From contig PBTV01000042.1 in NCBI GenBank assembly GCA_002729215.1, forward strand, positions 1 to 39,860: a stretch of DNA of 39,860 nucleotides, read 5' to 3'. Shown here one piece after another: positions 1-39,860 of this stretch. The stretch comes from Rubrivirga sp. Lineage in GTDB: Bacteria > Actinomycetota > Actinomycetes > S36-B12. Within the stretch, counting starts at the first letter, position 1. Every line of letters starts with the position of its first letter. The notes below the pieces were generated by a model. That model did not search any database. It was not told where the DNA came from and saw only the letters and a program-made list of their open reading frames with translations. The position numbers and the translations under genes are program-made.

Positions 1-342
1 CACGCGGACGATCACGTCACCTTGACGGTGACCGAACTACCCGGTCAGGTCCGATTGATGCCCGGAGAGAAGATCGAGTTGACGCTCCAGACCAACCGCA
101 CCACGGGTTACCAATGGTCGGCGTCGACAACGGGGAAGAAGAAGGCCATCAAGGTGAGCAAGGGTGAGTACACCCCTTCGACTTCCGTCCTCGCCGGTGC
201 ACCGGGCACCACCACCTGGATGATCACCGCTCGTAAGCCAGGCAAGGCCAAGGTGAAGATCGCCGCTACACCGCCAGGGGGCGGGGATCCGGACATCTCG
301 ACACTGACGGTGATCGTGATGAAAGAGTCCTGCGGGGACTAG
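1..342 (+). CDS. Chagasin-like protease inhibitor domain (I42 family), 5' end outside window
   Basis: The frame is open from the first base and stops with TAG at 340-342, so the start and any signal peptide lie upstream. A TTG at 22 could initiate, but the preceding in-frame residues look like the first beta strand. The visible part holds the two family hallmarks: an NRTTGYQW loop (NPTTGYxW in the family) and a later GAPGTTTW stretch followed by beta strands. I42 proteins inhibit papain-like cysteine proteases with three loops on an immunoglobulin-like fold, and bacterial ones are usually exported. The Pro of the first loop is Arg here. The target protease is unknown and none is encoded nearby. 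It converges on the SDR gene. Confidence 0.75.
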   Translation, partial: HADDHVTLTVTELPGQVRLMPGEKIELTLQTNRTTGYQWSASTTGKKKAIKVSKGEYTPSTSVLAGAPGTTTWMITARKPGKAKVKIAATPPGGGDPDISTLTVIVMKESCGD

Positions 343-358
343 AGCATCCCCCGCACAT

Positions 359-398
359 GTTCACCGGTGCAGGCCGCTAGTGGCCCGCTCCGGTGAAC
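359..398. terminator. Inverted repeat between convergent genes, possible bidirectional terminator
   Basis: GTTCACCGG at 359-367 is matched perfectly by CCGGTGAAC at 390-398, with a 22-base loop containing a small inner GCC/GGC stem. It sits between the plus-strand inhibitor stop and the minus-strand SDR, overlapping the last SDR codons. There is no clear T tract, so termination is inferred from position and symmetry only. Confidence 0.35.
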
Positions 399-1066
399 TC
401 GTGAACAACGTCGTCACTGTCGGCGACATTCCATAACGCCCCAGCGATTCGCTCCGGATCGAACGCCGTTCCGGGCGCAATGGTCCCGCGGATGGTCAGT
501 GTCCGCACCGCAAGCGTCGTCTCGCGCAGGTCCTTGTCGAGCGCGATGGCGAGATTGCGAAGCGCCGCCTTCTGCAGCCCGAGCCCGATGCTTGCCACCA
601 TCGGCGAGTCCGCCGTTCCACCTCCGGTGAACAGGATGCGCGGGGACGACTGGGTGAGCATGCGCGGAACCACCGCCTGGGTCATCGCCAGAGCCGCGAC
701 CACTCCGGCATCAAGCCCCGAACTGACCGCATTTAGATCACTGTCCAGCCCTCCCGGTACCCAGGCGGACACGTTGAACAACGCGCAGTCGATTGCAGGG
801 TCACACGCATCGGCGTAGGAGGTGACCGTGTCGCGGAGCGCCGTCGGTTGTGACGCATCGACAACCAGCGTCGCCAACCGCCCACCGTCGGACCCGAGGT
901 GCGTCACCATCTCGTCGAGTGTGTCCGCTGAACGAGCGGCTAACGTGACGTCCGATCCACCCGCGAGGGCGCGGCGAGCGAAGGCCATCCCGAGCCCGGG
1001 TCCCGCCCCCACGATGAGGACGCGACCGGCCGAGTGGCCTGAGAGCATCTCGCTATTCGTCGTCAC
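377..1066 (-). CDS. Atypical short-chain dehydrogenase/reductase (SDR) family protein
   Basis: This 229-residue Rossmann-fold protein has an N-terminal GAGPGLG dinucleotide-binding motif, an acidic VVDAS segment after beta-3 and an NVSA segment in place of NNAG. Where classical SDRs have YxxxK, it reads IGLGLQKAA: the Lys region is kept but the catalytic Tyr is absent. This matches a group of atypical SDRs with an ILFTGGG strand. The GTG at 1066 was chosen because GGGAGG lies 4 bases upstream; a GTG at 1084 is possible but would sit ahead of that site. The start overlaps the TGA of the upstream secreted ORF as GTGA. Oxidoreductase activity is uncertain because of the missing Tyr. Confidence 0.75.
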   Translation of the reverse strand: MTTNSEMLSGHSAGRVLIVGAGPGLGMAFARRALAGGSDVTLAARSADTLDEMVTHLGSDGGRLATLVVDASQPTALRDTVTSYADACDPAIDCALFNVSAWVPGGLDSDLNAVSSGLDAGVVAALAMTQAVVPRMLTQSSPRILFTGGGTADSPMVASIGLGLQKAALRNLAIALDKDLRETTLAVRTLTIRGTIAPGTAFDPERIAGALWNVADSDDVVHEFTGAGH

Positions 1067-1422
1067 AGGTCCTCCCGATCGCACACATTCTTGGTGATCA
1101 CGTTGCCCGGGACGACACGGCCCCCGACCACCAGGGAAATGGTCGGGGGCCGTGCACGCTCGGTCAACGCTTGCGCTTGCGAACCTTCACCCGATTCGGT
1201 GACCACCGCGTACCCATCGTCCCCATTGCGTTGCCCGTGTACGTACACATACCCGTTGCCGGGAGCGTCCACGTACGAGACTGACGTCCAACCGGCTCCC
1301 AGCGTGTTGATGGGGAAACTACGCACGGCACCTGTGTCAGCGGTGGCGGCCGTCGAGCCAGCCACCACGCCGGTTGCGGCCATTCCGATGCAACACGATG
1401 TTGCTATGGCTTTGCGAATCAT
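1063..1422 (-). CDS. Small secreted protein of unknown function, 3' end probably frameshifted
   Basis: As read, 119 residues begin with a clear signal peptide: MIRK, a hydrophobic core and a likely cut after STAATA before DTG. AGGAG lies about 10 bases before the ATG. The first 65 or so codons look genuine (VSYVDAPGNGYVYVHG). The last 35 codons run through a perfect 15-bp hairpin, unusual for coding sequence. In the next frame the DNA encodes GTRWSPNRVKVRKRKR and stops at TGA 1164-1166, nine bases before that hairpin. The intact gene may therefore have ended there with a basic tail, and the longer frame may be a frameshift product. No known family recognised. Confidence covers a gene being present, not this 3' end. 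Confidence 0.6.
   Translation of the reverse strand: MIRKAIATSCCIGMAATGVVAGSTAATADTGAVRSFPINTLGAGWTSVSYVDAPGNGYVYVHGQRNGDDGYAVVTESGEGSQAQALTERARPPTISLVVGGRVVPGNVITKNVCDREDL
1116..1154 (-). terminator. Strong hairpin, likely terminator inside the apparent ORF
   Basis: Positions 1116-1130 and 1140-1154 form a perfect 15-bp GC-rich stem with a 9-base loop. Read on the minus strand it starts nine bases after an alternative-frame TGA at 1164-1166. Length, GC content and position are typical of an actinobacterial factor-independent terminator, although the T tract is poor. It lies within the 3' part of the apparent secreted-protein ORF and upstream of the SDR start, which suggests that the SDR has its own promoter. 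Confidence 0.55.
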
Positions 1423-1538
1423 GGCGGATTCACTCCTGTCGTCGATGTCTGAACAGGAGTCTTACCGGCCGTCGTGCCCGGAACAAGCCTCACAGGGGTA
1501 ATCAGTGAGAAGTGGGGTGCTACGACCCCGTGAAGAGG

Positions 1539-1578
1539 AAAGCGCCCCCCGGCGAGATTTCCCGTCAGGGGGCGCTTT
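1539..1578 (-). terminator. Hairpin terminator after the 49-residue gene
   Basis: AAAGCGCCCCC at 1539-1549 pairs perfectly with GGGGGCGCTTT at 1568-1578 (11 bp, 18-base loop). It lies 12 bases past the stop codon of the small minus-strand gene. The stem ends in A/T pairs on both sides, so it could work in either direction. Confidence 0.65.
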
Positions 1579-1590
1579 CGTTACCAGGGG

Positions 1591-1740
1591 TTACAGGTGA
1601 CGGGAGAAAATCGCGTCGATCTCCTCGACGTGGCTGGAACCGTAGGGCCCTGCCAATTCCCGTTGCTTGCGCCACTCGCGCTCGACGGCACGTCGGCTGG
1701 TGGCTTCCTGCGAGTAATACGCGCGAATGCGCTTGAACAT
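1591..1740 (-). CDS. Small basic protein, 49 residues, unknown function
   Basis: ATG at 1740 to TAA at 1591-1593 encodes 49 residues starting MFKRIRAYYSQEATSRRAVE and ending EEIDAIFSRHL. The product is rich in Arg, Lys, Glu and aromatic residues, with no membrane segment and helical character. A weak AAAGG lies upstream, and a good hairpin terminator follows the stop by 12 bases. The leader holds a small CCGGG/CCCGG hairpin near 1790-1804. The protein-like composition with a matched terminator argues for a real gene; opposite-strand frames here look like shadows. The family is not recognised with confidence. A cytosolic location is inferred. Confidence 0.65.
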   Translation of the reverse strand: MFKRIRAYYSQEATSRRAVEREWRKQRELAGPYGSSHVEEIDAIFSRHL

Positions 1741-2066
1741 GCTGGCCTTACCTTTCTCGCCCTTGTGGGGCCCTTGTTGTGTTCTGCGCCGGGGGTCACC
1801 CGGCTGCCCTATCGTCTCACGCCATTGATGACGTGGACGTTACGCAGAGATGTGCCCGCGATGACATGTGCGAGGCGAATGGCTCCGTTGATACAAATGG
1901 TCCGTCGCCGAGATGAGACCGGCCAACGAGTGGTCGGTGCTAACGCTTACCTGTCCCTGACAGTTCCAGACGCCGGGAACAACTTGTCTCCCCAATTCTC
2001 GAATTCTCGAATTTTCGATGCTTCTTGCCCTGGCTGCCCGCGAGTCGCTCGGATGGGGACCCGGGC
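1741..2066. other. Intergenic stretch without a supported gene
   Basis: No reading frame here has convincing composition or a ribosome-binding site. It contains the leader of the 49-residue gene with a short direct repeat of CCCTTGT near 1760-1778, and an AT-richer patch with a tandem 8-bp repeat at 1994-2017. A promoter for the small gene should lie here, but I cannot point to a clear -10/-35 pair. Confidence 0.5.
1994..2017. repeat. Three tandem 8-bp units
   Basis: AATTCTCG occurs at 1994-2001 and 2002-2009, followed by AATTTTCG at 2010-2017. The copies are head to tail in an otherwise featureless intergenic region, about 50 bases from a decayed coding fragment. A function, such as a repressor site or simple slippage tract, cannot be told from sequence. 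Confidence 0.8.
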
Positions 2067-2253
2067 TTAGGGATCTGGGAGTCTTGAGTGCTTTGTTGCG
2101 TAGCTCAGGGTGACGGTGGTGAGCGGCTTGCCGCGCTTATCACGAACTACGGCCTCACTCACGAGTATGGCACCGCCGCGCTTGCGCGAGCTGGCCGTCG
2201 GACAGGGCCACGTTGGCAAGCATGCTGGACTGCGCAGCTACGTTGAGTGTCGC
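2067..2253 (-). pseudogene. Degenerate coding fragment, possibly a thioesterase-like C-terminus
   Basis: On the minus strand one frame reads LNVAAQSSMLANVALSDGQL near 2190-2240. An adjacent frame continues as RKRGGAILVSEAVVRDKRG and then LTTVTLSY up to TAA at 2067-2069. Together they look like one protein C-terminus broken by a frameshift near 2185-2195. The 5' part is missing: the fragment starts at the stop codon of the Pr6Pr gene, and its frame meets TAA just upstream. The pattern of a strand, charged loop and strand loosely recalls PaaI/hotdog thioesterases, but this family call is weak. Confidence 0.35.
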
Positions 2254-2254
2254 G

Positions 2255-2941
2255 TTAGCCCTTTATTCTTTCGCGCCTTGTCGTGAGGAGCACCATCGCC
2301 TTGTCAACGCCCCACAGCAGTAGAGCGAGCACGCAGCAGGCCAGCAAAATGACGACGAGGTTCATTAAGACGGGCCCGTAACCCAGTTTGACCACGTTCA
2401 CGAAGGGGTAGGGGTAGGCATCAACGATGGCGCCTCGAATCAGCGTAAGCAGAATCCACGAGAGCGGCAGAATGAAGCTGGCCACGATGAGTTTCAGGGA
2501 GATCCACCCGCGAGGGCCAACGATCAGCCAAGCGAGAACGAACGCAAGTGGCGTCAAGATGTGATTGCACGCGTTGCTGACTGCGGCTGCCCCTTGGGTG
2601 TCTACTAGATCGGCGAGAGCGAGGTGATAAATCAAGCCGGTGACTGAAATCATGAGTAGTGCGCTCAACCAGATGGTTTGAAACCGTGGGGATGCTGCAC
2701 GCGGTTGATACACAAAATAGCCAGCGACGATGGCGACAACGATGTTCGACCAGATAGTGAAGAACGACAGGTAATCGACGACGCGATTGATTAGGGGCTG
2801 CCCCGAGCTCCCCAATAGTGACGGTTCCGCAGACAGGCTGGGGTAGGTATCGCGTAGGACCATCGAAAACCCGATGGCAAGCCCCAAACTCGCGACCCCG
2901 CAAGTGATTGAGTAAGCCCACCGATATCTTGCGGCACTCAT
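2255..2941 (-). CDS. Pr6Pr-like integral membrane protein
   Basis: The 228-residue protein has about six hydrophobic segments: roughly residues 10-28, 55-75, 88-108, 126-143, 148-170 and 192-216. The pattern YLSFFTIWSNIVVAIVAGYF near residues 57-76, then NHILTPLAFVLAWLIVGPRG and a PYPFVN loop, fits the Pr6Pr (FAR-17a/AIG1-like) group of bacterial membrane proteins. Their function is not established. The ATG at 2941 has no obvious ribosome-binding site. It is not closely coupled to the upstream secreted gene (122-base gap). Its stop abuts a decayed fragment, so the gene may have arrived by insertion or deletion at this spot. Confidence 0.7.
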   Translation of the reverse strand: MSAARYRWAYSITCGVASLGLAIGFSMVLRDTYPSLSAEPSLLGSSGQPLINRVVDYLSFFTIWSNIVVAIVAGYFVYQPRAASPRFQTIWLSALLMISVTGLIYHLALADLVDTQGAAAVSNACNHILTPLAFVLAWLIVGPRGWISLKLIVASFILPLSWILLTLIRGAIVDAYPYPFVNVVKLGYGPVLMNLVVILLACCVLALLLWGVDKAMVLLTTRRERIKG

Positions 2942-3063
2942 GTGGTGAACCTAGGTCGTTTCACGAGACGTTATTGACGTGTTGCACCACATGCTGGACG
3001 ACTCTCGCCGGCAACTCCACGCGAAGAGACCACCGGGCTCCATCCCGAAGCCGCAGGCCAAAG

Positions 3064-4041
3064 TCATTCCTTGGCGATGAAGGTGTACTTACCTTCCTCA
3101 TCGGTCTTTGGATCCATCCAGATGATGGAACATTTGCCGGACTCTTGGAACTTGGCAATCACCTTGCCCCTCTCGGTCGTCTTGATCGCGCAAACCTCCG
3201 CGCTTTCTTGAGTCGCTCGCCACTCGAGCCGCTTACCGAGAGCGGTCTTTGCCTGGGCGACCTGCTCGAGAGTGTAGGTATCGCCAACCTCTACCTTCTT
3301 CTCGCTCAGCGCCTTCTCGAAAAGCCCGGGCTCCCACGGAAGAACCATCGTGGCCGACTCAATGCTGTCCACCCACGCGTCAGCACCGGAGACACCGGAG
3401 TACAGCTCGGCGGAGATAAGGACGTCTTTCAGCCCGGGCACGGTCGGGGTGAACTTGAAGGTCGCTACTCCATCAACGAAGGGGGCCGCTGCAACGGGGG
3501 CACCGTCCATGGAGATGACAGCGTTCCCTTCCGTCCATTGTGCAGGAGAGTCTGGATCTGGTCGAGTGGACGCGTACGCAAAGATTCGCTGCGGGTCGCC
3601 AGCAATCATGTATTGCGGAAGAGCGGCCTGTATCGCGTTGCCGACCGGACAGTTGTTCCCACCTTCGCTAGTCCAACATGCCGCTGGTGCCGGGGTCTGG
3701 TCGTCAGCCACGCACTCACTGATGTCATCGCAGTTATCGTCCGGGACGACGAAGTTCCCCGATGCCGGTGTTGCCCCGTAGACCGTGTACCAAGTTCCGT
3801 TGCTCAGGGTGGGTGGCACCAAAAGGGAGCGGTCATCGAGGAACAAACCCGCCTGAATTGCGACTGTACAATCCTGGAAGGCCTGGAGGTCGGAGTCATA
3901 CTTGTTGTCGGCAGTGCCTACTCCACAGGGTTCTTTTGCAGCCGCCGCTGTCGCAGTCGATGCGACGGCAGCCAAACCTGCAAGGGCGAGCGACATCCCC
4001 GCAATAGCTGCCACGGAGCGCCTTCCAAGGAAACTGAGCAT
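3064..4041 (-). CDS. Secreted protein of unknown function, 325 residues
   Basis: The product begins MLSFLGRRS, then a long hydrophobic stretch ending in TATAAAA, a classical Sec signal peptide cut near residue 35. The mature part is cysteine-containing (several pairs: EPCG, DCTV, DNCDDISEC, ACW, NNCP, VCAIK, GKCS) and probably disulfide-bonded. A VDGVATFKFTPTVPGLKDV segment suggests an immunoglobulin-like beta fold. The last 100 residues include a Lys/Glu-rich stretch and GKCSIIWMDPKTDEEGKYTF, which looks like another beta domain. The ATG at 4041 was chosen over GTG at 4044 because GGGAGG is 5 bases before it. I do not recognise the family; an extracellular location is inferred. Confidence 0.7.
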   Translation of the reverse strand: MLSFLGRRSVAAIAGMSLALAGLAAVASTATAAAAKEPCGVGTADNKYDSDLQAFQDCTVAIQAGLFLDDRSLLVPPTLSNGTWYTVYGATPASGNFVVPDDNCDDISECVADDQTPAPAACWTSEGGNNCPVGNAIQAALPQYMIAGDPQRIFAYASTRPDPDSPAQWTEGNAVISMDGAPVAAAPFVDGVATFKFTPTVPGLKDVLISAELYSGVSGADAWVDSIESATMVLPWEPGLFEKALSEKKVEVGDTYTLEQVAQAKTALGKRLEWRATQESAEVCAIKTTERGKVIAKFQESGKCSIIWMDPKTDEEGKYTFIAKE

Positions 4042-4331
4042 CACTGCCTCCCGCTTTATTCACCGTCTGGACCCTTAAGGTACGCATCCGATAAAACAGC
4101 ACCACCAAAAATGAGGGCTTTCCTTCACTTACTCGATACCCCACTCACTATAGGCCTGCGCCGTTCCGGCGGCGGGCTGGTTCAAGGCTCTGCCGAGCGC
4201 GGTGCCCTCTGTGGGACTTCCACGAGAAATTCAGCTAATGAAAGCGACAGCTTGTGTCCCAACTCGCCGATTGCTCTCACTCCCGACCACCCGGAAGTGA
4301 AGGCCTCGCCCCTTGGGTCAACACCAAACGG
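4042..4331. other. Intergenic region upstream of the secreted-protein gene
   Basis: No supported gene. The part nearest the minus-strand secreted gene is AT-richer, and TACCTT around 4077-4082 could be a -10 element on that strand, but no matching -35 is clear. The part next to tRNA-Ala (about 4150-4330) shows no coding signal. Confidence 0.4.
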
Positions 4332-4404
4332 TGGAGCTGAGGGGACTCGAACCCCTGACCCCCTCCATGCCATGGAGGTGCGCTACCAGCTGCGCCACAG
4401 CCCC
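4332..4404 (-). tRNA. tRNA-Ala (GGC anticodon)
   Basis: On the minus strand GGGGCTG pairs with CAGCTCC to give the 7-bp acceptor stem with one G-T pair and discriminator A. The anticodon stem CCTCC/GGAGG encloses loop ATGGCAT, giving anticodon GGC. The T loop reads TTCGAGT. It is 73 bases with no encoded CCA, and lies just downstream of the histidine phosphatase gene on the same strand. Confidence 0.95.
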
Positions 4405-4435
4405 GTAGGGAGCGCTCAGCATACCCGGGGGGCCG

Positions 4436-5083
4436 CTAGCGATCGTCGGCGAGTGCGGGCGTTGGTAACGAGCCCGCGTTGTACTCCTGCAGACGCCAGG
4501 CCGGACCGAATCCGGTGCTGTTCTCGCTCAGGATCGACCAGGCGCAATTGCTCAATACCCCGAGGCATGCCCACTGCTCCGGCGGCAGTTCCAGCAACGC
4601 ACCGATACCCGCCCGCGCCGCGCCGCCGTGAGTCGCGACGACCAAGGTTTCGGATTCCGCTAACTCCTCGAGCCCATCGGTGATCGCTGCCACCACCCTG
4701 TCGGCCACCTCGATGCGGGTTTCACCGCCACCAGGGCGCGCAGCGGAATCCGATGCCCACCGCGCCACTTCATCTCCGTGGCGCTCCAGCAATTCCGCGC
4801 GACTCAGGCCTTCCCACTCCCCCGCGAAGGTTTCACGAAGTCGGGCATCGGCCCTGACGTGAACGCCGGTTCTCACGCTCAAGGCTTGGGCGGTCGCCCA
4901 GGCGCGGGCGAGATCTGACGCGATGATGCGATCCGGCTCAAGATACGCGAGCAACTCGGCGGCGCGCTCGGCCTGCGCTCGGCCCTCGTCGTCGAGTTCG
5001 ATATCCGACTGTCCCTGAAATCTCCGCTCGGCGTTCCACGAGGTGCGTCCGTGACGCCAGAGGATGATCTGTCGCTCGCCCAC
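4436..5083 (-). CDS. Histidine phosphatase family protein, GpgP-like by position
   Basis: The 215-residue protein has the catalytic LWRHGRTSWN motif near residues 8-17, an LRETFAGEWEGLS segment with the acid/base region near 83-95, and the second catalytic His in VVATHGG near residue 150, all typical of the phosphoglycerate-mutase-like superfamily. The GTG start at 5083 lies 2 bases after the rsfS stop with GGAG upstream, so it is translationally coupled. In Mycobacterium the same position beside rsfS and nadD is held by Rv2419c, a glucosyl-3-phosphoglycerate phosphatase. This suggests, but does not prove, the same substrate here. Cytosolic. Confidence 0.85.
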   Translation of the reverse strand: MGERQIILWRHGRTSWNAERRFQGQSDIELDDEGRAQAERAAELLAYLEPDRIIASDLARAWATAQALSVRTGVHVRADARLRETFAGEWEGLSRAELLERHGDEVARWASDSAARPGGGETRIEVADRVVAAITDGLEELAESETLVVATHGGAARAGIGALLELPPEQWACLGVLSNCAWSILSENSTGFGPAWRLQEYNAGSLPTPALADDR

Positions 5084-5085
5084 GA

Positions 5086-5475
5086 TTACTCCGAGGGGGC
5101 AGTCTGACCGGACGTCACAGACTCCGGCAGTTCGACGTCAGGGCAGTCCTTCCACAAGCGTTCGATCGCGTAGTGGACGCGATCCTCTGCCTGCTGCACG
5201 TGCACGACGACATCACCGAAGTCCAGCAGAACCCAGTGCGCCCCCTTCATGCCCTCCCGGCGAATCGGCTTCACGCCTTTGGCATGCAACGCTTCCTCGA
5301 TCGCGTCGACGATCGACTTCACTTGACGCTCGTTGACGCCGGAGCAGATCACGAAGACATCGGTGATGACCAGTTGCTCGCTGACGTCGATCGCAATGAT
5401 GTCCGTGGCGAGCTTGTCGGATGCCGCTTGCGCTGCGGTGATCGCGGTATCGAGGGAGTCGGGAGCCGCGCTCAC
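5086..5475 (-). CDS. rsfS: Ribosomal silencing factor RsfS
   Basis: The 129-residue protein matches the RsfS/DUF143 fold. Motifs are [20 protein letters not shown] near residues 23-42, a [18 protein letters not shown] helix, GVKPIRREG and [16 protein letters not shown]. RsfS binds ribosomal protein L14 on the 50S subunit and blocks subunit joining when nutrients are low. The start is the GTG at 5475, which overlaps the nadD TGA as GTGA. Longer in-frame starts would run through nadD and are rejected. The short acidic C-terminal tail after PDVELPES is not conserved in the family. Cytosolic, ribosome-associated. Confidence 0.95.
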
Positions 5476-6074
5476 AAGGCCCCGCCCGAGTCCAGGAGAT
5501 CCACATACAGGCGATGCTTTCGGATCCATCGGGCAACGCCCTCGGGAACCAGATAATCGATCGGCTTTCCCTCGGACACTCGCTGACGGATATCGCTGCT
5601 GGATATCGACAAGGCCGGGATCTCGATCAACGTGACGACGCCTTCGGGTAGGCCAGGGTCGGCGAGTTGATGACCCGGCCGGGTGACGCCGACAAGGTGG
5701 GCTCGCTCGATGATCCCGTCCGGGTCGTGCCAGCCGACGATGTCGGTCAGAGCGTCCGCGCCGGTGATGAAGAACCACTCGGCCAAGTCGTGCGGGTGAG
5801 CACGGGCGAAACCCTTCTGCAGGTCACGCAAGGTGTCCACCGTGTAGGTGGGGCCATCTCGGTCAATATCGACCCGCGACACCTCGAAGCGGGGATCGGC
5901 CGCCGTCGCGATGACCGTCATCAGGTAGCGATCCTCACCAGAGGTCGTGGGGGTTGTCTTGTGCCACGGCGCACCCGAAGGGCAAAAGATCACTCGCTGG
6001 AGATCGAAACGGTCGGCCACTTCCGATGCAGCCACCAGGTGCCCGTGGTGGAGGGGGTCGAAGGTGCCACCCAT
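5472..6074 (-). CDS. nadD: Nicotinate-nucleotide adenylyltransferase NadD
   Basis: NadD transfers AMP from ATP to nicotinate mononucleotide in NAD synthesis. The nucleotidyltransferase motif [12 protein letters not shown] is at residues 2-13, and the second signature [10 protein letters not shown] is near residue 160. The length of 200 fits the family. In-frame codons just upstream of the ATG encode LRIGV, the usual first beta strand, so the true start may be the CTG at 6089; no ATG, GTG or TTG occurs before the upstream in-frame stop. It overlaps rsfS by 4 bases and follows the 46-residue membrane gene. Confidence 0.95.
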
Positions 6075-6110
6075 GACACCGATGCGCAGGTTGCTCAGCG
6101 TCTTGCCCCG

Positions 6111-6251
6111 TTAGCGATCGACCCTGATCATCATCGTGATGATCAGCAGGCCGCCGAGCACTCCGAGGGCGGCCAAGCCGAACACCCATGCGGGAACGCC
6201 GGCTTCACCGCCGGCTTCGCTGGCCGCGAGAACGAGACTGTGTGCACTCAT
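6111..6251 (-). CDS. Small single-pass membrane protein, 46 residues
   Basis: ATG 6251 to TAA 6111-6113 encodes 46 residues. A short N-terminal part (MSAHSLVLAASEAGG) is followed by one transmembrane helix, roughly residues 21-42 (AWVFGLAALGVLGGLLIITM), and a short VDR tail. Small membrane proteins of this layout are commonly found between proA and nadD in actinobacteria. The gene lies in the same orientation as its neighbours, 22 bases after proA and 36 before nadD, so it is probably co-transcribed. The function is unknown. Confidence 0.75.
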   Translation of the reverse strand: MSAHSLVLAASEAGGEAGVPAWVFGLAALGVLGGLLIITMMIRVDR

Positions 6252-6273
6252 AACCTCAGCCTACCCAGGCGAC

Positions 6274-7545
6274 CTACGTGCGGGTGTGACCGTCGCCGGT
6301 CACGACGAATGTGGTGGACGTCAACTCCGGTAGCCCCATCGGGCCACGCGCGTGGAGCTTCTGCGTGGAGATGCCGATCTCCGCACCGAAACCGAATTCT
6401 CCGCCATCGGTGAAGCGCGTCGAGGCGTTCACCATGATCGCTGCGGAATCGATGCGTGCCGTGAAATGAGCGATCGCAGTTTGACTGTCGCTAATGATCG
6501 CCTCGGTATGACCGGACGACCACCGGCGTATGTGATCGATGGCCTGGTCGATGTCGTCCACGATCGCGGCGGCAAGATCGAGTGAGTAGTACTCCGCCGC
6601 CCAGTCCTCATCGGTCGCGCTAACGACCGTGCACGGACCGCCGGCCGCAGCATCGGCAAATCGCGCATCCGCGTGGACGGTGACGCCAGCATCGGCGAGG
6701 GCTTGGAGTGCCCGCGGCAGGAAAGCATCCGCCACCTCTCGGTGCACGAGAAGAGTTTCCGCCGCGTTGCAGACGCTGACCCGCTGGGTCTTGCTGTTCA
6801 CGACCAGAGTCACGGCTTTGTCGATGTCGGCGTCAGCGTCGACGTACACGTGACAGTTGCCCACGCCGGTTTCGATCACCGGGACGGTGGAGTTCTCGAC
6901 GATGTTGCGGATCAGAGATTCGCCGCCACGCGGAATCAACACGTCGACGAGGCCGCGGGCCGTCATCAGGTGCTTCACCGATTCGTGGGTATCTCCGGGA
7001 ACGAGTTGCACAGCGTCGGGGTTCAATCCTTGCTCGGTCAGCGCCGAACGCATCGAGGAGATCAGCGCTTGGTTGCTGTTCATCGCCGAGGACGATCCGC
7101 GCAGCAATGCGGCGTTGCCGCTCTTGAGGCATAGACCGGCGGCATCGACGGTGACGTTCGGTCGGGCCTCGTAGATCATTCCGACCACGCCGATGGGGAC
7201 GCGCACCTGACGGACCTGCAAACCATTCGGCAGGGTGTAGCCGCGGATCACTTCACCGACCGGATCCGGTAGGGCAGCAACGTCCCGAAGAGCCTGAGCG
7301 ATCGCCGCAATGCGCTCAGCGTCGAGAGTGAGGCGGTCGATCAGAGCCGCCGACGTTCCGTTCTCGCGGGCGCGAGCCGTATCGATCTCGTTTTCCCGCA
7401 CGATGACGTCGGCATCGGCTTCGAGGGCGTTTGCCATCGCGACCAGCGCACGGTCCTTTTCCTCGCGCGTCATCACCCGGAGTTCGTGGGCGGCGGCGCG
7501 GGATCGCCGCGCGGTGTCGCGCACGAGTTCGCGGTCATCCAGCAT
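6274..7545 (-). CDS. proA: Gamma-glutamyl phosphate reductase ProA
   Basis: ProA reduces gamma-glutamyl phosphate to glutamate semialdehyde with NADPH, the second step of proline synthesis. The 423-residue length is normal. Recognised segments are [20 protein letters not shown] near 117-136, [23 protein letters not shown] and the catalytic Cys259 in [10 protein letters not shown], ending with the [21 protein letters not shown] block. The ATG at 7545 was chosen because the family begins here; the longer in-frame extension is Cys/Pro-rich and runs into the next gene. There is a 19-base gap to the preceding 123-residue gene. Cytosolic. Confidence 0.97.
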
Positions 7546-7564
7546 GGCTGAAGGGTACGCGACC

Positions 7565-7936
7565 TTAGAAGGGTGCGATACGTCCCTCGGGTGGCAGCAC
7601 GCGGAGCGGTTCGTGCAGCAGGTAGGTCTGTCGGTCGAGTACTTGAAGCCCGACGACATCCCAACCGGAAAGCCTGGACGAGCGCTCGTTGGTCCCCCAC
7701 ATGGCACTGGCGATCGCAACTGCCGCGTCCATGCCTTCTGCTTCCTCCCAGTAGCGCAATTCCGTACGGTCGTTGCCGTACCGAGCCTCCAACAAGAACG
7801 GGTGCGCGTGACTCAAGCGCTCTAGCGCCTGGCGCACGTGATCGATGGGTTGCGACTCACCGGACACCGTCAAGGTCACATGCCACATGCGGAGCGAGCC
7901 GATGCCGGCAGGCGGCGACACACTGCGGAGGACCAT
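7565..7936 (-). CDS. Conserved protein of unknown function between proB and proA
   Basis: The 123-residue soluble protein contains [51 protein letters not shown] and [15 protein letters not shown]. This reads as a compact alpha/beta fold with a conserved Trp/Glu centre. I recall similar proteins between proB and proA in other actinobacteria, but no function. The ATG at 7936 was chosen because GGAAGGAGG lies 4 bases before it; an alternative start at residue 22 (MWHV) lacks a site. It follows proB by 18 bases and precedes proA by 19, so it belongs to the proline operon. Confidence 0.75.
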
Positions 7937-7954
7937 CGCGCCTCCTTCCACCCG

Positions 7955-9079
7955 CTACTGCGACAAGACCACCATGTCGTCTCGGTGGACGACTTCGCGT
8001 TCGTACTCCGGTCCACGTTCGCGTCCTAGTTCCCGAGTCGAGCGCCCCAGCAAAGCCGGAAGCTCCCGTGCATCAAAGTTCACCAAACCTCGGGCGATCA
8101 CGCGACTGTTTTGATCAATTAGGTTCACCGGATCTCCCGCAACAAACGTCCCATCAACCGCAGTGATTCCCGCTGGCAACAGTGATGCTCGTCGCACCGT
8201 CACGGCCTCGACGGCGCCGTCGTCGAGTGTGAGTGTGCCGTTGGGTGTCGTCGCGTGCGCCAGCCACAACAGTCGAGTCGATGTTCGCTGACCCGTGGGG
8301 TGGAAGACGGTGCCCACGTCCGCGCCACCAAGTGCCCGGTCCACGTTCGCCGCCGACGTCACCAGCGTCGGGATGCCCGCGCTCGTCGCGATGGTGGCTG
8401 CTTGCACTTTGGTGGCCATGCCACCAAGGCCGACCCCTGCACCGCTGGCTCCACCCACGCGCGCTTGCGCGATGTCCTGCGCGTCGCGAACGTCGGTGAT
8501 CAACGTCGCGCCCGGCTTGTTCGGCGGTGCGTCATACAGCCCCTCGACGTCAGACAGCAGAATCAGCGCGTTCGCTTGGACAACGTGGGCGACCAGGGCC
8601 GCGAGTCGGTCGTTGTCTCCCAAGCGGATCTCGTCCGTCGCCACGGTGTCGTTCTCATTCACCAGCGGAATCACTCCGAGTTCGAGCAGGCGAAAGAGCG
8701 TTCGCTGCGCATTGCGGTGATGATTGCGGCGCGTGACATCGTCAGACGTCAGCAGCACCTGGCCCACCGTCAAGCCATGCTCGGAGAAGAAGTGTGCGTA
8801 GTGCGCGAGCAGCATTCCCTGCCCGACGCTCGCCGACGCTTGCTGGGTCGCCAGATCCTGCGGGCGCCGGGCCAGTCCGAGAGCGGGAAATCCCGTCGCG
8901 ATCGCTCCGCTGCTGACGAGAACCACTTCAGTTCCTCGCGCGCAACGAGACGCGACATTCGCGACGATGGCCGAGATTCGTTCCTCGTCCACTCCACCGA
9001 CCTCAGAGGTCAGTGACGACGATCCGACCTTCACGACGATCCGAGTCGCCGACGCGATCGCCTCGCGAACCTCACTCAT
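7955..9079 (-). CDS. proB: Glutamate 5-kinase ProB
   Basis: ProB phosphorylates glutamate at the gamma carboxyl, the first and feedback-regulated step of proline synthesis. The amino-acid-kinase domain (about residues 1-260) shows [12 protein letters not shown] at the N terminus, [33 protein letters not shown] and [12 protein letters not shown]-terminal PUA domain covers about residues 275-374. The start ATG 9079 lies within the last codons of obgE (8-base overlap, ATGAGTGA) with a GCGAGG site upstream, so it is coupled to obgE. The 374-residue length is normal for the PUA-containing form. Cytosolic. Confidence 0.97.
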
Positions 9080-10451
9080 CGTCCTCGCCCCAGGCTCCAT
9101 CAGCCGCATGCAGTCGGTCGTCACTCCCCCGTGGCCCGGACACCGGGACGTCGCCAGCAAGCGTCGGATACCAATCGAACACGACCGCATCTTCGCCCAC
9201 GCCGATCATCACGGTCGTTCCGGGCTCGGCCCCTTGACGACGCAGCTCGTCTTCCACACCCAACCGGGCGAGCCGATCGCCGAGATACCCGACGGCCTCG
9301 TCGTTGCTGAAGTCCGTTTGGCGTACCCACCGCTCCGGCCGTGCTCCCACAACACGAAAACCATCGGATTCCTTCGCGATGGTGAACCCGGCGTCGTCGA
9401 CAGGCGTCGGACGGATCACGACCCGGGTTGCCTCGTCGGAGACCTGATTCGCACGAGCCTGAACCACGAGTTGTCCCATGGCGAAAACCAGCGGCCGCAG
9501 GCCTTCATGGGTAGCTGCGGAGACATCGAACACGCGGTGGCCACGAGCCTCAAGGTCTACACGCACCATGTCTGCCATCGCTCGCCCGTCGGGAACGTCG
9601 ACCTTGTTCAGCGCGATCAGGCGCGGACGATCAACCAAGCCTCCATAGGCGGCGAGCTCGGACTCGATCATCTCCACGTCGGCGAGGGGGTCGCGTTCGG
9701 ATTCCAGCGTCGCGCAGTCGACCACGTGCACCAGCACGCTGCACCTCTCGACGTGGCGCAGAAACTCCAGCCCTAGCCCTTTACCGTCACTGGCTCCTGG
9801 GATCAGCCCAGGTACGTCGGCGACGGTGAACACGATGTCGTCGGCGGTGACGACGCCGAGGTTGGGCACCAAGGTCGTGAACGGATAGTCCGCGATCTTG
9901 GGGCGAGCAGCGGAGACTGCCGCGATCAGACTCGACTTACCCGCACTCGGGTAACCAACGAGAGCGACGTCCGCGACGGTCTTGAGTTCCATGACAACGT
10001 CTCGCGCTTCGCCCGGTTCACCCAACAGCGCGAAACCGGGCGCCTTACGCCGCGGGGACGCCAGAGCCGCGTTACCGAGTCCACCGCGGCCACCGCGTGC
10101 CAGGACAAACGTTTCACCGGGCGTCATCAAGTCGATGATCACGTTCCCGTTCGCGTCCGTCACGACCGTTCCGCGGGGAACCCCGACGATGACATCGTCG
10201 GCGTCCGCACCGTTGCGATTCGACCCCTGCCCGGGCTTGCCGTGTGTTGCGCGGCGGTGCGGGTGTCGGTGCAGGTCGAGCAACGTCGTCACCGAGGAGT
10301 CGACGACGGCGATCACGTCACCACCACGACCACCGTTACCGCCGTCGGGGCCGCCCAAGGGTTTGAACTTTTCCCGATGAATCGACGAACATCCATTGCC
10401 GCCGTTGCCACCGTGCGCGTGGATCACGGCTCGATCCACGAAGGTGCTCAT
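9072..10451 (-). CDS. obgE: GTPase ObgE/CgtA
   Basis: Obg is a 50S-assembly and stress GTPase. Domain order is a glycine-rich Obg fold (residues 1-158, with GGNGGNGC and [14 protein letters not shown]), then the G domain with GYPSAGKS at 166-173, switch [11 protein letters not shown] at 212-220 and NKVD, then a C-terminal OCT domain near 350-430 ([19 protein letters not shown], where the G of the usual motif is kept). A short acidic tail ends GEDDE. The ATG is at 10451 with GGGAG upstream. It follows rpmA across a 41-base gap that holds a perfect hairpin, and overlaps proB by 8 bases. Confidence 0.97.
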
Positions 10452-10471
10452 AGAAGAACTCCCGGTTCATG

Positions 10472-10491
10472 GCACCGGGGCGACCCGGTGC
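10472..10491 (-). promoter_or_regulatory. Perfect tetraloop hairpin between rpmA and obgE
   Basis: GCACCGGG at 10472-10479 and CCCGGTGC at 10484-10491 form an 8-bp stem with a 4-base loop (TCGC in the minus-strand transcript). It starts one base after the rpmA stop codon and ends about 20 bases before the obgE start. There is no T tract, so partial attenuation or protection of the upstream mRNA end is more likely than full termination. Confidence 0.5.
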
Positions 10492-10492
10492 G

Positions 10493-10744
10493 CTAGTTGA
10501 CGAGGATGTTCACAACGCGGCGTCCGCGGTGCGAACCGAATTCAACGGTGCCGGCAGAAAGTGCGAACAGCGTGTCGTCTTTGCCGCGGCCGACGTTGGT
10601 GCCCGGGTGGAAGTGCGTTCCACGCTGGCGGACGATGATCTCGCCGGCGCCGACAATCTGACCGCCGAAACGCTTGACGCCCAAACGCTGCGCGTTGCTG
10701 TCGCGTCCGTTTCTGGTGCTGGATGCACCCTTCTTATGTGCCAT
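10493..10744 (-). CDS. rpmA: 50S ribosomal protein L27 (bL27)
   Basis: The 83-residue protein begins [20 protein letters not shown], the unprocessed bL27 form whose N-terminal tail reaches the peptidyl-transferase centre. [21 protein letters not shown] and GKDDTLFAL follow as in the family. There is no cleavable N-terminal extension as in Firmicutes. The gene lies 26 bases after rplU and before obgE, the standard order. Confidence 0.98.
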
Positions 10745-10770
10745 GGCAGTTGTCCTCTAGTCGCCCGGAA

Positions 10771-11085
10771 TTACTTGGCTGTCTTAATGTCGGTCACTTT
10801 GACCGCCGTCAACTCAGAGCGATGGCCTTGGCGCCGGCGATAGCCGATCTTGTTTTTGTACTTCAAGATGTCGATTTTGGGTCCACGGCGGTGATCGACG
10901 ATCTCCGCGGTCACCTTGACCTTGCCAAGCGTCGCCTTGTCGGTAGTCACCGAAGCGCCGTCGACGAGGAGGACGGCTGGTAATTGGACGGAGGCTCCCG
11001 GCTCACCCGCCATCCGGTCGACGACGAGAACGTCACCCACCTCGACCTTCTCTTGGCGGCCACCGGCCCGAACGATCGCGTACAC
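10771..11085 (-). CDS. rplU: 50S ribosomal protein L21 (bL21)
   Basis: The 104-residue protein starts [20 protein letters not shown] and contains [20 protein letters not shown] and [13 protein letters not shown], the bL21 signature for 23S rRNA binding. The start is GTG at 11085 with AGGAG 7 bases upstream. It is the first gene of the rplU-rpmA-obgE-proB run; its leader holds two hairpins. Confidence 0.98.
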
Positions 11086-11170
11086 GTGCGTGCTCCTGTC
11101 CTAGGTCTTGCTCGTAGTGCGTTACTGAGCCTTGTACCCGAGGTGTGCTGCGGTCGGTTGGCTCTCCCAC

Positions 11171-11237
11171 CGCCCATCGGGCGCAGAGAGAAAGAGTACG
11201 GCATGTGCCCTATCGGGGCAGACCTGCCCCCGATAGG
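11171..11237 (-). promoter_or_regulatory. Leader of the rplU operon with two hairpins
   Basis: CGCCC/GGGCG at 11171-11175 and 11179-11183 form a small hairpin. CCTATCGGGGCA at 11209-11220 pairs with TGCCCCCGATAGG at 11225-11237 through a 4-base loop and one bulged C. Both lie in the 184 bases between the rplU start and the divergent MEKHLA gene. They could form in the rplU leader RNA and serve feedback control, or the larger one could be an operator shared by the divergent promoters. No clear -10/-35 boxes seen. Confidence 0.4.
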
Positions 11238-11269
11238 CGCTGTGGCAGGCTCCCCCGGTGGTGCTGAAG

Positions 11270-11728
11270 ATGGAAGGACCCCCGTTTCCCACCGTCGCCG
11301 CCTGCCTTCTCGACAGTTACGCCCGCCGCGTCGGCCGCGAACTTCTGCACCGGTCCGGTGATCCCCTCGACGACGCACAGCGCCTCCTGGCCTATGAGGC
11401 GATCGTGCTCAGCCACGACGCCGGGGTCGACCCGCACTTCGTTTACGCAAACTCAGCGGCCGCGTCCCTATGGCGAATGTCGATCGAGGACATGATCGGG
11501 ATGCCCTCGCGGCTCTCCGCACCGTCGAACGCCAGGGACGATCGAGCCCGGATGCTCTCCGACGCGAGCCGCGACGGCGTCCTTGCTGGCTACAACGGCG
11601 AGCGGGTGGCCAGCGACGGCACGAGGTTCTGGATCATGGATGCCACGCTGTGGGCCGTGGATGGTTACTCCAGTGGTCCCGGCCAGGCTGTCGTGTTCTC
11701 CCGGTGGGAGCCCATTGACGACGTCTAG
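11270..11728 (+). CDS. MEKHLA domain-containing protein
   Basis: Almost the whole 152-residue protein is one MEKHLA domain, a PAS-related fold. Matching segments are LLDSYARRVGRELL, IVLSHDAGVDPHFVYANSAA, LWRMSIEDMIGMPSRLSAP, LAGYNGERVASDGTRFWIMD and GQAVVFSRW. The family is known from plants, cyanobacteria and other bacteria; its ligand and role are not established. ATG 11270 was chosen because family members begin near here, but there is no strong ribosome site, and GTG at 11258 or 11261 is possible. It is the only plus-strand gene in this part, divergent from rplU. Its stop shares CTAG with the rne stop. Confidence 0.85.
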   Translation: MEGPPFPTVAACLLDSYARRVGRELLHRSGDPLDDAQRLLAYEAIVLSHDAGVDPHFVYANSAAASLWRMSIEDMIGMPSRLSAPSNARDDRARMLSDASRDGVLAGYNGERVASDGTRFWIMDATLWAVDGYSSGPGQAVVFSRWEPIDDV

Positions 11729-14151
11729 TCGTCGCTGGCGAACAGGGACTGGTCAGAAGCGGCTTCGGGGAGTTCCGGCGAGTCATCATCGCCCGCGCCT
11801 GCATCCGCGTTCCCGCTTTCCGTTTGACCCGTGTCGGCTTGATCGGTGTCGGCCTCGCCCGCGCCCTGAGATTCGCGAGCGGCGAGGGCTCGAGCCGCAA
11901 CCTCGGCGGGGTCGACGGCTCCGGCCGGACGTCGTGATCGCGGTGCCGGCTCGTGGGCGTGCGTCAACGACACCTTGATGCCTCGACCAGCACACACCTC
12001 GCAGGTCTCCGAGAAGGACTCCAGTAGGCCCGATCCGATGCGCTTGCGCGTCATCTGCACCAATCCCAAAGTCGTTACCTCCGCCACCTGGTGCTTGGTT
12101 CGATCCCTGCCGAGGCATTCGACTAGGCGCCGCAGAACCAGGTCGCGGTTGCTTTCCAACACCATGTCGATGAAGTCGACAACGATGATGCCGCCGATGT
12201 CGCGTAGGCGCAGTTGTCGGACTATCTCCTCGGCGGCTTCGACGTTGTTCTTGGTGACCGTCTGCTCGAGATTGCCTCCCGACCCGGTGAACTTCCCGGT
12301 GTTCACGTCCACCACCGTCATCGCCTCCGTGCGGTCTATCACCAGCGATCCACCCGAGGGGAGCCAGACCTTGCGATCCAAGGCCTTCATCAATTGCTCA
12401 TCGACGCGGTAGTGCGCAAAGACGTCCTCGGATTCGACCCAGTGGTCCACGCGGTCCAGCAGATCCGGTGCGACAGCCGAGATGTACGCGTCGACGGTCC
12501 GCCACGCGCCGTCACCGGAGACGACCAACTTCGCGACATCCTCATTGAACATGTCGCGGACAACCTTGATGGCCAGGTCGGGTTCGCTGTACAGAAGTTC
12601 CGGTGGCGTCGCCGATGTGGTCGCGTCCGTGATGTCTGTCCATAGCGCTTGCAGCCGTTCGACGTCGGCTTCCAGCGCATCCTCGGAGGCTCCTTCGGCG
12701 GCCGTGCGGACGATCACGCCTGCGTCCTCGGGCATCACCCGCTTGAGAATGGACTTCAACCGGCTGCGCTCGTTGTCCGGCAGCTTGCGACTGATACCAG
12801 TCATCGACCCGTGCGGGACGTACACCAGGAATCGGCCCGGCAGGGATATCTGGCTCGTAAGCCGAGCTCCCTTCTGCCCGACCGGATCCTTGGTGATCTG
12901 CACCAAGACGGGGTCGCCGGATTTCAGGGCGAACTCAATGCGCTTGGGCTGGCCTTCCAGGCCAGCCGCATCCCAGTTCACTTCGCCCGCGTAGAGAACC
13001 GCGTTTCGGCCCCGCCCGATGTCCACGAATGCCGCTTCCATGCTCGGCAGAACGTTCTGCACCCGCCCGAGATACACGTTGCCGACCATGGAGGCGGACG
13101 CACCTTTGGTGACGTAATGCTCGACGAGAACACCGTCCTCGAGGACAGCTATCTGGATTCGGTCTTCGGCTTGGCGGACGACCATGACGCGTTCGACCGA
13201 TTCGCGGCGAGCGAGAAACTCCGCCTCGTTCAGGATCGGCGCTCGCCGACGGCCGGCTTCCCGACCTTCGCGTCGGCGCTGCTTCTTGGCTTCTAGTCGC
13301 GTCGATCCGCGAGTGTTCTCGGAGTCTCGACTGCGTGGCTCACGAACTTTGACGACAGTATTCGGAGGATCGTCGGGCGAGAGTTCGTCGTCCGGTGAGG
13401 AATCAGAGCGGCGTCGCCGGCGTCGGCGTCGGCGGGATGTGGATCCGCCGCCGGACGAGTCGTCCTCGTCCGCATCGGCTGAATCATCGTCGTTCGCGTC
13501 AGCTGAATCGTCGTCGTCTTCACCATCGGTGTTGTCGTCGCCGGCACCGGACTTGCGTCGTCGTCCGCGCCCACCACGTCGACGGCGCTTCCGGCCGCTC
13601 GACTCATCACCGTCTTCCGCCCCACCCTCGACGGAGGCATCACCGGTCGATGCGTCGTCGGATTCGTCTCCCGCGCCGGCATCCTCGTCTGCCGACTTCT
13701 TAGTCGCCTTCTTAGCGGCCTTCTTGGTGGGTTTCTTGGTGGATTTCTTGGTGGCCTTCTTCGCAGTCTGTTCCGTCGCGTCGGATGCGTCGCTCGCCGC
13801 ATTGTCCGACGACTTGTCCGACGAACTATCAGACGCCTCGTCGCCGGTCGCATCGCTCGACTTCTTGGTCGTCTTCTTGGTCGTCTTCTTGGTGGTCTTT
13901 TTCGTCGACTTCTTGATCGTCTTCTTGGCGGTTTTTTTCGCAGGTTCCTTGTCGTCGCCCGCGACCGACGTTGCGTCCTCACCGCTGCGCGGTTCCGGTG
14001 GAGCCGTCGATCGGGTCGCCCGGCGTCGTGCCGGCTTCTTGGCGTCGTCTGCCGGTACCGCGGCTGCTTGGAACAGCGGTGAGGCACCCGTGGCGGGGCC
14101 GGAACCGTTGGTGGCTGATTCGTTCGTAGATGTTTCGTTCTTGTCGACCAT
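11725..14151 (-). CDS. rne: Ribonuclease E/G with long lysine- and arginine-rich N-terminal extension
   Basis: RNase E/G cleaves single-stranded RNA in mRNA decay and rRNA processing. The 808-residue protein has a low-complexity extension of about 310 residues: lysine blocks of repeating KKTT/KKAT units (about 71-98 and 131-152), Ser/Asp-rich acidic linkers, and Arg tracts near 187-200 and 240-249. The S1 domain follows (about 355-440, with VGNVYLGRVQNVLPSMEAAF). The catalytic core has metal-binding Asp616 in VVDVNTGKF and Asp660 in GGIIVVDFID, and the zinc-link CEVC at 718-721. A short acidic tail ends the protein. The ATG at 14151 has GGAG 9 bases upstream and was preferred to a start 12 codons earlier. 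The extension is probably RNA-binding and disordered. Confidence 0.96.
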   Translation of the reverse strand: MVDKNETSTNESATNGSGPATGASPLFQAAAVPADDAKKPARRRATRSTAPPEPRSGEDATSVAGDDKEPAKKTAKKTIKKSTKKTTKKTTKKTTKKSSDATGDEASDSSSDKSSDNAASDASDATEQTAKKATKKSTKKPTKKAAKKATKKSADEDAGAGDESDDASTGDASVEGGAEDGDESSGRKRRRRGGRGRRRKSGAGDDNTDGEDDDDSADANDDDSADADEDDSSGGGSTSRRRRRRRRRSDSSPDDELSPDDPPNTVVKVREPRSRDSENTRGSTRLEAKKQRRREGREAGRRRAPILNEAEFLARRESVERVMVVRQAEDRIQIAVLEDGVLVEHYVTKGASASMVGNVYLGRVQNVLPSMEAAFVDIGRGRNAVLYAGEVNWDAAGLEGQPKRIEFALKSGDPVLVQITKDPVGQKGARLTSQISLPGRFLVYVPHGSMTGISRKLPDNERSRLKSILKRVMPEDAGVIVRTAAEGASEDALEADVERLQALWTDITDATTSATPPELLYSEPDLAIKVVRDMFNEDVAKLVVSGDGAWRTVDAYISAVAPDLLDRVDHWVESEDVFAHYRVDEQLMKALDRKVWLPSGGSLVIDRTEAMTVVDVNTGKFTGSGGNLEQTVTKNNVEAAEEIVRQLRLRDIGGIIVVDFIDMVLESNRDLVLRRLVECLGRDRTKHQVAEVTTLGLVQMTRKRIGSGLLESFSETCEVCAGRGIKVSLTHAHEPAPRSRRPAGAVDPAEVAARALAARESQGAGEADTDQADTGQTESGNADAGAGDDDSPELPEAASDQSLFASDD

Positions 14152-14279
14152 CGGGCCGTTCTCCTTCGGGGCCCACCTGCGTGTCACTGACGCGGGGGCC
14201 GATCCATGGCAAGCCTTGTCGGTGCGTTCGGGTTCGCGCGCGGTGCGCTGCGTGGACCCTCCCGCCGATCGACGTGTGG

Positions 14280-15020
14280 TTAGCCCCTACGGTCCAGGGC
14301 GAATGGGTCGCCCACTGTGCAGGTCGCTTCGTCGAGCGGCCCCTGAGCCAGCCGGGTTACCCGAGGGGGGACGGGCGGCTCAAGGTCAGCAACTCGCCGC
14401 AGCGCGGCCAGTACGTCGTCGGGTCGAACCGTCACCGTGACGTGCCGGACGACCGCCTTGAGTATGACACATGGCGCCTGGGAGTCCGGTTCGACCTGAA
14501 GCTGGGCCACGGGTTCCCGGGCGTCGAAGGTCCGCAGTCCGGACTTGGCCATCCGCTGGACTTCGATGCGACCGGCCGCCCAAAACGCGTCACGGGCCGC
14601 CTGAGCAACCGGGAGTTCCACGTCCACCAGCTCGATGCGCCAATGACTTGCTTCGAGGCGCTGGGCGAAGTCCGATGTGTGGGCTTCGACGGCATCAACC
14701 ACGTCCAGGCCCGGTGGCAGAGCGGAATCGAGGGCTGCACGGACGGCTTCGGGATCCCACGCAGCGGTCAAGCCGATTTCCGCGTACTCGGCCTCGCTTG
14801 CCGCCCCCGTCGGTGCGGAGTTCGCGTACGAGATTTTCGGGTGCGGGCTAAACCCCGCACTGAACGCAATCGGCAGACCGGCCCGGCGGATGCCTCGCTC
14901 GAGAGCCCGCTGAAAATCCCGATGACTGGAAAACCGCAACCGGCCGCGACGCGCGTACCTGATGCGAACACGCTGGGCGACCGGCGCGATGTCCCGATCG
15001 GGAGGACGCCGATTACCCAC
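14280..15020 (-). CDS. TIGR03936 family radical-SAM-associated protein (DUF2344)
   Basis: The 246-residue protein contains RVRIRYARRGRLRFSSHRDF, ALERGIRRAGLPIAFSAGFSPHPK and YAEIGL, the N-terminal hallmark of DUF2344/TIGR03936. This family is found beside, or fused to, the TIGR03960 radical-SAM protein. The GTG start at 15020 overlaps the TIGR03960 stop by 8 bases, so the two are coupled. No catalytic residues are known. The SSHRDF and FSPHPK segments suggest a basic, RNA-like binding face, which is inference. It lies between the radical-SAM gene and rne. Confidence 0.9.
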   Translation of the reverse strand: MGNRRPPDRDIAPVAQRVRIRYARRGRLRFSSHRDFQRALERGIRRAGLPIAFSAGFSPHPKISYANSAPTGAASEAEYAEIGLTAAWDPEAVRAALDSALPPGLDVVDAVEAHTSDFAQRLEASHWRIELVDVELPVAQAARDAFWAAGRIEVQRMAKSGLRTFDAREPVAQLQVEPDSQAPCVILKAVVRHVTVTVRPDDVLAALRRVADLEPPVPPRVTRLAQGPLDEATCTVGDPFALDRRG

Positions 15021-17073
15021 CGTTGGTCTTCGACGCGTCTTGCCTTGTGACCGATTGCGTTGTCGTGGCGAGCGGCGTCGCGCACGACGGAACACCGATA
15101 CCCGGCATCGGTAGTTCGGTCACGCCCGTAGGCCCGACCTGGATGTGCGTGTCCATCTGATCACAGACTCCGCAGTCGAAACACGGAGTCCACCGGCAGT
15201 CGTCGACGGCGATCTCTTCCAGCGCGTCTTGCCAGTCGTCCCAGAGCCAGTCGATGTCCAGTCCGGAATCGAGGTGTTCCCACGGCAGCACCTCGGTCCG
15301 GTCGCGCTCTCGCGTGGTGAACCAGTCGACGTCGACTTCGTCGTCGGATAACGCAGACTGCGCACACTCCATCCAACGGTCGAAGGAGAAGTGCTCGCTC
15401 CATCCGTCAAAACGTGCGCCCGCCCGCCACGCTTGCTCGATCACCCGGGCAATGCGCCGATCCCCCCGGGAGAGCAAACCTTCCACGATTCCCGGCTTGC
15501 CATCGTGATAGCGAAGTCCGATCGCTTTGCCGTATTCACGGTCGGAGCGAATCGCATCCTTCAATTTCGCTAATCGAGCATCGGTACTCTCGTGATCGAG
15601 TTGCGACGCCCACTGGAACGGCGTGTGCGGCTTGGGTACGAACCCGCCGATGCTGACCGTGCACTTGATATCGCGTCGACCTGACGCTTCCCGGCCGGCT
15701 TTGATGACTTCCTTCGCCATTGAGGCGATCTGCAGAACATCGTCATCGGTTTCCGTCGGCAACCCACACATGAAGTACAACTTCACATGACGCCAACCCG
15801 CCGCGTAGGCAGTCGTGACCGTGCGAATCAGGTCTTCTTCGGTCACCTGCTTGTTGATGACTCGGCGCATGCGCTCGCTGCCACCCTCGGGAGCGAACGT
15901 CAGTCCGCTACGGCGTCCGTTACGGGACAGCTCGTTGGCAAGGTCGACATTGAACGCGTCGACCCGCGTACTCGGCAAGGACAAGGAAGTCTGAGAGTCC
16001 TCGTATCGGTCGGCGAGGTTGCGCGCGATGTCGGCGATCTCAGAATGATCCGCGCTCGACAGCGACAACAGGCCAACCTCCTCGAAGCCTGTGGCCTTCA
16101 GGCCGCCTTCAACGATCTCCGCGACCCCGGTGATGGAGCGCTCGCGCACGGGCCGGGTGATCATGCCGGCTTGGCAGAACCGACACCCGCGGGTGCACCC
16201 GCGAAAAATCTCGACACTCATCCGCTCGTGCACGGTCTCGGCGAGCGGCACGAGCGGCGCTTTCGGATACGACCATTCGTCCAAATCCATCAGCGTGTGC
16301 TTGCTGACCCGCCACGGGACGTCGGAGCGGTTCGGTGCCACCCGCTGGATGCGCCCGTCCGGTAGGTACTGGACGTCGTAGAAGCGGGGAACGTAAATCG
16401 ATCCCGTCCGCGCCAGTCGAAGCAGCAGCTCTTCCCGACCACCAGGTCGCCCCTCACGCTTCCACTGGTTGATGATGCCGGTGATCAGCAGGACGGCTTC
16501 CTCACCATCGCCGAGGACCGCGGCGTCCAGGAAATCAGCAATCGGCTCCGGGTTGAAGGCCGCATGCCCTCCGGCGATGACGAGCGGCTCGTCACCGAGT
16601 CGATCTGCCGCGTGCACAGGAACTCCGGCGAGATCGAGTGCGTTGAGCATGTTCGTGTATCCGAGTTCGGTCGCGAAGGACAGTCCGAGGACGTCGAAAT
16701 CCCCCACCGCCCGATGACCATCGACGGTGAATTGTGGAACACCGTGTTCTCGCATCAGGTCCTCAAGATCGGGCCAGACCGCATAGGTGCGCTCGGCGAG
16801 AACGTCCTCGCGTCCGTTGAGAATCTCGTACAGGATTTGCACACCCTGATTGGGGGCGCCGACTTCGTAGGCATCGGGATACATCAGCGCCCACCGCACC
16901 GTGGCGTCCTCCCAGTCTTTGACGACGGAGTTCACCTCGCCACCGACGTACTGGATCGGCTTGCTGATGCGCGCCAGCAGGGGTTCGAGGCGATCGAAGT
17001 GGCTTGCCCCGACGTCGCGCCCGGCGCGAAGCGATGCTCGAGTGACCAGATGCTCGGAGACTGTGGTGCTCAT
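15013..17073 (-). CDS. TIGR03960 family B12-binding-domain/radical SAM protein
   Basis: The 686-residue protein has an N-terminal cobalamin-binding-like Rossmann region (about 55-200, with DVLGLSFATELGYTNML and VIAGGHAAFNPEP). The radical-SAM domain starts at FRGCTRGCRFCQAG with Cys293, Cys297 and Cys300 for the 4Fe-4S cluster, followed by LSLPSTRVDAF and FAPEGGSERMR. A C-terminal cysteine group, Cys626, 631, 634 and 637 (CFDCGVC), could bind a second metal or cluster. The reaction is not known to me. ATG 17073 follows a good GGAGGG site; the longer frame would run into rodA. It is paired with the TIGR03936 gene and sits between rodA and rne. Confidence 0.93.
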   Translation of the reverse strand: MSTTVSEHLVTRASLRAGRDVGASHFDRLEPLLARISKPIQYVGGEVNSVVKDWEDATVRWALMYPDAYEVGAPNQGVQILYEILNGREDVLAERTYAVWPDLEDLMREHGVPQFTVDGHRAVGDFDVLGLSFATELGYTNMLNALDLAGVPVHAADRLGDEPLVIAGGHAAFNPEPIADFLDAAVLGDGEEAVLLITGIINQWKREGRPGGREELLLRLARTGSIYVPRFYDVQYLPDGRIQRVAPNRSDVPWRVSKHTLMDLDEWSYPKAPLVPLAETVHERMSVEIFRGCTRGCRFCQAGMITRPVRERSITGVAEIVEGGLKATGFEEVGLLSLSSADHSEIADIARNLADRYEDSQTSLSLPSTRVDAFNVDLANELSRNGRRSGLTFAPEGGSERMRRVINKQVTEEDLIRTVTTAYAAGWRHVKLYFMCGLPTETDDDVLQIASMAKEVIKAGREASGRRDIKCTVSIGGFVPKPHTPFQWASQLDHESTDARLAKLKDAIRSDREYGKAIGLRYHDGKPGIVEGLLSRGDRRIARVIEQAWRAGARFDGWSEHFSFDRWMECAQSALSDDEVDVDWFTTRERDRTEVLPWEHLDSGLDIDWLWDDWQDALEEIAVDDCRWTPCFDCGVCDQMDTHIQVGPTGVTELPMPGIGVPSCATPLATTTQSVTRQDASKTNGG

Positions 17074-17101
17074 GCCCTCCAGGGTAGCGACCCCGACGGG
17101 C

Positions 17102-18295
17102 CTAGACCTCGGAACGCTGCACCGCAAGCGAATGCAGGCGCACCGTTTGCAGCAGGCCGAGCGCGATCCACGTCGCCATCATCGAGGTGCCACCGGCGGA
17201 GACGAAGGGCAACGGGATTCCCGTGATGGGCATGATCCCCAGGGTCATGCCGATGTTCTCGAACATCTGGAACGCCAACCATGCGGCCACACCTGTGGCG
17301 ACGAGCCGGCCGTAGAGGTCATCGGCTTTCCACGCGATCAGTACCGCACGCCACAAGATGACGGCCATGAACGCGATCAACAGCGCCGAGCCGAGGAACC
17401 CGAGCTCCTCTCCCGCCACCGTGAAGATGAAGTCACTTTCGTTCACCGGAACGAAGTTGCCTTGTGTTTGGGGTCCTTCGAACAGTCCGTAGCCGTCGAG
17501 CCCTCCACCGCCGATCGCGATCGCCGCCTGGTTGGCGTTGTAGGCGCTGGCGCTGACATCTTCGTTGGGGTTGATGAACGATGTCAGACGGTCCACTTGG
17601 TACTCCTGCAGCAGGCCGAGTTGGATCGACGCCAGCACCCCGAGGATCGCGGCCCCGATCAAGCCGACGAGCCACCGGGTGCGCACGCCGGACACTGCCA
17701 CTATCGAGAGGGATACGGCGGCGAGGATCAATACCGTCCCGGTATCGTTCTGCACGAGGATGATCGCCGTCGGAATCGCCGCGACCGCGAGAGCCAGCAG
17801 CACGTCTTGGGCTGACGGCTCCTCTTCCCGGTCGCGCCGCTCGGACAACAGCGCCGCCATCATCAAGATCACCGTGATCTTCGCGAACTCCGACGGCTGG
17901 ATCGTCAAGCCAAGTGGGACATCGATCCAGGCCCGGGCGCCCGCAATGGTCACGCCTAGGCCGGGAACGAACGGGACGAGCAAGAGAACCATCGACGCCA
18001 CGTACACCACGGGTGTGTATGCCCGTAGCAGACGGTAGTTGATGCGGGAGGCGATGAATCCGAGAACGAGAGCGACGCCGATGTTGATCAAGTGTCGCTT
18101 GAGATAGGACTGTGGATCACTCTCTGAAGCGAGATCGGCTCGACTCGCGGACCAGACCAGCAGCGAGCCCATCAGTGACAAGGCGACCGCCGCGATCAGC
18201 AAAATCCAATCTAGGTCGCGCCAATAGCCACCGCCACGATCGCGCTGGGGCGCCACCGCAGCGTCCGAAGCTTGCATCCGGAAAAGATTCGCCAC
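17102..18295 (-). CDS. rodA: Rod-shape-determining protein RodA, SEDS glycosyltransferase
   Basis: RodA polymerises lipid II into glycan strands with its partner PBP2. The 397-residue protein has about ten transmembrane helices and SEDS signatures: GARAWIDVPLGLTIQPSEFAK, VQNDTGTVLIL, GEELGFLG and GIPLPFVSAGGTSMM near the C terminus. The GTG start at 18295 lies 2 bases after the mrdA stop, so the pair is coupled and probably made in matching amounts. Linkage to mreBCD favours RodA over FtsW. Inner membrane. Confidence 0.96.
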   Translation of the reverse strand: MANLFRMQASDAAVAPQRDRGGGYWRDLDWILLIAAVALSLMGSLLVWSASRADLASESDPQSYLKRHLINIGVALVLGFIASRINYRLLRAYTPVVYVASMVLLLVPFVPGLGVTIAGARAWIDVPLGLTIQPSEFAKITVILMMAALLSERRDREEEPSAQDVLLALAVAAIPTAIILVQNDTGTVLILAAVSLSIVAVSGVRTRWLVGLIGAAILGVLASIQLGLLQEYQVDRLTSFINPNEDVSASAYNANQAAIAIGGGGLDGYGLFEGPQTQGNFVPVNESDFIFTVAGEELGFLGSALLIAFMAVILWRAVLIAWKADDLYGRLVATGVAAWLAFQMFENIGMTLGIMPITGIPLPFVSAGGTSMMATWIALGLLQTVRLHSLAVQRSEV

Positions 18296-18297
18296 GA

Positions 18298-20472
18298 CTA
18301 ACCACCGCCCTCGTCGCCGCGGGCCGTCACCGTTTCGCGCGCCTCCGGTAGGCCGGAATCCTTACCGAGCGGTATCACGGGCGTTCCGTCTTGTCGAATC
18401 ACCGGCAGGTTCGAACTTGGCTTGCCATCCACGAGCACACTGCGCCGAGAGTTCACGTCCTGTCCGTCGACTCCGAACAACGCTTCGTAGATCTTCCGCA
18501 CACTCGGACCGGAGGTCTTAGACCCCAAGCCGCCCTGCGTCACCATCATGACGACGGCGTATTGCGGGTCATCGGCCGGTGCGTACGAGGCGAACCATGC
18601 CGTCGAGACCTTGTCCCCGGTCACCTGCGCGGAGCCGGTTTTTGAGGCCACCGGTATCTGATCGAGGGGGAAGCCCGAGAACGGGTCGCGACCGGAGCCT
18701 TCGGTCGTGACTCGGGGTAATGAGCGCTGCAGGAAGCGGATGGATTGTCGGGCGCGGCTCCCGGTGATCTCGTTGGAGACAATCGGTGGGATCTCTTGGA
18801 TCTGGCTGCCGTCGGCGGACATGATCGCTTTGACCATTCGCGGCTCGTAGACGGTGCCTCCGTTGGCGATTGCCGCGTAAACCATCGCCATTTGCAGTGG
18901 TGTCACGGCCGTGTCGCCCTGGCCGATGGAGGCGTTCAACGCGTCACCTTCACGCCATCGGAAACCGTCCGCGCAATTCTCTTGATCCAGGGCAGTGAAG
19001 TAGTCGGCGAGCTCGGGGGCGGACTTGCGGGTCTCCGGGTAGCCCTCGACGGCGTTCTTGCACCAGGTGTCTCGTTTGCGTTCCCAGTTCTCGATCTTGA
19101 ACTCGCGACTTGCGATGCGGCCTTCGGATTCCACCGGAAGATCGATGCCGGTGGCCTCCCCCAGACCCAATTGACGGGCCGCATCGGCTACGGGGTCTGC
19201 GCCATCACGTCCCGCGTCATCTCCCCCGGCCTGCTCCCACATCCGATCAGCCAGTCCGTAGAACACGGTGTTGCAGGAGACTTCGAGAGCGCGGGCCAGG
19301 GAGATATCGCCGTACGCGGCGGACTCGTAGTTGCGGAACACCTGCGTTCCGAGCTTCACCCGACTAGGGCAGTCGTAGGTGCCGTTCAAGTCGAATCCCT
19401 GCTTACCCGCCGCCAGGGTGCTGACCACTTTGTACGTCGAACCGGGCGCGAAGATGCCCTGCGTCGCGTTGGATGCGAGGGACCCGGAGTCCATGAGCTT
19501 CTCGAATTGTTTCTGCGTCACGCCTCCGACCCAGATCGACGGGTCGTAGGTGGGGTAGCTGGCCATCGCCAGAATGCGTCCGGTCTTGACATCGACGACT
19601 ACGGCCGCGCCCGAGTCACCGGGATTGCCTTGCCGTTGCGCTCGCTGCACCGCCCGCACGAGTTGGTCTTCCACGACGGATTGCAGACGGGCGTCCAGAC
19701 TCGAGATCAGGTACTGCCCCGGCTCGGGATCGAATTGTTCGAGGGTGCCGGTCACCCGACCAGCGGTGTCCACCGCGAGCGTGGTGATGCCGGGCTTTCC
19801 CCGCACTTCCTCGTCGTAGTACGCCTCCAAGCCCGAGCGACCGACGGCGTCGGTACGTCGCAGCCGGTCGGATGCGGTTGTCGGCCCTTGCTCCTCGAGT
19901 TGTTCCTCGGTCAACGGACCGAGGTAACCCAGCAGGTGAGCGGCGTTGACGTTGAAGGGGGCGGGGTATTCGCGAATCGCATCGAGTCGCGCATCGACAC
20001 TCCGATACACCTGCCCCTGTTCCATGACGGTGAGCGCCGTCTGCGGATCAACGTCTTGGGCGATCGGCACCGGCTGGTACGGGGAACCGTTCCAGCACAC
20101 CGGCGGCGGCTTCGCGCCCTCGGACCCGCACGGCTTCAAGCGGTCGGCGATTTCCTCCGCCGGGAGGTCCAGGATCCGTCCCAATCGCTCAATCACGGCT
20201 TCGCCGCCATCGGGCTCGCGGCTGAGCTCGATCTTGTCCACCGTGATCACCAGCGACGTGCGATTCGACACCAAGGGTCGACCGACTTGGTCGAGGATAA
20301 GACCACGCACCGCGGGTTCGACGACTTCGCGAACGGTGTTGTTCACGGCGGCGACCTTGTATTCCTCCCCCGTCATGACCTGGAGGTAGAACAGCCGCCC
20401 GATCAGGGTGAGAACGAGGGAAAGCATGAGGGCCCCAAGCACGAACAGCCGCACATTCGACTGTTGACTCAT
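18298..20472 (-). CDS. mrdA: Penicillin-binding protein 2, peptidoglycan transpeptidase of the elongasome
   Basis: This class B PBP cross-links peptidoglycan during elongation. One N-terminal membrane helix (about residues 7-30) anchors a pedestal domain (about 45-260). The transpeptidase domain has Ser345 in STYK (345-348), SCN at 399-401 and KTGSA from Lys611. Cys pairs in the pedestal (near 115 and 126) and catalytic domain (471 and 500) could form disulfides. The 724-residue length is somewhat above the Gram-negative form, from an insert with GGDDAGRDGADP near 415-430. The ATG at 20472 has AGGAGG 5 bases upstream and was preferred to the GTG 6 bases earlier. rodA follows after 2 bases. 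Confidence 0.96.
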   Translation of the reverse strand: MSQQSNVRLFVLGALMLSLVLTLIGRLFYLQVMTGEEYKVAAVNNTVREVVEPAVRGLILDQVGRPLVSNRTSLVITVDKIELSREPDGGEAVIERLGRILDLPAEEIADRLKPCGSEGAKPPPVCWNGSPYQPVPIAQDVDPQTALTVMEQGQVYRSVDARLDAIREYPAPFNVNAAHLLGYLGPLTEEQLEEQGPTTASDRLRRTDAVGRSGLEAYYDEEVRGKPGITTLAVDTAGRVTGTLEQFDPEPGQYLISSLDARLQSVVEDQLVRAVQRAQRQGNPGDSGAAVVVDVKTGRILAMASYPTYDPSIWVGGVTQKQFEKLMDSGSLASNATQGIFAPGSTYKVVSTLAAGKQGFDLNGTYDCPSRVKLGTQVFRNYESAAYGDISLARALEVSCNTVFYGLADRMWEQAGGDDAGRDGADPVADAARQLGLGEATGIDLPVESEGRIASREFKIENWERKRDTWCKNAVEGYPETRKSAPELADYFTALDQENCADGFRWREGDALNASIGQGDTAVTPLQMAMVYAAIANGGTVYEPRMVKAIMSADGSQIQEIPPIVSNEITGSRARQSIRFLQRSLPRVTTEGSGRDPFSGFPLDQIPVASKTGSAQVTGDKVSTAWFASYAPADDPQYAVVMMVTQGGLGSKTSGPSVRKIYEALFGVDGQDVNSRRSVLVDGKPSSNLPVIRQDGTPVIPLGKDSGLPEARETVTARGDEGGG

Positions 20473-20526
20473 GAACACCTCCTGTCCGCTCGTCCGCTCG
20501 TCTACCGCTCACCGCCGGGCGTTTGC

Positions 20527-20565
20527 ACGCCCTGATCCTCGGACGCCCTGATCTTCCGACGCCCC
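20527..20565. repeat. Three imperfect 16-bp tandem units between mreD and mrdA
   Basis: ACGCCCTGATC occurs at 20527-20537 and 20543-20553, and ACGCCCC starts the third unit at 20559, giving a period of 16. They lie in the 111-base gap between mreD and mrdA, the largest gap in the shape block. This may be simple slippage or a regulatory site; no promoter is obvious. Confidence 0.6.
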
Positions 20566-20583
20566 AGGGGCCGGGTGTGTTCC

Positions 20584-21096
20584 CTAGTCCAGGTACGCCT
20601 CCGGCACCAATCGCCGGGAGAGCACCCCGACGAGGGGGATCGTCACTCGTCCGAGAATAAGCCCGTACAGCACTGTGGTCAGTGTCACACCCGGGACGAC
20701 GTCCCAAACGATGCGCTCGCTGCCCAGCACTGCACTCAGCAGTGCGGTGGCCAGAGCGGCGCCGCCACAGGCCGCACCGGCGACCAGCGACATCACCCAG
20801 ATATTCGACTCCTCGCGGTCCATGAAGACACCGACGGCCAAACCCACTGCCACTAGCACGATCGACGCCAATCCGACGATGGCATCCGAGGGTGTCGCAA
20901 TGTCCAGGAGTGCGCCGCCGAGAAACCCGGTCAGGGCGCCTGGGCCCGGCCCGAGCGCCAACGCCACCGCAACGACGGTCACCACGACCAGGTCCGGTGT
21001 CGCGCCCGGCAGGCCCAACCGGCTCAACACGGTCGTCTGCAACACGACCGCTGCCAGCAGCAGCGAGGCGATAACCACCAACTGACGGACAACCAC
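20584..21096 (-). CDS. mreD: Rod-shape-determining protein MreD
   Basis: The 170-residue integral membrane protein has about five helices covering most of its length. It contains LGLPGATPDLVVVTVVAVAL and GFLGGALLDIATPSDA, typical of MreD, which links MreC and PBP2 in the elongasome. The GTG start at 21096 is 3 bases from the mreC stop, giving coupled translation. Similarity between MreD proteins is low, but position between mreC and mrdA supports the call. Confidence 0.93.
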   Translation of the reverse strand: MVVRQLVVIASLLLAAVVLQTTVLSRLGLPGATPDLVVVTVVAVALALGPGPGALTGFLGGALLDIATPSDAIVGLASIVLVAVGLAVGVFMDREESNIWVMSLVAGAACGGAALATALLSAVLGSERIVWDVVPGVTLTTVLYGLILGRVTIPLVGVLSRRLVPEAYLD

Positions 21097-21099
21097 CGG

Positions 21100-22116
21100 C
21101 TAGTTCTCGTTTCCATTTGCCGAGTCCGCGCCTGCCGGGTTCGTATTTGACGAACCAGCATCCGACGAATCAACCTCGCCGTCCACGGTCGCCTCATCAC
21201 CGGCATCGGCGTTAGCCTGCGCGTTGCCTTCGTCAATGCTCTCGCCTTCGGGAGTTTCGTCTCGGGGTGGGAGAACGGAGTCGCGCGGATCATCTCGCGG
21301 GGGCCGGATGATCACACCGACGACGCTCAACTGCGACACGTCAACGAACGGACGAACGGTGGCGACCCGAGCCAACTGTCCGGCGCTACCGGTGATGTCC
21401 GCGACCTCGCCGATCGGGATCCCAGGGGCGTATGGACGCCCTCCGCGCGACCCGAACGTCACGAGCGCGTCCCCGATGACCAACTCGGCTAAGGGATCGA
21501 GAAGTTGGAAGTCCATCGAGTCTTGCCGCCCGGTTCCCGAGACGATGCCGACTTCCTCTGTTGTTGCCACCCGTCCACCAACGGCTGAGGACACATCCAC
21601 CAGCAGCACGACGGTCGACGTCGTCGGGTTCACCTTCAGGACCCGACCGACCAGGCCAGCACCGTTGATGACCGTCATGTCCTTTTCGATCCCGTCGAGG
21701 GATCCGGCATCAATGCCCACGGTCCAGGCGAAGTCCTGGGCCGGACCGACGCTGATCACCTCCGCCGGCGTGATGCGGTACCGCCCGGTCGAAGAGACGC
21801 GCAGCAACTCGTCCAGGGCCCGGGCGCGCGCCCGGTCGGACAATGTGGCGGAAAGTTCCTCGCTGAGCTTCGCGTTCTCTTCCCCGAGTTCGGCGATCTG
21901 GCTTGCTTGATCACGCCACGTGGAGTACGAGGCGCGCGCTCCGCTGAACGGCGACACAACGACGTTCACACCCTCTTGCAGAACACCGACGACGGCGCTC
22001 GCGGCAGCGCGAGCACTGGACAGAGGGCCGTCGCCGCCGCGCAGATCCAAGATCACGAAGGTCAGCGATGCGACGAGCAGTGTCGCGATCGTGATCCTGA
22101 TTCTGCGTGAGGGCAT
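21100..22116 (-). CDS. mreC: Cell-shape-determining protein MreC with long acidic tail
   Basis: MreC links MreB and PBP2 outside the membrane. The 338-residue protein has one N-terminal membrane helix (about 8-25), a coiled coil (about 68-105, QIAELGEENAKLSEELSATL), and the beta-barrel core (about 115-270) with GLVGRVLKVNPTTSTVVLLVD and DALVTFGSRGG. The last 65 or so residues are Asp/Glu/Asn/Ala/Ser-rich and look disordered, longer than in E. coli. The ATG at 22116 has GAGG about 11 bases upstream. It lies 54 bases after mreB. Confidence 0.95.
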   Translation of the reverse strand: MPSRRIRITIATLLVASLTFVILDLRGGDGPLSSARAAASAVVGVLQEGVNVVVSPFSGARASYSTWRDQASQIAELGEENAKLSEELSATLSDRARARALDELLRVSSTGRYRITPAEVISVGPAQDFAWTVGIDAGSLDGIEKDMTVINGAGLVGRVLKVNPTTSTVVLLVDVSSAVGGRVATTEEVGIVSGTGRQDSMDFQLLDPLAELVIGDALVTFGSRGGRPYAPGIPIGEVADITGSAGQLARVATVRPFVDVSQLSVVGVIIRPPRDDPRDSVLPPRDETPEGESIDEGNAQANADAGDEATVDGEVDSSDAGSSNTNPAGADSANGNEN

Positions 22117-22170
22117 GTGTCGAGTTTTCCTCGTTCGATCAACCGAGCCGCAGCGTGCGGCCTACCGTGA

Positions 22171-23202
22171 CTATCTTCGGGGTTCGGGGACGAGAACCTG
22201 CTGGAGCGCCTCGAATTCCTCCACGCACTTACCTGACCCGAGTGCCACGCACTCCAACGGGCGCTCAGCGACGATGATCGGCATTCCAGTCTCGTGCCTG
22301 AGCCGCTCGTCCAATCCCTGCAGTAGTGCTCCGCCACCGGTCAAGACGATGCCTCGGTCCATGATGTCGCCAGACAGCTCCGGCGGCGTTCTATCCAGCG
22401 TTGCTTTCACCGCGTCGACGATCGCGTTCACCGGCTCGTCCATCGCGCGACGGATCTCCTCGGCCGACACCACGATCGTGCGCGGTAGGCCGGTGACGAG
22501 GTCGCGTCCCCGGATCTCCGCGTGCGGTTCGTCCGGGCTGGGGAACGCGGAGCCGACGGCCACCTTGATCTCTTCCGCGGTGCGCTCGCCGAGCATCATC
22601 GAGTACTCCTTCTTGGTGTACTGGATGATCGAGTTGTCGAGTTCGTCTCCGCCGACGCGAACCGACAGGCTCGTAACGATGCCGCCGAGCGAAATCACCG
22701 CGACTTCGGATGTGCCACCGCCGATGTCGACGATCATGTTTCCTGTCGGCTCGTGGACCGGTAGCCCTGCGCCGATAGCCGCCGCCATCGGCTCTTCGAT
22801 GATGAAGACCTTGCGAGCACCGGCGGCGTAGCCGGCGTCCTTGACCGCGCGTTGTTCTACGCCGGTGATGCCCGACGGAACACACACGATCAGTCGAGGC
22901 TTCGCCAAGTAGCGGCGGCGGTGGACTTTCTGGATGAAGTAGCGAAGCATCCGCTCGGTCGTGTCGAAGTCGGCGATGACGCCGTCCTTGAGTGGTCGGA
23001 TCGCCACGATGCTTCCCGGGGTCCGGCCGATCATCCGCTTGGCTTCCGAGCCGACGGCGAGGATGCCGCCGGAGTTGCTGTTGATCGCCACCACGGAGGG
23101 CTCGTTCAGAACGATGCCGCGGCCACGCACGTAGACCAGCGTGTTCGCCGTGCCAAGGTCGACGGCCATATCGCGGCCGACGAACGAGGTGCTGGCAGCC
23201 AT
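22171..23202 (-). CDS. mreB: Rod-shape-determining protein MreB, actin homologue
   Basis: MreB polymerises under the membrane and directs lateral wall synthesis. The 343-residue protein has the phosphate-1 motif [13 protein letters not shown] near 13-25, [14 protein letters not shown], phosphate-2 [19 protein letters not shown] near 156-174 and the adenosine motif [13 protein letters not shown] near 291-303. The ATG at 23202 has GAGAGG upstream, partly inside the 12-base gap to the alpha/beta-hydrolase gene, so the two may be co-transcribed. It opens the mreB-mreC-mreD-mrdA-rodA run. Confidence 0.98.
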
Positions 23203-23214
23203 AACGCGACCTCT

Positions 23215-24600
23215 CTACGGGGAAGTAGCTTTTGGCGCCCGGGGGCGCTGGGCTTCAAGGCTACCCCTCACCTGTTCGGCCCGTCTTACCTCTAGCTCCC
23301 GGAGCCTGATCTCGCGTCGTTCCACCCAGCCGGCCTGGGCGTCCACCGGGGCGAGCCCGAAGGCCTCGGTGACCACGGCTCCGAGGTCCGCGCGGTAATC
23401 GTGACCGTGGCTGCGGAAGTCACCCGGGCTCACGTCGGTCGCGAACAGGGTGTCGACGAGGACCTGCGCCCAGGTGACGCCTATCCGCCACTGCATGTCC
23501 GGGGGCACTCCCCTCCCCTGGGCCGGCGACAGCCACGTCGGCCGGGTGTGGGCGAGGTCTGATCGAAATCGCACGACCGGATCTCCGTCGTGTTCAAGGA
23601 ACCACACGCGCGGTGTCGGGCGCTCACGAAGCACCTGCTCTATCTGCGCGGGTCTATCCAGCGTGACCGCGACGTGGTCGAACGCTCGATGAACGTCGTC
23701 GTAATCGACGCCCCCGGGTGTGCCGACCCACAACGCCGCGTCGATACCAAAACGATCGAGATCCGCGACGCCTGCAGCAAGAGCGGCCTGTTGCACTTTC
23801 GCTCCCAAGCTCTCCCCGAAAAGCAGCAATCGCGGTCGCGTGGATCGTTCGTCGCACTCCGCGGTGATGGCCTCCAGCAACGCCTGTTGTGTGCGGCGCG
23901 CAAGGTCGACTCGGTTCAGCGACAGGAAACTTGGCAGCAGCCCGTAACCCACGGCCACCGATGCACAGTCACCTCGGGAGAGGAGTTCTACGACATCGAC
24001 CGGGGTGGCGTTCGCGTAGCCCGTTCCGGCCGGAGCCTGAATGACGAGGTGGGAGCGGTCGAACGCACCCGTTCGGCGCAGTTCCGCCATTGCGAGATCC
24101 ACCCGCTGCTGCACGCTGGCCCCGGCGTCCAACCCGACGAACACGCGAATGGGCTCGGCGATGGGCTCGGCTCCGGTGACGAAGCGGACGTCGTCACCGG
24201 TGGTGGCGGTTCCGACGTATCGCGCGCCTTCGCGGCCAACTCCGCGCGGATCGACGAGGGATCCGGGCCCGGTCGACACCAAGGGGCTCACCGGGGGTTC
24301 GCGAAAGCCGGGGTCGAGGTCACGGGCTGCATTCGCGGTGTTGGTCAAAAAGCGCCTGCGCGCGACGACGGTTCCGGCGACGAGGCTCGCCACAGCGACG
24401 CTCGCGACGCCCACGCCCACGCCAGATGCCCGAGCGCGGTCGCTCTCAGCGGCGGAAACAGATCGTGCGAGGCGAAGCACAGACCATCCGACCAACGGTG
24501 GGCCGACGACGGTCGTGGCACCGAGTCCGGTGAGGGCGACGGGAAACAACGTGCGCACACGACTTGTCCACTCCATCAAGGAGGGACCGATGATGCGCAC
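23215..24600 (-). CDS. Alpha/beta-hydrolase family membrane protein (Abhydrolase_9/DUF2319-like)
   Basis: The 461-residue protein has two or three hydrophobic segments in the first 82 residues, then a catalytic region with nucleophile Ser264 in LLLFGESLGAKVQQAAL. VFVGLDAGAS (about 154-162), HLVIQAPAGTGYANAT and WVGTPGGVDYDD match the Abhydrolase_9 group known from mycobacteria and other actinobacteria. The usual acid may be in VWFLEHDGDPVVRF, and the last His in SHGHDYRADLG is a candidate for the triad. The substrate is unknown. The start is uncertain: GTG 24600 or ATG 24576, neither with a good ribosome site. It lies 12 bases before mreB and 23 after ndk. Confidence 0.75.
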   Translation of the reverse strand: MRIIGPSLMEWTSRVRTLFPVALTGLGATTVVGPPLVGWSVLRLARSVSAAESDRARASGVGVGVASVAVASLVAGTVVARRRFLTNTANAARDLDPGFREPPVSPLVSTGPGSLVDPRGVGREGARYVGTATTGDDVRFVTGAEPIAEPIRVFVGLDAGASVQQRVDLAMAELRRTGAFDRSHLVIQAPAGTGYANATPVDVVELLSRGDCASVAVGYGLLPSFLSLNRVDLARRTQQALLEAITAECDERSTRPRLLLFGESLGAKVQQAALAAGVADLDRFGIDAALWVGTPGGVDYDDVHRAFDHVAVTLDRPAQIEQVLRERPTPRVWFLEHDGDPVVRFRSDLAHTRPTWLSPAQGRGVPPDMQWRIGVTWAQVLVDTLFATDVSPGDFRSHGHDYRADLGAVVTEAFGLAPVDAQAGWVERREIRLRELEVRRAEQVRGSLEAQRPRAPKATSP

Positions 24601-24623
24601 CTGTGCCTGCTAGCCCAGACCTA

Positions 24624-25034
24624 CTAACCCAAAGCGGGGAAGAACAGCGCGATCTCTCGCGCAGCCGACTCCGGTGAGTCCGAGCCGTGCGTGACGTTCA
24701 TCTGTGTTTCGGTCGCGAGGTCACCGCGGATCGTTCCGGGCGCCGCAGCGGCCGGGTTGGTCGCTCCCATCATCGATCGCCACGACGCGATCGCCTCGGG
24801 GCCCTCGATGACCGCGGCCACCAGCGACCCACCGGTAATGAAGTCGACGAGGTCGGCGAAGAACGGCTTGTCCTGATGCTCGCCGTAGTGCTCCTCGGCG
24901 ACAGCACGCTCGAGGGTGCGCATCTGAAGGGCGATAACAGCGAAGCCTTTGCGCTCGATGCGCGAGAGGACTTCACCGACGAGTCCACGCTGAACGCCGT
25001 CGGGCTTGATGAGAACGAGGGTGCGCTCGGTCAC
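24624..25034 (-). CDS. ndk: Nucleoside diphosphate kinase
   Basis: Ndk transfers the gamma phosphate of ATP to nucleoside diphosphates through a phosphohistidine. The 136-residue length is normal. It begins [20 protein letters not shown] and holds the active-site His116 in [12 protein letters not shown], plus GTIRGD near 100-105. The GTG at 25034 was chosen because the family starts TERT here and GGAAGGA is upstream. It lies 36 bases after the DUF4233 gene. Cytosolic. Confidence 0.98.
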
Positions 25035-25070
25035 GACTCTTCCTTCCAAGGGGTGGGTGTGCCCCGGAGC

Positions 25071-25427
25071 CTAGTTGTCCGCACCGGTGCCATCGGACTC
25101 GGCGGCGCGCTCGGCCCGCAGTGCGTCGATTCGGCTGCCGTTGCGCACCGCGAAGAACCACAAAACCACGAAGATGCCGCCGACAATCCACATAGACGGC
25201 ACCCATAAACCCCAGGCGAGAACGAAACCTTGCAAGACCCACCCGACGGTGACCCCGAACGGGCGCCCGAGCGTTCCGACGCCGGCGATCAACGCGAGCG
25301 CCAGCACCCCGCCGATGAGCAGCGAGCGGCCCATGCCGTCGACCGCACCGGTGCCCGCGGCGACCAGCGCCGCAAGAAAGACGACGATCGCTTCGAGGAC
25401 CAGAACCGTCGAGCCGAGGACGCGCAT
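25071..25427 (-). CDS. DUF4233 domain-containing membrane protein
   Basis: The 118-residue protein has four predicted membrane helices (about 5-24, 34-51, 58-75 and 79-95), with VLGSTVLVLEAIVVFLAAL at the N terminus, GRPFGVTVGWVLQGFVLAWG in the middle and a charged tail RNGSRIDALRAER. This fits DUF4233, a small actinobacterial family encoded between folC and ndk. The function is unknown. The ATG at 25427 overlaps the folC stop (TGATG); GTG 25430 (GTGA) is equally possible. Strong coupling to folC is visible. Confidence 0.85.
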   Translation of the reverse strand: MRVLGSTVLVLEAIVVFLAALVAAGTGAVDGMGRSLLIGGVLALALIAGVGTLGRPFGVTVGWVLQGFVLAWGLWVPSMWIVGGIFVVLWFFAVRNGSRIDALRAERAAESDGTGADN

Positions 25428-26809
25428 CACGCCATCCTGTCGTCGTCAGCGGCATCGGGCATGTCGGGCCGCCGCATCTCTCGGGCGAACAAGCGCAGAA
25501 CATCCCCCACCAGGACCACCGATCCGGTCACCAGAACGCCCGATCCCCCGACATCACCGTCAGCGTCGGCGATACCCATCGCACGGTCAACGGCGTCGAG
25601 CAGCTCATCCTCGACGACGACGTCCTTGCCGGAGAAATAGTTCTCCGCCACTCGCGCGAGATCGTCCGCCGGTAGCGCTCGAGGAGATCCCGGGGTCGTC
25701 ACGATCAACTCGTCCAACACCGGCTCAAGAGCTTCGAGCACACCATGGGCGTCCTTATCCGACAGCAGACCCACCACGCCGATCAATCGGTCGAAGGTGA
25801 AGGAGTCGTGGATCGCAGCAGCCAGCGCGCGAGCGCCATGCGGATTGTGCGCAGAGTCGACCAGCACCGTGGGGTCCAGGCGCACCGCGTGCAACCGACC
25901 CGAACTATCCGCCGACGCGAATCCCTCGCGCACGATGTCGACGTCGAGTGCCTCATCGCCGGAACCAAGAAAGGCCTCGACCGCCGCGAGGGCAAGACAC
26001 GCGTTCGACGCCTGATGCTCACCGAAGAACGGCACAAAGACCTCGTCGTAGTCGCCGCGCAGTCCACGCATCGAAACCAACTGTCCACCCACCGCGACGT
26101 CGCGAGACAGCAACCCGAAGTCCTCCGTTTCGATCTTCAGCGGCACATCGAGTTCACTCGCTCGGGTCACGATGACCGGTCGCGCGTCGTCGGTTTGGCA
26201 AGAAGTGACGGCGATGCACCCGGGAGCGATGATGCCGGCCTTCTCGCCGGCTATCTGCTCGATCGTGTCGCCGAGATACTCGGCGTGGTCCATACCGATC
26301 GGGGTGATGACCGCGACCGATGCGGCGGCCACGGATGTCGCATCCCAGGTGCCGCCCATGCCGACTTCGATGACGGCGACATCGACGGGGGCGTCGGCGA
26401 AGGCCGCGTAGGCCAGCGACGTAAACACTTCGAAGTAGGACAGGGGAACACCGCCTGCGTCGGTGGAGTTCTTGTCCACCAGCCGTACGTACGGCTCGAT
26501 GTCATTCCAGGTGTCCACAAGCCGCTCGGCGGTCACCGGTTCGCCGTCGAGTCGTATCCGCTCACGGGCATCCACGAGGTGCGGCGAGGTGAACAGGCCG
26601 GTGCGAAGCCCGTAGGCGCGGAGAACCGACTCGATCATGCGTGCGGTGGACGTCTTGCCGTTGGTGCCCGCGACCTGGATGACCGGATAGGCGCGTTGCG
26701 GATCACCCAGCAGTTCCATCACCGACACGATTCGCGTCAACGACGGATCGATGATCGATTCCGGCCACCGCGATTCGAGTTCGGCCCAAAGTTGGGGAAG
26801 GTCCACCAC
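25427..26809 (-). CDS. folC: Folylpolyglutamate synthase / dihydrofolate synthase FolC
   Basis: FolC adds glutamate to folates and, in its bifunctional form, makes dihydrofolate. The 460-residue Mur-ligase-type protein has P-loop GTNGKTS near 48-54, FTSPHLVDARERI, the omega-loop region with SYFEVFTSLAYAAF, VEVGMGG (IEVGMGGTWDATS), and the C-terminal domain with VDSAHNPHGARAL. The GTG at 26809 was chosen; a second GTG follows at 26806. It is divergent from valS across 41 bases and coupled to the DUF4233 gene. Cytosolic. Confidence 0.96.
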   Translation of the reverse strand: MVDLPQLWAELESRWPESIIDPSLTRIVSVMELLGDPQRAYPVIQVAGTNGKTSTARMIESVLRAYGLRTGLFTSPHLVDARERIRLDGEPVTAERLVDTWNDIEPYVRLVDKNSTDAGGVPLSYFEVFTSLAYAAFADAPVDVAVIEVGMGGTWDATSVAAASVAVITPIGMDHAEYLGDTIEQIAGEKAGIIAPGCIAVTSCQTDDARPVIVTRASELDVPLKIETEDFGLLSRDVAVGGQLVSMRGLRGDYDEVFVPFFGEHQASNACLALAAVEAFLGSGDEALDVDIVREGFASADSSGRLHAVRLDPTVLVDSAHNPHGARALAAAIHDSFTFDRLIGVVGLLSDKDAHGVLEALEPVLDELIVTTPGSPRALPADDLARVAENYFSGKDVVVEDELLDAVDRAMGIADADGDVGGSGVLVTGSVVLVGDVLRLFAREMRRPDMPDAADDDRMA

Positions 26810-26850
26810 GCGAGCGTAGCCAGACGCAGGTTCTCTTAGGATGAAGCATC
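26810..26850 (+). promoter_or_regulatory. 41-base divergent promoter region between folC and valS
   Basis: TAGGAT at 26837-26842 fits a TANNNT -10 element for valS. Transcription from it would begin close to the valS ATG at 26851, giving a leaderless or nearly leaderless mRNA. The same bases include AGGA 9 bases before the ATG, which could instead be a ribosome-binding site, with the promoter inside folC. No convincing -35 box is seen. Confidence 0.35.
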
Positions 26851-29442
26851 ATGTCCGATTCGACGTCACCGTTTGCTGCCTCGGCCTCGTCGACGGTGCC
26901 GGACAAGCCAACCCTCGATGGGATCGAAGCAAAATGGTCGGCGGCCTGGGAGGAACAGGGCACGTTCGGGTTCGATCGCAGCAAAACCCGCGACCAGGTG
27001 TACTCGATCGACACTCCCCCACCGACGGTGAGCGGGTCGCTGCACGTCGGGCACGTGTTCTCCTACACCCACACCGACTGCATGGCGCGCTACAAGCGGA
27101 TGCGCGGCTTCGAGGTCTTCTACCCGATGGGCTGGGACGACAACGGCCTGCCGACCGAGCGCCGCGTGCAGAACTACTACGGCGTTCGCTGCGATCCGTC
27201 GCTGCCGTACGACCCCGATTTCGAGCCGCCCGAGAAGCCGGACGCCAAGAACCAGTTGCCGATCAGTCGCCGCAACTTCGTCGCGCTGTGCGAGCGCCTG
27301 ACCGTCGAGGACGAGAAGGCGTTCGAGGAACTGTGGCGTCGGATGGGCCTGAGCGTCGACTGGACGCAGACGTACCAGACCATCGACCACAACGCCCAGC
27401 GCACGAGTCAGTTGGCGTTCCTACGCAATCTTGCTCGCGGTGAGGCGTACCAGGCGGAGGCGCCGACCCTGTGGGACGTGACGTTCCGCACCGCGGTTGC
27501 TCAGGCCGAACTCGAGGACCGCGAACGCGACAGTGCCTACCACCGCATCGGTTTTCCTATCTCGAGTCAGGACGACCCCGAGCGGATCTTCATCGAGACC
27601 ACCCGACCGGAATTACTCGCCGCATGCGTCGCCCTCGTCGCGCACCCCGACGACGAGCGTTATCAACCGCTGTTTGGCAGCACGGTGCGAACACCGGCGT
27701 TCGACGTGGAGGTGCCGGTCGTCGCGCATGCGCTCGCCGATCCCGAGAAAGGCTCGGGAATCGCGATGATCTGCACGTTCGGTGACCTCACCGACGTCAC
27801 CTGGTGGCGAGAGTTGCAGCTCCCCACCCGACCGATCATCGGCTGGGACGGTCGCGTGATCCGAGAAACACCCGCGTGGATCGCAACGCCAGACGCCGCG
27901 GCGTTCTACGAGCGGATCACCGGGGCCACTGCCCACACCGCCAAGGAGCGGATGGTGGAGATCCTCGGCGAGACCGGGCACATCGACGGCGACCCACGAC
28001 CGATCACTCATCCAGTGAAGTTCTTCGAAAAAGGAGACAAGCCGCTCGAGATCGTCACCACCCGTCAGTGGTACATCACCAACGGTGGCCGTGACGCGGA
28101 ACTGCGCGAGAAATTGCTGGCGCGCGGACGCGAACTCATCTGGCATCCCGACCACATGAAGGTTCGATACGAGAACTGGGTCGAAGGGTTGAACGGCGAC
28201 TGGTTGATTTCCCGTCAGCGCTTCTTCGGCGTCCCGCTGCCGCTGTGGTACCGGCTGGACGCAGACGCAAACCCGGTGTACGACGGCCCCCTGATCCCGT
28301 CGGAGGATCGATTGCCGATCGATCCGTCGAGCGACGTTCCCGACGGCTTCACCGAGGATCAACGCGGACAACCCGGGGGCTTCATCGGCGACCCGGACGT
28401 GATGGACACCTGGGCGACGAGCTCCCTGAGCCCGCAGATCGCCGGTGGATGGGAACGCGACCCGGATCTGTGGAGTCGCGTCTATCCGATGGATGTTCGT
28501 CCGCAAGCACACGAAATCATCCGCACCTGGCTGTTCTCGTCCGTTGTTCGCGCGCACCTCGAGGATGACTGCTTGCCGTGGTCGAACGCGGCAATCTCCG
28601 GATGGATTCTGGATCCCGATCGCAAGAAGATGAGCAAGTCCAAGGGCAACGTCGTCACGCCGATGGACCTGCTGGATGAGTACTCCTCCGACGCCGTTCG
28701 CTACTGGGCAGCATCGGGGCGTCCCGGCACCGATACCGCCTTCGACATCGGCCAAATGAAGATCGGTCGGCGGCTCGCGATCAAGGTGCTCAACGCCAGC
28801 AAGTTCGTCTTGTCGATGGGCGTCGTGGACGACGTCTCGGCGATTACTCGACCGTTGGATTTGTCCATGCTGGCGATGCTGCGTGACGTGGTGGATCGAG
28901 CGACCCAAGCGTTTGAGAACTACAACTACGCCCGCGCGCTCGAACTTGCCGAGTCGTTCTTTTGGACGTTCACCGACGATTACGTCGAGCTGGTCAAGGA
29001 ACGCGCCTACGGTGGCCAGGGAGAGCAGGCGGGAGCGAGCGCGAAGGCGGCCCTGTCTCTCGCGTTGTCTGTCCAACTGCGCCTGTTCGCCCCGTTCCTG
29101 CCGTTCACCACCGAAGAGGTGTGGTCGTGGGTCAATGACTCGTCGATCCACCGGGCCTCGTGGCCGCAGGTCGAGGAGTTCTCAGCGCTGCCGGAAGGAG
29201 ACCCCGGAGTACTGGAAGCAACCGGTCGGGCTCTCAGCGGAGTGCGGAAGGTGAAGTCGGAGCAGAAAGTCTCGATGCGGGCCCGCGTCTCGTCGGCGAA
29301 GATCTCAGGCCCAGGTGCCGATATCGAGCGCATCCGCCAGGCGATGGAGGATCTGGCAGCCGCGGGGAACATCGAGGGGATGAATGTGACCGATGGGTCC
29401 AAAACTCTTCAGGTAGAGGCAGAACTAGCCCCCGTGGAGTAG
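26851..29442 (+). CDS. valS: Valyl-tRNA synthetase
   Basis: ValS charges tRNA-Val and edits threonine. The 863-residue class I enzyme has the HIGH motif as HVGH at 65-68 (TVSGSLHVGHVFSYTH), FYPMGWDDNGLPTERRVQNY, a CP1 editing region with ETTRPELLAACVALVAHPDD, and KMSKS at 593-597 (KKMSKSKGNVVTP). The anticodon-binding domain follows with VRKVKSEQKVSMR. The missing long C-terminal coiled coil keeps it near 860 residues, as in many actinobacteria. The start ATG opens the only long plus-strand operon here; a small membrane gene follows 2 bases after its stop. Confidence 0.97.
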   Translation: MSDSTSPFAASASSTVPDKPTLDGIEAKWSAAWEEQGTFGFDRSKTRDQVYSIDTPPPTVSGSLHVGHVFSYTHTDCMARYKRMRGFEVFYPMGWDDNGLPTERRVQNYYGVRCDPSLPYDPDFEPPEKPDAKNQLPISRRNFVALCERLTVEDEKAFEELWRRMGLSVDWTQTYQTIDHNAQRTSQLAFLRNLARGEAYQAEAPTLWDVTFRTAVAQAELEDRERDSAYHRIGFPISSQDDPERIFIETTRPELLAACVALVAHPDDERYQPLFGSTVRTPAFDVEVPVVAHALADPEKGSGIAMICTFGDLTDVTWWRELQLPTRPIIGWDGRVIRETPAWIATPDAAAFYERITGATAHTAKERMVEILGETGHIDGDPRPITHPVKFFEKGDKPLEIVTTRQWYITNGGRDAELREKLLARGRELIWHPDHMKVRYENWVEGLNGDWLISRQRFFGVPLPLWYRLDADANPVYDGPLIPSEDRLPIDPSSDVPDGFTEDQRGQPGGFIGDPDVMDTWATSSLSPQIAGGWERDPDLWSRVYPMDVRPQAHEIIRTWLFSSVVRAHLEDDCLPWSNAAISGWILDPDRKKMSKSKGNVVTPMDLLDEYSSDAVRYWAASGRPGTDTAFDIGQMKIGRRLAIKVLNASKFVLSMGVVDDVSAITRPLDLSMLAMLRDVVDRATQAFENYNYARALELAESFFWTFTDDYVELVKERAYGGQGEQAGASAKAALSLALSVQLRLFAPFLPFTTEEVWSWVNDSSIHRASWPQVEEFSALPEGDPGVLEATGRALSGVRKVKSEQKVSMRARVSSAKISGPGADIERIRQAMEDLAAAGNIEGMNVTDGSKTLQVEAELAPVE

Positions 29443-29444
29443 TC

Positions 29445-29765
29445 GTGAGCACCTTGGTGATGTCACTCGGCATGATCGCGTTCTTGGCTGTGGTGATGGC
29501 CATCGCGTGGCGCTGCTACCAGCGGCACGCGACCCAGGCAGCAGAGCGCTCCCGCGCCGCCATGGTGCAACTGCTCACCGATTCCGAGGTCGTCGCCGTC
29601 CAATCTCACGGCGAGAACTCAGGACAAAACCAGGGCGAAAGCGCGCAGGACGCGACGGCTCCTACGGATCACGCATCGGGCACTGATCGCTTGGCTGCGC
29701 ACGACGCCGAGGCGTTCGACGCGCTGGTCGAGAACTTCCACTCGGATTCCTCTGACGAGCGCTAA
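29445..29765 (+). CDS. Small single-pass membrane protein, 106 residues
   Basis: The product has one N-terminal helix (about residues 4-22, LVMSLGMIAFLAVVMAIAW), then RCYQRHATQAAERSR and a soluble, polar, acidic tail rich in Gln, Asp and Ser. The GTG at 29445 is 2 bases past the valS stop with GGAG upstream, so translation is coupled. The in-frame extension upstream overlaps valS and is rejected. The family is not recognised, and the function is unknown. An intergenic hairpin lies about 105 bases downstream, before the convergent clpX. Confidence 0.65.
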   Translation: MSTLVMSLGMIAFLAVVMAIAWRCYQRHATQAAERSRAAMVQLLTDSEVVAVQSHGENSGQNQGESAQDATAPTDHASGTDRLAAHDAEAFDALVENFHSDSSDER

Positions 29766-29869
29766 GCGTTCGTCTGCTGCACGGCAAGGAGATCACCCCG
29801 GACAGCGACTTGCTGCACGAATTGAATCGCTGATCACATAAATCAGGGGCACAACGCGACACGCGCTAC

Positions 29870-29885
29870 GCGAGGTTCGCCTCGC
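29870..29885. terminator. TTCG-tetraloop hairpin between convergent valS and clpX operons
   Basis: GCGAGG at 29870-29875 and CCTCGC at 29880-29885 form a perfect 6-bp stem closed by TTCG, a very stable tetraloop in the plus-strand RNA. It lies 8 bases past the clpX stop on the minus strand and about 105 past the end of the valS run. A T tract is lacking, so termination is a positional inference. Confidence 0.4.
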
Positions 29886-29893
29886 TGGTCGAC

Positions 29894-31180
29894 CTACGCG
29901 GACTTCTCGCGCGGAGCCGCATCCACTTCAAGCGGCACAATGGTGGGGTTGACCTTGTCGCGAACGACCTCACCGCTGATGACGACCTTTGCGACATCCT
30001 CGCGGCTCGGCACGTCATACATCACGTGTAGGAGAACGTCCTCCAAGATCGCACGCAGTCCTCGCGCCCCCGTGCCACGCATCAGCGCAAGTTCTGCGAT
30101 CTCCTCGAGCGCATCGGCAGCGAACTCCAACTCGACGCCGTCAATCTCGAAGAGCCGCTGGTATTGCTTGACGAGGGCGTTCTTGGGTTCGGTGAGAACC
30201 TCGATGAGTGCCTCGCGGTCGAGTTGGGTGACCGACGTGAATACCGGTAGGCGACCGATGAACTCCGGGATCATCCCGTATTTGAGTAGGTCCTCGGGCA
30301 TAGCGTGCGAGAAGACATCCTCGACCGCAGCGGTCTCCTCGCGTTCACCGTCGACAAGGTCGTAGGTGAACCCGAGGTTCTTCCTCCCGAGACGCCGCTC
30401 AACGATCGTGTCCAACCCGGCGAAGGCGCCACCGACGATGAACAGCACATTGGTCGTGTCGATCTGGATGAACTCCTGATGCGGGTGCTTACGTCCACCC
30501 TGGGGAGGCACTGATGCCGTTGTTCCCTCGAGGATCTTCAGCAGCGCCTGCTGCACGCCCTCACCACTGACGTCCCGGGTGATCGACGGGTTCTCGCTCT
30601 TGCGGGCGACCTTGTCGATCTCGTCGATGTAGATGATGCCGGTCTGCGCCCGATTGACGTCGTAGTCGGCCGCCTGGATGAGCTTGAGCAGGATGTTCTC
30701 GACATCCTCGCCGACATACCCGGCTTCGGTGAGGGCCGTCGCGTCGGCGATCGCGAACGGCACGTTCAAGATCCGTGCCAGCGTCTGGGCGAGCAGCGTC
30801 TTGCCCGATCCGGTAGGGCCGAGCAGCATGATGTTGGACTTGGCAACCTCGACAACATCCTCGCGAGGCTTCTCGCGGGCTTCGGCCTGGACTCGCTTGT
30901 AGTGGTTGTAGACGGCGACCGACAGGGCCTTCTTGGCCGGGTCCTGTCCGATGACGTACTGGTCGAGGAACTCGTAGATTTCCCGCGGCTTGGGCAGTTC
31001 CCCGCCGACCGGCGACTCGACCGCCTCGCTGAGTTCCTCTTCGATGATCTCGTTGCACAGGTCGATGCACTCGTCGCAGATGTAGACCCCGGGGCCGGCA
31101 ATGAGCTTCTTGACCTGCTTTTGGCTTTTGCCGCAGAAAGAACACTTCAAAAGGTCGCCACTCTCACCGATGCGAGCCAC
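29894..31180 (-). CDS. clpX: ATP-dependent Clp protease ATP-binding subunit ClpX
   Basis: ClpX unfolds tagged substrates and feeds them to ClpP. The 428-residue protein has the N-terminal zinc domain with Cys13, 16, 35 and 38 (CSFC, CDEC), Walker A GPTGSGKT at 121-128, Walker B IIYIDEID near 182-189, the ClpP-binding loop region (GFTYD follows it) and the sensor-2 [10 protein letters not shown]. The GTG start at 31180 has GGAAGGGG upstream. It lies 171 bases after clpP2, a gap holding a hairpin, so it may also be transcribed separately. Cytosolic. Confidence 0.98.
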
Positions 31181-31327
31181 GGCGCGCCCCTTCCTGCCTC
31201 GCGGCCCATGGGGACAAATATCGCCCGACGAGCCGACGGCCCCACCATCGTTGGCAGGACACGCAAGACCGTACCCCGATCTCGTCGATCGTGCCTAGAT
31301 ATCCGCGCGCCGAGCCAGGATGGAAGT

Positions 31328-31344
31328 CTCGACCGGTGGTCGAG
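31328..31344 (-). promoter_or_regulatory. Hairpin just after clpP2
   Basis: CTCGACC at 31328-31334 and GGTCGAG at 31338-31344 form a 7-bp stem with a 3-base loop, 7 bases past the clpP2 stop on the minus strand. There is no T tract. It may protect the clpP mRNA end or attenuate read-through into clpX. The remaining 140 bases up to clpX show no clear gene or promoter. Confidence 0.4.
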
Positions 31345-31351
31345 GGTGGCG

Positions 31352-31978
31352 TCAGACCTTCCGAGAGGAGATCACCTGGTCGATGATCCCGTACTCCTTG
31401 GCCATATCCGCAGTGAGGATCTTGTCCCGCTCGATGTCATGCTCGATCTGCTCCTCGGACCGACCGGTATGCCGCGCCAGGATGACTTCCATTTCCTTAC
31501 GCATGCGCAGAATCTCGTTCGCCTGAATCTCGATATCCGAGCCCTGGCCCCCACCTTCGGTGTACGGCTGATGGATGAGGACGCGGGCGTGCGGCAGGGC
31601 GAATCGCTTGCCGGCCGTCCCGGCGGCTAAGAGCACCGACGCCGCAGATGCCGCCTGCCCCAGGCAGACCGTCTGCACCTGCGGCTTGACGAACTGCATG
31701 GTGTCGTAGATCGCGGTCATCGCGGTGTACGAGCCACCGGGTGAGTTGATGTAGATCTGGATGTCTCGATCGGGATCCATCGACTCCAACGTGAGCAACT
31801 GCGCCATGACGTCGTCCGCCGACGCGTCGTCGATCTGCACGCCCAGGAAGATGATGCGCTCCTCGAACAACTTCGTGTACGGGTTATGGACACGCTCACC
31901 GTTGGCGGTGCGCTCGCGGAACTCCGGAATGATGTACCGGCTGGACGGCGACTGCGCCAGGAAGGGAACGTCACTCAC
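31352..31978 (-). CDS. clpP2: ATP-dependent Clp protease proteolytic subunit, second paralogue
   Basis: This serine protease barrel subunit has 208 residues and the catalytic triad Ser111 ([14 protein letters not shown]), His136 (ARVLIHQP) and Asp181 (IEHDIERD). It starts [19 protein letters not shown], like actinobacterial ClpP2. The GTG start overlaps the clpP1 TGA as GTGA (31975-31978), so the two subunits are coupled. In mycobacteria ClpP1 and ClpP2 form a mixed tetradecamer; the same is likely here. Confidence 0.97.
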
Positions 31979-32589
31979 TTGGCACTTCCCTTCTTGCCCG
32001 GTGCGTCCGCATCCGTGCTGTAGACAACATCGATGAGTCCGTACTCACGCGCCTCTTCGGCCGTGAACCAACGGTCCCGGTCAGAATCCGTCTCGATCTG
32101 TTCCACTGTTTGGCCGCTGTGATCGGCGATCAGACTCGCCATCCGCTTCTTAATGAACAGCATCTGCTCGGCCTGAATCTTGATATCTGACGCTGTACCG
32201 CCGATACCGCCAAGCGGCTGATGCATCATGATCCGCGTGTTGGGCGTCGCATAACGCCTACCCGGAGCGCCCGCACACAGCAGGAACTGGCCCATGGACG
32301 CCGCCAGCCCCATCGCCACCGTCGCGACAGCATTAGGGATCAACTGCATGGTGTCGTAGATGACCATGCCCGCGGTGATCGAGCCACCCGGTGAGTTGAT
32401 GTAGAGCGAGATATCCCGCTCATGATCTTCGGCCGCGAGCACCTGCAACTGCTTGGCGATGCGATCGGAGTTCTCGTCGCGCACCTCACCCTCGAGCCAG
32501 ATGATGCGTTCACGCAGTAGCCGCTCGTCGAGCATGTCGCCGAAGCCGCTCAATCCGCTGCTGGGTGCACGGAAATCGGGGGTGCTCAC
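31975..32589 (-). CDS. clpP1: ATP-dependent Clp protease proteolytic subunit, first paralogue
   Basis: With the GTG start at 32589 the protein has 204 residues. The triad is Ser98 ([11 protein letters not shown]), His123 ([11 protein letters not shown]) and Asp168 (IETDSDRD). [19 protein letters not shown] is the usual oxyanion region. A TTG 4 codons upstream (32601) is the other candidate; its AGGGAG site lies directly against it, while the same site is rather far (about 12 bases) from the GTG. It lies 96 bases after tig and overlaps clpP2 by 4 bases. Confidence 0.96.
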
Positions 32590-32669
32590 GCTGTTTACCA
32601 ACTCCCTATCGATGTGGATTTCCGAGCCTAACGGCGATTACCGAACAACACCCGCTCGCGGGCCTGTGG

Positions 32670-32685
32670 TTCGCCGTCAGCCGAA
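32670..32685 (-). promoter_or_regulatory. Palindrome upstream of clpP1, possible ClgR-like operator
   Basis: TTCGCCGTCAGCCGAA at 32670-32685 is TTCG-N8-CGAA, adjacent to the tig stop and about 80 bases before clpP1. ClgR, an actinobacterial activator of clp genes, binds a CGC-N5-GCG palindrome. Read on the minus strand, GGC-N5-GCG followed by AAC matches with a few mismatches. This is suggestive only. A second GC palindrome (CCCGC/GCGGG, 32651-32662) lies between it and clpP1. Confidence 0.3.
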
Positions 32686-34026
32686 CTACTGACCGGACTC
32701 CGCGGCGGCCATCTGCGCCTGGAGTTGCGCCATCTGGGCCGCCTGCATGGCTTCGTTGAGTTCGGATTCCAGAGCCTGCAGGTCGACGGCGTCTCCATTG
32801 CTGTCGGTGACGGTCGCGTTCTCCAGCACCAAGGCCAGAGCCTTCGAGCGGCGAATGTCCGACAGGGCCATCGACACCTGACCGGACTCCACAAGCGCCT
32901 GTGCCAGGGCGTCCGGAGCCATGCCGTACCGGGGCGCCTGCTGCATCAGCCAGTTGGACAACTCCGATTCACCCACCGAGACCTCCTCGACCTCGGCGAT
33001 GCGATCGAGGATGAATTGGCTCTTGAGGGCCTCGCGGGACTGCTGCTCGATCTCCGCGCGGTGCTCGTCGGAGGCTTCGTGGCCGTCTTCGAAGTGGGCG
33101 TCGACCTCGGCCGCAATCACGCCTTCGGGCACGGGAATATCGACAGAGGCCATCAATGCCTCGTTGACCTTCTCGCGCGCCTGCTGCCCCTGCTCCATTC
33201 GCTTGAGCCGGCCCACGCGGCTACGCGCGTCCTCGCGGAGTTCGTCGACCGTGTCGAACTCTGAGGCCATCGTCACGAACTCCTCGTCGAGGGCCGGCAG
33301 TTCACGCTCACGGACCGCGGTGACGGTCGCAGTGACGGTCAGCGACACCCCGGCCCAGTCTCCGTTGCTCGGAGTGAACGGGAACGTGTGCGTTTCTCCG
33401 GTGCTCGCGCCGCGTACCGCGTCGTCGAAGCCGGGCAGCATGCCATCGGTACCCATCTCGTAGGACATGGCACTGCTGGAGAGGTCGTCGACCTCGTCGC
33501 CAGAGTCGGTCGATCCCGAGATATCAACTAACAGGACATCCCCGTCGGCGCACGCCCGGTCAACGTCCTTGAGTGACGCGAAGCGGGTGCGCAGGTTGTC
33601 GATGTGCTCGTCGATGTCCGAGTCGCTCGCTTCGGCGGCATCCACCTCGACGGTGATCGCTTTGTAGTCGGGGAGTTCGAATTCCGGTCGGATATCCACC
33701 TCGGCGGTGAAGGTGACCTTCTCGCCGTCCTCGATCTCGGTGACGTCGACCTCCGGCCGGCCTACTGGGACGATCTCCTTCTCCCGCAGGGCGTCCTCGT
33801 ACGCCTTCGGCACAGCGTCGTTGATCGCTTCCTCGATAACCGCGCCGCGGCCGAAACGTTGCTCGATCACCCGCGCGGGAACCTTGCCCTTGCGAAAGCC
33901 CGGCACCGATACCTGCTTGGCGATGGATGCGTACGCCTTATCGAAACTCGGCTGCAACTCATCGAAGGGCAGCTCGACAGTCAGCTTTACACGGGTCGGG
34001 CTCAGTGACTCGAGGTCGGTCTTCAC
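32686..34026 (-). CDS. tig: Trigger factor, ribosome-associated chaperone
   Basis: Tig binds nascent chains at the ribosome exit and has peptidyl-prolyl isomerase activity. The 446-residue protein has the ribosome-docking loop GFRKGKVPARVIEQRFG near 43-59, a PPIase domain (about 155-240, VLLVDISGSTDSGDEVDDLS onward to TVTATVTAVRERELP) and a helical C-terminal chaperone domain. The GTG at 34026 was chosen over ATG 34032 because GGAG lies 6 bases before the GTG but touches the ATG. The Gln/Ala-rich C-terminus (MAQLQAQMAAAESGQ) is unremarkable. It precedes clpP1 in the usual order. Confidence 0.97.
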   Translation of the reverse strand: MKTDLESLSPTRVKLTVELPFDELQPSFDKAYASIAKQVSVPGFRKGKVPARVIEQRFGRGAVIEEAINDAVPKAYEDALREKEIVPVGRPEVDVTEIEDGEKVTFTAEVDIRPEFELPDYKAITVEVDAAEASDSDIDEHIDNLRTRFASLKDVDRACADGDVLLVDISGSTDSGDEVDDLSSSAMSYEMGTDGMLPGFDDAVRGASTGETHTFPFTPSNGDWAGVSLTVTATVTAVRERELPALDEEFVTMASEFDTVDELREDARSRVGRLKRMEQGQQAREKVNEALMASVDIPVPEGVIAAEVDAHFEDGHEASDEHRAEIEQQSREALKSQFILDRIAEVEEVSVGESELSNWLMQQAPRYGMAPDALAQALVESGQVSMALSDIRRSKALALVLENATVTDSNGDAVDLQALESELNEAMQAAQMAQLQAQMAAAESGQ

Positions 34027-34072
34027 GTACATCTCCAGTGTTGGTGATCACGGCGCCGGGCGGCACTCATGG

Positions 34073-34145
34073 TCGGGGCGGGGAGACTCGAACTCCCGAT
34101 CTCCTGCTCCCAAAGCAGGCGCGCTAGCCACTACGCTACGCCCCG
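34073..34145 (-). tRNA. tRNA-Pro (TGG anticodon)
   Basis: On the minus strand CGGGGCG pairs with CGCCCCG as the acceptor stem with discriminator A. Anticodon stem CCTGC/GCAGG encloses TTTGGGA, giving TGG. The T loop is TTCGAGT. It is 73 bases with no encoded CCA and lies upstream of tig on the same strand. Confidence 0.95.
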
Positions 34146-34244
34146 CGCTAGCCGGCACATCCTACGGGCGAGCATCAGCCCTCGAATGTCCGGTCTACCG
34201 GCGAAAACGGGAAGTCTTCCGCCCATCGAGCCGACACCCCTTGC

Positions 34245-34484
34245 ATGAACTGGACCTCGGGTGCACGTGACGAGAACGACTCGTCTCTGCTCGTGCTGGC
34301 CGCAGCCGGGCTGGCAGCCCTGGTGCTGGCTGCGATTCCCGTCCTGGAGACTCGTGGCAACAGTGCCATCCAGGCCCCCAGTGGCTACCTTCCGGACGTG
34401 TCGAACGTCAGCGTCGATCTCGAAGTGACTGTGCCGCCTGTCGGCGGTGGATGGACCGCCGGCCAGATCATGCTCGAGTCCTAG
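34245..34484 (+). CDS. Small membrane-anchored protein, 79 residues, unknown
   Basis: The frame encodes one hydrophobic helix near residues 14-34 (LLVLAAAGLAALVLAAIPVL) and a polar exported tail ending VGGGWTAGQIMLES. There is no ribosome site before ATG 34245, so initiation is unclear and may be leaderless. Support for a real gene comes from its stop: it shares CTAG at 34481-34484 with the stop of the opposite DUF1801 gene, the same layout as two other convergent pairs here. The family is not recognised. Confidence 0.45.
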   Translation: MNWTSGARDENDSSLLVLAAAGLAALVLAAIPVLETRGNSAIQAPSGYLPDVSNVSVDLEVTVPPVGGGWTAGQIMLES

Positions 34485-34926
34485 GAGCGTCGCCTCGAGG
34501 CTTCGTAGGCAGCGATGTATTCCTCGACGCTCATTCGACGCACCGCCCTCTCGATGGCGTCAAGTGGCAGCCGCTCCAGACGTGTGAAGCGAACGCACGA
34601 TTTCCCGATATCCATCGGCTTGCCGGATGCCGCGTACTCGTTCTCGAAATCCTGACGGATCGTCGGATCTGCGTAGATGCAGTGCAAATAGACGGCCATG
34701 TGTCGTTTCTGATTGGCCAACGCAGCGAACAGTAACGGCTGGCTGTTGTAGGTATCGGGGTATCGCTCCAGCGGGATTTCAAACGAGATCATTCCCCAAT
34801 TCAAGGTCTCGACATGCCCGAGGGGATCGCGGCCAGGATCGAGGCGCGCACTGCCTTGAGGTCGCCACGACGGTCGTCAGGCAATTCGTCAAGGTACTCA
34901 GCTACCGAGGTCGCGTCACTTCTCAC
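34481..34926 (-). pseudogene. DUF1801 domain protein broken by a one-base frameshift
   Basis: The N-terminal part from GTG 34926 reads VRSDATSVAEYLDELPDDRR, then LKAVRASILAAIPSG, and runs into TGA near 34800. The next frame continues as HVETLNWGMISFEIPLERYP and ends YIAAYEASRRRS at 34481. Joined, they give a complete DUF1801 protein (about 148 residues), whose typical pattern includes the LPSG/NWGMISFEIPL and LFAALANQKRHMAVYL blocks. One missing base in the CCC/GGGG run near 34814-34822 explains the break. Either the gene is inactivated or this is a homopolymer sequencing error. DUF1801 proteins are small and of unclear function. Confidence 0.8.
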
Positions 34927-35033
34927 GCTCGCCGCTCTCGTTGATGTCGTCGATCTCGTAACGTCCTGGCCGCCTTCGAAGCCTCCTGATGCCCTTCCAC
35001 GTCGAGTCGGTCGGTAGCATGAGGCCGCCTCTC

Positions 35034-35104
35034 GCGGGTGTAGCTCAATGGTAGAGCCCCAGCCTTCCAAGCTGGTTGTGCGAGTTCGATTCTCGTCACC
35101 CGCT
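35034..35104 (+). tRNA. tRNA-Gly (TCC anticodon)
   Basis: GCGGGTG (35034-35040) pairs with CACCCGC (35097-35103), discriminator T. The anticodon stem CCAGC/GCTGG encloses CTTCCAA, giving TCC. The T loop reads TTCGATT. It is 71 bases without encoded CCA. It lies between a frameshifted DUF1801 gene and the 3' end of an apparently shortened lipoprotein gene, the position expected for a site-specific integration scar. Confidence 0.95.
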
Positions 35105-35145
35105 CTCTCTCAGGGAACTTTTCGTGTCCTTCGGCGGTCTTATAG

Positions 35146-35712
35146 TCAAATAATTCCGCTGGGAGGGTCTACGGCTGTCGCGCTACTGGAGTGTCGCAGA
35201 TCCGCCGTTACTTGGGCCGTTCCATCAAGCTCGCTGAGCGCATAGACACCGTCGTACAACGATTGCGACAGGACCGCGAAACCTTCGCACCGACCCGAAC
35301 TCAAAGAAGAATTTGCCTGCGTCAACCATTGCTGGGCTGCGGGAAGAAGTTCGCACTCCTCTCCAGATCCCTCAGCGCACACATCACTGCGACCAAACAG
35401 CGTGATCATGGAATCGACGTCCAGATTTCCTTCGCCTCGCCAGTTCGCGAAAGAAAAGCCGTCACTGGCAACCGTGAATCCCGTCGACAGACACCCGTCC
35501 TCCTCGGGGCACGCACCCGATGCCCATGACTCTTGCCCGCCAGCGTCGGAAGAGGTGGAAGGCGACTTCCCCGAGGGCGAGGAATCGTCGCCGGCGGAGG
35601 AATCAGACAGGCCCTGCATGCCGGTTGAACAGCCGGTCAGCGCAAGAACGAGGGTCGCTCCGAGAGCAACAAGGCCTTTCACTTCAATATTTGGCCACGG
35701 ACATATGCGCAT
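35146..35712 (-). CDS. Putative lipoprotein, possibly truncated at the 3' end
   Basis: The 188-residue protein has a lipoprotein signal with lipobox LALTGC and modified Cys28, then a Ser/Gly/Asp-rich linker (about 29-65). It continues with ACPEEDGCLSTGF, SDVCAEGSGEECELLP and QWLTQANSSLSSGRCEGFAV, where a GRCEGF Cys is placed like a conserved motif in larger actinobacterial exported proteins. It then stops about 40 residues later, only 41 bases from the tRNA-Gly 3' end. I infer C-terminal loss but cannot prove the family. ATG 35712 has AGGA directly adjacent; no better start seen. Membrane-anchored, outside. Confidence 0.6.
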   Translation of the reverse strand: MRICPWPNIEVKGLVALGATLVLALTGCSTGMQGLSDSSAGDDSSPSGKSPSTSSDAGGQESWASGACPEEDGCLSTGFTVASDGFSFANWRGEGNLDVDSMITLFGRSDVCAEGSGEECELLPAAQQWLTQANSSLSSGRCEGFAVLSQSLYDGVYALSELDGTAQVTADLRHSSSATAVDPPSGII

Positions 35713-35817
35713 TTCCTAATGACACAAAAATCCCTTTTTTATATGCTTTTTGCCCGCATCCGGCCGTGGCCCGGGCTTCCTTTGGCTCCTTTCCGCCCAC
35801 CGTGTTCCAATGGCGCC
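35713..35817. promoter_or_regulatory. AT-rich divergent region between lipoprotein and redox module
   Basis: The first 45 bases are far more AT-rich than the rest of the window, with runs of T and A around 35727-35755. On the minus strand TATAAA near 35738-35743 could be a -10 box for the lipoprotein gene. For the plus-strand molybdopterin gene no clear promoter or ribosome-binding site is seen before ATG 35818. Confidence 0.4.
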
Positions 35818-36624
35818 ATGGAGCCCACGCTGCCGAGCGAGCGCAACGACGCCCTGGCAGCGCCCCCGGCCACACCCACCACCTCCCTAGCTGATCCACC
35901 GAAGGCCGGCGCTAGCCCCGATTCCGACTCCTCTTCCGGTAGCCCGGTGGGGCGGCGCATTGTGCTCGGCATGATCGGACTCGGTGCCGTTGGCGTCCTC
36001 GTCGGACGTCAAGCCCAAGAGGCGATAACGAGCACGGTGAGCGCAACCGTTCCCGGCCTCGGCAGCATCGTCCCCGCAGCTGGGGGATTTCGGATTTACA
36101 CGGTCACCGGCGGATACCCGGCCATGGACCCGGCGGACTACCGACTCGACGTCACCGGCAACGTCACCACGCCACTGTCGCTGACCATGGCGGATCTCGC
36201 GGACCTACCCCAAACGAGCATGACTAAAGACTTCCAGTGCGTCACCGGTTGGCGCGTCGACGACGTGCTCTGGTCCGGGGTTCTCCTCAGCGACGTTCTT
36301 GCCGCCGCGGGCGCGAGCACCGCCAGTTCGGCGCTGCGCTTCTTCTCCTTCGACGGGGCTTACACCGAGTCGCTGACCATGGAGCAAGCACTACGCGACG
36401 ATGTGCTCGTGGCGACGTCGATGTTCGGCGAGCCCGTGACCCGCGAGCACGGCGGCCCCGTTCGCTTGTATGTGGCGCCGATGTACGGGTACAAGTCCCT
36501 CAAGTGGATGTCGGGCATCGAGGTGGTCGATGAGGTGGTTCCCGGTTATTGGGAGGTCCGCGGCTACGACATCGACGCGTGGGTGGGAGCGTCCAATGGG
36601 CGCGACGACGAGCCCATCGCCTGA
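35818..36624 (+). CDS. Membrane-anchored molybdopterin-dependent oxidoreductase (sulfite-oxidase fold)
   Basis: The 268-residue protein has a Pro/Ser-rich N-terminus, then GRRIVLGMIGLGAVGVLVG near 45-63, a membrane anchor or Tat-like signal with RR at 46-47. The catalytic domain has the molybdenum-ligating Cys141 in KDFQCVTGW, and EHGGPVRLYVAPMYGYKSLKW near 205-225, as in the sulfite oxidase/MsrP superfamily. Substrate could be sulfite, methionine sulfoxide or another; sequence does not decide. ATG 35818 was chosen; in-frame codons further upstream run into the AT-rich region. Its 3' end overlaps the cytochrome b gene by 29 bases, implying partnership. Confidence 0.88.
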   Translation: MEPTLPSERNDALAAPPATPTTSLADPPKAGASPDSDSSSGSPVGRRIVLGMIGLGAVGVLVGRQAQEAITSTVSATVPGLGSIVPAAGGFRIYTVTGGYPAMDPADYRLDVTGNVTTPLSLTMADLADLPQTSMTKDFQCVTGWRVDDVLWSGVLLSDVLAAAGASTASSALRFFSFDGAYTESLTMEQALRDDVLVATSMFGEPVTREHGGPVRLYVAPMYGYKSLKWMSGIEVVDEVVPGYWEVRGYDIDAWVGASNGRDDEPIA

Positions 36625-37225
36625 CGCCCGCATCGCGCGTTTCTCCCGCGCGGAGCGCTGGGTGCACCGCAGCATTACCGTGCTCATGATCGTCCTTATC
36701 GCGACCGCGGCGGCGCTGTACTTCCCCGACATCAGCGTGCTGGTGGGGAACCGCCCCATCATCAGCAACATCCACGTCATCGCCGGCTTCGTCATACCTA
36801 TCCCCCTGATCCTCGCCCTCGCCTCCCGAGCCTTTCGGCAGGACGCTGAGTTATTGAACCGTTTCACCGCGCAGGACTGGAAGTGGCTTCGCTCACGAGA
36901 TCGCCGATCAGGACGGATCCCGGTGGGCAAATTCAATGCAGGTCAGAAGCTCAACGCCGCGTTCTCCGTCGGTTCGATCATCATCATGCTCGCCACTGGC
37001 TCCATCATGTTCTTCAATTCATGGTTTCCCGACGACATTCGCACCGGCGCCACGTTCGTGCACGACTGGTTGACCCTCGCCATCGTCGCTGTCGTTGTCG
37101 GCCACACCTACAAAGCGCTCATGGATGCCGAAGCCCGCACCGGAATGCGCACCGGGCATGTGTCGACTCGCTGGGCCGCCCGCGAGCACGGACAGTGGGC
37201 CGAACAGCAACGGCTCGGCGGCTAG
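36596..37225 (+). CDS. Cytochrome b/b6 domain membrane protein, likely electron partner
   Basis: The 209-residue protein has four membrane helices (about 26-44, 57-78, 122-141 and 156-172) and four candidate heme ligands: His24, His60, His156 and His170. This is the di-heme b561/formate-dehydrogenase-gamma pattern. GGAG lies 6 bases before ATG 36596. The 29-base overlap with the molybdoenzyme gene argues for a complex that passes electrons between the membrane quinone pool and the external Mo site. Direction of flow is unknown. Its stop shares CTAG with the VKOR stop. Confidence 0.85.
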   Translation: MGATTSPSPDARIARFSRAERWVHRSITVLMIVLIATAAALYFPDISVLVGNRPIISNIHVIAGFVIPIPLILALASRAFRQDAELLNRFTAQDWKWLRSRDRRSGRIPVGKFNAGQKLNAAFSVGSIIIMLATGSIMFFNSWFPDDIRTGATFVHDWLTLAIVAVVVGHTYKALMDAEARTGMRTGHVSTRWAAREHGQWAEQQRLGG

Positions 37226-37806
37226 TAACCCAACCAAAAATCCATCCACCGGATGAAGATCAAGGCGAGCACCACCAGGTAGCTCGCGCCGATGAGAATC
37301 CAACGCAAAGACCCCACCGTTTGGGCAACCGCCCCTGGCCCCGACCGACCACTCAATCGCCCGGCGGCCGCGTTATCTGCGGTCACCATCCAGAACACCG
37401 GGATCGTGGCCGCCCAGACGACCATGCACCACGGGCACAGCGCACCGATGACATACAGGCTCTGGGTAATCAGCCAGATGGCGAAACCGAACCCGAACAG
37501 CGCACCGAGATTGAGCCCCAGCCACACCCACCGGGGCAATTTGACCTTGGACAGCAACAAAACACCCATAGAAATAACAACGGGAAAACCGATTAACCCC
37601 AACATGGGGTTGGGGAAGCCGAAAGCCGATGCCTGATCGGTCGTGATGATGGAGCCACAGGACAGCACCGGGTTGATGTCGCATTCGGGAATGTAGTTCG
37701 GGTCCGCCGTGACTGCGATCTTCTCCAAGGTCAACTCGAAGGCGGCCAGCAGGCCGAAGAACCCCCCGACGATGAACACCCAGGGCGTCACCCGATAGGA
37801 ACTCAC
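37222..37806 (-). CDS. Vitamin K epoxide reductase (VKOR) family protein
   Basis: VKOR homologues reoxidise periplasmic thiol oxidases by passing electrons to quinone, as DsbB does in proteobacteria. The 194-residue protein has about five helices, loop Cys42 and Cys50 (ECDINPVLSCGS) and the active-site CPWC at 124-127. The GTG at 37806 overlaps the stop of the desulfurase-like gene as GTGA. No DsbA-like partner is encoded in the window. It converges on the cytochrome b gene with shared CTAG. Confidence 0.92.
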   Translation of the reverse strand: MSSYRVTPWVFIVGGFFGLLAAFELTLEKIAVTADPNYIPECDINPVLSCGSIITTDQASAFGFPNPMLGLIGFPVVISMGVLLLSKVKLPRWVWLGLNLGALFGFGFAIWLITQSLYVIGALCPWCMVVWAATIPVFWMVTADNAAAGRLSGRSGPGAVAQTVGSLRWILIGASYLVVLALIFIRWMDFWLGY

Positions 37807-39017
37807 GCTATGACGATATCTCGCAGCGCGGCAATCAGCCGATCGACGTCGGTCTCGTCGGTGTAGGGGGCCAAACCCGCGCGAATCGCACCACCAGAGC
37901 CCAGGCCAAGCGATCGACACGGCTCGTAGGCGTAGAACGAGTCCGCCGGAGCGTTGATCTGCTTGTCGGCCAAGCGACGCGCCAGCTCCGCGCTATCCCA
38001 TCCATCGATAGTGAAGAACTCCGTCGGGGTCCGTCGTCGCGCATTTGCGTACACGGTGATTCCCGGAAGATCCTCCAGGGCGCTGCGCAGCCGAGCGTGC
38101 AAACGATCCTCGTGCTCGGCGAGCGCGGTCATGGAACGGACCAGGCGATCGCGACGAGTCATCGACGTCTCCCCGCCCGGCACCAGATCCGCCAGCACGT
38201 CGACGGCCGCGATGAGCCCCGCAAGCAACTCGTACGGCAGGGTGCCCAGTTCGAATCGTTCGGGAACCTGCTCGGTACTCGGCGCCAACTTATCCGGGTG
38301 CAAGGACTCCCACAAGGCGCTGGACGCGGCAACGATCCCCAGGTGCGGTCCGAGGAACTTGTACGCCGAGCACGCGTAGAAGTCAGCGCCGATCTGTCCG
38401 ACGTCGATCGGGACGTGGGCTGTCAGGTGCACACCGTCGACGAAGAACAGCGCGTTCACTGCGTGGGCGGCCTCGGCGATCGCCGGGAGATCAGGACGCG
38501 TTCCCAGGACGTTGGATGCTCCGGTGACCGCCACCAGGCGCGTGTTGTCTGTTATCTGATCGACGATGTGACCGGTCGGCAACTCACCCGTGGTCGGATC
38601 GAGTCGAGCCCACGCCACCTCCGCGCCAGCCTTCTCGGCATACGTCACCCACGGGCGGACGTTGGCGTCGTGATCGAGATCGGTCACCACCACGCGGTCA
38701 CCCGGACCCCAATCGTTCGCCAGAGTCCGGGCCACCATGAACGTCGCTTCCGTCATGCTCCGAGAAAAGACAACGCCCGCGGGATCGCATCCGAGAAGAT
38801 CAGCAGCCGCCAGCCGCGAGCCATGCACGATTGATTCGGCGTTGCGTTCCGATTGGGTCATGGTGCCGCGGTTCGACAATGGCTCGGTCATCGCCGTGCG
38901 CATCGCGTCGGCCACGACATCGGGAAGTTGGGTCCCTCCCGGCCCGTCGAAGAAGGCAACCCCGGACTCCAAAGCGGGCATGCGGGCTCGTATCCGGGCA
39001 ACGTCGAAGTCGTTCAT
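37803..39017 (-). CDS. Cysteine-desulfurase-like PLP enzyme (TIGR01976 family)
   Basis: The 404-residue fold-type I PLP enzyme has FFDGPGGTQLPDVV at the N terminus, VVVTDLDHDANVRPW, VDGVHLTAHVPID with Asp194 for PLP, and the Schiff-base Lys220 in CSAYKFLGPHLG. ALNP/LPYELLAG and the C-terminal GGAIRAGLAPY complete the fold. In true desulfurases a catalytic Cys lies on a mobile loop; the nearest candidate here is in EPCRSLG, so the activity is uncertain. ATG 39017 overlaps the methyltransferase stop as ATGA. It is coupled to both neighbours. Confidence 0.88.
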   Translation of the reverse strand: MNDFDVARIRARMPALESGVAFFDGPGGTQLPDVVADAMRTAMTEPLSNRGTMTQSERNAESIVHGSRLAAADLLGCDPAGVVFSRSMTEATFMVARTLANDWGPGDRVVVTDLDHDANVRPWVTYAEKAGAEVAWARLDPTTGELPTGHIVDQITDNTRLVAVTGASNVLGTRPDLPAIAEAAHAVNALFFVDGVHLTAHVPIDVGQIGADFYACSAYKFLGPHLGIVAASSALWESLHPDKLAPSTEQVPERFELGTLPYELLAGLIAAVDVLADLVPGGETSMTRRDRLVRSMTALAEHEDRLHARLRSALEDLPGITVYANARRRTPTEFFTIDGWDSAELARRLADKQINAPADSFYAYEPCRSLGLGSGGAIRAGLAPYTDETDVDRLIAALRDIVIA

Positions 39018-39817
39018 ACGTCCCACCACAGTGTGCATACCTCGCGGGGTGTGGCGTCGAGGTCCTTCAAGAGCGCAGCGGCAACTTCCGCGTCCCGGTC
39101 TGCATTCAAACAGAGGCGGATCCGAGCGAAGCGCACCCGGTCTTCCATCGGCAAGGACACGCGCTGGCCCCACGTTTCATCCGGCCATACGTCGAGGTGA
39201 ACATCGAAACCCAGCGCACTGGTGATGTTGGCCAATTGTTGCGCCGTCGGTGTAGTGGGCCGGTCGAGATCCCAGAACTTCTTCCACAGCGGGCTCATGT
39301 TGCTCAGTGGGTGCGTCATGGGGAGTTCGAGAACCACGCGACATTGCGCGTGGTCGTTCAGAGCCTGCAGAAAGGGGACGATCGCGGCTACGTTGAAGGC
39401 GACGTGGTGACACACCACGACGTCAGCCACCGGAACATCGGCCGCGACATCCGGCCACGAGCCACGGGACTCCTGGTGCTGCACTCCACGTTTCACCGCC
39501 GCCTCGGCGTAAGCGTCGAGCATCTCCTGCGCATGGTCGACGGCATAGAAGATCTCTGCGGGCGGCGCCAGAGCGAAGGACGCTCGCCCGCCGCCGGAAC
39601 CGACGTCGAGGACGCTTCCGCCTTTCGGAACAGCCTCCCGCGCCCGATTGTGCGATACCGAGTCGGCTACCTCATCCCCGACCGTGAACATCGCGACCGG
39701 ATGAACCCACGGCTCCTGTGACGCCTGCTCGAGGATGTGATCGGGAATAGCCCAAGCTTCGAGATCGCTTCGCCATTGACTCGCCAGTTCGACGATCTCA
39801 GCGGGCGCCTCGGTCAC
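39014..39817 (-). CDS. Class I SAM-dependent methyltransferase
   Basis: The 267-residue protein has motif I VLDVGSGGGRAS near 68-79, an acidic VDHAQEM after beta-2 and VADVVVCHHVAFNVA as motif IV. The substrate is unknown. The GTG start at 39817 overlaps the stop of an upstream gene as GTGA; no ribosome site is visible, fitting reinitiation. It is the first complete gene of a coupled set with the PLP enzyme and VKOR. Confidence 0.87.
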   Translation of the reverse strand: MTEAPAEIVELASQWRSDLEAWAIPDHILEQASQEPWVHPVAMFTVGDEVADSVSHNRAREAVPKGGSVLDVGSGGGRASFALAPPAEIFYAVDHAQEMLDAYAEAAVKRGVQHQESRGSWPDVAADVPVADVVVCHHVAFNVAAIVPFLQALNDHAQCRVVLELPMTHPLSNMSPLWKKFWDLDRPTTPTAQQLANITSALGFDVHLDVWPDETWGQRVSLPMEDRVRFARIRLCLNADRDAEVAAALLKDLDATPREVCTLWWDV

Positions 39818-39860
39818 AGGAGCGACGCTAGCCGAGCCATCCGCTGCTCCACGCGTCGGC
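39814..39860 (-). CDS. C-terminal end of an unidentified gene, 5' part outside window
   Basis: On the minus strand the last 14 codons read RRVEQRMARLASLL and then TGA at 39814-39816. Support is only the protein-like composition and the GTGA overlap with the methyltransferase start, the same junction as in several neighbours. The product cannot be identified. Confidence 0.5.
   Translation of the reverse strand, partial: RRVEQRMARLASLL

Follow-up and report, generated by a model that had tools for sequence, protein, structure and literature searches.

We identified a conserved two-gene unit, widespread in actinobacteria, in which a gene for a sulfite-oxidase-fold (SUOX-fold) molybdenum (Mo) protein is followed by a gene for a cytochrome b related to FdnI, the diheme subunit through which formate dehydrogenase N reacts with menaquinone. 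Together, the two proteins would very probably form an exported Mo subunit on a diheme membrane cytochrome. As an explanation of the whole system we favour, with modest confidence, an extracytoplasmic, menaquinone-linked two-subunit Mo oxidoreductase, most likely a reductase. The pair is already visible in public annotation, and the useful addition made here is the precise identification of the electron-transfer subunit; our literature searches returned no characterisation of the pair.

The window analysed is a stretch of 39,860 nucleotides (contig PBTV01000042.1) that is part of a draft genome of approximately 2 Mb, 89.6% complete. The named relatives nearest to it are Candidatus Nanopelagicales and further actinobacterial MAGs, with Mo proteins that are 97% and 96% identical. 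The features discussed below are as follows.

35783-35811, + strand: conserved element TGGCTC-N13-GTGTTCCAAT, ending 6 bases before the start of the Mo-protein gene
35818-36624, + strand: Mo-protein gene (268 amino acids, 28.0 kDa; PF00174, E=1.2e-40)
36238-36240, + strand: codon of C141 in the Mo gene, within the invariant motif TKDFQCVTGWRV
36596-36624, + strand: overlap of the Mo and cytochrome genes (29 bases; translational coupling)
36596-37225, + strand: cytochrome b gene (209 amino acids; PF01292, E=2.8e-16)
37222-37806, - strand: VKOR gene (PF07884, E=1.3e-41), a convergent neighbour and the last gene of a minus-strand operon

A first-pass annotation of the window had described a SUOX-fold protein with a Mo-ligating Cys141, a 29-base overlap with a cytochrome b gene encoding four candidate heme ligands, and an adjacent convergent VKOR gene with a CPWC motif. 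These observations hold: C141 is the sole cysteine of the PF00174 protein, the overlap follows from the coordinates, the cytochrome carries His24, His60, His156 and His170 with four predicted transmembrane helices, and the VKOR has four redox cysteines in all (CPWC, C124/C127; loop cysteines, C42/C50). The 29-base overlap occurs again in two close relatives (L037 and L050); elsewhere the genes overlap by 4 or about 17 bases or are separated by short gaps. The stop codons of the convergent cytochrome and VKOR genes also overlap (CTAG, 37222-37225).

Conservation of the gene pair

In 48 of 49 related loci (species genomes), the Mo gene is followed directly by the cytochrome gene on the same strand; the contig that carries the 49th ends 45 bases past the Mo gene. 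Across 396 genomes of the phylum, all 15 further Mo orthologues (E below 1e-50) have an adjacent cytochrome gene. A cytochrome that never adjoins the Mo protein in relatives, named in the first-pass annotation as grounds for rejecting the pair, is thereby excluded. The same overlapping pair is present in the public annotation of Streptomyces and Kitasatospora plasmids, under the NCBI names ‘molybdopterin-dependent oxidoreductase’ and ‘cytochrome b/b6 domain-containing protein’. These pairs, that of Streptomyces NZ_CP054927.1 among them, are orthologous, with the same two genes, order and overlap (49-59% identity for the Mo protein and 44-50% for the cytochrome).

Among 59 near relatives, the Mo gene was found in 27, the cytochrome gene in 25 and both in 24. 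The exceptions in this set are contig ends (G006 and G024) and one genus (G015 and G026), in which the Mo gene is genuinely solo, stands between unrelated genes and has no such cytochrome gene anywhere in the genome; in this lineage the electron partner has been lost or replaced. The solo orthologues (L131 1125-1883 in G026; L132 1241-1975 in G015) are flanked by tgt and an aminotransferase gene. Separately, a frameshift near codon 85 splits the cytochrome gene of G003 (L038 8662-9271), owing to sequencing error or decay.

Flanking genes are conserved within the family only: the trigger factor side, and genes for a methyltransferase and a cysteine-desulfurase-like protein. Those of outgroups are unrelated, and the genes around the NCBI-annotated pairs of Streptomyces and other actinobacteria differ from those of the studied locus; the unit therefore consists of the Mo and cytochrome genes alone. 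Three Streptomyces linear plasmids (L163, L165 and L166) carry a recurrent island in which the pair is accompanied by genes for a hemerythrin, a CGNR zinc-finger protein, two ABC-F proteins and a tannase, with no sulfur or repair genes in these three islands.

An FdnI-type cytochrome

Sequence and model comparisons both point to an FdnI-type diheme cytochrome b. A phmmer alignment with FdnI (1kqf_C) spans nearly the whole length (E=1.2e-9), placing H24/60/156/170 on FdnI H18/57/155/169 and FNAGQK on YNAGQK. In formate dehydrogenase N (1KQF), these FdnI histidines are the ligands of hemes bC and bP, and the YNAGQK residues line the menaquinone site. The four histidines are kept in 47 of 48 relatives, and G116, Q117 and K118 of the quinone-site motif (K112-F-N-A-G-Q-K118) are invariant. 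For the predicted structure (pLDDT 94), 1kqf_C was the sole significant Foldseek match (TM 0.84/0.81), and VIA-align gave a Z of 20.2 with an rmsd of 2.1 over 196 residues, the next match being the superoxide oxidase CybB at 12.1. The likeness thus covers the fold, all four positions of heme ligands and the motif of the quinone site; however, a score of 65.5 bits against the formate dehydrogenase gamma equivalog TIGR01583 (cut-off, 115.85) marks a relative and not a member. The partners also differ: those of FdnI are an Fe-S subunit and a bis-MGD formate dehydrogenase, whereas the studied cytochrome is paired with a single-domain SUOX-fold protein.

It had been proposed that this cytochrome stands in for MsrQ, the membrane partner of MsrP. 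As to position the proposal stands, as the cytochrome occupies the place of MsrQ beside the Mo protein; as to kinship it does not, as the cytochrome is related to FdnI and is not MsrQ-like. PF01794, the ferric-reductase type to which E. coli MsrQ belongs (60.5 bits), matched neither the cytochrome nor any protein of the source genome, and BLASTP of the cytochrome against MsrQ gave no match, which rules out an MsrQ-type cytochrome.

A predicted Tat-exported Mo protein

The SUOX-fold domain occupies residues 90-253 or so of the Mo protein (PF00174, 139.3 bits against a gathering score of 24). C141, which aligns with the Mo-ligating cysteine of MsrP, SorA and plant sulfite oxidase, is invariant in 50 of 50 relatives, as are the twin arginines R46 and R47. 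The N terminus has a single strong hydrophobic stretch (44-62), and R46R47 ahead of hydrophobic residues 48-62 agree with the pattern of a Tat substrate; TatC was found in the genome. The invariant arginines, the single hydrophobic stretch and TatC indicate Tat export with an uncleaved N-terminal anchor, predicted here from sequence.

Fold comparison returned the SUOX fold, with Z of 21.0 to SorA and 17.1 to MsrP/YedY. With a mean pLDDT of 72.7, and values under 50 at residues 251-262 and 265-268, the structure model is only moderate and was therefore not used for residue geometry; active-site residues were compared in an alignment with reference enzymes. SorA R55 and H57 and the active-site tyrosine have established roles in sulfite oxidases, and the PDB entries R55M and Y236F were among the structure-search matches. 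Arg55 and His57 of the SorA sulfite pocket are replaced by I93 and T95, and the arginine-bearing Cys-loop insertion of sulfite oxidases is absent, leaving a short Cys loop (CVxxW) as in MsrP. The active-site tyrosine is kept as Y250, whereas MsrP lacks it. Arg146, five residues from the Mo cysteine, is specific to the clade.

In a phylogenetic tree, the clade of the Mo protein is well supported (0.998) and its position is weak; it groups neither with MsrP nor with SorA and plant sulfite oxidase. Identities are 42-43% to uncharacterised actinobacterial YuiH-like enzymes, 37% to a b561-paired Variovorax enzyme, 33-34% to SorA and plant sulfite oxidase and 26% to E. coli MsrP, and the best-scoring solved relatives are sulfite dehydrogenases of the SorA and SoxC types. 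None of the curated equivalogs was reached: scores for the sulfite-oxidising models TIGR04555, NF052245 and NF052247 were 69, 69 and 32 bits (cut-offs of 420, 600 and 570), and that for the MsrP model NF003767 was 61 bits (cut-off, 207). The dimerisation domain PF03404 had no match in the protein. We did not find moaA in the source genome. Because most congeners have them (as do most congeners with the Mo gene in the case of moaA), the missing MsrB and MoaA are attributed to the incompleteness of this genome.

Comparison with known systems

YedY-like group 1B enzymes combine a Mo subunit of around 30 kDa with a membrane cytochrome that is not of the MsrQ type (Kappler 2008, via PMC7759655); YedY-like group 1 has been described mainly from pathogens (PMC7759655). 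The pair reported here is best read as matching group 1B, to which it is likened by two described features only, its size and its having another cytochrome: the Mo subunit is 28.0 kDa without a dimerisation domain, and the PF01292/FdnI-type cytochrome is distinct from MsrQ. Our Mo-protein tree held only one possible member of that group, from Variovorax. The Variovorax plasmid CP063168.1 likewise has adjoining genes for a PF01292 cytochrome and a PF00174 Mo protein, with 37% identity in the Mo domain; however, the gene order is reversed and the cytochrome is longer, without significant pairwise similarity.

Other relatives differ more in architecture. Proteins of the Sco3746 type are fused membrane Mo proteins that are Tat-dependent (PMC5449189); these and the YuiH-like proteins have the PF00174 domain in common with the Mo protein. 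Fused relatives in the same order differ in having a dimerisation-domain match and another cysteine motif. The cytoplasmic YuiH-like enzymes are the nearest non-paired relatives, and no such cytochrome gene was present in those of their flanks that were examined.

Proposed mechanism and alternatives

According to our preferred explanation, the Mo subunit would be exported by Tat with its molybdopterin already inserted and held at the membrane by its uncleaved N-terminal helix, with C141 ligating the Mo. Heme bP (His60/His156) would face outward, next to the Mo domain, and heme bC (His24/His170) inward, beside the menaquinone site (NAGQK), so that electrons could pass between menaquinol and Mo via the two hemes, without need of an iron-sulfur subunit. 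Flow from menaquinol to Mo, the direction that we consider probable, would reduce a small oxidised compound outside the cytoplasm (an S- or N-oxide), with protein methionine sulfoxide as one candidate. The short MsrP-like Cys loop and the replacement of the SorA arginine and histidine count for this direction. Counted against the explanation are the sulfite dehydrogenases as closest solved relatives by score, the retained Y250, the two genomes in which the Mo protein has no such cytochrome and the moaA gene not found in the incomplete source genome. Moreover, the reaction that FdnI serves in formate dehydrogenase is an oxidation.

We suggest only tentatively that the pair forms a distinct actinobacterial class, in which no iron-sulfur centres stand between a single-domain SUOX-fold subunit and the FdnI-type, quinone-reactive cytochrome on which it directly sits. 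Such a class might be respiratory or serve repair, with a substrate new to the family and with Arg146 as a mark of specificity.

The electrons may instead run the other way, which we consider unlikely: the Mo protein would oxidise a donor outside the cytoplasm (sulfite or another small compound) and pass electrons through the hemes to menaquinone on the inside and, like formate dehydrogenase N, would thereby build proton-motive force. This would be in keeping with SorA and SoxC as the best matches in both structure and sequence, with the catalytic tyrosine and with a cytochrome whose sole significant structural match, a subunit of a dehydrogenase, has its quinone site on the inner side. The altered sulfite pocket and the missing Cys-loop insertion and dimerisation domain argue against such a dehydrogenase, as do scores far under the cut-offs of sulfite dehydrogenase models (69 bits for soxC against 420) and a tree position apart from SorA and plant sulfite oxidase.

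A special case of our preferred explanation, one that we judge improbable as it stands, is a protein-methionine-sulfoxide reductase analogous to MsrPQ, in which the FdnI-type cytochrome replaces MsrQ. The layout is the same, as E. coli MsrP is a Tat-exported SUOX-fold Mo subunit without a dimerisation domain and MsrQ is a diheme membrane partner that takes electrons from quinone, and the Cys loop CVxxW is common to the Mo protein and MsrP. However, the low identity to MsrP, the separate grouping and the score far below the cut-off of the MsrP model speak against it, and the neighbourhood offers no link to MsrA, MsrB or any stress gene. Nearly all genomes of the order have MsrA and MsrB, whether or not they carry the pair; the distribution of these enzymes is therefore uninformative about the substrate, and the neighbouring genes offer no clue to it either. 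Methionine sulfoxide, the substrate suggested in the first-pass annotation, is possible and so far unsupported.

VKOR lies outside the unit

The neighbouring VKOR had been joined to the pair in a three-part envelope quality-control module. About 20 close relatives do have VKOR adjoining the pair, but the module is refuted as a general rule, and we give it almost no credence. The VKOR gene is on the other strand, with its start (37806) on the stop of a cysteine-desulfurase-like gene (37803); this start-to-stop coupling assigns it to that minus-strand operon. In most of the loci L055-L067, the cysteine-desulfurase-like gene directly follows the cytochrome gene, without VKOR, and VKOR is near the pair neither in L068-L080 nor at any of the 15 phylum-wide pairs. 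Two nearly complete genomes (G017 and G028) carry the pair and gave no match in the VKOR search. Of the genomes that carry the pair, 26 of 28 have VKOR, against 21 of 31 of those that lack it (Fisher test, p=0.02), a difference that we do not count as evidence, the genomes being related and confounded by family. Finally, the Mo protein has one cysteine and the cytochrome none, so neither subunit needs a disulfide. Neighbourhood, strand, co-occurrence and cysteine content together rule out VKOR as a partner. The cytochrome/VKOR boundary itself varies: in about eight relatives (L038 9265-9645, L047 3284-3661 and L049-L054) it holds a Fic/Doc-family gene (PF02661), likely a toxin-antitoxin insertion.

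A conserved element upstream of the Mo gene

The element at 35783-35811 has one exact match in the window, the next best having two mismatches. As it stands six bases before the ATG, it supports the start codon at 35818. In about half of 50 relatives, the pattern GTGTTC[CT][CAT]AT immediately precedes the Mo gene, and it is rare elsewhere; in L032-L067, the form TGGCY-N14-GTGTTCYNAT ends 6-7 bases before the Mo-gene start, is kept within the family and was not seen in outgroups. From its sequence, the element is probably a leaderless promoter whose -10 is extended (TGT TCCAAT). A pattern search of 59 genomes gave chance-like matches, together with a multicopy gene family that has a similar box in G011 and G023; a functional regulon was rejected, and the element looks like a promoter type. 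The multicopy family (L111-L124) encodes proteins that start with MPSVEVSAPVSS and contain ALGVGWVRPGAG; its members are preceded by the box TTGCYTTTTGG...GTGTTCYCAT, often at contig ends, and are possibly a dispersed repeat or a surface-protein family.

Significance

With a pair that recurs across planktonic Nanopelagicales, Acidimicrobiia, Streptomyces and further actinobacteria, the metabolic maps of these organisms lack one enzyme activity, which is still unnamed. Should the pair repair methionine sulfoxide, it would give actinobacteria an envelope repair system in which electrons enter by a different route; should it oxidise sulfite, the step would conserve energy. The two genes are compact and self-contained, and culturable Streptomyces carry them, so the question can be tested directly.
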